A program made the translations under genes and the position numbers. From the NCBI GenBank assembly GCA_037576215.1, contig JBANDB010000007.1, forward strand, positions 5,301,001 through 5,365,000: 64,000 nt of DNA. The letters are read 5' to 3'. The stretch's first letter is position 1; every line of letters begins with the position of its first letter. This DNA comes from Armillaria gallica. Lineage: Eukaryota; Basidiomycota; Agaricomycetes; Agaricales; Physalacriaceae. The notes beneath the pieces are model-generated. The model worked only from the letters and a program-made list of their open reading frames with translations. It was not told the DNA's origin and did no database searches. Positions 1 through 64,000 of the stretch are shown here, one piece after another.

Positions 1-1084
1 TTTGCGTTTATTCCAGAGATGGTGAACTGTATTTACCAGCAACGACGCTCCAGCTCCAATTCCAACCCGAAGGCTGCGAGACTTTTGAGCCTCTCGCAGC
101 TAAAATAATCAAACCCTTTAAGCCTTTCACATCTGCTGTCGTCCTTCTGGTTCAGCGTCTCTCTGACAATGAGCAGTTCATTCTAAAATTGGCAGACCGC
201 AGGCTGGGTATCGCAGCAATGACTTAGAGGTGCCATGGTCATCTTCTATTGAAGGTCACCTACGACAGGCTGTCCGTGATATTCAGATGGGCACCATTCC
301 TGACTGGATCGAGCTTCTACGCGATGATGAAAACCCTAGACGACCTGATGAGGAACGATGGGAGGATTGGGCATGGGAGATTTCTACCTGGTATTGGAAG
401 TTGTATAACTACGACATTGAGCTTGATGCATATTGGCTTCTGCACCGACTGCAAGGCCGGTATACTCCCCGTCTTTTCGGTGTCGTTCGTCTCGGCATCA
501 CCCCCGAGTCTACTCCCCTTCATCCCATCACCGACTTTGTTCCAGGACTTGCGCTCGAGTATGTCCCTGGTATTTGCATGGAGAATCTCAAACCGGGAGT
601 TGACATCTCCCAGAATGAGGCCGAGAGGATCTCAAGTCAAGTGTTGGAAGGGCTCCGTGCCATAGAGGCCGAGAACCATGTGCTGCACAATGACATCCAC
701 ATCGGGAACGTTGTTCTGCGGCAGGAAGACCGATCTGCCGTCATTATCGATTTTGGACAGGCAATCGTAAGAGAGCCCGGAAGAAGTGACGAAGACTGAA
801 TGCGCGTTGTGCGGGGAGGCGCAGATACTCGTTTTATGAGGAGAATTCTCAAGGATCCCGAGAATGGAGGGTGGAAGAGGACGGTGACGCCCTTCGAGAT
901 GACAGACTCGTCCTACAACAGCCCATTGAAGTTTAACGATTATGTGGAAAGCATGCCTGACGACTTTCGTATGGCGACGTTTGATAGAGTTTTGGATACG
1001 GACTGGGAAGGGGCGAGAGAAAGAGTGCATCAGTGGCGTATAAGATCGGGGGTTCGTTGTAGGCCTAGTTATGAGTACGATTAG
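1..1084 (+). pseudogene. Decayed protein-kinase-like protein, 5' end outside window
   Basis: This is a degenerate copy of a kinase-fold protein type that is often multi-copy in Agaricomycetes; the substrate is unknown. Reading from base 3 gives an N-lobe-like segment ending FILKLADRRLG (near 208). The match then continues in another frame (NDLEVPWSSSIEGHL), so a small indel lies near 210. The catalytic-loop-like HNDIHIGN is at about 686-709 and the DFG-like IIDFGQ at about 743-760. An in-frame TGA at 797-799 sits where I recall relatives having Trp; the same frame then runs on to a TAG at 1082-1084 with the family's C-terminal block (YVESMPDDF, RVLDTDWEGA). One frameshift plus one nonsense codon make it a likely pseudogene. 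Family assignment is from recalled motifs, not a search. Confidence 0.7.
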
Positions 1085-1368
1085 GGCGGGTTAAAGATAC
1101 TGTTATCGTTATCGGATGCGACAGATAAAAGCACTTTAACCTCGTTCAACTCACCGTACTTGGACGTGACATCTGAAAAAAAAACTTTGTTGCGTTGCAT
1201 GGTCGCGTGTTCTCCTTCCTCTTATATGACATTCATCTTTCTTATCCAAGCAGACAGACTGACTCGACTGATAATCAATAAAGGGGCGAGTCAAGCTAGC
1301 AAAGTGGCGCAGATGTTTGCTGGTTTATGTAAATCAAAATCGTAGGGAAACTTGGGACCAGCGGCAAG

Positions 1369-1650
1369 GTGTGGATGAGCATCGTTTGGGGAGGACCAGA
1401 TATGCGGCATATCCGGAGGATGCTCGCGCTCAATGCTTGGGATTGGAAGAGGAACATTACGCCACTGGAAATATCGGATATTCATCATGATAGCCGGCTG
1501 ACAATCAATGAGTATGTTGAGAGTCTGCCTGAGGATTATCGTGATCTGGCGTCTGATAGAGTCTTGGATACAGGATGGGATGGGGCAAGAGAGAAGGTGT
1601 ATCGGTGGAGAATAAAGACTGGTGCTCGCTGTAGGCCCTGGTATGATTAG
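1369..1650 (+). pseudogene. C-terminal fragment of a second kinase-like copy
   Basis: The 93-codon frame repeats the C-terminal block of the preceding kinase-like copy: GGPDMRHIRR, WKRNITPLEISD, NEYVESLPEDY, RVLDTGWDGAREKVYRWRI, ending RCRPWYD against RCRPSYEYD in the first copy. No catalytic-loop or DFG-like segment precedes it, so only the tail survives. It lies about 280 bases after the first copy in the same orientation, which fits a tandem duplication followed by truncation. It probably makes no functional protein. Confidence 0.65.
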
Positions 1651-1858
1651 CAAGAGTGGTATGTCTTGAGGCACGATACATAACAGTAAAATACACTTAG
1701 AATCCGTCGTGAAAATTTCAGAAGCCCGAGATAGATTAACTGGATATCAAGTAACAGTTGTTGATTTAGCAAGGAGCATCTCGATAACCTTACGGAGACA
1801 CGTCTTGAATACTAATCACAGTTATGAAAACTTAGCCTAATAAAATTCACTCGAAGGC

Positions 1859-4369
1859 TTACCTAGCAGCATCAATTTCCTCATCAACGACTGACACGGC
1901 TTGAGCAAGGTCGATAGCAGGACAAAGAAGATCCAACACAGATCGGTGCGCTAATCGATCTTGTCGCCGCCATGTTGAGCGTCTCGTAGTCTTGTTGGCC
2001 GTAGAACCAAAGCATTTCTAAAAGTCGACTTGAGTAGGGTTATGAGAACGGCTAGCAGCTATGCTCACCTGAAAGAGCTCGAAATCCTTGCTGAACAGCG
2101 TTTCCGACACGCTTTTATCGAAAATATTGAAGAAACTCCCTTCAGCGCCGACATTAACGTCTAGTCCGGCATTGACGGAGAAGCATCCGCCCAAGCTGCT
2201 GCTGGTATCCGTGGATGCATTGGATCCACCGGCAGCGACGAAGCTCTGGAACTTCCCTCCGACCCCTGAGCTTGCAGAAGCTGAAACTGACCCTGCAGAC
2301 CGTGCAACTTCAACGACAGATGTTGAGTGAGCCTGGCTCCTGCGATAGCGTGCGGTTTCTACACTCGCGGTTTCGAGAGCACTTGAGATGTAGGATATAG
2401 CATCAGAAGACGCCTCATCGACAGAAGAACTCTCTGAGCCAGATGTGGTGGATGTTGGTGAATCTTGGGAGACCGAGACAGATGCGCTTGATGTACTGTA
2501 CACCGAAGCCTGCGTGCTGTAATCCAGGGCAGAATTGATCTCCGCAGACATGGTGGAACCAGTTTCGTATCCGGATGCTGGAGTAGTCGTCGTTGTCTCT
2601 GTCCCGTTCGTCGATCCGTTATCCAGCGTGGTGCTGGTCTTCGCATCAAGCTCCAAAACGAGCGCAGCATTAGCATCCAGTTCGAGAAACACATTGGCTT
2701 TGACTGTATCACCCAGAGCCGATACGCCTAAGTTTAGGCGTGGGATTAAGTGTGCCTCAATTGTTCCCGTAGCGTTGGCAGCAGGCGAGACTGAGAGTTT
2801 CAATGCTAAGCAGACCATTAGCAGAGAGATAGAACTAAACGGGTTCGCTTACGTGTATCACCTATATTGAAGGATCCGTTTCCTACATTGTCACTCTTAT
2901 TGGGAGGGAAGACAAATTGGGCTTTGGAGATGTTGTATATAACGCCGACATTGAGGTCCAGGGCAACGTCAAGCTTCGCGACGGCTTGAGCATCAATTTC
3001 AAATGTTGGTCCAATCGAAAGGATGCTGAAGTTGGGTTCAGAGAAAAGACGGGCATTACGAAAAGTTTGCCTACCCAGGGAAGTCAAGCCCAGGTATACC
3101 GACTTGAAAAAGAGGTATTTTCCCGGAGTCTATGGTTCCCTATGCGTGATATCAGGGATAAGTCAGATAGGCTACTGACAGAGGAACAATTACAGTAACA
3201 TCAGCCAATAAATCGATAGTACCGTCCAAAGTAGCATCGAGATCTGCATAGACGGTTTAAGGGCATATCAAGTGTATCAAACCAAAAACTTACTAGCCCT
3301 GATAGCGAAATCATTTATGTTGGGAGGAACAACAGTTCCGCTGGCCGACACACCCAGAGTCGCAAGCGCATACACCTTCGCGGCAACATTGATGTTTAGT
3401 TTGGCGTCTATGGGTTGACATGACACGCTCTCGTTGAGAAGATTGAAAGTCTGATCCACGTTAACGGGGACATCAAAGGTCTGATCAATATTAATGTCGT
3501 TGTCCAGAACACTGCCAAGGACTAGATCACGATGTCAACAAGGTGTTCACGTAGCGAGGGGACACAAGCACCATCAATAGCGTCGCCGACAAAGCTAGAG
3601 AGATCACGGGGTGATAGGCGACTACGCCGCCGAGACCCAAAGGAGATAGAGGAGAGGTCAGAGTCGGCGCCAGGCACATTGGCGCCTTGAAGGACAAAAC
3701 TGATGGTCCCAGTCCTAGCATCGATTTAGTCGTCAAGAAAACCGCCAACAAAATCATTCCACTGACTTCGACGAGTCAACAGCAGAAAAATTCGCGTCTA
3801 ATGCCAAGGCCTTCACGGGAGGAGTGGTGCCATCACGCCGAAGCACACGCGCAACCAAATTAGAAGGAAGAGATTGGTCTTCGGGATCCCATGCTCTCGC
3901 CACCCTAGCAAACGCGCTTTGGCCGCACTAATTTGAGGGTGTCATTTAGTCCGGAGTAGATGGAGACATCAAAATGCTACACACGTTTTCTGGTAAACGA
4001 ACGATCTTACCCACAGCGCCATCATTCTGATAAAGATGATCACAACCGGTCGAACTTGTATCGTTATTCAAGCAGACGAGACGAATATCTTGTGCAAGCG
4101 CGCCTGGAGCACAGTCGATAATTTCCCAGCCAGCTGCAGGTGTGATGTCCGACAATGTGTTGGCAGATCCCCACTACACGGATAGTCAGATTTAAAAAAG
4201 TCACGGCCAATGAGTAGGTACGCACGATTTTCAGTGACCCGGATGCAGTCCCGTTGGCGGGCAGAGAGTATTCACAAACTCCATTGAAACAGGGTTGGCT
4301 CCAGTCATTTTTAGCAACAACTGCGACGGAAAGAAAAAATGTGAGTATAGAGATCGAATTAAGGATCAT
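1859..4369 (-). CDS. Secreted protein of unknown function, 682 aa, 10 exons
   Basis: I recognise this as a large secreted protein type of Agaricomycetes without known function. The start at 4369 gives a signal peptide (MILNSISILTFFLSVAVVA) followed by KNDWSQPCFNGVCEY. My exon model on the minus strand is 4369-4226, 4173-3985, 3927-3767, 3714-3572, 3521-3294, 3243-3194, 3139-3075, 3025-2853, 2805-2069 and 2017-1859. All nine introns are short GT-AG. The exons sum to 2049 bases, giving 682 codons and a TAA with no internal stop. The first half repeats beta-rich blocks such as GTIDSG and FPGILSIGP. Residues from about 430 are Ser/Thr-rich and low in complexity, and a Cys-containing tail follows. 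It may be a cell-wall or matrix protein, but that is inference. Confidence 0.8.
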
Positions 4370-4721
4370 TGTGGAAAAAATGAATGAGATAAATGGAATT
4401 CAATCCAGCCAACCAGGGCAAACGAACGAAAGTAGAGACTCAACAAGAAGAAAACGAGAACGAAAGTGTCGCTCTACCAAAGAGGTGTTGGTAAAAAGTA
4501 TTCTAACATGGCAACTTTATATGTACTTTACATACCTATTGAGTCCCGAAATCAAATGTCATCGACATCTTTGATCAACACGACATAAGAAACATAAAAC
4601 GTTTCCAGGGAGCCTGAGAAAGTTACTAGACCGGAAGAAATTTGAACGACCGTAACCACTAGTAACCACGTGGACCATACATTTTCTGCCCCCGGGCCTA
4701 GCGCTTTATGAGAACTGGGAA
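4370..4721. other. Intergenic, nothing recognised
   Basis: This is the upstream region of the secreted-protein gene on the minus strand. It is A-rich and I see no credible coding frame or repeat. Confidence 0.5.
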
Positions 4722-5045
4722 GACCGAGACTTGAGCGAGAGCACCGCAAATGCCGTTTCTGCAAGACGGTGGTGGAGTCGCCTGAACATGCCATGCTTGG
4801 ATGCACGACTTCGCAAGCACTGGTGCATGTTAGGCGTGAGATGCTGGTAAGAGTCATGCGTGACGAACCTGTTCTTGCACCTGTTCTTGACCTGTTCATG
4901 GCCAACTTGAGGATGTCGAGTTTTTGAAGAAGATGGTACAAAGTCGGAAGGCAATTGCCTCGGTCGCGAAGTGGGCACACGTTGTTCTGTAAATCTTTTA
5001 AGCGGTTTCTGTTTACCGTGGTGGCTAGGGTACGTACCGGAGGGT
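4722..5045 (+). pseudogene. Relic of a LINE reverse transcriptase C-terminus
   Basis: The plus-strand frame from about 4722 reads HRKCRFCKTVVESPEHAMLGC, a CxxC...H....C zinc-binding motif like that at the C-terminus of LINE-type reverse transcriptases. It is followed by helical text that matches, by recall, the tail of basidiomycete non-LTR elements (LKKMVQSRKAIASVAKW, then VL, IF and AVSVY blocks). A one-base frameshift near 4905 and stops near 4990 break it. No endonuclease or catalytic domain is nearby, so this is a small remnant. Confidence 0.55.
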
Positions 5046-5200
5046 CATTGATGATTTCGAGTTTTTCCGTCTATAGGTCTTCAATGAAGCATGCGGACGG
5101 TGGCAGTGCATTTCTTGGCTTACAACCCCGGGCCGGAATCCCGATCTCCCTCTTACCAAGCCAACTTTCGTCGATTCCACAGCGAAGAGAATAATCGCAT

Positions 5201-6148
5201 ATGTCTCTCAAAATTGTAATAGTTGGCGGTCATGGAAATGTATGTTTCTTACTTTAGGTTTCACAATCCGTTGGATCCATTGACTTTGAACACTTGATGA
5301 TTCAAAGATTTCCCTCCGACTTGCGCGCCTCCTCGCAGCCGCAAAGCACACAGTAATCTCTCTGATCAGAAATCCAGAGCAAAAGGCCGATATTGAGGAC
5401 ACTGGGGCAACGCCTCAAGTAATATCCCGGAAGACTCACCGATCTCCGATTTTGCAAAGACTTTCGAAGGAAAAGATATTGTCTATTGGTCTGCAGGTGC
5501 TGGAGGAAAAGGCGGCGAGGAGAGGACCAAGCAGGTGGACTACGAGGGCGCTATCAAGGTCTGATAATTTACGGTCAATATGATGTAGTACTCATCGATG
5601 TCCAGGTATTCGACGCCATCGAGGCAGTCCAAGGCTCAAAACCGCGTTTAATATATGTGTCGGCTATCGATCTTCGTGATAGAAGCGCCCCCCCACCAGC
5701 GCATTATGTACGTTCGTCCAAATCGTTGCTACTTACCACTCTAACAAGTGCATATCAGACTGAGGCTGATCTCGCACTTTCGGAGCGTATATATAAAGCT
5801 ATACCCGCTTACATGCACTGGAAATATGAAGCCGAGAAGGTACTGACGGCACGGACCAAATTCAACTGGACCAGTCTCAGACCAGGAGGTTTGACCAATG
5901 AACCTGGCACTGGGAAAGCAGCCCTAGGCAAGACTCACTTGTCACCGACCATTTCGGTATATCTTGTTCTGCTTATCTTGAGTTCGATCTGATGATACTT
6001 GCAGAGGGATGACGTTGCGAAAGCCTTATTCCTGCTGGCCACTCGGAAAGATGCTAATGGCCTGGGAATCGACATGGTCGGCGGTGAGAATCCTATCGAA
6101 GACGAGCTCGACTCGGCAATCAAGCAGTTGCAAACGGAGAAAGCTTGA
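5201..6148 (+). CDS. NAD(P)-binding Rossmann protein (NmrA/atypical SDR type), one frameshift
   Basis: This is a predicted cytosolic oxidoreductase-like protein of the NAD(P)H-binding (NmrA-like) group; the substrate is unknown. The start at 5201 gives MSLKIVIVGGHGN, the glycine-rich dinucleotide-binding loop (GxxGxxG type). Exons are 5201-5239, 5308-5558, 5606-5707, 5759-5956 and 6005-6148. Family landmarks follow in order: LARLLAAAKHTVISLIRNP, GKDIVYWSAGAGGKGG, RLIYVSAIDLRD, YMHWKYEAEKVL, SLRPGGLTNEPGTGKA, RDDVAKALF and GIDMVGGENPIED. The exons sum to 734 bases, one short of 735. The frame slips near 5430 in exon 2, where one base appears to be missing. With that base the product is 244 aa. 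It could be a recent pseudogene or a sequencing error. Confidence 0.75.
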
Positions 6149-6608
6149 TCATCCACTAATTGAATGGTGTAGTTGAGAAAGAAGCGAAATCAAAGTGTAC
6201 TTTTACGATTTGTTGGCCGCGTGACCATGCACAACCATCAGTTCGCAGCTAGGAATACGGAGGTGAGCCTCGTACACGGATGACGAGCAAATGACGAGAT
6301 CTACATCTCTGCGCTCGATTCTGTTTGCCTGTTATCATTCCCTTGAACTCTCTATCGTCTCGTCAAAGGACTGAATTCAAAACACCCTACAAGAACAAAT
6401 TTTCAGCGCTGTTTGCGTGTCGATCTCCGGTAGTGTACCTTTTAGCCGCCTCCGACTTGCCCGACTTGTCCGTCGACTATCTGATCTCTTCGGCGTTCGA
6501 TAGCTTGGAGGAGATGGGGCCGAACTCATGGCTTGTAGCCACTATAAACGCCCATAAAGTTGATCAACACTGACTTCTCCCGCGTAGCTTGCAGCTCAGA
6601 CTCAGGCC
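6149..6608. other. Intergenic, upstream region of hydrolase gene
   Basis: This stretch separates two genes of the same orientation. I see no credible coding frame, repeat or strong promoter motif. Confidence 0.5.
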
Positions 6609-7970
6609 ATGGCTCCCTCTCGTTCAAAGAACTTCCTAGTGACAGACTTTACTCTGCAGACGAAGACTACAGGAACTCCGCTCTGGGCTCCATTAAAGCG
6701 ATACACTAAAGCAAAGCTATGTGGCCAGAAGGTACAACCAGGTTATGTGCTCATTTTGACACACGGAACAGGGTTTCGTGAGTGACGTATTTTATAGCTC
6801 AAGTATTTGCGTCCTGATTTCTTCTAGATAAAGAGCAATGGGAACCTACGGTAAGCCATCTTTTCGACTTTGGCAAGCAGAATGCTATCCGTGAGGCTTG
6901 GGCGGTGGATGCCAAAACCATGGCGAGGCAGCGATCTTAAACGAGCGAGTCCTTATAGATCGTCCAGGCGTACTTTGTGAGGATCCTTCTACGCTCGTTT
7001 CTCTGTATTTATCGCTGAATTCATCTAAGCAATCTATGACTACGTTGATGCCCTGGTGGCTCTCCGGCGCGATCTATTGGGGAAATCCAACCCAGACTAC
7101 ACCGAAAGGGACAAATTTATCCTCGTCGGGCATTCCGCAGGGACCGTGGCATGGTAAGATTTCACCTTCGTATACCTGGAGTGGAACTCAACTGTGGCGC
7201 ATTCACAGCGTCCTAGCATTAGCAGCTCTCAATCTCCCCAGTACCGTCATGTTTGATTCGCTCATCCTTGTTGAGCCGCCGATCTATCATCCGTCCGCGG
7301 CTGTCCACCATACCGCGATGTACAAAGCGATTTCTACCGTCACTAAGCGACACGACATTTGGGCAAGCCGAGATGAAGCCAGGACTTGGTTCCGCAAACG
7401 CTTTCCATGGAAAGCATGGGATCCAGCGGTTTTAGATACCTATGTTGTGAGTTTGTCCTTCCCGGGGTTTCATTTCCAACTAACTCATCGTGAAGAATCA
7501 TGGACTGCGTACCTTACCCACGGCATTCTATCCCGACAAGCCCGATGGCGTCACGCTAAGCGCTACATGGGTCGACGAAAACGCCGCGTACTCAAAAGAC
7601 AGCGGGTCAGCGACTACTGCGCTCTGGAACCTGAATACTCTCTGTGGAGCGTTACCGGTGCATCTGATCTACGGTGCAAGGAATGATCTCTTGTTTGTCG
7701 TGTCTTGGTTCTCGTTGAAATTTCTACTGCTGATTGTTACCACCCCAGTTCTCGCGAAATACAGGACTTTATTGTTGATACCACTGAAGGGAAGAAACTT
7801 CGCTTCTATAACTCGTGTTGCAGGGACCGGGCATTGGGTAAGCTCATTGATGTTCGTTGAAGGTGCGGGCTATTGATGATAGACAGGTCCTGCAAGAAGT
7901 GCCAAAACAAATGGCGGAAGCGTTGTGGAAATTTTGGTTGAACCCATTCCTTTGCATAAATTGTAGCTGA
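6609..7970 (+). CDS. Alpha/beta hydrolase, two compensating frameshifts
   Basis: This is a serine hydrolase of the alpha/beta fold; the substrate is unknown. It starts MAPSRSKNFLVTDF at 6609. Exons are 6609-6777, 6828-6976, 7030-7153, 7209-7446, 7496-7692, 7749-7837 and 7887-7970. Landmarks are LILTHGTGFH (oxyanion-side loop), NHGEAAILNERVLIDRPG, FILVGHSAGTVA with the nucleophilic Ser, SLILVEPPI, the acid-bearing YGARNDLL and the catalytic-His motif AGTGHW. Exon lengths sum to 1050, but a base is missing near 6905 in exon 2 and one is extra near 7797 in exon 6, so the protein between them reads in a shifted frame. As written it cannot make the full protein. It is either a young pseudogene or affected by sequence error. 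Confidence 0.72.
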
Positions 7971-8310
7971 GCGAAATCTGATTCCCATTGTTCTTCCAAG
8001 ATTTCAATCACTAGTTCTCGGAGTTTAACAGTAAGTAGATACGGGTGTTGAGTAGACTGTAAGGAATCTATATCTGAACGAATACCGAACATCACGTCAC
8101 CATTCATTTAGACCCTGCTACACTGCCAATCTACCCGCCATCGTTGAATAAAACTGAGAACTGTACTTACAACGTAAAACTTCAGCATCAAAACGCGCTA
8201 TGGCTGCACTCTGACAATTGAACTATACCGGACTACTTGCACGAGGTCAAAATGTTTCAGGACGCGTAATAAGGGGCACCGTCTAATAAGTATTCTATTA
8301 CGCCGGATAT
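7971..8310. other. Intergenic between convergent genes, nothing recognised
   Basis: The hydrolase and LOG genes converge here, so this should hold two 3' untranslated regions. I see no coding frame worth calling. Confidence 0.5.
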
Positions 8311-9493
8311 CTAGGTCGCCTTCAATTTATCGTCATCTCTCTCCTCGTGTCGCTCCGTCCAGTCAAACATAGGCTTCAAAGCCTCAATATGCCAAGAGTC
8401 GATGGCTTCAAGTGCCGCTTTCCCCCAATCGAAGCTGCCATGCTCCTCGATCGATGGCGGACCATCAACGAAAACAACAATGTGTTCATTGACGGGGTCA
8501 ATGAATCCTTCCCGAACTCCGTCCTTGATCAGTTGCCGGAGGGGGTCATAGAACGATCGGACATTCAAAAGGATGACGGCTAGAAGAAAGACGTCAGTTA
8601 ACTGAAAGATAAGAGCGTCCTTCTCGCTCGAAGAGATGATCCGCGGAGGCGAGGACGAGGAGTTTGCCATGATGATGGAAAAGCTTAGCTCAAGATTTCG
8701 AAAGCGCTTTCGCCCAGGGAAATCTGTCCTATAAAAGGAATCGCCGCTGGATCGGAGTCGTCAAGTGAAAGGACTTACGTTTTCTATGTATGCCAATCTG
8801 AGTCCAAGTTGAGACCTCGAGAACCTGGTGACGGAGGTCAGAAAAAGGATCTCAGAATCACGCGATGCCTACCTCCTCAAACGTCCCGTAACCACCAGGT
8901 AACGCGACGAATCCCCCGACACGTCTCGCCATCTCGACTTTTCGTTCGTGCATGGATTCCACGATGATCTTTCAAGTCCGGTCGAGTGAATTGTTCCAAT
9001 CAGCCCGCAAGACATTGATGTCACATACCGTTTCAACCTAAAATAGATCCATCAGCATTGCGAGCGAAGAACAGGCAGGCAGGCGCACATGATCGTTCTT
9101 TCCGGATCCATTGGGAATGACAACTAGCGTTGTCGGATCGGATTTACTCCCTTCACCTCCCCCAGCGACCATTGCGAAAGGTACGATACCCGTTACCTTA
9201 CCACCGTTCTCTGCTACAGCCTTCGATACAGCACCCATGATGCCCTTTTGGCCTCCGCCATAGACCAAGGGCCTTTGGGATCGCGCCATTGCCTTTCCAA
9301 GTGCTGAAGCAGTCAAGTTGAAAAAAAAGGAGGTCGATATCGAACTGCTGGGCACTCACATTCAGCGGCGTGTACGAACGCGGATTGGTTGCCGACTTTG
9401 GATCCACAATACACGGCGATAGCTTTGTTAGACACTATATCATAATGAAAACATCAGATAAATGGGAATGGCATGCTTTGAAAAACATTTACT
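8311..9493 (-). CDS. LOG family protein (lysine-decarboxylase-like phosphoribohydrolase), 236 aa
   Basis: This family cleaves ribose-5-phosphate from nucleotide 5'-monophosphates such as cytokinin precursors and acts in the cytosol. The catalytic signature is [12 protein letters not shown], preceded by [12 protein letters not shown]; the N-terminal Rossmann part reads [11 protein letters not shown] and [12 protein letters not shown]. Minus-strand coding exons are 9493, 9434-9360, 9303-9089, 9037-9029, 8968-8873, 8824-8779 and 8579-8311, together 711 bases. The start codon itself is split: the A ends the leader exon at 9493, and TG opens the next exon after a 58-base intron. Exon 4 is only 9 bases (Val-Glu-Thr). 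The last intron is long (199 bases). No in-frame stop occurs, so the gene looks intact. It is divergent from the gene at 10096. Confidence 0.85.
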
Positions 9494-10095
9494 TTTGCGC
9501 TTGATGTGACGGTAGTGTGGATCGTGATGGTAAGGACAAGAAATGAGCTGACGGTTTTTTTGGGTTTTGGCTGGCGGAAATATTAATAGGTAAAAGCGTT
9601 GGAGCAAGGGGGGCTACGATGGTCGGGCTGGTATTTTCGAATGGCAATTTTGGCAGTTCATTGAAAGTCCCGAATAGTGTGGCTTCCGGCAGTGACTCAC
9701 GCATCACTAACGGCAAATTCAATGATTGCCGTATCTTGGCGCAAACAACAAGAACGTTATTCATGTAATTCTGAATCAGAATCATACTGCCGTTCTTTCC
9801 TTTCCTTCCTTTCTCATTTACGATTGCTATCGATACCCGCTTTCTAGGAGGTTTCATAGAGATGGGAAATTTGATACTGAGCCGAGACATTGCCGACCAT
9901 CTCGTGCACCTGCCATGCCTATATGTATTCACTTTCCCGGGCGGCAAGCAGCTAATAACGGAAATCCTCGTCACAAGTGAACACGTATATGAGTCATTTT
10001 TTCCTCCTCAGGGGCCTCGTGTATTCATAAATTGGGCGGTTTTTCAAGTTGCTGATTAGAATTACCCCCCGCCGGGAATCTGCACTACGAACGCT
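9494..10095. other. Shared upstream region of two divergent genes
   Basis: This region holds the 5' leader exon of the LOG gene (which must extend right of 9493) and the upstream region of the gene starting at 10096. A 161-codon minus-strand frame across 9489-9974 has no recognisable motif; its end coincides with the leader exon and I treat it as untranslated or chance. Confidence 0.4.
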
Positions 10096-11459
10096 ATGGG
10101 CGATAAAAAGCCTCAGGCTATCGGTCCTCTTGAACTTTGCTTCAATCTGAAAAAGAATGGAGTTCATATCGAAGTGGATCAATCCGTTGCAGCCGAAATC
10201 GACTTGTTGGCAACTAACTTGCTCGATACCAAAGATGCGAAAATGCGCAGACAAGTAAGGGTGGGTATATGTTCTTTATTTTGCTTAGACATGATGACTA
10301 TAAGCACTTTTCAGAAACGTTTACAGAAGAAGCTGTTGTCGATTTGCGATGGTTGGACAGTTCTTCAAGGCAGGAAATCTTTCCGTGACTACCCGAAACC
10401 AAAGAAAGCCGAGCCTGATGTTGGCAATGGGGAAGGCAATACGATTGTCGACAAGGTATGTCCATATTAGTGTCAAAGAATGCAAGCATAATATAAATGA
10501 TGAGCAGTTTGTCGATACCGTGAATTCGCATCCGTGGCGAGGGACAGTGCCCAGCGAAGGTCTCGAACAATGGAGAGATCAATTGTTAGATTTGGTTCAG
10601 AGTATGAGCATACAAGACAGGGAATCAGCTTGTGGGCGGGTTCCGAGTCTTGTGTGGGTCGAACTAGTCAAACCTAGCATTCGAGCAGAACACTTGGATC
10701 TTCTCCATGGCACCAAAATCGACAAACACAACATTAGTGACTGGTATGCCATTCCGATCGGATTTCAAAATCCTGTGAGTGGATAGCAGCTTTTGCATCA
10801 ATACCGACCTTACCAGCGAACAGTGCAAATTCTGCATCGACAACCAATTTACTTGCAGTTGGACCGGTGAACCCGACAAATCCAAAAGGTGTAGAGAGTG
10901 CATACTGGCCGGTCGTAACAGGTGCTTTCAAGTCGCGCAGGCCCTGGCCGGCTACCAGCTTGCATCCGGCCCTCGTTCGAAGAAACAATCGATGACGTCC
11001 GACGATTCTGATTACAGAGGCCGCGTCTATACCGATGACACATATCTTCCTTTACCTACCACACGTCGGGCAGACAAAGAAATTACGAATGCCGTTGACG
11101 GGGCGGCTTGTGGACAGAAGAGGCCTAGTTCCCCTTCGAGTAACCACAGTCAATACGGAGCCGTGGCGAAGCGGCCCCGTACTGATGAGGGTGATACCGC
11201 CTCCGCAGAGACTCCAAAGACGCTTGTAATGGATGACGATTTCCAAGATAGCATAGCCGAGCAGATGATGCAAATGGAGCGCGCGATAGAGGAGACACGG
11301 AAAGAAAACCGGGAGTTGCAGAGCACAAACGAGTCTTTGAAGGAAGAAATAGGGGATCTGAAGGCTGTCAACGAGACTACCTTGAAGACGCTGCAGTGTC
11401 TGCAAGCGGACATGACACATGTGGAGTCGATTGTACGAGCGTTGCGAAAAGACAAGTAG
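10096..11459 (+). CDS. Unrecognised 400-aa protein with a Cys cluster and coiled coil
   Basis: I do not recognise this gene. Exons 10096-10254, 10315-10455, 10508-10774 and 10824-11459 give 1203 bases and 400 codons without a stop. The start at 10096 is the first ATG of the open frame. Residues about 190-222 form a compact Cys cluster (CKFC...C, then CREC...C), similar in spacing to Zn-binding fungal motifs but not a textbook Zn2Cys6 domain. A Ser/Pro-rich, basic linker follows (QKRPSSPSSNHSQ, KRPRTDEG; possible nuclear signal). Residues about 300-398 are Glu/Lys-rich heptads (ERAIEETRKENRELQSTNES), a clear coiled coil. A DNA-binding regulator is a reasonable inference, but no function is shown. 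Confidence 0.75.
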
Positions 11460-11927
11460 GGATAACAAACCAAACAAGTTAGTCTGATTGTAATTTTATA
11501 TACTCTATTGATGTTTTACTTCTGTACGAATCCTATTAGTATGTAGACATCACATCCATTGAACGACTTATCTTCATACGGATCTGTTGCCAGTGCATCC
11601 GACCACCGCCACGTGTGCCGCGTATATGGTGTGACTATCACGTGCCGTCTTACGATACGCGATTACTCTTTCGAGTCTCCCTCTCTCCAACTTGGTCGTT
11701 CTCGATACGTTTCCGATACTGCGGAGGTTTGGTTTATCTACTACTTTCAATTTCTTTCTAATTTACTCACCATAGCCGTAGCTCACCACTCGTGTCACTG
11801 GCATAGGTAAATAAAAGTCGTTCTCAATACATTGCCGATACTGAGCTCACCATTTGTGTCCATTGGCATAGGTCTAATAGGATCGTTGAGCCTGATTTGC
11901 GAGACTATTTGGAAAAACTTAACGAAA
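11460..11927. other. Intergenic, upstream of membrane-protein gene
   Basis: This stretch separates two genes of the same orientation. The frame of the next gene is open upstream to about 11832 but has no ATG before 11928, so I treat this as leader or promoter DNA. Confidence 0.45.
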
Positions 11928-13095
11928 ATGACGGACAAGACCATCGCGATCTCTATATTTGCATCCTATTTTCTTTTGATTTTCTGTCTCTTCGGAGTTA
12001 TCCTCAAGGCGCTCGTTCGAACTACGTCTCGCTCGCTCTCAGCCAGCAAAATCTCGCTTTTTACTGCCCTGACCCTCGCATCCTTTGGCCACACATGGTT
12101 CTGTAGGTGGCACCTGTTCCGACATGTATAACTGACTGAACACGCCCAGACATGTTTAAATTTATGTCGGCAAGTATTCATTAACGCTCATCGGTCCCCA
12201 GACCATCGACATAATATCATTGTAACAGTGGAGTTTCTCGGATTTCGAACGCTCGGCTCTGCGTACAGAAGCAGATTCCTTGCCGGACCGTATTTCATCC
12301 TGGCTCGTAGACACCAAGCTTTTTGAGCAAGCTTGGGCTGCCGTATCCTTTGGCGCAGTGAATTGGTGGTGGAGCGAACAGTTGTGCCTGTTCACAGCAG
12401 GATTTTGGACGGTTTTTGTCTTCCATGAAAGTATGTCATACCGATGGTCACTGCAGCTCTTCGCTAATGATTCAGGTCGTCGATACGGCATAAAAAACGC
12501 ATGGGCGTACATGCTTTTGGGCCAGGTCGTCGCAATCTCCGTGGCCGCCAACCTTTTCCATCTCGCCATTCTACTGTCACCGCAATATTCGAATCCGAAA
12601 CCAAGAGGAGCCGCACCATATGTCTTATGGGTACCAGTTCTTTGTTCTCTTTTGAATGTTTTCATCAGTCCCTTCACGAACGAGGAAACTTTCCTGCCGA
12701 ATCTCCTCGTCATGCACGCTGTGCTTATGCTACCGCTTCTCTTACCGCTTGCAGGTCGCTCGCTTTCAATCTCATACTCATCGCTTTATTCGATAATATT
12801 GATTTCTGCCGTGGTCATGCGATTGAAGACAACTTACCTTGCTATATCTGAAGCCGAATTTTCTTCTTTCCTGGCATCCGCAGTCGAAACGCTGCATTCT
12901 CATCCCGCTCAATCTTCCATCGGGTACGATGTCGTATGGACCACTATCTCGTTTGTGGCGTGGGTGAGACTTGGCATTAGACACGAGGCGCCGGTTCTCT
13001 CCCTTGTCTCTGTGCCAATTGTTTCCGTGGGTGTTATTGCGCCCTACGTCATGCGTTTGAGCATCGGACAGCGGGATGAGGACAAAGTTTCATAA
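11928..13095 (+). CDS. Multi-pass membrane protein of unknown function, 338 aa
   Basis: The protein resembles a multi-span Agaricomycete membrane protein type without assigned function. Exons 11928-12102, 12150-12169, 12229-12430 and 12476-13095 total 1017 bases and give 338 codons. Exon 2 is only 20 bases. The second intron (12170-12228) begins GCAAGT, so it is a GC-AG intron; the alternative GT sites nearby break the frame. Hydrophobic segments include ISIFASYFLLIFCLFGVIL, ISLFTALTLASFGHTWF, a segment around AWAYMLLGQVVAISVAANLF, LPNLLVMHAVLMLPLLLPLA, SLYSIILISAVVM and the C-terminal VSVPIVSVGVIAPYVM. The start at 11928 precedes the first membrane span directly. Location is inferred to be a cellular membrane. 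Confidence 0.78.
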
Positions 13096-14012
13096 CGGCT
13101 GTTTCTTAGGTGACCTATCTCATTCTGGCCACGATAAGGTGCTAACGATACACCAACAGATTCTTTGAACAGAATACAATACATTTTGAATACTGTGCCG
13201 AACCAATGAATAACGCAAGAGTTTCTTTCACCTAATATTCGTGCTTATGCTCTTGAGTTCTTCGCACAAGCTTTGCTTTGCCGGCGATATCAGGGGGTAT
13301 GAGGCACGTTCTGATTATCTTTCATTGATGCTGACCCTAGAAATTTTTCAAATGGCGGGACATCTATCATCCTAACCAAACTAAAGAGCGCAAGTCCGCG
13401 AAGAAAATTTTTGATGTTGCCCACTCAACAGGCTTTTCCCTCCTCACTCGCCTGAGGCGACAGCAGTAGTAGAGGTGGGCTTAAGGACGTGGAATAGTTT
13501 TTGGAACTATCATTATGCATTTACAGATGTTTGCATACAGCTTGCAACCAGTCAGGGACATTTCCATGGATGCTGAAAGAAGCTCGGACCTCATCATAAA
13601 CCGGGTTTGGGGGGCTTCGAGCGCTCAAAAGAGTCACCGAGATAGCCGGAAGAGCCATAAACCATGGTTTATGACGAAGTCAAAGTCGCTCTCCTCTCGC
13701 GCAAAATACATAATAACTGTTAAGCTCAGTGCAAACAGGAAGTATAAATTCTAGGGGTTCTCGTGAAATGGCCTGCCGGGAGACCGTCGGTCCGGTTGGG
13801 GGCACTTCGGAACTTTTCCGAAAGCAATTTACCTCGGGACATATGAAATTTTCTCCACCTAGATCTTTTCTCCTCACTTTACGACCTCGCGCGCGACCTG
13901 CTTTTATGTACAGATCAGACCGTGCTCTGCCTATTTAAACGGTACGTATGTTACATCGCAAATCTAGTTCCTACCTCATTGCTAGGCCTGTACAGACTCT
14001 TTCTTGCAAGCC
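13096..14012. other. Intergenic, promoter region of AEC gene
   Basis: No coding frame is credible. A TATTTAAA-like element near 13,929-13,937, about 80 bases before the ATG at 14013, could be a TATA box for the carrier gene. Nothing else is recognised. Confidence 0.4.
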
Positions 14013-15915
14013 ATGGTTTCTGCAGGCACATTGATATGGATTTCGCTCCGCCCTCTTCTCCGGCTGTACGTCAATTCCTTCTCTGGGGTTTTCTCCCGTT
14101 GTTCTGACTGTCCTTGTAGTATCATGTGTGTTTCTTGTGGATACGCGATCACCAAAGCCGATATATTTCCTCGCGTGGCTGCTCAAGGAGCAGGACAGAT
14201 AGCTTTGGTGAGTCACTGTGACACACGAGCACGAGCACGAACAAGCCTAATCCTGCCCATCAGAACATCACGATACCATGTCTTATGTTTTCGAAGATGG
14301 TTCCAGCCTTCACATCGGACAATATTGGCGCCCTAGGTGTGCAGGCTGCCCATAGTCGACATGCCAATATTACGCCATCCCAATCCCTCAAACTCACCGC
14401 ATATTTGTCTGTATTTTAGGACCTCTCCTCTTGATTTGTGTTATCTATCAGGCTTTGGGCGTGGGGATAGCGTGGTTGACTAAACAATTATTTTGGGTTC
14501 CCCATCGATTTCGATATGGGATCTTAGTTGCCGGTGGTTGGGCTAACTATGGTGATATACGTGAGGGATTTTCCGATCTCCTGGGCGTTCAAGACTGACA
14601 TCGAATTTAGCGACTGCTGTCATCATGAGCATCACAGGCGCAGCGCCATTCAATGGTGAATCCGATCAGAACCTGTCCGTTGCATACATTTCAGTGTTTA
14701 TTCTCTACTACATGGTCAGTCAATGTCTTTTCCTGGTGTTTCATTTCTAATGGGCTCAGATAACCTTCTTTCCTATGGGAGGAAACAAGGTAATTGCTTG
14801 GGACTTTAAAGGCCCTGACGTAGAACCCGAAGAAGTCAGGGAGGGTGTTCGTCTCAGGCGACAGTTTATCTTTTGTGGTTGGCCCCGCGCTGTACGACGG
14901 AAACTACGCAAAGCGCGGAGTAAAATGGACGCCGAGAACCAAGATGATGAGAAGATACCAAACGAGGCTATTCTTGTCATAGACGACCACAACGATATCC
15001 ACCACCGTCCTCGTCATGGTCGCCACGTCTCTTTCTGCGACGAAGCTTCCACCGCAGTTCCGACAGATGTGGATTTCACTTCTGCACCGTCGGAAAAACT
15101 GCAGTCCCCTTCACCATCTCAGACTGCTACCCAGACTATACCATACGACGGGTGCTGTTCGCGGCCCCTGACACCTATAGCAGAAGATTGTCCTCCAAGT
15201 CCCTCGCCCATGCGACAGCGATGGCAAAAGTTCAGCATCACCGCACGCGGGGTCCTCAAATCGCTCCTCTCCCCCGCGTCGATCACTATCCTCATCTCGT
15301 TCCCCATCGCCCTCATCAAGCCACTCAAAGCCCTCTTCGTCGAAGTCGATGGATATTATATGCCCTCTGCTCCCGACGGAGAGCCTCCGCTGGCATTTGT
15401 CATCGATTTCGCAGAGTTCATGGGCGCCGCGTCGGTGCCGTTGGGTCTTATTTGCTTGGGATCCGCTCTGGCGAGGTTGGATGTGCCGCGGAGTCAGTGG
15501 CCGCATTTGCCGTTGGGTGCGATTTTCTCGCTGGCGATTGGACGGATGTTGCTCATGCCTGTGCTGGGCGTTTTGGTGTGTGGGGGGCTGGTGAATGCCG
15601 GTGTCATCCCCAGAGACGATAAGGTCTTGAGATTTGTTTGCATGTGAGCATAGTTTTTTTTAATCCATCTCGCAAACACTGATGACTGATGAAAATCATA
15701 GCTTCTTTTCTTGTCTACCCACCGCGACTACTCAGGTATGTCTGTGTGTCCTGTGCAGTTATCTCAGCTAACCTCTGTGATAGGTATTTGTAACGCAAGT
15801 ATATAGCGGAACCGGAAGTGCAGAACATTTGTCTGCTTTCCTAATCACCCAGTACATTCTCATGTTCCTTTCAATGACCGCCCTTTCTGCGTACACCTTG
15901 CAAATGTTGTTCTGA
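14013..15915 (+). CDS. Auxin efflux carrier (AEC/PIN-like) family membrane transporter, 502 aa
   Basis: This is a transporter of the auxin-efflux-carrier superfamily; the fungal substrate is unknown. Exons 14013-14065, 14120-14207, 14264-14336, 14420-14560, 14611-14714, 14760-15643, 15702-15735 and 15784-15915 total 1509 bases and 502 codons. The N-terminal helices carry GYAITKADIFPRVAAQGAGQ, NITIPCLMFSKMVPAF (the conserved inner helix break) and AGGWANYGDIPTAVIMSI. A long hydrophilic central loop (residues about 185-310, acidic and Ser/Pro-rich) follows. The C-terminal bundle has ASITILISFPIALIKPLKAL, GAASVPLGLICLGSALARL and FVCIFFSCLPTATTQVFVTQ, typical of the family. It ends 109 bases from the convergent dioxygenase gene. 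Confidence 0.85.
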
Positions 15916-16024
15916 TGATGTTGTTTGACCAAGGCTCATAGATTCTTAGACTAAATGAAGACAATTGTGCAAATACATTGCTTTGTACGACGATACATTC
16001 ATGTAATATATTTCTGTTTGCATT

Positions 16025-17517
16025 TCAAGCTGGAACAGGCACCTCGGCTTGAGGAGTAAGCCTGACTGCGTGCCTCCTGTGAACGTTATCGAAATCAACT
16101 GTCGCCGAATGGACGGTGAGTCGGTTATCCTAGACATTCATCAAACCTCAGCGGCACGTAAAATCGACAGAGAAAGCTGACACTCACCCAAATGACGACC
16201 GTTCCAGGTTTGTAGGTCGCTCTCACTTGGAAATCGGAGCCCTTCGCGATATGGTCAAAGAGGAACTTAAGAAGATACTCGGACTCTTCGGCTTTGTATC
16301 CCACGATGCGCTTGGTGAACCCCTGGTTTACATAAAGAGCTTTTTCTCCTGTCACTGGGTGTTCCCGGACGAGAGGATGCTAATGTTCAATGAGACATGA
16401 AGGCATAGACAGAGAGGACATGAACTGACCTCGTTCTCTACAGGCTCCCGTCGGACGGGTCCTCCTCGGTTTCGGGAGTGTTCAGCTTGGGGAACAGCTG
16501 TGTGCACAGCCCGGAGACCTTCGAGCCGTTTCTTAAACTCTGGAGACAGACGATTGTACGCTTCGACTTGAGACGTGAAAAGAGTGTCTCCGCCGCTTTC
16601 AGGCTGAAACGGGATGAAGTTAGCGGGGTTGTCGGGCGTAGAAGTCAAAATTATGAACCTGATCTAAAATGAAGAAGAATGTAGTACCGGGCGGTTGACG
16701 CTCATAAGACTGCGGGAGAAATTGATTATTTGCTGATTAGTGAATAAAGAGGATAGCACGTACGACGTCAGAGTGCCAGCTCGTTTTGCTGATACGGTCT
16801 TCTCCGAAGTATTCGATGAAACGATCGTTGTCAGCGTCCCTGTAGACTAAAGCCTTTCTAAGTCATAGATTCGCGATGAAGTGCTGCAAGTCTCTCACCG
16901 ACGTGAAATTCTGGATAACCCTTTACATTTCCCGATGTAGGGTGTCTCTGAATGGGACCAAAGTGACTGAAGTAAAGTATGATCAGCAAAACGCAAATAG
17001 TGTCTGTAGAAACGGCGCACCCGGCAATCTCAATCTGGCGCTCTGGAGTGAGATCTTTGAAGTTCTGGTCGCGGAAGAGTAGGAGCTTTCGCTCAGCCGT
17101 GAATAGAGCGAGCTCGTCAAGACCCTCCTTCGTCAGTTCCGAGATCTGAATGCCCGAAACTTCCGTTCCGATATATGGACTGAGAGTCTTGGTAACCGTG
17201 TTGGGACCAAGAAGATGAGGTTTGGAACGGTCAGCACGCGATCCGGGGTCGACGTGTTCTACGCGTACGTCAGTGAGGTAGAAGTCTTGCCGCAGAAATA
17301 AAGCTTACCGAAGACCTGGGTGGGAGGGAACTTCTCATCACTGTCCCAGTAAGGTAAATAGAAGGGATAGCTAGCTCCAGGTGCGATCTACATGGGCGCC
17401 GGTGAGGAAATGGAAGATCAGGGGAGCACGAGTAAACCGCACTGTCTGTTTGATGGTGGATTTCTTGGGCGTGTTGGTTTCTTCGGTCTTGGGGAGCTCT
17501 GCAACTGAGGGTGCCAT
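16025..17517 (-). CDS. TauD/TfdA-type alpha-ketoglutarate-dependent dioxygenase, one frameshift
   Basis: These Fe(II)/2-oxoglutarate oxygenases hydroxylate sulfonates or related small molecules. The metal site is visible: WHSDV (His-x-Asp) near 16770 and the distal His in RLTVHSAT near 16105, with the cosubstrate-binding Arg in RRHAVRLTPQAE. Other landmarks are KLLLFRDQNFKDL, GHFGPIQRHPTSGN, PPGTTFFFILDQ and THPVTGEK-like HPVTGEKALYV. Exons on the minus strand are 17517-17443, 17387-17309, 17258-17021, 16968-16899, 16846-16764, 16709-16659, 16603-16430, 16379-16188 and 16129-16025. They total 1067 bases, so the frame breaks once. The break is in exon 4 at a run of five C (about 16919-16923), where the family reads on only if the run is two bases shorter or one longer. 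It is either a homopolymer sequencing error or a young lesion. Confidence 0.8.
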
Positions 17518-19423
17518 CTTGAAAGCGAGGAACTTGGTGTGAAGCTGGCTACGACGCCGGTCCTTTTATGAGGTATCTAGAGATAAGCGTCTGGAAGACA
17601 CCACTAGCATGCAATATGTCTCCAGGTCGACGTCATCGCAAAACTGAAGGGGGATTGCGTTCAATGGCGCGAGTATGCAACTTCAATACATTCAGAAGAA
17701 GCTCAGGTCACAGGTCTTCAACACTCACTAAGCAACTCCAGGACCTAGAGCATGATGCAAGGGAGGGTTAGTGGTTGAGAACGCCTTCAAAGGCAGGTTT
17801 TACTAGTTGTGTCGAGATTGTGCGTATTTTACATTATGCGTAAATGAAATAGCACGTCCAACTGCAGCAAAGCTGAAGCCTATCAGGATGCATTCTTTTG
17901 TGATTCCCACAGGACCTCGAAAAGCGGCGTCAATAGTCATCCCACCGGCTGGCCGTACTCAATCTGCATCCCGTTCTGCCTTGAACACCTGATCTATACA
18001 TAGATAGTCAGACAAATACTCATTTCGAGAGTAGATCGTTCCGCACCTTGACGTTACCGTCGGACCTAGGCGGTCATACACCAACTTGTTTCGGACACTC
18101 TGGCGTAATTTCTTGACAGGCAAGCCAATGGGGCTCGTATTTTTAGTCATCGTTCATTCTATTTCATTTGCTCAAAGTCGCGATTGAGAGAGTGCTGACG
18201 ACATCCAGACTCAAATTAGATTGGACGAGGGCTACTCTTGGTGAGCCTGTACTAGGACGAAAGCAAAACCTTGGCTCACCCAAAAATGGTTCAGTCGCGC
18301 TAGAATTATTCAGAAAATCGAATCGGGTCGGTACCAAGCACCATATCAGTCGTTCGATGGTGATCGTTTCATGGAGGATTCGGTGGACATTGATGGTTGT
18401 TTACAAGGGTGCGCCGGGATTTGCCGTCACTACAAACATAACTTGACCATCGACCACCATGGGCTAGCATGAATTTGGCCTGGATCTCTAATATTTTCTT
18501 TATTTCACGGGCGTTTTTGGCATGGAATACTCAGCCCACTATGCAGGGAACTCTGCATGAAGCACATTGGGACGAAGCCGGGATCTGGTGCGTCAAGGAG
18601 TTGTTTGAATCGTGCACTCGAATTCATTTTTTTTCGCAGGAGTAATTAATCTCGGAGTATTACTGTATCTAAAACTTCAATTAATTCCGTCGTCAACGAC
18701 ATACTATGTCGTTGACCGACCTTTCAAAGCCACTACAGGCCATCTCTACCAAGTAACGCTCGCCAAAAGCTCGATATTTTGTTGGAGTGCAGCTCAGGAC
18801 ACTGATGCCGTTTTGTTTACGAGAATGCTGTCCCGATGACTTCCCAGAGTCCGACCATGGAGTTGTTTTCAGAGCCCCGTAACGCCCCCCAAGGCTACAC
18901 TGTCTTGAATACCAGTGCGTCTTCAGTTCTCGAGAACCTGATTTACTATACAGCAGTCGTTGACTAAAATCGGTACGCCAGGGGTGTCCCTGAACGCAGC
19001 GCTTAATGAAAGCTCCGAATTGTGGACCCATAGAAGCCCACAACCTTGGAACGAAATTCAGCGCGCGCCAAGCTATCGCCACCACCACCAAGCCTGGGCC
19101 AAGACTGCATCCTATCGTCCGTGGATCTCTATACGACGTCGTATTCTGCACTGCACTGCTGGGAACAGAATTTAAATTTCGGGAGATGGAAGGATGTTGC
19201 GACTCGACGACATGCAGTATATCAGACATCGCCGAATTCGAATTTTGAAGCTCAGAGACAAACCTTTTCATTGTGTGAAAGATAGTTCTCGACGACGATT
19301 ACCTTTTCTGCAGCTCTCAAATTCGTCACCTTGATTCAGGTGCTCCTTATTCTGAGCCAAACATTCCGATTCAAAAGACCATATTTCCCAGAGACACAAG
19401 GTAGGTACAGAGAAAAAACTCAT
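17518..19423. other. 1.9-kb gene-free stretch
   Basis: This is the upstream region of the dioxygenase gene and the downstream region of the hydrophobin gene. A 192-codon minus-strand frame (18693-19271) and a 57-codon plus-strand frame (about 18470-18643) show no recognisable motif, and I cannot support either as a gene. Confidence 0.4.
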
Positions 19424-19926
19424 TTAAACGCCGACATTGACGGGGATACAGCCGAGAACAGCAACTCCGTTCTTTCAAGACGGTTGTTGTCAGCCTTTCT
19501 TTTATGATACAACTTCCACTCACATAGTTCTTGCCTGAACAGCAGGCGGCCTGGCTAGAGCACTGGTTGGTCCCAGCACCGATGACTGTGATTGGGTCGC
19601 AAGTGAGCCCACTGTAGAGAGCGAGTTAGCCATGGTCGCAGACCCCAATCAGGCGTGGAAACCTACACATCAGCAGCGATATCCCCAAGGTTGAGGCCGA
19701 GGGCAGCCAAGGTCGTCTGGACAGCGTTAGACTTGGGCTATCAATTTGTCTGTCAGTGCAACATCTTTATTTGGAAGAATGTAATGAATCTCACGTCCTG
19801 GACAGATTTGCAGCACTCGAGGGTGCCCGAAGAACATACGGAGCCTCCTCGAGGGAGCGCGGTGGCGGACGCAAGGACTGGGAGCGTCAAGACCGCGACA
19901 GTGATGGCAGAGAGACGAGCGAACAT
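19424..19926 (-). CDS. Class I hydrophobin, 112 aa
   Basis: Hydrophobins are small secreted proteins that self-assemble into amphipathic films at air-water and hyphal surfaces. The start at 19926 gives a signal peptide (MFARLSAITVAVLTLPVLAS). The eight-cysteine pattern is complete: CSSGTLECC in exon 1, a single C in LTCDPIT, CSSQAACC, and a final C in VLGCIPVN. The spacing (C-x6-CC ... C ... C-x5-CC ... C) with long loops marks class I. Exons on the minus strand are 19926-19795, 19737-19667, 19611-19524 and 19471-19424, together 339 bases and 112 codons with TAA. No lesion is seen, so it is probably a functional gene. It lies next to a gene-free stretch and no other hydrophobin is visible in the window. 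Confidence 0.93.
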
Positions 19927-19998
19927 CGTGAAGTGATTTGGGGGAGTGGAATAAATGCGAGTGCTAGTTCGCTTGATGGTTTCCCTTCCATTGACTGC

Positions 19999-20006
19999 CT
20001 CTTATA
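19999..20006 (-). promoter_or_regulatory. TATA box of the hydrophobin gene
   Basis: On the minus strand the sequence reads TATAAGAG about 75 bases before the hydrophobin ATG, a usual place for a TATA box of a strongly expressed fungal gene. The call rests on motif and position only. Confidence 0.5.
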
Positions 20007-23000
20007 CGATCTAGGACTTCCATCGTCTCCAAAGAAGTGCTGGGGTCTGTCGTGCATGATACTAAAAACATATCACCCGACGTGCGCAAACTCTTGTGCC
20101 GTATTAGTTGGCATATGAAGAATGGAATTTTCACGGCCATACAGCTGCGCAAGGTTGCAGAGCGCTGATATGACGCCAACGGAACTTGCTGTTCTATTCT
20201 CGTAGAGGAGCTGTGTGTAAAGAACCGAGAAACACTCTGGCTTCACTATGTGGCAGTCACGGAACCGAATATCAATGTATCAGTGCGCTTTCGCTGTTAG
20301 TAGGTCCCTGTCCTTGACGCTGAAATAATTGTATCGAAGATTATTGTCTTCGATTTGACTCTACATCGTGCTTTCAACCCATCATCAAACTTTAGGCCGA
20401 CATTTGGCTTTACTCAACCTAGTTGCAGAGTTTCCTGCACTCTTGCGATGTCACTTCAAAACATATGACTAGAAATGACATGTTGTTCTCCGTTAGTCCA
20501 ATATACCCCCCGAATCCTAACGGGAAACATTCCAATCAAAGAAGCTACTCGTATATATCCCTGATCGGCAGGAAAACAATCTCCCACTCATACAAGTATG
20601 AACCCTCCTCAAACAGGAGAACTAAGACAAGACGCTGATATCCACTTGTGGCTATATAATGGTGCATGTGGGGTTGAATGGATCATGGTAGGCCTAGCTG
20701 ACTCTGAGGGATTTTACGAGTTCTCAGTAACTCCATTTCTGATCGAAGATGTCGAATCGTACTACGCCATGGTCGGAAACTGAATACGACCGTTTAGGCC
20801 GCTTTGCTTGAGCACGGACGTTCATCTTTAGCCGTACATAATTAAGATCAATCATCACTTCACTAAGAGTTGCATCCAACGGCACCGCACCTACGTGCGA
20901 AAATTCAGGACTCGGAAAGCAGTGAGTATGTTTTCTGTTACTATCACAGAATCCTTGGGAAATTGATTGGGCTGATAGAATATATGAATCGCCCAGCTCA
21001 GGAAAAGGTGATCGGAAGACGACGGCGGCGTGCGATTTCGGTACCGAGATGGATTGTCCATTTATCCAACTTTAAATGTTGAGCATGCTGAAGCTCTATT
21101 GAGCCAGCATTCATCTAATGGGCTCACGTTCCCGGAGACAGACGTCAAGAGGTCGACATGAGGTACAGGAGCCTCACGACTCTCAGACGGAGACCTCCAT
21201 CTGAAATGTTCACTCTATGCTCAGAGCAGGGTTCCGTTTCCTGCTTTCCTTCGTGTTCCACTGCGATCCAACCCGCAGCGAGAACATAAACCCTAAAATC
21301 TAATAACTAGGTAGCGCTTATGGGTGGGGATCTTGCCACTTCTCTCGCCTTCAGATGTCACGTCGAACCTGAGACGGTTCTGTTTGTCGTTCTCATATGG
21401 TTCATGTATAACCATACCTATGAGCAATGAGCGAGTAACATCTCATTTGTTGAGCCACGTCCATAGCCGGAGCACTTCGTACTCTCCCAAGCCGGCATGC
21501 TGCAACTTCTGGGGTCTTTACTATGTGGAGCCCGAGCTAGTGAACCGTGGTGGACCTCGGCTGGGTAAATCGAATAAGTCTCATAAGCCAAGGTATCCGA
21601 GCCGCACGGACGACAGATCAGTATGGAAATAATTATGTTGCCTCTTACCTTGCCGAGGATAGAAAGAGATACCAAGATATCGTACTACGTGCACATACTA
21701 CGATATACACTGGCATGATCACCATTACCTGCGCGACGCCCAGGCCTAACATCTTGATCCTGGGCCAAAAACACTCATGCAGTCGTCGAGCAGAAGCACT
21801 AAGTAGCAGTACGCCATGAAGACAATGGCGGAAGAATGCGATTATGAAGCATATGAACGCGGTCTCTTGAATTGACCAGAACGAGGCTGGCCGACCGTGG
21901 GAATATTTTTATTCGTTCGCATCGTCTCATTGGCTTACCAAACTCCTTCTTTTCCCGTGACTCCGACCCCGTTCTCTTCTGATTCCGGTGGTCTCTTGGG
22001 AATTTCAATAATTCTATATTTTTCTGCTTAACCCTGATAGGCGCTTAGGGACGGCCTAAGGATTGCGCCATGTACGACACTGCTCATCAACGAAACGTGG
22101 TGCGGTGGAGTTATAGCTTCACAGAATTCGCGACCAAAAGGCTCAGCGAGAGACAGTCCGGAAGGTAAGTACCTGACAGCTGTATCTGCTCTCGATAATG
22201 ACCAGATCTGTCAGCAATGGCTTCATTCCTTTCTCTCACCACGAACACATTCTGTCGACAGAATGACAATCAGCAATCACTCCTCCGTAACGTCGTTTTC
22301 CAAATATACCATGGCTCATTCACCAGGCGACGACATCTACAACGGGAGTGCATCCGAGGATATGTACAGTTCATTCTGGGGTTAAGATGAAGCGGGTGTC
22401 GATATTTTATGTGCTCGAGTGTACAGAGTCTCCTCGCTGCCGCCATTCGAGGGTTTACACCACGTCCAGCAGTTAGCCATTTTCATCGATTCGCAGACCA
22501 TACTTCCGTGGACCAAAAAATGCCTCCTTTCGGTCCGGCAGTATTGCTTGTTTTTCCGGAGTCCGTGTCTAGGACGACGCGCCACGTATGTATCGATGAC
22601 TTTAACAGGCACTTGTCAGTAAAGTTCGGACTCTGCAGGCAGAGGAGGGGAATCTTGGGGACGCACGACGAGCGTTGCAATAGCACGTCTGTCTGTCCAT
22701 TCTGCTGCCGTCGTCGCCACTGATCAGGATCCATCAGTGAAATAGCAGAACTCATGAGCATCAAGTCGAAGCACGATGCGAGAGGAGGGTACTAGCAGCC
22801 GGTGCGTTGATTTCTTTCCCTTTTCTTTTGATGCAGTCCTTAATGACTCCCAGCCCCCCGAGGCTGCCAGGGTTCGATGCTCTGCCTCCTCTTCCAATGG
22901 ACGAGGGTCCTCCAGCTCCAGCACGTTCGGCATGGCACACGGTACATATCAGTACGCGCAGGAAGGAAGGAGAAATCGATTGCAATGCTCATGCCATCGG

Positions 23001-26000
23001 CTATCTCAGCGCCGTCTGCCGTTTCGACTCTCGAGCCTCCATGGTCAAATGTATCAGCATCGGCGCAATGGAGGCGTATGTCTTGACTCCTTGCTTGTTT
23101 TTTTTTGCTCACCAAGAACTCAATATAGTGAATCCTCTCCTTTTGCCTGCCCCCATGTCTTGGCCATACCAGCCACGTTGTTCCCTACTTCTCCGCCGCC
23201 TCCTAGCCACTCAGGCCTTTTCGGTTCGTGTTTAACTGATTTCAATGCTCTTTTTGCGTTCTAACATTCTTACAATTCAGGATCCCAGACTCCTTCCTTT
23301 AAGTATACTTAGGAGAATGTACAAAGAATCGCGTTTCCGGTTTACAAACACGCGCTTGCGGATTTCGAAAGCCTTGCCTTACCATCCTGACAAGTTCATT
23401 CGATAAGTTCGTAAGTGGTCACTACAACCTAGAAGAAGTGAGAGCTTACCTTAGGCGACACCTGAATAGAGAGGGCTCGAACAGCTTCTGGTACCTCTGG
23501 GAGACAGATGGCTGGGGATACATGGCTACAGTACCAAGAATACTTATGTTGCGGAGGTCTACGCGTTATGTGACGGTCCTATCTCAAGCAATAGATACCA
23601 AAATTCCACATAACGATCATCCGTGCGAAAATGATAAGCTCGCGAACCGGCTTGCTGATAGGCCAAACAAACCGAAGGATCCTTGGTGTGGTCCCGGTAT
23701 ATTTTGTTAGCCGCACTGGACACGATATTGCCTAGGAGCGTCAGTGCGTGAAGGATTATACGCACGTATTTATAGACGTCTGAGGTAGCATTGATCTATC
23801 ACGGTTCTGATATCAATACGGGGCGGTGCCTTTGTTACCCGAGCCAGCGCATATGGCACATGATGAATCTGAACACCTGTTGCCTTTACGGCTTGACGTG
23901 GCTCTTCTACGACCGGCGAAGACGTAACGAAGTTGAGTCGGTACTCCGTTGTCACGAATTCTTCGCTGAGTGATGGATATTGAATGTTGGTCGTCCATTG
24001 ATTTATTTCCTGACGTTATCATTGACTCAATTCTCATCTAGATGCATGAGGTACACTTCTTTTTCATAAATATCTTTGCGAAAATATCCTAGCAAGCGCT
24101 CGGGCTAAATCCTCTTACTGGAGAAAGCCAGGACTTGAAAGAACAATCTATCTAGCTGCCGATGTTTCTTATCGCGCTCTTCACTCCACTTGTTAGCCAT
24201 CTGACCCCCTCATACCTTTATCCATCTGACTGACTGGGGATCCAGCGTCAAATCCTCCGCCCGACCCCGACAATACCGCCTTACGGAACGCAATTTTGCA
24301 ACTCGTGTCAATCCCAAATTGGTAACGAACTTAAGACTGCTTTGGTAGGCAGCATGTGCCATGGACTCGGAGATTTCGCAAGTCCTTTTCTCATACAACT
24401 CCGGGCCAATCTGCTGGCGAGTGCTAACCATGTTGCCGGTCTCAGCGCTGTTGGTGTAAAATGCTCATCTATAGAGTTCTGGTCATTTCGGAACGTCGTT
24501 GGTATTCCCGAAGTGAACCCTATCGCGGCAAAATATGAGGTATGTATGATATGCGTAAGCAAATATCTTTGACTCCACAGGGGTCGGATGGCGCGGGGTC
24601 ATTATATCATTATGGTCCATTGAATACGAACTTTTTTGCACCTATATCGGCTTGCTAGTGAGACGCCGACACCACTTCTCATTCAAATTGCAACCTGAGA
24701 TTCTTCTCACAGGCCACAGGATCACAGTCGATAAATAGAGTGCCAGCGTACCGGCACATCGCAGCAATATCTGTGATCTGAACAGCTTGTGCGATGGGAA
24801 TGGATCGATCGGAACATTTAACGAGACTTCTGTAGTCTTCTGTTGCGTCCTGATCTCTGTACGACTCGTATGCATGACCTGTTTGTAGTAAATGGCATTC
24901 GCCGTAAACAACTCTTAGAAGGGGAGTGCCGGTGTCTTCTATATTTACGTCTCTCAAATGTGTGCTCTTGGTAGATGTAGCAGCGAAATGGAAGTGTTTG
25001 TGAGTACTAAAAGTGTCTACCCTTTTTTGACAGGAACTTACGCGTCCAGATTGATTAGTTCACGACATCTTACTAGGTGATTCACCATTGCTCTACTTCA
25101 GGTTTAAACAGATGTCGTCCTATGCATGCATCGGATGTAACTTCATATTAAGAGGAGTACACTGTATTCCAGGCAGCTCACTATACAAATAAATCCTATT
25201 CCCTTCGCCTCGGCGAGGTCGTGTCGTGCTTGAAGAATCAGATTCGTTTCGAGATAACACCAAGATAACACTCAAGTTGGGTCCTCATTTCCATTAATAG
25301 TCCCTGGCCGCATCTCGGTAATTGGAAAAGTAAAAGAACGTTAGGTGATGACTACTCGGGGTTTTTGCCGGACAAACCTTGGCGGGAGCTTCCCGGGGCC
25401 TGCACAAAGTGAGAACCCTGATGATTAAAACCGAGATCGCAGAGGTTGAAAGTGTTCGGGAATTGCCGGAAATGTTTGAAACTGCATTCTACGTGGGTGC
25501 GGGGGCAGATAAAATGGCAAGTGGCAGGCTCTATCGATTCGTTATCACTGCTACTGTACTGACGCATCTATCAGAGAATTGTTCGGGATCAGACCCTGAA
25601 TGAAACATTTACAGCATCTGTTCAACACGCGCTTCGAGGCTCGACATCATTCGGAAAATATACTCGATCCCATTGGGGGCTGATTGGTGGCGGCATCTTG
25701 TAGAGTTGGCGGCGAACCGGAGCTGAACTACTCACCCAGTCCATTGCTCCAATATCAAGTTCACTGCCTCTCTTGACCCTAGGCGCTGGATCAAGTTTTC
25801 CTTATATGATAGCGGTGCCCGCGCTTCGATACAAACCCGGTGCATATCTTCTCTGACGTACTTCACTTAATGAGATCCTTGATCTGATATGACGCGCTCT
25901 CTACTTACTTGAGAACGCTTCTTCCTTCATGCCCAGCATACCCGCATGGCTGGTCAGTCACTTGATTGCCGCGCTACCGAAATAAATCTCTGCTAATGTT

Positions 26001-26236
26001 GTAATCCTGTTCGCAGGTCATCATGTGAATTTGCCTGTGCTCGTAGAAAGGATCACTCTTCCGCATGATGAACTGTAACTGATTGACCAGTAGACAAAGG
26101 AGCGAAGCAATACTTTCGAGCGCTGGAGGAGCTGTCCCCCATTGTTGTGTATCTAAAACGAGATCCCCGTCATCAACGGGAGGACCCTCGTGATATAAAG
26201 CCAGCAATCTCACTTTCTCGCCTCACCTACACTCAA
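20007..26236. other. 6.2-kb stretch with no supported gene
   Basis: No recognisable family appears on either strand. The frames I looked at are 20598-20783 (+), 21324-21632 (+), 22807-23235 (+, Pro-rich: PSPPRLPGFDALPPLPMDEG), 24679-24957 (-) and 25379-25603 (+). Each is short and lacks motifs or a linked set of exons. A 40-codon frame at about 22263-22385 (+), starting MTISNHSSVTSFSKY, is equally unsupported. Base composition and stop density look like degraded unique DNA rather than a transposon. Small secreted or orphan genes with many introns could be hidden here. Confidence 0.45.
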
Positions 26237-28234
26237 ATGGCTGAAGGTTCACTCAACGGTACTTTTGGTGCATACCTCATCGGTGTCATCTTATCATCAT
26301 GGTTCATTAACCCCAAAATGCATTCTTCTGTTTTCTAATCTCTTCGTATATCTAGCCTGTTTGGCGTTACCTGCACTCAAACCTGGTACTATTACACTCG
26401 CTACTCTGACGGTATCGTTCTCAAGGTCTTTGTAAGCGTTTAGATCCCTCTTCTCAGCGACCGGGCACTGATAGACTCGCAGGTTGGCATTATATGGTAC
26501 CACTCATTGTCACCAATCAAATGCCCGAGTCCCGACTCTCATGGGTTTGCATAGGATTTTGGAAGTTTTACATGTGGTTTTCGGCAGCCATGCTATTTAC
26601 TATTATGTCATCCTACATTATGCGGATCCAGCTGCTCTAACTAAAGCGACCTGGTAAGTACTACATTTTTCACGCGAGAACGAGAAGCCTGAAGTTTTTT
26701 CCAGGTCGGCATCTGTGAGTTTTTCACATCCATCTTCGTGGGCTCTTACCTACAGACGCCAACTAGTTCAGCATCGGAATAACAGTACGTGGTTTAACGC
26801 CGTCTATAGCTCCTTCTTGTTATCTCTAACGAGGGTGATCGTAGGGCCTTACTGCCTTCCTTGTCTACTTATTTTATGCTCGACGGATATATTATTGTGG
26901 CTGCAGTTCTCTTGGTCCGATTACCACCTTCTGATATATTTTATGCAGTGTCGAACCACAATGTTTATCTAGTAGCCGCCATTGTGAGATTCCTATGCTG
27001 GGCGTTGTTCAGTGATGTTTACCTTAGAATCAGGTCATCCCTTCTTTCTGCCGCTTAGGTGAGTACCTCATACTCTTCTTCTATCTTCCGTAACGCAGCC
27101 CCCACCTAGGAACTAGCTTAAGTACGTATTTAAGTCTCTTATATGAAGGATGTTCACCGGAAGTTATCCTTCTTGCATTTTAGGTGTCACCGGCTATAGG
27201 TTAGGACTGACAGTGGTTCTCAGGTGTCTCTATCTCACTGTCGTTTTAGTATGCATCTGCTGGATTTCGTTCTGTTTGAACACCCCATTATGGCTGTAAG
27301 CATTTATTGAACGTAATCTTGATTCATATTTCTCTCCATTACACAGGGCATCGTCAGGGCTTCCTTAACTCTCTATGTTGTGACAGATCTCCTGGTCGCT
27401 GTCTTACTTTGCTATTTTCTCCACCGGAACCGTACGGGAATCAAACGGTACGGGAATTGCACATTGCACAATCAAATTGACAGAGGACTCAATGACATTA
27501 TAGTACCGACACGATGATCAATAGACTCATGGTCTACTCTATTCACAATGGCCTTGTTACTGCGTAGAGACATACCATATTCCTATGCTGTCGTTTTCAA
27601 TAACAAATTCGTCTTTAGGGTTGCTGATATCTTTGTCATGGCCTTCGTAAGTTACTCTATCATCCCCGCACATACGCTGACATTGGAGCTTCTCAGAACA
27701 TAGCTTACCCTGAAGACCTCATATATCTGGCTGTCTACCAGATAGTTGCCAATTGTATGTGAAACATATCCGTTGTCCGACACTTGGGCTAACGTGCAAA
27801 CTATCTCAAGTATATTCGAACTCCTTCCTTGCTACGTTCGTTTCGTGATTCCCCGGACAATCATCTATCCTTACGATCTCATTTCAGGTTGAACGCCCGT
27901 AGACCTGCTAAACCGGACAATGATGATTTTTCAACCAATGTCAACACATTGAATCTCTCCGCCTTCGGCGCTGCTCATGATCAGTCTTCTGCGGATACTG
28001 AGGGAGCCAACATGAACAAGGTGATACACTCCTGCTTGTTTCTTGTCCTCATGCTGAACAATTTTCAAAACATTCTAGCGGCACATTGATATTAATGTCA
28101 CACCCACAGTAGATATCACGCCGGGTGGTGCTGATGGAACCCCTTCTGTGAGTAGTTGTATAATGATCTTGCATATTGATACTTGTTCATCTGACACACA
28201 GACTAACGCTGGTTCTAAAGTTGTAAGCTTGTGA
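26237..28234 (+). CDS. DUF6534-type multi-pass membrane protein
   Basis: The family is a lineage-expanded Agaricomycete membrane protein of unknown role, usually with about seven spans. The start at 26237 gives MAEGSLNGTFGAYLIGVIL. Early exons are 26237-26301, 26356-26431 (GVTCTQTWYYYTRYSDG), a 14-base exon 26483-26496, and 26555-26653 (HVVFGSHAIYYYVILHYAD). GLTAFLVYLFYARRIYY and LSNHNVYLVAAIV follow near 26,844-26,990. Later blocks are ASLTLYVVTDLLVAVLLCYF, the hallmark HRNRTGIKR, TDTMINRLMVYSIHNGLVT, LIYLAVYQIVAN, SNSFLAT and LNARR, then a hydrophilic tail ending near a TGA at 28232-28234. Exons between about 26,705 and 27,290 are uncertain, so I cannot say whether the frame is fully intact. 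Confidence 0.7.
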
Positions 28235-28606
28235 AGAAGAAGGAAATGAATTTGTGGTTTATATCTTTGTCTTGTTTGCTACTGTGTGCTGCATACTGTT
28301 GCCTTTGCTATATGTTGCTGTTGCTAAATTTATGTTGGGATAGCAGTCCCAAGTGCAAGAGGTTACCGAACCGTCAAGCTGGTACACCCGGTCGGTCGGT
28401 CGGTCGCCCTCGAGAGGTCTTAAAAAAAAAATACCATATCAATTTTTTTCTACATTAATTAGCTCAAAAGTGCGTGAGAAAGCAGGAATTGATAAAAATA
28501 AAGATCTCACTGAGAATATCAGCTCTGTAATTCTGTTGAGCATCACCTCAGTGATAGATATGATGAAGGGACAGTCGCTTGAGCTTGCTGATGAGGCGGA
28601 TTTGGT
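28235..28606. other. Intergenic with a degraded poly(A)-ended repeat
   Basis: A short run of GGTC repeats near 28,390-28,404 is followed by a run of A (about 28,421-28,430). A similar but C-to-T-altered arrangement (GGTTGGTTGG, then an A run) occurs near 28,922-28,956. These may be tails of old SINE- or LINE-like copies. No gene is seen. Confidence 0.3.
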
Positions 28607-28796
28607 CACAGCTGGGGGGCGACTATTTGTGGATGGTCAAAATAGAATCAAAATCCGAGATGCCGATTTTGGGCGAGGCAAAATCCTTCGATATTTCCTT
28701 ATTAGGCAATTCCCCGGATTTTGATTGAGGCAAAATCCGACATTTCGCACTTTGATTCTATTTTGACTCGCCCAAAATAGTCGCCGCCCTGCTGTG
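28607..28796. mobile_element. 190-bp foldback (MITE-like) element
   Basis: The two halves form an imperfect palindrome. Left CACAGC...GGCGACTATTT pairs with the reverse complement of the right end (...GTCGCC...GCTGTG). A 17-base block GTCAAAATAGAATCAAA is perfectly complementary to TTTGATTCTATTTTGAC on the right, and the arms extend about 80 bases. Both flanks carry GGT (28604-28606 and 28797-28799), which could be a 3-bp target duplication. There is no coding capacity. The superfamily is not assigned; CACAG ends with a 3-bp duplication would suit a CACTA-like element, but this is weak. Confidence 0.6.
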
Positions 28797-29149
28797 GGTA
28801 TTCCGGCAAGGTCCAGCCGGGAGAGACCATTTACAACCGGTAACTGCTCCTAACCGGGTGGCAGTGCGCTTACCAATACCATATGCTGTGCCTTGATCCG
28901 GTATGTTATTCCCACGGCAGTCGGTTGGTTGGATTGACCAGGCCTTTAAAAAAAAATCGAGTGGATGTAATTTTTTGACATCCTCGTCACCACTTGCCCA
29001 AGTGACCAACAAGTGACTCTTCCATTGTGCAGCCCAGCATCTCCAAGGAATCATCAGCAAAACCCAGAAGTTGTCTTTTGTGTCTTTTTGGTCTTGTGCA
29101 AGACCAAAAGGATGCAAAAGATGAAAGATCAAGTCTCTTTACCAAGTAA
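28797..29149. other. Flank of the LINE insertion, possible old SINE-like tail
   Basis: This lies between the foldback element and the LINE. It contains an A run near 28,948-28,956 preceded by GGTTGGTTGG. No gene is seen. Confidence 0.3.
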
Positions 29150-29188
29150 GGTACATGTTGATCTACCAGCAAGACAACATACAAAACA

Positions 29189-31069
29189 ATGTCCGGAACC
29201 CCAGAACCACCAGACGAGCTCGGCAACACGAGCTTCAAAGCGACAACATCAAAAACGATGGAAGCAAAGCAGAGGCACATGAAGAAGCTAGAAGCAGCGG
29301 CGGAGAGCATAGTGAAAGACTACGGCAAAGCAGTGGAGATAGAAGGTACTGCTGTGAGTGCCACATTTGATGTCATGCTTGTGCTACGGCACATGTGGAA
29401 GAATGAGATGAAACCAGCGAAGAACTTAACAATGAAGCAACACCGCACCATGGCCAATGCAGTCAACATCTTGGAAGCGTGGATGGACCTCGAGGAGTAC
29501 AAGGCATCTCAGGACGCATTGGCGCTTGCCAGCCTGATGAACGACAACTTCAAATCCTTACAGGTGACAGCAAACACACTCAAAACAACAGCGGAAAACC
29601 AGGACACCAGTGACAATGTGGCCAATGAGCAGCTCTGTGAACTCAAGCAAAACGTCACATCACTTCAATCCATAGTGGAAGACCTTTGCAGCACCAAGCC
29701 CTACCCTGCACCAGCCCCCACCCCAACCCAATCCCAATCCACCCCGCTCTCCTATGCCAATGTTACCGCCAAAGCCAACCCATTCACTGGCGACCCACGC
29801 TATTCCGATGTCATTGCAAAGGCAAAACTAGCAAACCATCGCATCATCGTCAAGCCTATGACAGAGGATGCGACAGCTGCAATGGCCAGATGTAGTGAAA
29901 AAGAGCTAGTGAAAGAGGTCAACAATGCCCTATCCATAGCTACGACAACTACTGGCAACATGCTCCATATAGTGCCAGACAGCATCTCTGTTGTTGGAGC
30001 ACGTAAACTTGCCAATGGAGGCATAATCTACACCCTCAACTCTGATGAGGCCACCGCCTGGCTACGAGAGCCTGTAGCCTTAGAAAACATGGTGCAAGCC
30101 ATGGGTGAGGGGACTAGCGTCAGCCTGCAGCTGAACAACGTGATCGTCCCATTCGCGCCTACCACGATTGACATCAAGAATGAGGACACTTGGCACAACA
30201 TCGAGACCAGCAGCGAGCTCACTACCGGGACGATACGCAGCGTACGATTCCTCAAGCCAGTTGAACACCACCAACAAGGACAATGAGAGGCGCACCTAGT
30301 GGTGGGCTTCGACTCACGGGAACAAGCAAACAAAGCGATACAAGGAGGCATTATCATTGAGGGTAAAGAGCTTCAGGCAAAGAAGGAGCTGCCAGATGCA
30401 TCCAGGTGTGTAAAATGCTCAATACTACCCTGGGACCACGACGCAAAGACGTGCCCGAACGCTACAAAATGCGGACGGTGTGCAGGTGGCCATGCGATGA
30501 GAGACTGTACTGTCACGGATCGCAAAAAGTTCCACTGTGTGAACTGTAAAACTACGGGCCATGGAGCTGTTGACCGTAACTCTTGTCCCTCCTTCCTTAG
30601 AGCTACAGATGTTTTACGCAGCCGACACCCCGAGTCAAAATATAAATATTTCGTTACTGAGGACCCTACTACATGGACTACCAATGATGTACAAAAACGA
30701 GATGAGAACGCATGCCCACACAAGGGAGGCAAAGATGGTGCAGAATGAATAAACTCCCAAGGCGGTGCCATGGCAACGTCCTTGGGCAGTCTTATGGTTT
30801 CATCTCACCCAACTTGGGGCCGAAGGGATGGGGGCAGCACCAAGCAAACCAAGACCAGAAAACCGAATCCCAACCTAACGCCACTAGTAGGACCCAGCAA
30901 GTATCATCAACTGTCGCTCAATCAATTCCTGGCAAGGAGCCAACGGTCAACCAGCACGACATCAGCAGACAGAACACCAGTAGCAGAGGATGACGTACCA
31001 TCCGCTGAGGAGGATAATGGCAAAACAAGAGTTGAACAAGCATCCCCAACACCGCCCATTGACCTATGA
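29189..31069 (+). pseudogene. LINE ORF1, gag-like nucleic-acid-binding protein, two nonsense codons
   Basis: ORF1 proteins coat the element RNA. The frame opens MSGTPEPPDELGNTSFKA, continues as a helical, Gln/Thr-rich region with a Pro-rich linker (YPAPAPTPTQSQS), and then an RNA-binding-like middle. It closes with Cys/His knuckles: CVKCSILPWDHDAKTC, CGRCAGGHAMRDC and CVNCKTTGH....C (about 30,410-30,590). In-frame TGA codons at 30284-30286 and 30746-30748 interrupt one continuous frame of 627 codons that ends at 31069. Both are explained by CGA to TGA change. The TGA at the end overlaps the ORF2 ATG. Confidence 0.82.
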
Positions 31070-34000
31070 GTACCGAACCCAATACTAACACTACAGGTAA
31101 CACGACAAGACTCAAACTATACCAACTCAACGTCAACAAATCACTGCTCGCCCACTCAGGCCTTCTACACCAAATCAAAACAGACGACGACATCATCATG
31201 ATACAGGAGCCCTACATCAGCAATCAAGGCAAGTCAAGGGCGATGCAGGGATGGATAACAGTATACCCATCCAACCATGAGGAGGATCCCTCTCATACGA
31301 GAGCCCTAACCCTGATCAACCGGTCCATCTCTACTAACGCATGGTCTAGTATCCCTCTGGAAACCCAAGATGCCGTAGCTATCATTGTGCGGACCCCAAC
31401 AGAGTTGCTTATTGTTGTAAATATATACAGCGATGGTGATTCCACAGAAACATGGGAGCTCATTGATACCATATTAATGAGGTTCACAGCACAGAGACAA
31501 GATGAACGAGGGCTACCTTACCGATTCATATGTGGGGGAGACTGGAATGCTCACTATCCATTGTGGGATGAGCCACACAATTCACATTTATTCACAGATG
31601 CAGCATTACGAAGGGCTGGCTGCTTGCTACAGCTTGCCAGCCGACACCACCTGAAGATGCCACTCCCTGCTTTCATCCCAACACTTTGCTCCTTCTCCAC
31701 AGGCAACTATACCCGAGTAGACAACATCTTCTGCTCTGACAAACTACTGCCAGCATTCATCAGATGTACTGTAGATCACGCAGTGCAACCACCACGAACC
31801 GACCACTTCCCTATCATATCCACTATCGACATATCCCCCCCACGCAGCGACTTCAAGCCCCGCAGAAACTTCCGCAAAGTTGAATGGCAGAAGTTCTACA
31901 ACACTCTCAAAGAAAGACTCAATACACTCTCTCCACCATCTGAAATCAAGGACAAAGAGCAGATGTACAGGGCGCTAGGCAATCTTAACAACATCGTACA
32001 AGAAGTCATTGACAAATATGTCCCGTGGACCAAGCCTAGCCCATATGCGAAACGCTGGTGGACACCAGAACTGACGGTCCTACGTAAGCACCTGTGCAGG
32101 GTGCAGAGAAAGGCATATGAGTTTAGGACATTCCCCGACCACCCGATACATGAGGAGTGGAAAAAATTGCGCAACACATATGCCGAGGCCATAGAAAAGG
32201 TGAAGACTACCTGCTGGATGGATTGGCTAGAGAATGCAGGAAGCAGAAGCATATGGGAAATATGCAGCTTCATATCACAGCCAACATCGGACGGAGGGTG
32301 AGCAAGGGTTCCAGATCTCATTGTCAAGGCTCAAGGACAACCAGCTCGCAGAATACAAGAGAACGAAGAGAAAGGTAACGTATTTTAGTCTGTCTTCTTC
32401 CCTCCCAAACCACCTATATCGGCGGTGCCAGATGATACTTGCTACCCACCACCAGCATGGGAGTTTCGTCTGATTACAGATGGACAGATAGAGCGTGCAT
32501 TCAAAAGAATGAAACCCCTCAAGGCCACAAAGCCGGGAACAGTATCAAACTGCGTACTCTCTCGATGTGCTGACCTCCTTGCCCCACATATAGGACCTGT
32601 ATATTGGGTGACATTTACTCTCAAGGAATACTCCAAAATATTCAGTGCAACAAACACGATCATCCTATGGAAGCCAGGGAAGCCAGACTATGAGGACCCC
32701 AATGCTCATCGACCTATCATCCTGTCTGATGGATGGGGAAGAGGCCTGCATGCCACTCTCAACCAGGACCTCGTCGCTTGGTGCGAACTCATGGGACTGC
32801 TCCCAGACAGACACTTTGGGGGACGCCCAGGGTGCTGCACGACCGACTCTATTCATCTTCTAGTTTCAACCATCAAAGATGCATGGCGCAAAGGACAAAT
32901 GGTAACAGTCCTATTTCTCGATGTGAAAGGGGCATTCCCAAGTGTAGATGTCGACATGCTCATACACGAAATGCTGACACTGGGAATACCTGCCCCATAC
33001 ACAGAATGGCTACAAAGGAGACTCGGAGGATGCAAAACCACTCTCACATTCGACGATTTCAAGTCCATTATCTTTGATATAGCCAACGGCTTAGATCAGG
33101 GCGACCCCCTCTCACAGATCCTCTATGTTATCTACAACTCAAGTGCAGTAAAACGACTCAGGAAGGATGAAGAAGGATACCTATTCATCGATGATAAGGC
33201 CATTCTGGTACGTGGTAAGACATTCACCGAGACACACCAAAAGATCAAGGACGTAATGGAGCGGGAAGGCGGCATTCTTGAATGGGCAAGGGAACACAAC
33301 TGCTAATATGGAATCGCAAAGTTCCAACTCGTTGACTTTACACCAAAAACACGAGAAACAACCCCCCAACTAGGAAATGGCACTAGGCGCCGAGAACCAG
33401 ACATGGGATCACCAATCCGGATTGGACAGCACCTCATATCACCAAAACCAGTCGCAAAGTTCCTCGGAGTCTACATAGATGCAGGACTGCAGTGGAAGGA
33501 GCAAGGTGCAGCTGCCATAAGGAAGGCTGATGACTGGATAACTCAATTCCGACGGCTCGCACGCATGAGCTCAGGAGTCACCAGGGAAAGTATGCAGCTA
33601 ACCTATATCTCCATTGCAATACCACGGATTCTATATGCCGCTGACGTATTTCTCAACCCACAGAGAAGAATGAAGAAGAAGAGGAAAGATGGGAAAAGCA
33701 GTATTCGCACGGTGAACTGTCTGTCCTCCATCCAGAGGAAAGCAGCCATTCTCATAACGGGGGGCATGCGAACAACGGCAGCAGATGTCCTAGACATACA
33801 TGCTAACCTACTCCCCATGCAAGGAGAGGTAGAAGTGTATTGGCACCGAGCGCTTGCACGCATGGCATGCCTACCTTCAGGACACCTGCTATACAGACCC
33901 ATACGTCGAGCAGCAAACAGATATGTCAGAAGACACCGATCACCACTGCATGAGCTGACAAGGGACTTCAACATCCAACTGGACAAGACAGAAACAATCA

Positions 34001-35070
34001 AGGCAGTGCGATTCCTGCCATAATGGAAGTCTAAAATCAAGATCGAGATAGCAGAATCAATGGAGGAGGCGATAGCAATGGAGAGGAGGGACAATAGTGA
34101 CGTGAAGGCATATGGAGACAGATCCGGCATCGATGGTGGCATAGGTGCAGTGGCAGTGGTATTTCGGGGGGGAAGAAGAGTGAAGACGCTATGGCTGAGG
34201 GTAGGATCAGCAAGGAAGCATGAAGTATACGACGGCGAAGGTCTGGCACTAACGCTATGCACAGAACCACTTCGAGGCATGAGAAATGTCCAAACGGCAA
34301 CATTCAGCATCGACAACACATCTGCCATCCAGGCAACAACCCTCTCACGACCCACAACATCACACCACATCTTCGATCTATTCTACAAACGCATCAACAT
34401 GGTACTGAGACAGCATCCCGACATCTCCATTAAAATTCGATGGGTACCCGGACATCAAGGCATTGCAGGGAACGAAGCGGCAGATGAAGAAGTGAAGACG
34501 GCAGCCCGAGGCGATGATAGTGAGCTGCGGAAGCTTCCTGCGCCGCTACGAAAACCAATCCCCTACAACAAATCATCGTTACTCCGAGAGTTCTACGCAA
34601 AGCAGAAACATCATGCTGACCGGGCCTGGAGGAAGTCACCCCGTTACTCCAGGTTCTGACACATTGATTCAGCAACTGCTCAGCGAGCTGCACACCGGTA
34701 TAGGAAACTAGCCACTTCCATGCCACGCAAAATCACCAGCATAATGGTGCAGCTACGAACCGGACACATTGGGCTCAACCGTCACCTCTTCAACATCCAA
34801 CGAGTCGAATCCCCTGCATGCCCGAAGTGTTCATACCCAAATGAGTCAGTCCACCACTATCTCATACGTTGCCCAGCATACCAGAATGAACGAGAGATTA
34901 TGCAGAGATCTATAGGTGCCCGAGGAACAGCAGTGACCGTCAGACACATCTTAGCATGACGAGAGAACATCCCTCACCTGATCCAATACCTCAACAGCAC
35001 ATGCTGCTTTGAGCCAACATTCGGAACCTTCCCTGACGTTGATATTGCCGAAGAAGACACTGGAGAATAA
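31066..35070 (+). pseudogene. LINE ORF2: APE endonuclease, reverse transcriptase, RNase H, zinc motif; six nonsense codons
   Basis: ORF2 makes the polyprotein that nicks target DNA and copies element RNA. The endonuclease shows MIQEPYISN, GGDWNAHYPLWDE, RVDNIFCSD and RTDHFPI. The reverse transcriptase shows VLFLDVKGAFPSV, GLDQGDPLSQ and the catalytic YLFIDDKAIL (FxDD intact). RNase H shows AYGDRSGIDGG, DGEGLALTL, FSIDNTSA and WVPGHQGIAGNEAADE. A CPKCSYPNESVHHYLIRC zinc motif follows. The frame is continuous for 1335 codons except TGA 32299, TAG 32386, TAA 33304, TAA 34021, TGA 34657 and TGA 34957 (first bases). Every one can be derived from CGA, CAG or CAA by C to T. No indel is present. Confidence 0.88.
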
Positions 35071-35346
35071 AGTGTTCAAGGAGATGGAACCACCGGGTGC
35101 ACAGCGAAGGAGAGAAGGCGAAAGAACCATCACCTTATTACCCCATAGCCGAGGCAAACGGGAAGGCGGTCGTGACATAGTTCGCATTGAGCTCAGAGAA
35201 GCTCGTTTGTTAACATGCAAAGGCACAAGGAATGAGAAAAAGATGAGACATACCCAAGTAGCATAATCCCACCATACGCTTGCGTGTAGGATAACGGTAA
35301 ATAGCATACCAAAATGGATTCAAAAAAAAAAAAAAAGGTACATGTT

Positions 35347-35603
35347 CTTATCAAGAAGGATTTCATCTTGATAAGATCGGTCACTGTCTTAGGAAAACAA
35401 TGTTGTTCTGTATTTTGTTTCTTTTTCTTTTGTGTTCCAATAGTAGCAGTCAGAGTTACAATTTTTGGGTTGATTTTTTCATCAATTTGATGCTTGATTT
35501 TTAATAGGCAAAATTTGACTGATGTGTGAAACACCTCTGACAGGTGTTTTATGAATCAACCCACAATTCTCTAGGTCATTTTTTCTCTCCCCATTTGCCC
35601 TCC
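35347..35603. other. Short spacer between LINE and Ty3 element
   Basis: These are T-rich sequences with no gene, ending in CCTCC, which is the left target duplication of the Ty3 element. Confidence 0.5.
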
Positions 35604-36005
35604 TGTTACAATTTATTTGTTTTCTTTACCTAAGTGCCTCTTATCTTATCTTCAGTGCTTATCTTATCTTATCTTATCTTATCTTATTCATAGGTCTGTG
35701 ACTCCATGGAGCCATGACAAGAGTCATGACATTGCAACACAGTCACCATTGTCCCCTTGCAATAATTCTGCATCTTCCTTGCAACAGTGCACTTATTATT
35801 AGATCACTCATTTTAGTATATAAGTACTGTAGCTCAAGCTGTATATTCCCTAGCTTTGAGCTAAAGTTTATTCATACTGAAACACATTCATTCTCACTAA
35901 GCACTAAAGCCTTAGTCTTGATGTCCTTTCATCATGAGATCTAACAGTGACTGTATGAAAGCGATATAGCCATTATTTACTTTTGATTGGACATCAGGTC
36001 TAACA
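35604..36005 (+). repeat. 5' LTR of the Ty3 element
   Basis: 402 bp, TGTTA...TAACA. It contains an expanded CTTAT pentamer run (about 35,643-35,690), the main reason it is longer than the 3' LTR, and a TATATAAG promoter-like box at 35817-35824. The sequence just after it starts ATTAGCTC; I could not match it to a tRNA primer. Confidence 0.9.
35817..35824 (+). promoter_or_regulatory. TATA box in the Ty3 LTR
   Basis: TATATAAG lies mid-LTR and is conserved at 46015-46022 in the 3' LTR and 48637-48644 in the second element. The conservation across three diverged LTRs supports a promoter role. Confidence 0.55.
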
Positions 36006-36224
36006 ATTAGCTCAAAGCTTTTCTTACTCCTCAACCAGAGCCTTCATGGAGAATGACAACACTATCATTATAGCCAGCACCCTGGCCCCCAGTGCTCTCC
36101 TTCTCACCACTGCAATAGTTATTGCTGTCAGGTTTCACAGGACAGCCTGTAGAAATGAACTTCCAGCACTCTCCCCTCCCCCACCGTCATTATTAACCAA
36201 CAGATAAATCCCCAACCCGTCAAC

Positions 36225-39200
36225 AATGGCATCCTGCTCCAGTAGCAGCCGATCCATGCACCCATACTGTAACGAGCAGCACTAGTCAACAACATCCTTA
36301 CAATCAATGGAGAAACAGAGGACAGTCTTCAATTGAATAATGGGAACATTCAGGAAAGAAGACCTCCCACCCCTCCCTGAAGATGCACACCTTTCATCAT
36401 CCTCTCAACCACCAGCTCTACTAGCTCTACCCTGTATGTCATTTGAACTCCCTCCCCTCTTTCAGAGGATGACCTCGCTGAGCACTCAGTACGATTCCAG
36501 CTGGGCCACCACTCCAGGCCTGCCACTCCTGGGTAAAGAGTTGCACAGTTCCCTACCCGGGTGCACCTGGACCCAACCTGCCAGGTCCTAGGTACCAAAA
36601 TGCCTGACCCGGGTCTTAAAAACCCGGGTGTTACAGGTGCGGGTCCCAGGTTTGGCATGGGTGCATACGGGTTTTGTACATATAGCATATGTCTATGGGG
36701 GTTTTCGAGGTCGCTGAATCCGAATCTCTTATCAGATTTTTGATCGGACATCTCCCCGATCCAAAATAGTGATCAGAAACTATTTTTATATTAGCTTTAG
36801 TCATTCATCTATTTCTTTCTGAGTGCGCTTCATCATATAAATTTTATTTGCATTGGTGATAAAGTGTTTTCGAGGTCGTAGAATTTGATTATGGCATCCC
36901 ATCATAAATCGGGAATGATCTTGAGCTGTGGTAAGCATCCGAAGCTTTTTCTCCATTTTCTTGATCTTTTTCAATTGATTGCAACAAGCTATATATGAGC
37001 CAAGTTCAAGACATCGGTGGGCGTTTATATGTTTTCAATAGTGTAGAATTTGATTATAGTCACCGATCAATATATGGAGTTGATCCTGAGGCACAGTAGG
37101 CATCCGGAGCTACCTTGTTATATCTTGCAGTCTTTTACCCCTTATTTCCTAGTTCACAGACATACTCTGTAGATTGTTTGAATGGTCATCTAAGGGTTTT
37201 CTGGGTCGCGGACTTCGAATATGACCTTCGATCATTGATCCAACAACTCCCTGAGTAATTATACCTGTATTACACAGAATTTACATGTCTTTTTGCAGGT
37301 TTTTCATGTTTATTTGACCTCTCAGTCCTTCCAGAGCTCGCAAATTTTATCTATGAAGCATGTGTGGGTCCCATGTGGGTCACCTGTGGGTAGAACCATC
37401 TCAGAATGCTTTGACCTGGACCTGTTTGGGGACCTGGACCTGCTAACCCATGAGTCCGAGTTTTGGATAAATTGAAAACCTGGACCCAGGTCTTTCCATG
37501 GATCCACCCGAGTCCTAGTAGGAACCGTGCAACTCTTTACTCCTGGGTTTGAATCCAGCAACTCTCTTGGGGATACCTGGGCACCAGCTCCAGCACCCCC
37601 AACCCTATTCAGTCCTGGTGACCTTTGGGACAATCTTACCATTTCATACAGCATTTACTTCCCAGCTGACTCTGGCTCTCCCGATGCCTGGACCCCTCCC
37701 CCTGCCTCAGCCAACTATCCTAGCATCACCCAATGGGACCAGCCCATCCAGCACCAGGAGCTCGCACCCAAGCCTGCACCAGTCATTGAAGAACCAGTCG
37801 CTGGACCATCCCACACCATCCAATCTGCCTGGCAAGAAATCAACGAATGTCACCTTGCAGTATCCCTCAATCGATTCAGGGAATCAACAAGGTTTGGAAG
37901 GTGGCCAAGTGAGACAAGTGGCTCAGACACTGCCATGGAGCCACTTCCCCAAGCAGAGTATGTCAATGGGATCCACGGAGGGAGCCCTGTGTCCTCAATC
38001 CTGGAGGTCCAACCCCTCCCCGAGGCAGCTCCCTGTCCCCCTCCAATGATGCTAACTGATGCCATTTACCTATTTGAAATGGACAAACTTACTCATATGC
38101 CAGACATTTTACTACAAGTGGACTACAACAGTTTATTTAGATACTTTGCCTACAGATTACTATCTGACCTGGCATGGGCAAATACTGATGCTAGAACCAA
38201 TTATTCTTACTTTTCTAGCATTCACATTCCATGCAACAATATTCTACAGACAGAGGCTGGCTGATATGCCTGCCTTCTCTATAATGATATTCACCCAGAT
38301 GCACCAATGAGAGTGCTAAGCCCCTATCAGAAGATCGTGATTGATCTACCTCTGGATGACCAGATTCAGGCACCAATGCTGGATGAACCCCTGCAAGCAC
38401 CTCACCGCGCCCCAATCATAACACCTTTCAACTATGTCAGAGGATAGGCACCACCAGGAACCTATAGCAAAGGATACCTACTATTTGCCGGGGCTGTGGA
38501 AGCGTCTGGAAGCGGCGGTGGTCAACCACCCCCATCTCAACCCCTGCCACCCGTCATACCCCAAAAATGAACATTACCACGACATCTCGCCCCGCCAAAG
38601 CCACCAGATCCACCTGCTCCCTGGGTATTAACCACCGGAGATGTTGCTCCCTACAATGACTTCAAGCCAAAAATCTTAAAAGAAGTCGATGATTTCAGTG
38701 GAGATTCTAATGACATCTCTCGCTTCTTCCAAAAGTGCGAACTGCACTTTGACCTATTCAACAGGCACTTCTGGCACCATCCCCACAGAGTCATCTTCTG
38801 TGTCTCATGATTCAGAGGAGACACCCAGAAATGGTGGGAGTTGGGAGCCAGAATGTTGGGAAGAAATGCTGACAGGGAGCAGTTATACCCCTCATATGAA
38901 GATTTTACAGTGGAGATCAGATGGAGGTTGTGGAAGGATTCAGATACACAAATAAAGCATGTGCAATAGGAGAAACTCAGACAGATGACCTACCAGGATG
39001 GCGACCAATTCTTCCAGAAGTTTGAAGAACTGGCGTATGATGCCGGGGTATGCGATAACGAGCAAGTCATGCTCACCCAAATCAAGAAAGCCACCCACAA
39101 AAACAGCAAAAACACAATCTATGCAGTGGATGGAGAAGTGCCAACCACTTACAAAGGGTGGAAGATCTGCTTACTCCATATGGACTATAACTACTGCCTC

Positions 39201-39548
39201 AAGCAAGTGGAAGGAACTACGGCTGGACGAATTGATTCCAAGCCACAGGCACAGAAGATGACCATGTCACAGAAGACTGGTCAAACACCTGCATACACAC
39301 CAGAGAAGAAAACAGCTACCAGGACAACATATGGAGGATGTGGCGCACCAATGGATGTCAACACGGCACAGGCAGCAGCAAAGTGTTTCTGATGTGGTCA
39401 ACTCAGCCACTTCAAACATGACTGCCCCCATGCGCCTAAATCCAGGGAAGAAGCCATGCGCTAACTCAATTATTACTGGGACACACGTCCAACAGAAGAG
39501 AAGACCGACTCAAAGATTGAGGAGGTAAAAGATGATGCCAGGAAGTAA
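36225..39548 (+). pseudogene. Ty3 gag, interrupted by a hAT-like insertion
   Basis: Gag forms the virus-like particle. It starts near MASCSSSSRSMH (36225) by analogy with the second element (49009). A Pro/Ser-rich N-terminus runs into the insertion at 36534 and resumes after 37547 (GDTWAPAPAPPTLFS). The capsid-like core is at about 38,680-39,250 (DFSGDSNDISRFFQKCELHF, QKWWELGA, QFFQKFEELAYDAGV). A CCHC knuckle follows near 39,385 (CF-x-CGQLSHFKHDC) with TGA in place of Arg. The frame ends at TAA 39546-39548. Several frameshifts and TGA/TAG codons break it. Confidence 0.75.
36534..37539. mobile_element. Non-autonomous hAT-like element with internal tandem repeats
   Basis: The insertion is bounded by the 8-bp direct repeat CTCCTGGG (36526-36533 and 37540-37547), the usual hAT target duplication length. 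The inverted ends are TAAAGAGTTGCAC, one mismatch, then GTTCC, on the left and its complement on the right. Sub-terminal ACCTGGACC motifs recur near both ends. The interior holds four diverged units of about 155-165 bp starting at about 36711, 36866, 37031 and 37196, each opening with GTTTTC and a GTCG..GAAT-like block. No transposase frame is present, so it must have been mobilised by another element. Confidence 0.78.
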
Positions 39549-41336
39549 ATGATTCAACTTACCTGGCCAAGGACTCAGTTTCATCTGGTACGCATATCAC
39601 ATACACTAGTCAGACTTATTGTATGCCTGTAGTTATTAATGCACATTCAAATATACCCATGGATATGACTTCCAGACCAGAAACTAAGCAAGAATCAACA
39701 GTACAGAAAGCTGTCATTAAGCTACCAGCTAAACATTTGGCAAGTAGCCCATCACGGGTGAAAGCATCAAACGACAAGTCACCTACCATAGTGACACCCA
39801 TCATAACAGTTTGACTGGATGGGACAGGGGAACAAACACTTAGCATTCCCCCTGGCAAAATGGCTCCACGGAGCTCCAGCCTTGCTGGAGAATTCGAGGG
39901 AATAGCTTCAGCAAAACCTCCTCTGGTAACAGAGATCACTGTAAGGATATCGAAGTCTAAATCCCTTATCCATCAAGGGGCTTCAGCAAAGACCAAGGAC
40001 TTAATTGACCCTGTGCAAGAGACCCCTACCACCAGGAACAAGGGGGCCTGAACAAGGTGGGAGATGCCTAAGGTACATATGATTGAAGTCCCTGATGAAG
40101 AAGACGATACTAGCTTTCAAATGAGCATGAAGGCTAATTTAACACCCCCTGTAGCGCCTGAGGTGACCCAGTCGACAGTAGCCGAGCCTCCAGGCCCTGG
40201 TGCGAAGACTGAGAAGGTCACACATGAATGGCTCAAACCTTTCAGAGCTGAATGGACCCTATGTGGGATTAAGGACATAGGAACAGAGTCGGAAGCAAAA
40301 GTGATTTTAAAGAATTGGATTCATAAGACACGCACCAGGGAGGCCATTGATGAGATGATTGAAGGAATGTGGAAGGCAATGTGAGTCAATGCTCTCTGCT
40401 GGCTTGAGGAACTATGACAACCAAAGCAGTACATCAGCAAACTAAGCAGGAAAGGGAAGGATCTAGCAATCGACATCAAAATCGAGACCCTAGAAAACAC
40501 TACCAAAATCTCTACTTCTGCCTTAATAGACAGCAGGTGCACCAGTAGCACCATCAACCGAGCATTTGTCAAAAAATATAACATTCCTACTCATGCAACT
40601 GCTGCACCAATCCCAGTCTACAATGCTGATAGAACCAGGAATCGAGGGGGAGCCATTACCAAATATGCTGAGATCTGTCTCAAGATTGGAGATCATGTGG
40701 AATGGATAGACTTAGCCATCACTGATTTGGGCAATCAACAAATCTTCCTTGGTCATGATTGGCTAGCAAGGCACAATCTACTTGTCAATTGGAAGACTGG
40801 AAAATTAACATTTGCATGATGCCAATGCCACAAAATTCCATTTGTACTCCCTGACACTGATCCTGATGACAAGTGGGACAAAGAGCTAGAGGAGGGCAAA
40901 ACCATTCTCGCAATAGACTTTACACAGGCCATTCTTATATGCGCTTATCACATGAATGACCTGGCTGCCAAAGCCAATGCAGACAAGAAGACAAAGATGT
41001 TTGAGGAAATGGTCCCAGACTGGTGTAGGGATTTCAACGACTTGTTTGACAAAGACAATTTCGACGAACTCCCTGAACCAAAGATGTGGGACCATGCAAT
41101 AGAACTCATCCCAAATACAAGTGCCAATCTCAACTGCAAAGTCTACTCCCTCAATCGTAATGAACAAGGAGAGCTCAACAAGTTTTTGGATGAGAACCTC
41201 TCGAGTGGGCAGATACGACCATCAAAGTCGCCCATGGCATCACCCTTCTTCTTTGTTAAAAAGAAGGATGGCAAGTTGTGACCAGTACAGGACTATCGCA
41301 AGCTCAATGAGATGATAATCAAGAACCATTACCTGC

Positions 41337-43045
41337 TGACACACTTGAAAAGCATTCACACATGTAATTTCGTGAAATGTATCAATACATACATTTTATA
41401 AAAGCTAGATACCGAGGAAATGAAATATACTTTAGAGCGCAATGTCCTAAGTGCAGGCAATGCAATACCTTGAGTGATGCTCGGTGGAGTGCATGACTTA
41501 ATTGTAGAGTGATACCATAAGGGTCACACTAAGTCTAAAGTCCCAGCACTTGACACTGAATACACTGACAATGCACAGAAGATGTGTGCTAAGAATAGAA
41601 CCAGTGAAGCTCAGGAGATAATTGATACTTCATGCAACCTTGATCTATGACACACAAGGCACTGCCATGCCAGGAGCTAGCGCTCTAGACCTCAGAATGT
41701 GTGGAATTGAAGTAAGACTGATGTCTCTGACTTCGGCTGATGCGTGTGAGGCCTAGACTAGAAACTAGTGGTCCTAGAAGACCATAGAAATCACTAGAAG
41801 ATATTATTACTATAAAGGTGAGTTGCGCTCTAGGCTACAACTCTGAGGAGATACTAGGCGATGTCAGTACACATGGATAGCACAGCTAACCGATGTTGTG
41901 CAGCTGAGAGACCAGGATCTGGCCCCAAGCTGGAGCTCTGAGTAAGCGCCAAGCAATGGCATGATTATGGCAACATGCATGGCACCCAGGAAAGGAAGTC
42001 CTGCAAGCCAAGAATTACTATTTCAGGTTGTATTAATTTGTAGAGCATGTTGTATATAAATACTGTAGTATAGTAATAGTGTACAAGTTTCGGACCCCCC
42101 TTGTTGGAGCGCAAAAGCCCTCAGCTTAGCGCTCTAGCTTTGGGATTAGTTTGTAGCTTCAAGTGAGAGAATAAACCTTTTATTGATAACATTTGAGTGA
42201 CTTGAGTAGCGTGTGAGGTGTAGAAAGCTAGCATGGGACTTGTGTATGGTTTGAGTGATTGGTTGACTGCGCTCTACCCTGAGAATAAGAGATATTGTGT
42301 CATTGCGGACGTGCTCTTGAGTTTTGAGGGTTTCTTGTGACACGCAGTGCTACAGGTGGCAGAGGTTCAAACCCTTTGGTCTGGTTAGTGTTTGTGCAGA
42401 GGCCTTCTTTTAATGCACGGTGCTACAGGCAGCACAGGTTCAAACCCTGTGGTCTGATTAGTGCGCGCTTGAGGGTTCTCATTTCCGCAAGTGGCAGAGG
42501 TTCAAACCCTTTGGCTTGTTGGACGGGGTTTATTTGGTTATTGTGTCTCTGGATCACATAGGTTCGAACCCTGTGGGTCTACAATCGGTTTTGGAAGCTT
42601 GAGTGCGTGGGTTCAAATCCTGTGGCTTGAGTGGACATTTTGTGAAGGGTTTCTGCTTAGAGCGCAAGCTTTGAGTCATGTTTAGGGTGTGTTTAAGTTG
42701 CTTGTGGTCACCTGGGTATGTCACGTGAGGCTTATTGAGGGTTTTGTTGGTGTGTGGCAACGTGTTGTGTATTGTAGTACACCTTGCCTTGAGGCCTGGC
42801 GACATCTGTCGCCCCTCTTGTTATAAAAGCCTTTGGACTTAGAGAGATCTAGATACCCTACGAGCGCTATTGCTATATGTGTGTATTGTATATTCTGAGA
42901 GTTTAGTTGTATTGCTTCAATCTGCATCTATTGCATAATATCCCCCCAAGAACTTTGAGGGTTTGTGTGTGTAGTGTTGGGTGTGGGTGTGATCAGTGTC
43001 TTCAACGCTGTTGCATTTATAGCCTGCATGCACAGAGTCTCTTCA
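41337..43045. mobile_element. 1.7-kb TG...CA insertion inside Ty3 RT (solo-LTR-like)
   Basis: Comparison with the intact junction in the second Ty3 element (near 62,640) shows that 1709 bases were inserted between the codons for Tyr-Pro and Leu-Pro-Leu. The insert begins TGACACACTTG and ends GTCTCTTCA. It is flanked by CTGC (41333-41336) and CCAC (43046-43049), which I read as one CCGC target duplication decayed on opposite strands. It has TATA-like boxes near 42,050 and 42,820 and AATAAA near 42,171, but no coding frame. It could be a solo LTR or a non-autonomous element; the family is unknown. Confidence 0.6.
42340..42640 (+). repeat. Five tandem tRNA T-arm-like units
   Basis: The motif GGTTCAAACCC or a close variant occurs near 42,366, 42,437, 42,501, 42,561 and 42,609. 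In most copies it is flanked by short complementary arms (for example CACAGG ... CCTGTG), making a T-arm-like hairpin and a polymerase III B-box-like sequence. Spacing is about 48-73 bases. No complete tRNA cloverleaf or A box is evident, so these are not tRNA genes. Confidence 0.5.
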
Positions 43046-45829
43046 CCACTTCCTCTCATCTTGGAACTAATGAACAAATTATGAGGCACCAAGTACTTCT
43101 CTAAACTCGACGTTTGATGGGGGTACAATAATGTATGCATCAAAGATGGCGACGAATGGAAAGCAGTGTTCAGAACAAACCAGGGCTTATTCAAGCCAAC
43201 CATCATGTTCTTTGGGCTCACTAATTTGCCTGCCACCTTTCAATGGATGATGAACGACATTTTCAAAAACCTCATCATGTTGGGAGCCATGACCATCTAT
43301 CTCAATGACATCTTAATTATGTCCAAGACCAAGGAGGAACATTGCTGCATCACACGTGAAGTTCTAAAAGTCCTACAGAAGAACAAGCTATTCCTTAAAG
43401 CGGAGAAATGCAAGTTTGACACTCTAGAAACAGAGTATCTTAGGGTAATCATTAGTGAAAGAAGTATCTGCATGGATCCAGGCAAAATCCAAGAGATAGC
43501 AGAATGGCCCATACCCACCAAAAAGCAACAACTCCAGTCGTTCTTAGGCTTCACCAACTTCTACTAACAATTCCTAAAAGGATATAGCAAGGTCATCAAA
43601 CCCATGATGCAGCTAATGGGGAATGATCTATGGAGATGGGGCAAAGTGCAGCAGAAGGCTTTTAACCAATTAAAGAGACAATTGGCAGAGGACATGGTAT
43701 TAGCAATACCAACAGAGGGAGGCAAGTTTCGTGTGGAAGTGGATGCTAGTGAGGGGGCAATAGGCACTGTTTTGTCACAAGAACAGGACAGAAAATGGTG
43801 CTCTGTCACATTTTTATCCAAATCCCTCACAGTTATGGAACGAAATTACGAGATCTACGACAAGGAATTGCTCGCCATCATGCTTGCTCTCAATGAATGG
43901 AGGCATTACCTGGTGGGGGCAGCTCAAAATTTCGAAATCTGGATGGATTATTAGAATCTCCAGTATTTCTGAAAACCCCAGAAGCTGAATCGACAACAAG
44001 CGCATTGGGTAACTGAGCTGGCAGAATACCATTTCTCTCTTCACCACAAGCCAGGCATAGCCAACAAGAAAGCTGACTTACTTAGTCAAAGAGTGGACCA
44101 CAAACAAAGCAAAGACGATAACGATGAAATTGTAGTTCTAAAACCTGAGCACTTCCGAGTAATGGTTATGCCTACCATAGAAGAAACTCAGATGAAGATC
44201 AAACATGCCATGCTTGACCACCACTCATGGGACAAGAATGTCTCTGGATCCCTTAACCACAATCGAGGAATGAAGATAGAGAATGGACTAATCTATTATG
44301 ATGGCCAAATCTATATTCCCCGAGATCATGTGTTATGAGGAGAAATTATTGCATGGTCTCATGACCACATCACTGTGAGACACCCAGGTGTTAAAAAGAC
44401 CAAGGAACTCATCCTACAAGAGTACTGGTGGCCCAAAATGAAGAAGGACATGGAGGCCTATATTTGCACCTGCGAGACATGCCAACAAACCAAGTCGAGC
44501 ACTCAAGCAAAGGTGGCACCCCTTCACCCCAATATCATCCCTTTCAGGCCATGGACTCACATTTTCATCGACATGGTCACCAGATTACCCCTTTGCCATA
44601 GTTACAATGCCATCTTAATGATTGTCAACTGATTCTCAAAAGAAATCATCCTAATCACATGCTCCACAGAACTTTCATCAGAAGGATATGCAAAAATTCT
44701 ACGCGATGAAGTCTATGCCAAGCATGGAATGCCACAAGTAGTCATCTCCAACCGAGGAATGGTGTTCGTCTCAAAATTCATAAAGGACCTCTACGACTTG
44801 CTCCAGATCAAGAGCAACACTTCAACTGCCTTTCACCCTCAGACAGATGGTCAGACAGAATGAGTCAACCAAGAAGTTGAAAAATACCTTTGCCTTTTTG
44901 TTAACCATCTTCAGGACAACTGGGTGGAATGGTTATCCCTCGCCACCTTCGCTCACAACAACCGCACCCATTCAGCCACCGATAAATGCCTGTTCGAAGT
45001 CAACTATGGCTATAATGCCCATGTCTTACCAGGGGCCAAGCCCCAGACACCATTCCAAACCCCTGCCTCTGCCATGTTCATCTCCAAAATGCAGGAGATC
45101 CATGCTGCAGCCAAACAATCCCTTGAGAAAGCCGCTGACTAAATGAAAGCCCAGTACAACAAAAAGAAACGCCCTGCGATTGAGTATCAAGTAGGAGACA
45201 AGTTTTGGCTCGACACAACCAACCTTCATCTCTCTCAACCAAAGAAGAAGCTTGCAGACAAGCGAATGGGCCTCTTTGCGATCATTGCAAAGAAGGGAGC
45301 CTCAGCATACACTCTCAAACTCCCGACCAACTGGCATATCCATCCAACATTCAATGAAGCACTCCTCACTCCATATACACCACCTGCATTCCCAAACCAA
45401 GAGCAGCCACCGCCACCTCCACCAGACCTAATTGAAGGTGCTGAACATTACAAAGTTAAAAAGATACTTGACAGTAGACTTTGCAAAGTATGGGGGAAGA
45501 AGGGAGAGCCACCCAGGAGGGTTACCAACTACTTCATCAAATGGAAAGGCTATGGACCAGAGTCAAACAGTACAAGAGGACCAAATGGACATGGATGAAC
45601 TCATTGAGGAATTCCTCATAGACCACGTCGATACAGTACTCAATCATGCTCTGGAGGATTGGAGATTTTATATAGATCCCTTTACCAGCAAACGAGTTTG
45701 GTACAACCAAGAAGCAATGTGGGATGAGTTTGAAGGACCTGACGAACAGGCAATGCAGAGCAAATCACCTTATGAACCAGAGAGCATACCATAACAGCAG
45801 TCAGGACGCCTGCCTTAACAAGGGGGTAA

Positions 45830-46203
45830 TGTTATGATTTATTTGTTTTCTTTATCTAAGTGCCTCTTATCTTATCTTATCTTATCCATAGGTCCATGAC
45901 TCCATGGAGCCATGACAAGAGTCGTGACATTGTAACACAGTCACCATTGTCCTCTTGCAATAATTCTGCTTCTTCCTTGCAATGGTGCACTTATTATTAG
46001 ACCACTCATTTTAGTATATAAGTACTGTAGCTCAAGCTGTATATTCCCTAGCTTTGAGCTAAAGTTTATTCATATCGAAACACATTTATTCTTGCTAAGT
46101 GCTAAAGCCTTAGTCTTGATGTCCTTTTATCACGAGATCTAACAGTGACTGTATGAAAGCGATATAGCTGTTATTTACTCTTGATTGGACATCAGGTCTA
46201 ACA
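45830..46203 (+). repeat. 3' LTR of the Ty3 element
   Basis: 374 bp, TGTTA...TAACA, aligned with the 5' LTR apart from a shorter CTTAT run. Many differences are CA in one LTR against TG in the other. Confidence 0.9.
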
Positions 46204-46614
46204 CCTCCCCTTCTTGTACATTCAGTAATATTCAAATTTAATATTGTTGTTTTCATTTCTGTGCCACATGAAAGGTTGGTCTTACAGACCAAACACTCAA
46301 CATGAATCAAACAGTGAATAACAGGATCAAAGATATGTAGATTATGTGCTAGCATTATGGAAAACGATAGTGTATGGAAAGCAGAGGTAGGGGAATGGAA
46401 GTAAAAGGTAAGTAGCCAAAATAGGAACCATGGGATTATATGAGTAGGTACAAGCATGTGATAATATGTAGTAAGTGGGCTTACACTCACCTGACTTTTG
46501 AAAGAAAGAAACATTGCACAAGAAAGAAAGAAAAACCATCAATATAGTAGAAAGGACAAGAGGACAAGATCAACTAGGGCAGCATTAAAAAACCCAATGG
46601 GAAAAAGCCATGCC
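46204..46614. other. Non-coding, possibly 3' part of the minus-strand chromovirus
   Basis: No coding frame is recognised. The position just beyond the chromodomain end of the minus-strand fragment suggests element 3' sequence or LTR, but no partner copy is in the window. Confidence 0.3.
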
Positions 46615-48433
46615 CTAATCACTTTCCTTAACAGATTCCTGTAACTTTTCCCAGTCATTGAGCATGGTGTTGTCTGCCATTTTAGTTTCAGATATCCAAT
46701 GATTGTGACTCAGGTCAAATCCCTTGAAGCATACCAGATATTGTTTGCCTTGGCCCCTTCTTCTCTCATTGACGATGTGATCTACAAAATGATCTTCAAG
46801 ACCATTGGCAGTGAGAATTGGTCCGGGTTCTGGAAACTCCTGAGAAGGGAAGAGGGAGGGATCATTGGGAATGAACTTGGGCAGCAAGGAAGCATGGAAT
46901 GTTGGGAATGCATTCAATGATGGGATGTTTAGAGTATACATGGAAGAATCAGCATGCATGTCAATAATAGTATAGGGACCATTAAATCGTGGCATAAACT
47001 TAGCCACATGGTTCTTATGACTGGCCTGAAACTCTCTCCTTTGATGCATCATCAAAAGCATAACTTAGTTACCTATTGCAAAAGCAGGATTCAGCAATCA
47101 ATGTTTGTTTGCTTGATGAGCTTGGGAGACTTTCATGGCAAGGATATTGTCAGCAGCTTCAGCAGTGTCCAATTCAATATTCTTAATGCATTTGGCAGCA
47201 GCCTAAAAATCAGTATCACTGTCAGTGTTATGCAGCTGCTCAGGTACCAAAGAAGGGATAATTTGAGGAGAACAACCCATGTGTAGTTGAAAGCCAGAGA
47301 AACCAGTGGATGCATTGACTGTATTCATCATATTGAAACATATAATGGGTAAAGCTTGAACCCAACCTTTCTGATTGTGATCAACATGGAAGCAAACAGC
47401 TTGATGGACAGATTTGTTGGTGTGCTCAGAAGCACCATCAGTTTCAGGATGAAACAAAGTAGACATATTCAATTTCACACCTGTCAGTTCATGGAGTGCC
47501 CTCTAGAACTTGGACACCAAAAGTTTATCATGGTCAGAGATTATGTTGAGAGGGAGACCATTCTTGCAATACTATTCATTGAAGAATATGGTTGCAAAAT
47601 CAGAGGCAGAAATGTCTGTTCTGGTAGGTACAAGACTTATATCTGAATTCAAGTGATCAGTAAACGTTACAATACAATTGAAACCTTTGTCCTCTGGTAA
47701 GGGACCAATAAAATCAATAGCAACAGAGTTGCCATGGTTCTCAGGGATCAGTAAGAGATGCAGTGATCCACTCAGTTTTGTGGTCAAGGATTTATTTCTC
47801 ATGCAGTCCTGACATGCAGGGATATAAGAATTTTCCAAATCATGTTGCATATTTGGCTAGTAATAAACATCCCAAAGAACAGCATAAGCTTTATCAGCAT
47901 CTCCATGGCCAAGGGAATCATGCACTAACTGGAATAATTGTTCATAAAGATCTTCAGTCTGGGAAATGAGCAAATGGTCACCAATATACCAGAGTCCATT
48001 CACTTCTTGTATATTTGGTAATATTGTTTGACCACTAACAAACTTTTTGGAAAATTCATCAGTCACATACCCAGCTTTCAATTTGGACAGGAAAGCATTG
48101 TCAGCAGCAATCTGTAGTACAGCATTCACAGAGGAAGAATTCATCCAAGAGAATCAAGGAGCAGATTGTACTTCTTTAGGATTAACATCAGGTTAAGTGT
48201 CAGTTGCATCGGTAGGCAGATGAGACAAGGCATCGGCAACAGTGTTATCTTCTCCACAAATATAATTGATAGAGAAGTCATACTGTGATATTAACTCTAT
48301 CTATTGTGCCTGCCAGCATGATAGATCTTATTGGTGGTCAAAGTTTTTGAGGGTTCTATGGTTGGTGAAAACAGTAAACCCAGAACCTAACAGGTCAGAG
48401 CATCATTTCATGAGAGCATGGATGATGGCCAAC
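46615..48433 (-). pseudogene. Truncated second chromovirus: RNase H to chromodomain
   Basis: This is a different Ty3 lineage from its neighbours, on the minus strand. From right to left: RNase H tail (LAIIHALMK at the cut edge, DNTVADALSHLP near 48,230), integrase zinc region (HDSLGHGDADKAYAVLW ... CQDC), core motifs (AIDFIGPLPED, ISDHDKLLVSKF, FHPETDGASEHTNKS), an SH3-like region (RRREF-type block, RFNGPYTIIDMH) and a chromodomain (QYLVCFKGFDLSHNHW). Stops and missense changes occur throughout (for example TAG for Trp and Cys for Arg). It ends abruptly at 48433 where the next Ty3 LTR begins, so that later insertion split it; the rest probably lies beyond the window. Confidence 0.78.
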
Positions 48434-48830
48434 TGTTATGATTTATTCATTTTTCCTATCTAAACACCTCAGTGCCTATCTTATCTTTGGTGCTCCTTTT
48501 ATCTCATCTTATCCACAGACCAATCTCCATGCAGCTACTGAACAACTCCAATGGTGGTTCATGACTATTGTTCACCTTATGCATGTTTCTACTTCTTTCT
48601 CACACCTTAGGTTTATTATTAGACCCTCACTTTTAGTATATAAGTAGTGTAGCTCTCGCTGTATAGTCTCCAGCTTCAAGCTAATATTTATCCATACCAA
48701 TCTCTCATCACTTAAATCCTCGCCTAGACTAAGACATTAGTCCTTTACTCCATTCACCACAAGATTCAATGGTGACTGCCTGAACACAAGACAGCTATTG
48801 TTTACTCTTGATTGGAGGTTGGGTCTAACA
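48434..48830 (+). repeat. 5' LTR of the second Ty3 copy
   Basis: 397 bp, TGTTA...TAACA, with TATATAAG at 48637-48644 and the same ATTAGCT start after the LTR as the first element. It is clearly diverged from the first element's LTR. The 3' LTR is outside the window. Confidence 0.85.
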
Positions 48831-50039
48831 ATTAGCTTGAAGCTTCTTTGCTCCTTTATCAGAGCCCCCATGGAGGAAGACAACACCATCATCCTATCCA
48901 CCATATTGTTTCCCAGAGCTCTTCTCCTCGCCACTGCAATCACCCTTACAGTATGATTCTAGAGGGCAACCCCCACTGTCATTATCAACCAATGCATAGA
49001 CTCAAACCATGACATCCCACTCCAGCCACAGCCAGCCCACACACAGCCATCCATATCCAACGGGGGACCAACAGCAATCCACAGCCTCCCTCACATTCAT
49101 GGGGAGTGAATGGTGCAAGTTAATCTTCAGCCAAGTGAAAGCAACCTTTCAAAGGGAAGATCTCCTATCACTTTCAGAGGACATCTCCCTCTCATCGTCC
49201 TATCATCCACTGCAGCTACCAGCTCCACCAGTTCCACCAGCTCTACTCCCTATATCATTCAAACTCCCACCCCACTTTCAGGAGATATTTTTGAGGAGCA
49301 GCTCGTATGATTCCAATTGGGCTCAAGCTACTTCAGCAGGCCCCCAACTTCTGCAGGCAGTTATGTTGACCGTAATGGGGATGCAAGGGTACCAGCTGCA
49401 TCATCCATGACTCCGTTTGATCCAGACAACCTCTGAGACAATCTTACCATTCCCCTCAGTGCCTACTTTTCTGGTAGAACAGAGCCCCTTTCAGCCAACT
49501 ATCCCAGTGTCATCTATTGGGACCAGCCTGTACAGAGCTGGGAGCATACACCAGAGCCTGAGCCAGTCACCGGACCATCCCAACCCTCTCGATGACAAAT
49601 CATCGTTGAGTGACCTGAGCCACATCTCAACTGATTCAGTGAAATAAAGAGGTTCAGAAGGTGGCCAAGCGAGATGGACGAGTCAGACACCGCTACAGAG
49701 CAGCTCTCCAATGAGGAACATATCAATGGAATCCATGGAGAGAGCCCTGCTCCATCCCCAATCCCGCAGGAGCAACCCCTCCCTGAGACAACTCCCGATG
49801 CCACCAATGACACTATCTAATGCTATCCAGCTATTTGGAATCGGGAAGTTCACCCAAGTACCCAAGATATTATTGAATGTGGACTATGATGATATATTTA
49901 ATTACTTTGCATATGAATTACTATCTAACTTGGTTTGAAAAACCACCAATGCTGGGATTGACTATTTCTATTTCTCCCAAAGACAGATTCCTGCCAACAA
50001 CATCTTACAAGGAGAAGCTGGCCAATGTGTCTGCCTCCT

Positions 50040-50269
50040 TATAGGCCGGTGGAACCTAGCATACATGGACACGGTCAGGACTAAAGTAATGTGTGAGTAC
50101 TTGTGTGCTAGGTATAAAGAGTAACAGGAATGCTGACCTCCTCAATCGCCAAGGATATGGTGAACGACTGAGGAGCAGTAAAGTAGAAACGGTACAGAAA
50201 AGGCAAAGCGGAAGCTGTAGCTAAACAGGAACAAATACAAGCTGATAACCAAGGTCCCAGGGATCAACA
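50040..50269 (-). repeat. 3' LTR of the Copia element
   Basis: 230 bp; on the element strand it runs TGTTGATCC...CCTATA. It differs from the other LTR at seven sites, all CG against TG or CA. Confidence 0.92.
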
Positions 50270-50280
50270 CACCCCCATCA
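50270..50280 (-). other. Polypurine tract of the Copia element
   Basis: On the element strand GATGGGGGTG directly precedes the 3' LTR, the expected primer site for second-strand synthesis. Confidence 0.6.
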
Positions 50281-53200
50281 GCGAGGAACTGTACCCAATC
50301 CCAGGCCCGTCATGTGTAAACGGTGTAGCACGGTGCCCAAGGGTTTGGTGAGAATATCCACTGTCATGGATTTGGTAGGGATCCAGGTCGTTTGGAAGAT
50401 TCCGTTCCTGATGTGCTCTCGGATAAAATGGTAGCATATATCGACATGCTTTAATTGGGGCGAATTGGATTCAGAGTTTGCAATTGTGAGACAGCTGTCG
50501 TTGTCAGACAGTAGAGGAAAAGGAACCGGGATGGGAAGAGCCAGGGAAGTAAGGAACAGTTTAATCCAGAGCAGCTCCTTCATGACATGAGTCAGAGCCA
50601 TGTACTCTGACTCCGTCGATGACAGAGTGGTGGACTTTTGTTTGGATGCCGACCATGAGACAAAGCCACCGTAAACGTATATTGCATAGCCGGAGAAGCT
50701 TTTTCTATCGACTTCGTCGGTCCCCCAGTCAGCATCGGAGAAGGCAACGTTGGAAGGAACAACGTTGACGTCTTTTAGGGTAGTGGAAGAGGATGCACCC
50801 CCATACTCCAGTGCATAGTCTTTTGTGCCAGCGAGGTAACATAGTACGCCTTTCGCCGCCACTGCAACTGCCCGTGTTGGGTTTGCATTGTATTGTCCAA
50901 GTGCTGCAGTGGTGAAGGCGATATCAGGCCAGGTGCAAACAGCGGGATATAGTAGCTGTCCGTTGAGACGTTGGAAGTAATGGGTCAGCTTGTCGTCAGA
51001 GACTTCAGGTAAAAGGTCGTCTGATGGAGGGAGATTATGGAGTTTGTTCCGGAGTGGGACAGAAGAAGGGTTGACGTTTTCCATGCTGTAGGACTGGAGA
51101 AGGTCTGCAATGTACTCGGTTTGTGAAATCATCAGCTTCCTGTTCAAACGATCACGATTAATGTGTATGCTGAGGAATACCTCCGCAGGGCCAAGATTGT
51201 TTACTTTGAAATGGAGGTTCAGCTGTACCATGACCCATGCATATAGCGATTTGGAATTGGTCGTGGAGAGGCCATGGTCTACGTGAACGGGGATGATTAT
51301 GAACAGGTCAGAGCTGTCAGATGGCATCGAGATGGAAGGATCAGGCAGAGCAGACCACCTGCCGTAGAACACCGCATGGTCAACAATACAGCTTTCCAGT
51401 CCGATAGAATCCATTGCACTCAATAGAGTCTTGAACCATTCATGTGAAGACTGCTTCAACCCGTACAGGGCTTTGTGGAGGCGTAGGACCATTTTTGGAT
51501 CTGGAAGGAGGAAGCCGGGGATCTGGTGGATGTACACTTCTGGAGCCAAGGGAGCATTCAGAAAAGCTGCCTTGACATCGAACGTGAATAGCTCCAGGTC
51601 GTCTTTAGCTGCCAAGGCGAGAACCAGTCGGATGCTGACCATCTTCGCAACAGGTGCATAAGTGTCACCATAGTCGTCAGGACGTTGTGCAAACCCTTGT
51701 GCTACCAATCTGGCTTTCTCCATGATCTTGGGATGAGTCTTTTTGACGAAAGTCCATCAGGCTCCAATGGCTTTCTTTCCAGGTGGTAGGTAGCATTGAG
51801 ATATGACGTTCTGGTTAACAAGATTTGCATGTTCGGCATCGATGGCGACTTTCCAAAGGTCGCTATCGGGACGAGCCATGGCCTCTTTGAAAGTGAGAGG
51901 TGGTTTGTTCAGATCCCAATCCCGGGTAGAGGGCAATCTGCCACGGTCATGGAATGAGAGCATGCATCGAGGTTGCGAGGAGACCACAGATTCGAAGTTC
52001 TGGAGGGGAACGAGTTCAGAAGTGATTTCTTCGGCGCGGAAGAACCCAGTGAGAGCGGCAAAAGCTTCAGCGGTTTGTAGGCGTGGTAGTATAGTGCCGG
52101 TCTTCGTTTTAGGGTCCTTCTGCATTGCGGCCATCTTTGGGGTTGGTTTGACTGTTCTTTTAGGCCGGGGTTCTTCCTCGTCGATCTCGTCTATCAAGTC
52201 AGGAGGTGCATCTGCCTTCATTGCTATATCAACCTTTGAATTTCGTTTGGAACTCAGTCTACCAGGGGTATTTTCGTTGAATTCCACATCTCACGAGAAG
52301 TGGTATTTCCCTTTAAGATCACGAACTCGCCAGCCAATACGTCCTTCCACGTATCCGACGAATATGGCTTCGAAACGTCTAGGCCCAGCTTTGGTGCGGA
52401 GTTCGGGGGGAATTGCTACGAAGCATTGGCACCCCCATCTACGGAGGTGTGAGAGGTCAGGGATTTGGTTGTGCATGGCTTCATAAGGCATCTTTCCATC
52501 TGGTAGAGTAGAGGTGGGAATTTTTTTTCGAGTGTAAGAGGCCGTCATGATGGTGTCTCCCCAAAACGACATGGGAAGGCCGGAGTCGGCAATCAGTGTC
52601 TGGGCATCATCTTCCAAAGTCCGGATAAATCTTTCTGCTTTCCTGTTTTGTTGGTGGGCGTATGGTGCAGTTAATTGTACTTCGATTCCGGAGTCTTTGA
52701 AATGTTGGCCAAGTTCCCCTTGTGCAAATTCTTTTGTGCCGTCACAGCGGACCTTCTTTACTGTCTCATTAGTCTGGTTCTCCCACAATGCCTGCGTGTC
52801 TTTGAAGACTCATGTACAGTCATTCTTCTTCACGATGGGTTCAGCCTCGTTGTAATTCGTGTGGTCATCTAGGATGGCGAAGAAGTGCTGTTGTTTTTTA
52901 GGCGTTAGTATGGGCATGGGGCCACACGTATCGATGTGGAGGAGTTCCAGTACTTTGGAGGCATGGTTCGCATTGTGATCATAGGGTTTTTGTGCACGTT
53001 TACCCATGATGCATGATGGGCAGAGTTCATGGGGATTTTTCCCATTCCACTGCACCCCCTTAACGCGAGCATTACCAGAAATTAGACGTTTTGTTGTGTC
53101 CTGGCTAGGATGTCCGGTCCTGCAGTGCCACAAGTACACGTCATGTTCTGGTTTCTGGAAAGTAGGGAGCATTGCAAAGGCGGAGGCTTTTGTGTCATCG

Positions 53201-54573
53201 TTTTGGGTTGCGGCCGTGATGAATTCACAATCGAGGAACGAAAGTCTGCCTATGACGTCGGCCTGGAAGGATAGACCGTTTAGCGTCTTATGGGTTTTTG
53301 GAAAATAGCAGGTTGTCTTGTTTTTTCCAAAACCAACATACATCCCATTCTCTGTCATTGCCCCGACAGAGATCAGGTTGATGGGAGCATCTGGTGCGTA
53401 GAGACATTCTCGTAGAATTACAGTGGCTGTCTGACCACTGAGTTTCTTACGGAAATGTACTTCGCCCATAGTGAATGTGTTGAGGATTCCACAGTTCGCC
53501 GTTTCAACAGGGATCGCTTTCGATTCGTCATATGACTGGAATAGCGAGCGATCATTGATGATGTGGTGGGTGGTTCCTGAATCTAATAATGCCTTGAACG
53601 CTTGCATCGCAAGGTGGTAAGACTTAGGATCAGATTTTTGGAAATCGAGGAGAGCATTAGCAGTTGTGAGTATGGTCTCAGAGGATCCTGGAGTATACGA
53701 GTAATAAACGTCGTCGTTTAGGTCTGGTTGTTCAGTACATTCATTTGTATCGTATGGATCATGCTGGGAAGAGTCTTCGTCTGTGGCTGGTATAATAGGA
53801 TTGACCACGAGATTTGCCCTTGCTGTCTGTTTAGCTTTCTGCCTTTCTTGGTATTTCTCTTTTCCCCCTGGGTCGCCACCGCCCTCATGCCAACAGTTAG
53901 CCATGGTGTGGCCTGTTGGGTACGGACACTTGGGGTTCGCGCATACGACACGTTCACATGGTTTGGGTGATGTCTTCGGGTTGCGTGATAGTTTAGAGAG
54001 GTCATGTTGCATGAGTAGTCCATTAGCTTGGCCGATAATGTCTGTGAGTAGGGTGTTAAATGACCCTTGATCGAAGCCATTTGGATTCCTAAGCTCGCCG
54101 ACGACTTTGTTGCGCATTTCAGAGAAGTGAGGAGGAAGAAGGTTTACGATGTCTAAGCTGAGAGTTGCGTATGAGAGTGGGTAGCCTTCCGTGTCTCGTA
54201 GGGTTTGGGCGAGCGAGGTCCAAGATTGAACGAATTGGGGAATGCTATTGATTGAGGTGCAATGTGCGAGCGCAAGTCGTTTATGTTCGAGTAACGCATA
54301 TTGGATGTTTCCACCACCGTAACGTCTGCGTAAGAGGTGGAAGGCCTCTCTCGCCGTGCTACGGGCACCTGTCCCAGGATCCATCAAGGGTGGGATCATT
54401 CCAAGGATCTCGTGTGATAGCCTTGATGTTAAGACTCCGTAGACTACGGCATCTTTACGATGCCAAGCAATCCATTCCTGGGTTTGCTGTGGGAGCGGAT
54501 ACGGATGGAGGATCGGAGGGAAGGATGGGGTGTTCATCGGGTCTTGTGCTATATGCGGAGCGGGGGATCGCAT
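50278..54573 (-). pseudogene. Copia pol polyprotein (late gag, protease, integrase, RT, RNase H), three TGA codons
   Basis: One continuous frame runs from 54573 to 50278 on the minus strand apart from TGA at 52810-52812, 52288-52290 and 51754-51756, each at an expected Arg (CGA to TGA). The order is: late gag with a CPYPTGHTMANCW zinc motif; protease ALLDSGTTHHI; integrase WHCRTGHPS...CPSCIMGK, IDTCGPM, DGTKEF and QNRKAERFIRT; reverse transcriptase TFDVKAAFLNAPL, LYGLKQS and VHVDHGL; RNase H AFSDADWGTDE, SSTESEYMAL and LLSDNDSC. The RT active-site box should be VDD; the second Asp is His, so RT would be dead even without the stops. Confidence 0.9.
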
Positions 54574-55369
54574 ATATGGGTGAATATGGCTCTAGATGTT
54601 AGCAGGTTCTGTACACCATGGTACCATGCGGCCCAGTCCGCCCGGGTTTTTAATTCTGGAATGTGTGAGGTTTGTGGGACGTTATTTTCTAAGGTATTTG
54701 TATGTGGAGTAGGTAAGTATATGTATTGAATTTGTGGTTGAATATTATGGTATTGTTGTACTGGCGTGTTTGGTTGTACGTGAGGGTAAGGAGGGGGGCA
54801 GTATTAGGAACATTGTTGGGGGGAGGGGGAGGTGCCGGTGCAGGGGGAATAGGAATATTTAGTGGGGGTGGAGGAGGAGGAGGAGGAATGGGAGCGAGAG
54901 GTTGGGGGGGAGGGAGAGGAGGTTGAGGAAGGGGAGGACAATTAGGGCAGGGAGGGATGGGTGGAGCTCTATCTGGGGGAGGAATGGTACCTTGCGCGCC
55001 AGTTTGTAAAGTATTTAAAGGATTATTGCAATATTGGTATGTTGTTTGAGAAGGAAAAGTTGGTATGTAATGTGGTGGTGGGATGGTTTGGTATGTATTA
55101 GAAGGATTGTTAAAAGGATTCATGTAAGGATTCGAAACTGAAGGATAAAACATAAACTGAGAAGAGAAATTTTGACCATATGTGGGTGGATGGGGAAACT
55201 GAGGGGCGGACTGGGATGCATACATGGAACCAGGATGCATGTACCCTTGATAAGCCTGGAAGCTTTGACTCGTCGCCATGGCAGAATCACCGAAGGAGGT
55301 TGATGGACCTAATATCTGATGGAGACCGTCGACGAGATGGTTGAATTGTTGGTTTTGTTGTTTGGACAT
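54574..55369 (-). pseudogene. Copia gag N-terminus, Pro-rich, two frame breaks
   Basis: It starts MSKQQNQQFNHLVDGLHQIL at 55369. A Tyr/Pro/Gln-rich region leads to a long proline stretch near 54,850-54,960. The frame slips in a C run near 54,800, continues as NTPVQQYHNIQPQIQ and RADWAAWYHGVQNLL in the next frame, and slips again near 54,560 before the pol frame. The tryptophan-rich block is typical of Copia gag. Confidence 0.7.
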
Positions 55370-55670
55370 GATTGCCTTTCCGCAGAAGCAATATGATGCG
55401 GATCAGTGACAAATTGATCGCGTACGTGCCTAGGGGAAACCAAGGTGTGTATATGCGTCGTTTTTTGACGTGTTGAGAATGGTGGACAGCCGTTCGTATT
55501 TGATGAGCGAATTGGTATAAGGCGAGCACATTGGGCTTTGATGACGTGGCACTCCCTCGAGGGTTTGGACAGGTGTGAAGGGGAAAAATTGGACAAAATG
55601 GACAGTTTTTGAGTCGTCGAAAGGGCGTCTTGGCGGGTCCGAGAGTATGCGAGGTCAGGCCAAGATAAAT

Positions 55671-55679
55671 CCCATAACC
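55671..55679 (-). other. Primer-binding site of the Copia element
   Basis: Directly after the 5' LTR the element strand reads GGTTATGGGATTTATC. GGTTATGGG is complementary to the CAU anticodon region of initiator tRNA-Met, as in Copia elements primed by a tRNA half. The remaining bases were not checked against a basidiomycete tRNA. Confidence 0.55.
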
Positions 55680-55909
55680 TATAGGCCGGTGGAACCTAGC
55701 ATACATGGACATGGTCAGGACTAAAGTAATGTGTGAGTACTCGTGTGCTAGGTATAAAGAGTAACGGGAATGCTGACCTCCTCAATCGCCAAGGATATGG
55801 TGAACGACTGAGGAGCGGTAAAGTAGAAACGGTACGGAAAAGGCAAAGCAGAAGCTGTAGCTAAACAGGAACAAATACGAGCTGATAACCAAGGTCCCAG
55901 GGATCAACA
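55680..55909 (-). repeat. 5' LTR of the Copia element
   Basis: 230 bp, same length as the 3' LTR with seven transitions between them. Confidence 0.92.
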
Positions 55910-56386
55910 CTCCTTTATAATGATGTTCACTCGGAAGCACCAATGAGGGTGCTTAGCCCCTATTGGAAGATCCAGATTGATCTACCACCTGATATCAAGA
56001 TCCAGGAACCAATGCTGGACAAACCCCTGACACCACCCCTCTGAGCACTAGTTGCTCTCTTCTTCTATTACAGGGGAGGGGGGCCCCTAGAAACCTATGG
56101 CAAAGGGTATGCATCATTTGCTGGAGTAGGAGAATCATCAGGAGCACCTGGCAGACAACCTACACAGCCACCACAGCCACCCACTGTACCCCAAGTATGG
56201 GCACTACCCTGATTTGACCCCCCATCGAAACCACCAGATCTCCCAGCACCCTGGGTATTAACACAGGGCAATGTTGCCCTCTATGACGATTTCAAGCCAA
56301 AGACCTTGAAAGAGATCAAAAACTTCAACAGGGAATCCACCGACATTTCCTGCTTCTTCCAGCAGTGCAAGATGCACTTTTTCCTC

Positions 56387-56487
56387 TTTAATCGATATTT
56401 CCATTACTCACTGCACAAAGTACTCTTTTGTATGTCATGATTCGGAGGGGACACATAGAAGTGGTGGGAATTGGCAGCCTGAGTTCT
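56387..56487. repeat. Left copy of a 101-bp duplication flanking the recombinase element
   Basis: Ty3 gag sequence starting TTTAATCG and ending GAGTTCT. It recurs at 60080-60180 with three transitions. In the first Ty3 copy the corresponding gag text is present once. Confidence 0.85.
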
Positions 56488-56647
56488 TCATGTGTCAGAG
56501 CCGGTGAATACAGTACATGAGTGGAGAAAGTGAGGGAAATGGTGTACAGTACGAATAGATAGAAAATTGTCCAAAAAGCAAAAAGTCCATATGAAAAAGG
56601 TCCCATGACGATGACGAAGTCTGTGATAACTAGGGAAGGGAGGGAGG

Positions 56648-56985
56648 GTAACCGAAAAGACTATGATACCGAGTTTGGGAGGACAGTGAGAAGGTGAAAC
56701 TGAGAGTGATGATTCAAGCTTACCTGGTAGGACAGTGAGGGGATGAGTGAGAGAGCGATGTAGCTCCTCTCCGTGATGCACTGCCCTACCAGGAACCGAT
56801 TGAGAGACACTTGCGAGAACCTGGTCTTCAAGCAAGTGTCGGGGTAAGATTACTGTGAGGATCTCGGTCCTTTGAACGGCACTATCATGAGGATCCCGGT
56901 CCTGTGACTTGATCTGGCATCCCGGTACCAATCTCTGTTCTGCGCTTGCCACAATTAGACTTGCATAAAGCAAGCTTTAAACCCA
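56648..56985 (-). repeat. Inner 338-bp direct repeat of the recombinase element
   Basis: Same length as the copy at 59742-60079, differing at nine sites, eight of them CpG-type. Confidence 0.88.
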
Positions 56986-57195
56986 TCTAATTGCGTTGCT
57001 CCCTTAGGACTCTGATGTAGCTAAAAGCAGCCTCCTGGAAATGTTTCCAGGGGGCCCTAAAAACATCGATTTTGGCACATCGTGTGTCAGAGCCGGTAAT
57101 GTGATAATGGAGAGAAAATTTTGTGAAGAAAGAGTGATAAAGGTTGTTGGAAAGGAAGATGAGATTGAAGGTGGGAAGGACAGCGACACGAGGAC

Positions 57196-58212
57196 TCAGA
57201 ACGATTGCGTTGATCTAGTGGCTTCTCTTCGGGAGAATAGAATTGCCTGAAGGAGTACAGGGTTCTTCTGTATGTAGATCTGAAAGGTATCAGTCGACCA
57301 ACACCCCATAGCTTGAATGATATGTGGGGCTGTGCCATCTTCAGCTAGTCCAGTGGCACCACCAGCTCGCATGGATTGCCCTGCAATGCGCTTGTCTGGG
57401 AAAACAGTCCTGAGTTTGCGAATGAACTATCCATGTGTAGGACAGTCCCCGTTTTCTCAGACCCAGAGCAATGGATGGATTGGGAAAAACCTGTCCCGAG
57501 AAGCGATGTATGTGGTGAAGGGAGCATGTGGATCCACAGTGTCTCAGCACTTGATGATGATCCTGTTGCCCTCGAAGGATGTGTCAGCCTTGTGAGCAAG
57601 CAGCCAAAAGGAGTAAGAATTGTCATGAATCTCCACACTCGCCCATCGAGTGAGTTTCCTCCAGTTCCACAACTTCTTTGAATCAGGCATGCTTACTTCT
57701 GCTAAGCATAGAAGGCCGTAGAACCCAGTAAGGATCATAGCCACAAAGAGCAAGTCATTGTGAGATGTGGAGGCATTGAACTTGTCAAGTACAATTTGTA
57801 ACTGGGGACGGGTGAGGGGCAGTTTACATTTAACTGTGGTGCCGCGCAATCGCATGCATCCCTTCAGCATCCGTTTGACGAGTAAGGACTTGCGGATAGC
57901 ACGGACATCAGGGAAGTAATGTTCGAGCTGATTGCAGATGCCTGAAAGATAGGAGTCCACCGATTTTGGCTTGATATGATATGACATGTAAACGACGAAG
58001 AAGCTGAGCATGTCTGGCGTCGGTTCAATAGGGAAGTCGTGTCATTGACAGAAAGAAATGTATGAATTGAGGGCAGATGTGTATGTATGAGCTGTCCCCG
58101 TATCGATTGCAAACCCAAGAGCAACAGAACGTTCGTGAACTAAGCGTTCCACGGTCCATGCCTCGCGATGTGGTTGTCTAGCCCCTTTTGACAACGAAAA
58201 TTTTGGAGCCAT
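57196..58212 (-). pseudogene. Tyrosine recombinase of the YR element, four nonsense codons
   Basis: Such enzymes cut and rejoin DNA through a Tyr nucleophile and integrate circular element DNA. The start at 58212 gives MAPKFSLSKGARQPHREAW. An N-terminal core-binding part follows (LNSYISFC, KPKSVDSYLSGICNQLE), then the catalytic part: TGFYGLLCLAEV (first Arg expected, now Cys), WLLAHKADTSFEGNR, GQSMRAGGATGLAEDG (Arg kept), PHIIQAMGCWSTDTFQIYI with the Tyr. The frame is 339 codons with TGA at 58042-58044 and 57544-57546, TGA near 57,458 and TAG near 57,431; three fit CGA to TGA and one fits TGG to TAG. No indel is seen. Confidence 0.82.
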
Positions 58213-58516
58213 AGAGCTTTGGCGGTGTGAGAAGAATGCAACCAGTGTTCAAGTTCTGAATTGTTGCAGCTAGTGCTACTCAAAGACTCCCAGTAAATGC
58301 CTAACGTAGTGTTCAGGAGTCTGGTTGTCTTGATGGAAAGGGGAGAGAAGAGGAAAGTAGCGTGGGTGTCCAAGATGCTATAGCCGTGACGAAAAATATA
58401 GACCGTGTGTTGATACAAGCTGAGGATAAAACTTGCAAGCTCACTTAACAAAGTGTTCAAGTGGATCGTTTGTCGTTTCCAATGCGCGGGCATTTTGTAA
58501 TCACATGTTTCAGGTC

Positions 58517-59689
58517 TCAGCAAATAATGCAGACATGGACACGGCGGCACTTGTTGCCGAAGTGGCACTCTCCCCAGTTGTAATTCCTGCAGACTTCGTC
58601 AGAGATGGCAGGACCTGGATTCTGAGATACCAGTTTCGATTTGGCTGTGATCTTCTTGGATGTCTCTGTTGTGCCCTGGACAACAGCAACTCCGACTGAG
58701 TCAATGTACACCGTCTTCTCATGCATAAACTCGTGGAAGTCTGAGAATAGGATATCACGCCTTGAACCAATGATGATGTGAGCTGCACGATCATAGTTGA
58801 TGACTCGATAGTGGAGGGACGAGTGGCAGACACTAAAAAGCTTGTTGACATGTCGCATGTATGCATTGAGTTCGTGTCCTCGTGATGGGAAAGCAAAGAG
58901 CACGGCTTCGGTATAAGCCTGCCAGGCAATAACCCAATGGCCGTGTTCGGTGATCTTGTTGCTCGATTTCATGGAATCAAGCGCAATGGAAACCCCTTCA
59001 CCAATCTCCATGGTTATCTCCTTGTCTATGGTTGCCGAGTTAATGCTGGCAAAGATCTCATCGAAGTCTACAGCGTCATCTTGAAGAATAGCCGTCCATA
59101 ACTTTTCAGGTAGGCTAGGACAGTCAATCGACATGCAAAGGTCTCGTTTTGCCTTCTTGATGTTCTTTCCATAGACTTGAATGAGGCGGCGAATTTCAAT
59201 CACTTCCGGGTGAAGTGTAGGCTTCGCCCCCATCAGACTAGGAAAACGCCAAGCATAAGAAGACTGGGGTTTGTCGGAGTCAGAACCCGAGTCCATGGAT
59301 GATTCCGAAGATGTGGTAGCCTGCTTGCATTGTTTCCTACGTTTGTTGTGAACCTTTTGTTTTGTTTTCTTGTTCTTTTCTCCAGGATTGCTCTCTCGCT
59401 CTGTATCAGCTTCATCCTCTGATGGATCTCCCTTGATAGGTTTTCCTCTCTCTGCTGCCATCTTAGTCTGCTCGATGTGAGCGAGAACCTGCTGCACATA
59501 TGGGCGTGAGAGAGGTTCTGCCATTTCGGGACCCAGGTCTAATTTCACCGCTGCTTCCCCAACAGTTCCGTAAAGCAGGGTAAGGGTCTGTGACTCGGTT
59601 CTTTTGCTGTCATGAAAATCTTGAACTATGGATTCGAGGGATGCGATGATTTCCTCACCGAATTGAGGTGTGTCACCCATGTCAGACAT
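58517..59689 (-). pseudogene. Gag-like ORF of the recombinase element
   Basis: The 390-residue frame opens MSDMGDTPQFGEEIIASLES. It has a basic, acidic-patched linker (SEDEADTERESNPGEKNKK) and a helical core (VIEIRRLIQVYGKNIKKAK, WVIAWQAYTEAVLFAFP, LNAYMRHVNKLF). A CCCH finger follows (CRNYNWGECHFGNKCRRVH), then VCIIC directly before the TGA at 58517-58519. Reading past that TGA continues DLKHVITKCP, completing a CxxC...H...C knuckle, so the stop is probably CGA to TGA and the real protein slightly longer. CCCH followed by a knuckle is typical, by recall, of DIRS-type gag. Confidence 0.72.
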
Positions 59690-59741
59690 CGCAAAAGGTG
59701 ATGATACAGAGTAGAGGATGGAATATAATGATATTCAAATA

Positions 59742-60079
59742 GTAACCGAAAAGACTACGATACCGAGTCTGGGAGGACAGTGAGAAGGTGAAACTGAGAG
59801 TGATGATTCAAGCTTACCTGGTAGGACAGTGAGGGGATGAGTGAGAGAGTGATGTAGCTCCTCTCCGTGATGCACTGCCCTACCAGGAACTGATTGAGAG
59901 ACACTTGCGAGAACCTGGTCTTCAAGCAAGTGTCGGGGTAAGATTACTGTGAGGATCTCGGTCCTTTGAACGGCACTATCATGAGGATCCCAGTCCTGTG
60001 ACTTGATCTGGCATCCTGGTACCAATCTCTGTTCTGCACTTGCCGCAATTAGACTTGTGTAAAGCAAGCTTTAAACCCA
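59742..60079 (-). repeat. Terminal 338-bp direct repeat of the recombinase element
   Basis: This is the right (5') end of the element, abutting the 101-bp duplication. It ends AAACCCA at 60079. Confidence 0.88.
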
Positions 60080-60180
60080 TTTAATCGACATTTCCATTAC
60101 TCACTGCACAAAGTACTCTTTTGTGTGTCATGATTCGGAGGGGACACACAGAAGTGGTGGGAATTGGCAGCCTGAGTTCT
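60080..60180. repeat. Right copy of the 101-bp flanking duplication
   Basis: Matches 56387-56487 with three transitions; the gag text then continues uninterrupted. Confidence 0.85.
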
Positions 60181-60868
60181 CAGTGAGAATATCAATGGGG
60201 ACCAAGTCTACCCCTCTTACCATGACTTCAAAACAGAGGTCAAGAGGAGGTTCTGGAAGGACTCAAACACTGAGATCAAGCACATGCAGTGGGAAAAGCT
60301 CAGACAGACAGGTTACCAGGACGGGGACCTGTTCTTCCAAAAGTTTGAAGAACTGGCATATGATGCAGGGGTATGAGACAATGAGCAGGTTATGCTCGCT
60401 CAGATCAAGAAGATGGCTCACGAAACCAGCAAGAACACAATATATGCAGCTGATGGAGAGGTGCCAATCACCTATAATAGGTGGAAGGCTTGCCTACTCT
60501 GTATGGACTATAACTACCAACTCAAAAAGGTGGAGGGAACCACTGCTGGATGAGTTGACACCAGGCCACCAGCACAGAAGGCAACCATGCCCCAGAAGGG
60601 TGGTCCAGCACCTGTGCCCACACAGAAGACAAGCACCAGAACAATCTATGGAGGTCATGGCACACCAATGGACATTGACAGGAAACAGGCAGAAGGGCTA
60701 TGCTTCGGATGTGGAAAACCAGGCCACATGAAGCATGATTGCCCTAACTGGCCAAAGACATGAGAAGAAGCCATGCAGTGCCTCAATGCTTATTAGGACA
60801 CATGACCAACAGAAGAAGCGCCAACAGAGTCAAAGATTGAGGAGGTAAAAGATGATGCCAGGAAGTAA

Positions 60869-63800
60869 GCAATTTGACTTACCCGGCCAAGGACTTAGTT
60901 TCATCTGGTACACATTCACCACCTGCTAGCCAGACTTATGATACTTCTGTAGTTACAACCACGCATTCGAATATACTCGTGACTTTGCAATCAGATCAGA
61001 AACTAAGCAAGAATTGACCAACAGTGCACACTGAAGTGGCTAAATTGTCAGCAACACGACTGGCTAAATGTTCTGCAAGTAACTCACTATAAGTGAACAC
61101 GATGAACAAAAAGGGGGCTACCATATCCCCACCCATCATAGTGGCATGACCAGATGGGGCAGGGGAACAAGCGACTCAAGTCACCCCCCCTGACAAAGTG
61201 GCTCCATGGAGTCTCAGCCTCACTGAGAGTTTTGAGGGAATAGCTACAGTGAAACCTTCTCTGGGAATGGAGAACACCACAAAGGAACTAAAGGGAGAAG
61301 AACTCTCAAAGGAGACCCTGAGCAAAATCACCTAGACACAAGATCCTTACAACAGGAGCCCGGGTTGAGCGACGCCTAAGGTGAGTATAGTAGAAGTACC
61401 TGATGAGAAGGATGACATGAGTTTTTGGAGATAGGAGGAGGCTAACAAAATTCCCTCTGTAACACCTGAGGTGACCCAGTCAATGGTAGCTGAACCTTCA
61501 AGTTCTGGTGCAAAGACCGAGAAGGTCCCACATGAATGGCTAAAGCCATTTGGTGCTGAATGGACATTATGAGGAATTGTGGAAGTGAAGACAGAGTCAG
61601 AAGCCAGAGCAATTCTAAAGAACTGGATTCACAAGGCATGAATGGAGGAGGTGGTTGATGAGATGATTGAAGGCTTAAGGCAAGTGACACAAATTGATGC
61701 CTTAAACTGGATGGAAGAGTTACAACAGCTGAGGCAATACATCAGCAGACTAAGTGGGAAGGGGAAGGATCTAGTAATTGACATACAACTCAAAACACTA
61801 GAGAATCTGACCCAAATTTCCACCACCGCATTAGTTGATAGTGGGTGCATCAGCAGTGCCATTAACCGAGCATTTGTCAAGCAACACAATATTCCTACCC
61901 ATGTGATGGCAGCACCATTTGCTGTCTACAATTCTGATGGCATATGAAACCAGGAGGGAGCCATTACCAAGTTTGCCAAAGTCCATATCAAAATTGGTGA
62001 TTATGCGGAATGCATTGACTTGGCTGTCACTGACCTAAATGATTAACAAGTCTTTCTTGGCCATGATTGGCTAGCAAGCACAACCCACAAATCAATTGGA
62101 AGACCAGGAAAATGATGTTTGCCTGATATCACTGCCACAAAACCCCATTCGTACTCCCTGATGCAGATTCTGATGAGAAGTGGGATGAAGAACTGGAAGA
62201 GGGAGAGACCATTTTAGCAATAGACTTCACCCAAGCCATCCACATACGCACTCATCATGCCAATGATTTAGCCACCAAAGCCAATGCAAGGAAGGAGACC
62301 AAAATGTTCAAAGAAATGGTTCCAGAATGGTGCAGGGATTTCAAAGACTTATTTGACAAGGACAATTTCAATGAACTCCCTGAGCCAAAAACCTGAGACC
62401 ATGCCATTGAACTCATCCCAAATGCCAGCACTAATCTTGATTGCAAGGTCTATCCACTCAATCAAAGTGAGCAGGAAGAACTCAACAAGTTCCTGGATGA
62501 AAACCTGTCAAATGGGAGGATACAACCATCAAAGTCCCCCATGGCTTCACCTTTTTTCTTTGTCAAAAAGAAAGATGGCAAGCTACAACCAGTACAGGAC
62601 TATCACAAACTCAATGAGATGACAATTACGAACTGGTACCCACTTCCCCTCATTTTGGAACTTATGGACAAACTGCGAGGCACCAAGTACTTCTCTAAAC
62701 TTGATGTTCATTGGGGATACCACAACATACGAATCAAGGATGGAAATGGGTGGAAGGCAGCATTCAGGGCCAATCAAGGCCTGTTAGAACCAACAGTCAT
62801 GTTCTTTGGACTAACCAATTCACCCGCCACCTTTCAGTGGATGATGAATGACATCTTCAAAGATCTTATCGCATTGGGGGCAGTAACCATCTACCTCAAT
62901 GACATTCTTATCATGTCCAAAACCAAGGAAGAGCACCACTGCATCACCTGCAAAGTTCTAAAGGTCCTCTAAAAGAACAAACTGTTTCTCAAAGTGGAAA
63001 AATGCAAATTCAAAGTACTAGAAACAGAGTATCTTGGAGTCATCATCAGCGAAAGAAGCATTTGGATGGATCCAGTAAAAATTAAGGAAATAGCAGAATG
63101 GCCAGTACCAACCAAAAATCAGCAGCTCCAATCATTCCTTAGATTCACCAACTTCTACCAACAATTTATCAAAGGATATAGCAAAATCGTCAAACCAATA
63201 ACTCAGCTGACAGGAAATGAAGCATGGAAATGGGGAGCAGTGCAACAAAACACTTTTGACCAACTGAGGAAACAGTTGGCAGAGGATGTTGTACTAGCAA
63301 TACCAACAGAAGGGGGAAGGTTCCACATGGAAGTGGATGCTAGTGAGGGGGCAATAGGCACTGTTTTATCCCAAGAACAAGAAGAGAAATGGCACCCAGT
63401 CACATTTTTATCCAAAGCACTTACAGTGATGGAACGAAACTATGAAATTTATGACAAAGAGTTACTCGCCATCATGCTTGCTCTCAATGAGTGGAGACAT
63501 TACCTGATGGGAGCCACTCAGGATTTTGAAATATGGACAGACCACCAAAACCTCCAGTACTTCCAGCAACTCCAGAAGCTAAACTGATGACAAGTATGCT
63601 GGGTTACTGAGTTGGCCGAATACCATTTCACCCTTCATTACAAAGCAGGCATAGCAAACAAGAAAGCTGACTTTCTTAGCTGAAGGGCAGATCATGAACA
63701 AGGCAAAGATGGCAATGACAAGATCATAGTCCTCAAACCTGAGCACTTCCACACCATGATCATGCCCACAATAGAGGAGACACAGGCAAAGGTTAAACAC

Positions 63801-64000
63801 GCCATGCACAACCACCACTCATGGGACAAGAACATTCTTGGCTCCCTCAATCATAATTGAGGAATGGAAATAAGGGAGGGATTACTCTACTATGACAAAA
63901 GGATCTATGGCCCCAGAGACCATACACTACAAGGGGAAATCATTGCCTAATCCTATGATAATATTATGGCGGGACACTCAGGCATTGAAAAAACCAAGAA
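60869..64000 (+). pseudogene. Pol of the second Ty3 copy (protease to start of integrase), truncated by window
   Basis: The pol frame is -1 relative to gag, as in the first copy. Protease reads ALVDSGCISSAINRAF near 61,830 with the catalytic DSG intact. A single base is missing near 62,077 (Trp-Leu-Ala region after FLGHDW), shifting the frame. Reverse transcriptase shows SPFFFVKKKDGKL, GTKYFSKLDVHWGY, MFFGLTNSPATFQ and YLND at 62892-62903. RNase H shows VEVDASEGAIGTVLSQEQ and YDKELLAIMLALNEWRHYL. Integrase zinc-region text (GHSGIEKTKK) is reached at the window end. TGA/TAA codons at Arg/Gln positions are frequent, including two in a row near 63,585. Confidence 0.82.

What the first reader, a model, noticed from the sequence alone, without database searches (positions are those of the whole stretch)
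56488..60079. Tyrosine-recombinase element with gag-like ORF but no reverse transcriptase
The 3.6-kb element holds only a CCCH/CCHC gag-like protein and a tyrosine recombinase. A 338-bp repeat (A) and a short CCGGCTCTGACACA motif (B) are arranged A-ORFs-B-A-B on the element strand, the split-direct-repeat layout known for DIRS/Ngaro retroelements. Those normally encode RT and RNase H between gag and recombinase; here the two ORFs are separated by only about 300 bases. It is either a non-autonomous DIRS-like deletion derivative or a new class that moves by recombinase with a gag-like partner.
Basis: partly seen in the sequence, partly recalled or inferred. Interest (0 to 1): 0.75.

Follow-up and report, generated by a model that had tools for sequence, protein, structure and literature searches.

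The report
Mobile element missing its copying enzyme
A fungal mobile element carries an RNA-packaging-like gene and a cut-and-join enzyme but no copying enzyme; it belongs to an old, selected lineage, and the same genome holds a family with only the copying enzyme and similar ends, so the two may move as a pair.

Summary
Window 56488-60079 (minus strand) is A-ORF1-YR-B-A-B: 338-bp A repeats 97% identical, an 18-nt B motif twice, a CCCH protein and a tyrosine recombinase (YR), without reverse transcriptase (RT). This copy is dead and sits in a Ty3/Gypsy element, flanked by an odd 101-bp duplication.

It is not a one-off deletion. Of 8 loci of this lineage found in the same 86-Mb genome (probably Armillaria), none has RT nearby and 7 share a 313-323 bp ORF1-YR gap. 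Two subfamilies (72-74% DNA identity) show strong purifying selection on both genes since their split. All-in-one Ngaro-like relatives (ORF1-RT/RNase H-YR) form a separate lineage.

Another lineage carries only RT-RNase H: six loci without ORF1 or YR of their own, one open over 655 codons; the one pair compared shows purifying selection. Its ends match the window family's at 31 of 33 positions (29 for all-in-one). Both halves have relatives in A. ostoyae and A. gallica.

Best reading: an Ngaro-type YR retroelement whose genes became split over two mobile units, RT acting in trans. The separate lineages and the selection are shown; cooperation is inferred. Help from all-in-one elements, or RT-free movement, is not excluded.

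The parts
56986..60079 (-). Full gag-like+YR unit (A1-ORF1-YR-B1-tail), 3,094 bp; matches L024 at 96%, L035 at 91% (5' end lost), L032 and L033 at 72-73%, each of which ends where this unit ends
59742..60079 (-). Repeat A1; 5' end reads TTAA-A-TGGGTTTAAAGCTTGCTTTA..CAAGTCTAATTG across the junction with flanking DNA
58517..59689 (-). ORF1 from its ATG to a TGA inside the zinc knuckle: gag-like protein, CCCH finger; 90% identical to A. ostoyae ARMOST_08764
58457..58516 (-). Rest of the ORF1 frame after the TGA: second half of a CX2CX4HX4C knuckle and the C-terminus
57232..58200 (-). Tyrosine recombinase gene, 4 stops in this copy; catalytic Arg I changed to Cys, QxxR, W and Y still readable
   Evidence: Cre-like fold (model of sibling L033)
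57080..57097 (-). B1 motif
56986..57079 (-). 3' tail of the unit, ending GCAATTAGA; the unit boundary in siblings
56978..56997 (-). B1-tail/A2 joint (..CAATTAGA/TGGGTTT..), end-to-start as a circle junction would be
56648..56985 (-). Repeat A2
56506..56647 (-). 142-bp stretch otherwise matched only in short A-B units (L025, L028)
56488..56505 (-). B2 motif; the copy stops here, without the 94-bp tail
60080..60180 (.). 101-bp flanking duplication, copy 1 (part of the Ty3/Gypsy element that was hit)
56387..56487 (.). 101-bp flanking duplication, copy 2

Best explanation
The element belongs to an old lineage of Ngaro-type YR retroelements that keeps only a gag-like RNA-binding protein and the YR ('G units', 3.1 kb). 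It most likely moves as half of a two-unit system. G units supply gag-like protein and YR. RT-only units ('R units', about 2.5-2.8 kb) supply RT-RNase H. RNAs of both are packed, copied and closed into circles whose junction (..ATTAG(A/T)/(T/C)GGGTTTAAA..) the YR joins into TTAA-like targets. Shown: the RT-less lineage, a separate RT-only lineage, purifying selection on ORF1, YR and RT in the copies compared, similar ends, and absence of target duplication in 7 inserts. Inferred: packaging, RT in trans, circles, and that G and R serve each other.
For: Of 8 loci with a YR match of 68% identity or more, 7 have ORF1 beside it with a gap of 313-323 bp and none has an RT match within 15 kb on its strand; the eighth is broken. 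Between subfamilies ORF1 pN 0.139-0.166, pS 0.653-0.737 (9 pairs) and YR pN 0.112-0.139, pS 0.669-0.679 (6 pairs); the shifted YR frame gives pN 0.262-0.279, pS 0.186-0.198 (2 between-subfamily pairs). Six R loci carry RT without ORF1 or YR of their own; L048 is open over 655 codons stop to stop, with about 250 bp left on either side. L048 against L040: pN 0.199, pS 0.792; other frames pN 0.340 and 0.366, pS 0.301 and 0.209. Terminal 33 nt: G-R 31, G-N 29, R-N 28 identical (one string per type). Folds: Cre-like YR, retroviral-type RT. Relatives of both halves in A. ostoyae and A. gallica.
Against: No direct evidence that G and R cooperate. The G-R end match (31/33) is only two to three positions better than G-N or R-N. 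Of the five G copies aligned over both genes none is free of stops, so activity may have ended. All-in-one elements in the same genome could supply RT to G, and gag and YR to R. Five of the six G copies read to the 3' end lack A2-B2, which RT-free circle insertion would also give. The trees do not show that G and R come from one ancestor.
Confidence: 0.5

Rival explanations
1. G units are satellites of the all-in-one Ngaro-like elements (N): N gives RT, G keeps its own gag-like protein and YR. R units are a separate, independent satellite.
For: N elements are in the genome; L044 has unbroken ORFs and is 98% identical to L046 over 4.9 kb, hence probably recent. G-N ends agree at 29 of 33.
Against: YR is only about 55% and ORF1 about 35% identical between G and N; beyond the 33 nt, by eye, G and R still resemble each other while N does not (sequences).
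Confidence: 0.22
2. G units moved as RT-free DNA elements: YR excises and inserts circles, as proposed for Cryptons; ORF1 is a DNA-binding helper.
For: Seven of 7 inserts examined (3 full, 3 short, 1 inner-deletion form) end exactly at ..CAATTAGA and show no target duplication; an end-to-start joint occurs at 56985/56986.
Against: ORF1 is homologous to the protein in the gag position of the RT-bearing relatives, carries a retroviral-type CX2CX4HX4C knuckle (read by eye) and is strongly conserved; A1 and A2 differ as much as the flanking duplication (3.0% each), as if copied from one template at insertion.
Confidence: 0.2
3. The window element is an ordinary dead internal-deletion derivative of an RT-bearing element.
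For: RT-bearing relatives exist; the window copy is broken.
Against: The same gap in 7 loci, two subfamilies with alignable gap sequence, purifying selection since the split.
Confidence: 0.04
4. The A-ORFs-B-A-B layout of this copy is not a founding split repeat but a full unit joined to a resident short A-B unit.
For: Of six G copies read to the 3' end only the window copy has A2-B2; short A-B units occur alone (L025, L028, L031), two of them with the same 142-bp inner stretch.
Against: A1 is closer to A2 (97%) than to the A of any other copy (95% at best); a B-A joint recurs in R (L040, L044 upstream) and two N-type 5' ends lie 4,894 bp apart on C12.
Confidence: 0.35

Closest known systems
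Ngaro retrotransposons of Agaricomycotina (Muszewska et al. 2013, PMC3783388; passages read)
   Same: YR, gag-like ORF1, A-pol-B-A-B repeats in the window copy, RT-RNase H relatives in the same genome
   Different: No RT or RNase H near any of 8 loci of the lineage; RT-RNase H alone sits in another lineage of units. The passages read call most elements found truncated or incomplete and describe no split form.
VIPER and its short form SIRE (PMC6681497; passages read)
   Same: SIRE corresponds to the A2-B2 part of VIPER and has a short inner stretch of its own; the short A-B units here have the same make-up
   Different: VIPER keeps gag-like, YR and RT/RH in one element
Cryptons (PMC3212892; passages read)
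   Same: YR without RT; proposed circle insertion; no ordinary target duplication
   Different: A gag-like partner; long repeats in the window copy; YR nearest, within this genome, to those of RT-bearing elements
LTR retroelements lacking genes, such as TR-GAG and BARE2 (search listing only; nature recalled)
   Same: Partial gene set, thought to be helped in trans
   Different: Here recombinase and gag-like genes are both kept under selection, and a lineage with only the missing genes is present

Membership tests
Ngaro | Tyrosine recombinase | tested here: met
   Cre-like fold of the L033 sequence; PF00589 at E up to 0.1 in 21 of 36 relatives; catalytic R, QxxR, W and Y recognisable across the five copies aligned, though four of the five have lost an Arg
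Ngaro | RT and RNase H in the element | tested here: not met
   No RT match near any of 8 loci
Ngaro | A-pol-B-A-B split direct repeats | tested here: inconclusive
   Present in the window copy, with B2 cut short; absent in the five other copies read to the 3' end
Ngaro | No methyltransferase domain | tested here: met
   No such Pfam match in the six window frames scanned; little room in the 3.1-kb unit
DIRS | Inverted terminal repeats and internal complementary region | tested here: not met
   The long repeats are direct; only short inverted pairs
Crypton | YR as the only transposition enzyme | tested here: met
Crypton | No long direct repeats; 4-6 bp direct repeats at the ends | tested here: inconclusive
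   Single units lack long repeats and share TTA-like bases at the ends; the window copy has 338-bp direct repeats
LTR retrotransposon | LTRs at both ends with a 4-6 bp target duplication | tested here: not met
   Siblings have a single A; 7 of 7 inserts without target duplication; the window shows 101 bp instead
Two-unit YR retroelement (proposed) | Complementary gene sets on separate units with similar ends, both under selection | tested here: met
   the end similarity is modest and selection on RT rests on one pair
Two-unit YR retroelement (proposed) | Each unit uses the other's proteins | not testable with these tools
   needs biochemistry or strain data

The most novel reading that the evidence does not exclude
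A bipartite retrotransposon: the genes of one Ngaro-type element have been partitioned for a long time between two mobile units, one with gag-like protein and tyrosine recombinase, the other with RT-RNase H, which share ends and replicate each other, much as multipartite viruses do.
Probability: 0.4. Interest if true: 0.87.

Novelty: new variant of a known kind. Interest (0 to 1): 0.72.

Why it matters
Self-sufficient retroelements usually carry gag, RT and integrase together, and partial copies are commonly set aside as remnants. Here two partial forms look like stable lineages whose genes have stayed under selection, a natural test of whether a retroelement can live split in two.

Tried and rejected
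Simple deletion product: rejected. LTR element: rejected. RT remnant in the ORF1-YR gap: I only looked at the gap alignment; no profile search of the gap was made. A Pfam scan of the L044 pol frame alone found no RT; the family is recognised through relatives (at E up to 0.1, RVT_thumb in 19 of 32, RVT_3 in 13, RVT_1 in 1) and by fold (model of the A. gallica relative P0129). A sequence search of the PDB failed for the single YR and for the RT profile, while the YR profile found Cre (E 2e-4). No shifted-frame control was run for ORF1. The terminus counts printed are out of register and void; one search replaces them. In one search the row N_L046_part was read in a wrong frame and its place is void; the G clade (3 rows) and R clade (4 rows) have support 100/100, the 14 other rows per tree were picked by me from the 120 listed in each search, and the backbone is unresolved. 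Alignment A1 held a useless 21-base stub and was replaced by A2. Literature: 10 searches and passages of five papers (PMC3783388, PMC4157794, PMC3212892, PMC6681497, PMC7487993) showed no split YR retroelement; I saw listings and passages only, and most subscription papers are not held, so absence from print is not shown.

Full report
What is in the window. The minus strand of 60079-56488 reads A1 (338 bp), ORF1, YR, B1 with a 94-bp tail, A2, a 142-bp stretch, and B2. A1 and A2 differ at 10 of 338 positions, all transitions; the 101-bp sequence that flanks the element on both sides differs at 3 of 101, all transitions. The equal divergence (3.0% each) fits A1=A2 and the flanking duplication arising together (inferred). 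The target is a Ty3/Gypsy-type element: RT at 62397-62969 and RNase H at 62973-63584; that the duplicated stretch is its gag is read by eye. The window copy is dead: a TGA in the ORF1 knuckle, four stops in YR and a changed catalytic Arg.

Siblings in the same genome. The window lies in an unnamed assembly of 86,048,263 bases in 28 contigs. Its ORF1 is 84-94% identical to proteins of A. ostoyae, A. gallica and one unnamed source, and 64-70% to further ones of A. nabsnona and A. ostoyae, so the host is very probably an Armillaria (inferred). Searches with A, YR and ORF1 (the tool calls its counts lower bounds) gave full units L024 (96%), L032 and L033 (72-73%), L035 (5' end lost, 91%), and a copy on C1 that seems broken by about 9 kb (L030 with L045). 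Short units without the ORFs are L025, L028 and L031; L026 is an inner-deletion form; L027 and L029 match in A only. Of six copies with YR read to the 3' end, only the window copy has A2-B2. In 7 of 7 inserts examined at both ends (L024, L025, L026, L028, L031, L032, L033) the 3' end is ..GCAATTAGA and no target duplication longer than 3 chance bases is seen. The flank before the 5' end is TTAA plus one base in 5 of these 7; over all 5' ends printed and assigned it is 6 of 11 for G, 1 of 2 for R (L048, not L040) and 1 of 2 for N (L046, not L044); several of the rest differ from TTAA at one base. The short units correspond to what SIRE is to VIPER (PMC6681497).

No RT, by descent. Eight loci have a YR match of at least 68% identity to the L033 sequence. 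In 7 of them ORF1 lies beside it at 313-323 bp (coordinates); in the eighth the YR is at C12:616k and ORF1 at C12:643k. None of the 8 has an RT match within 15 kb on its strand. A 46-codon YR fragment at C1:6939489 (67%) is left out. The gap sequence is alignable between the two subfamilies, so RT was most likely lost once, before they split (inferred). Since then both genes were under purifying selection: ORF1 pN 0.139-0.166, pS 0.653-0.737 in 9 between-subfamily pairs; YR pN 0.112-0.139, pS 0.669-0.679 in 6 pairs. The YR frame shifted by one gives pN 0.262-0.279 and pS 0.186-0.198 in two between-subfamily pairs. Synonymous sites are near saturation, so dN/dS (0.05-0.12) is rough. Within subfamilies the ratio is higher (ORF1 0.15-0.31; YR 0.32 twice, 0.46, and 1.03 for window-L024), as expected of decaying copies.

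All-in-one relatives (N). L044 carries ORF1 (452 codons stop to stop), a pol frame and a YR frame (382 codons) without stops, overlapping; L046 is 98% identical over 4,890 bp. Seventeen clusters hold ORF1, RT and YR (one of them merges L044 with an RT-only copy about 10 kb away). Eight of them have an ORF1-YR gap of 1,987-2,004 bp; the others are wider or interrupted. Their YR is mostly 48-57% and ORF1 mostly 32-38% identical to the window lineage, with a more distant group near 28-35% in YR. RT motifs (SDVSKAYR, YVDDDFS, then RNase H) are read by eye; profile support comes from relatives and from the fold. The remaining clusters are 7 ORF1+YR (the window lineage), 7 RT+YR, 2 ORF1+RT, 2 ORF1 alone, 8 RT alone and 23 YR alone; most YR-alone rows are weak or short matches, and at least C12:385k/404k and C5:3757k/3796k look like broken all-in-one copies.

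RT-only lineage (R). Six loci have RT of another lineage (main matches 64-76% identical to L048, while all-in-one loci are mostly 41-48% and the most distant 31-35%) with no ORF1 or YR of their own: C21:855047, C4:1223087, C9:265979, C4:7248535, C1:8050255, C8:392719. In one search five appear as RT alone, the sixth (C8) is merged with L044; the other three RT-alone rows are stubs of about 30 codons. Two loci were read: L048 (unit of about 2.46 kb, one open frame of 655 codons stop to stop) and L040 (2,824 bp from A1 to the B1/A2 joint, then part of A2; broken frames). L048 against L040, 644 codons: pN 0.199, pS 0.792 in frame; pN 0.340 and 0.366, pS 0.301 and 0.209 in the other frames. A. ostoyae ARMOST_17681 (72%) and an A. 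gallica protein (73%) are relatives.

Ends. A genome scan for GGGTTTAAANNTTNNTTTANNCAAGTCTAATTG with up to 3 mismatches found 75 places, 26 of them exact, and none for the reversed control. By the letters at the open positions the 26 fall into G type (11), R type (8), N type (6) and one other; of six with one mismatch 1 is G, 4 are R and 1 other. G and R agree at 31 of 33, G and N at 29, R and N at 28. By eye, from the sequences, the 16 bases up to ..ATTAG at the 3' end agree at 13 positions between G and R and at 8 between G and N (one N copy). This favours G-R sharing but is modest evidence.

Layout. B1-A2 joints occur in G (window), R (L040 and the piece upstream of L044) and probably N (two N-type 5' ends 4,894 bp apart on C12, not read). 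In the three that were read the part after the joint is cut short at different places. A plausible but unproven reading is that such copies came from linear or multimeric DNA whose far end was joined by repair; by eye there is a TGA microhomology at the 101-bp duplication (strings).

Verdict. Shown: an RT-less, gag-like plus YR lineage kept by selection, and an RT-only lineage whose one compared pair shows selection, in one genome, with similar ends. Inferred: that they form one split system. The trees show the G and R sequences tested as separate clades (100/100) but do not resolve their origin.

Noticed in passing
window 56387-56487 and 60080-60180: 101-bp flanking duplication, far longer than a target duplication expected of a YR or LTR element; TGA microhomology at the junction by eye
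   Followed up: partly
window 52813-54591 (-): Copia-type gag-pol frame (Pol_BBD, gag_pre-integrs)
   Followed up: no
window 62397-63584 (+): RT and RNase H (Ty3/Gypsy-type) of the element into which the window copy is inserted
   Followed up: partly
L034, L036-L039, L041-L043: Stretches resembling the G-type 5' end (68-87% identity over 45-270 bp) at places with no ORF1, YR or RT match: probably a further short non-coding family
   Followed up: no
L044 1-690: B-A-B piece of the RT-only family directly upstream of an unbroken all-in-one element
   Followed up: partly
L044 821-5710: All-in-one Ngaro-like element with unbroken ORFs, 98% identical to L046: probably recently mobile
   Followed up: partly
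L026 4853-5217: Copy with A joined to the last 41 bases of the unit: an inner-deletion short form that still has exact ends
   Followed up: no
C12:2815792 and C12:2820686: Two N-type 5' ends 4,894 bp apart around an all-in-one element: probably A1 and A2
   Followed up: no
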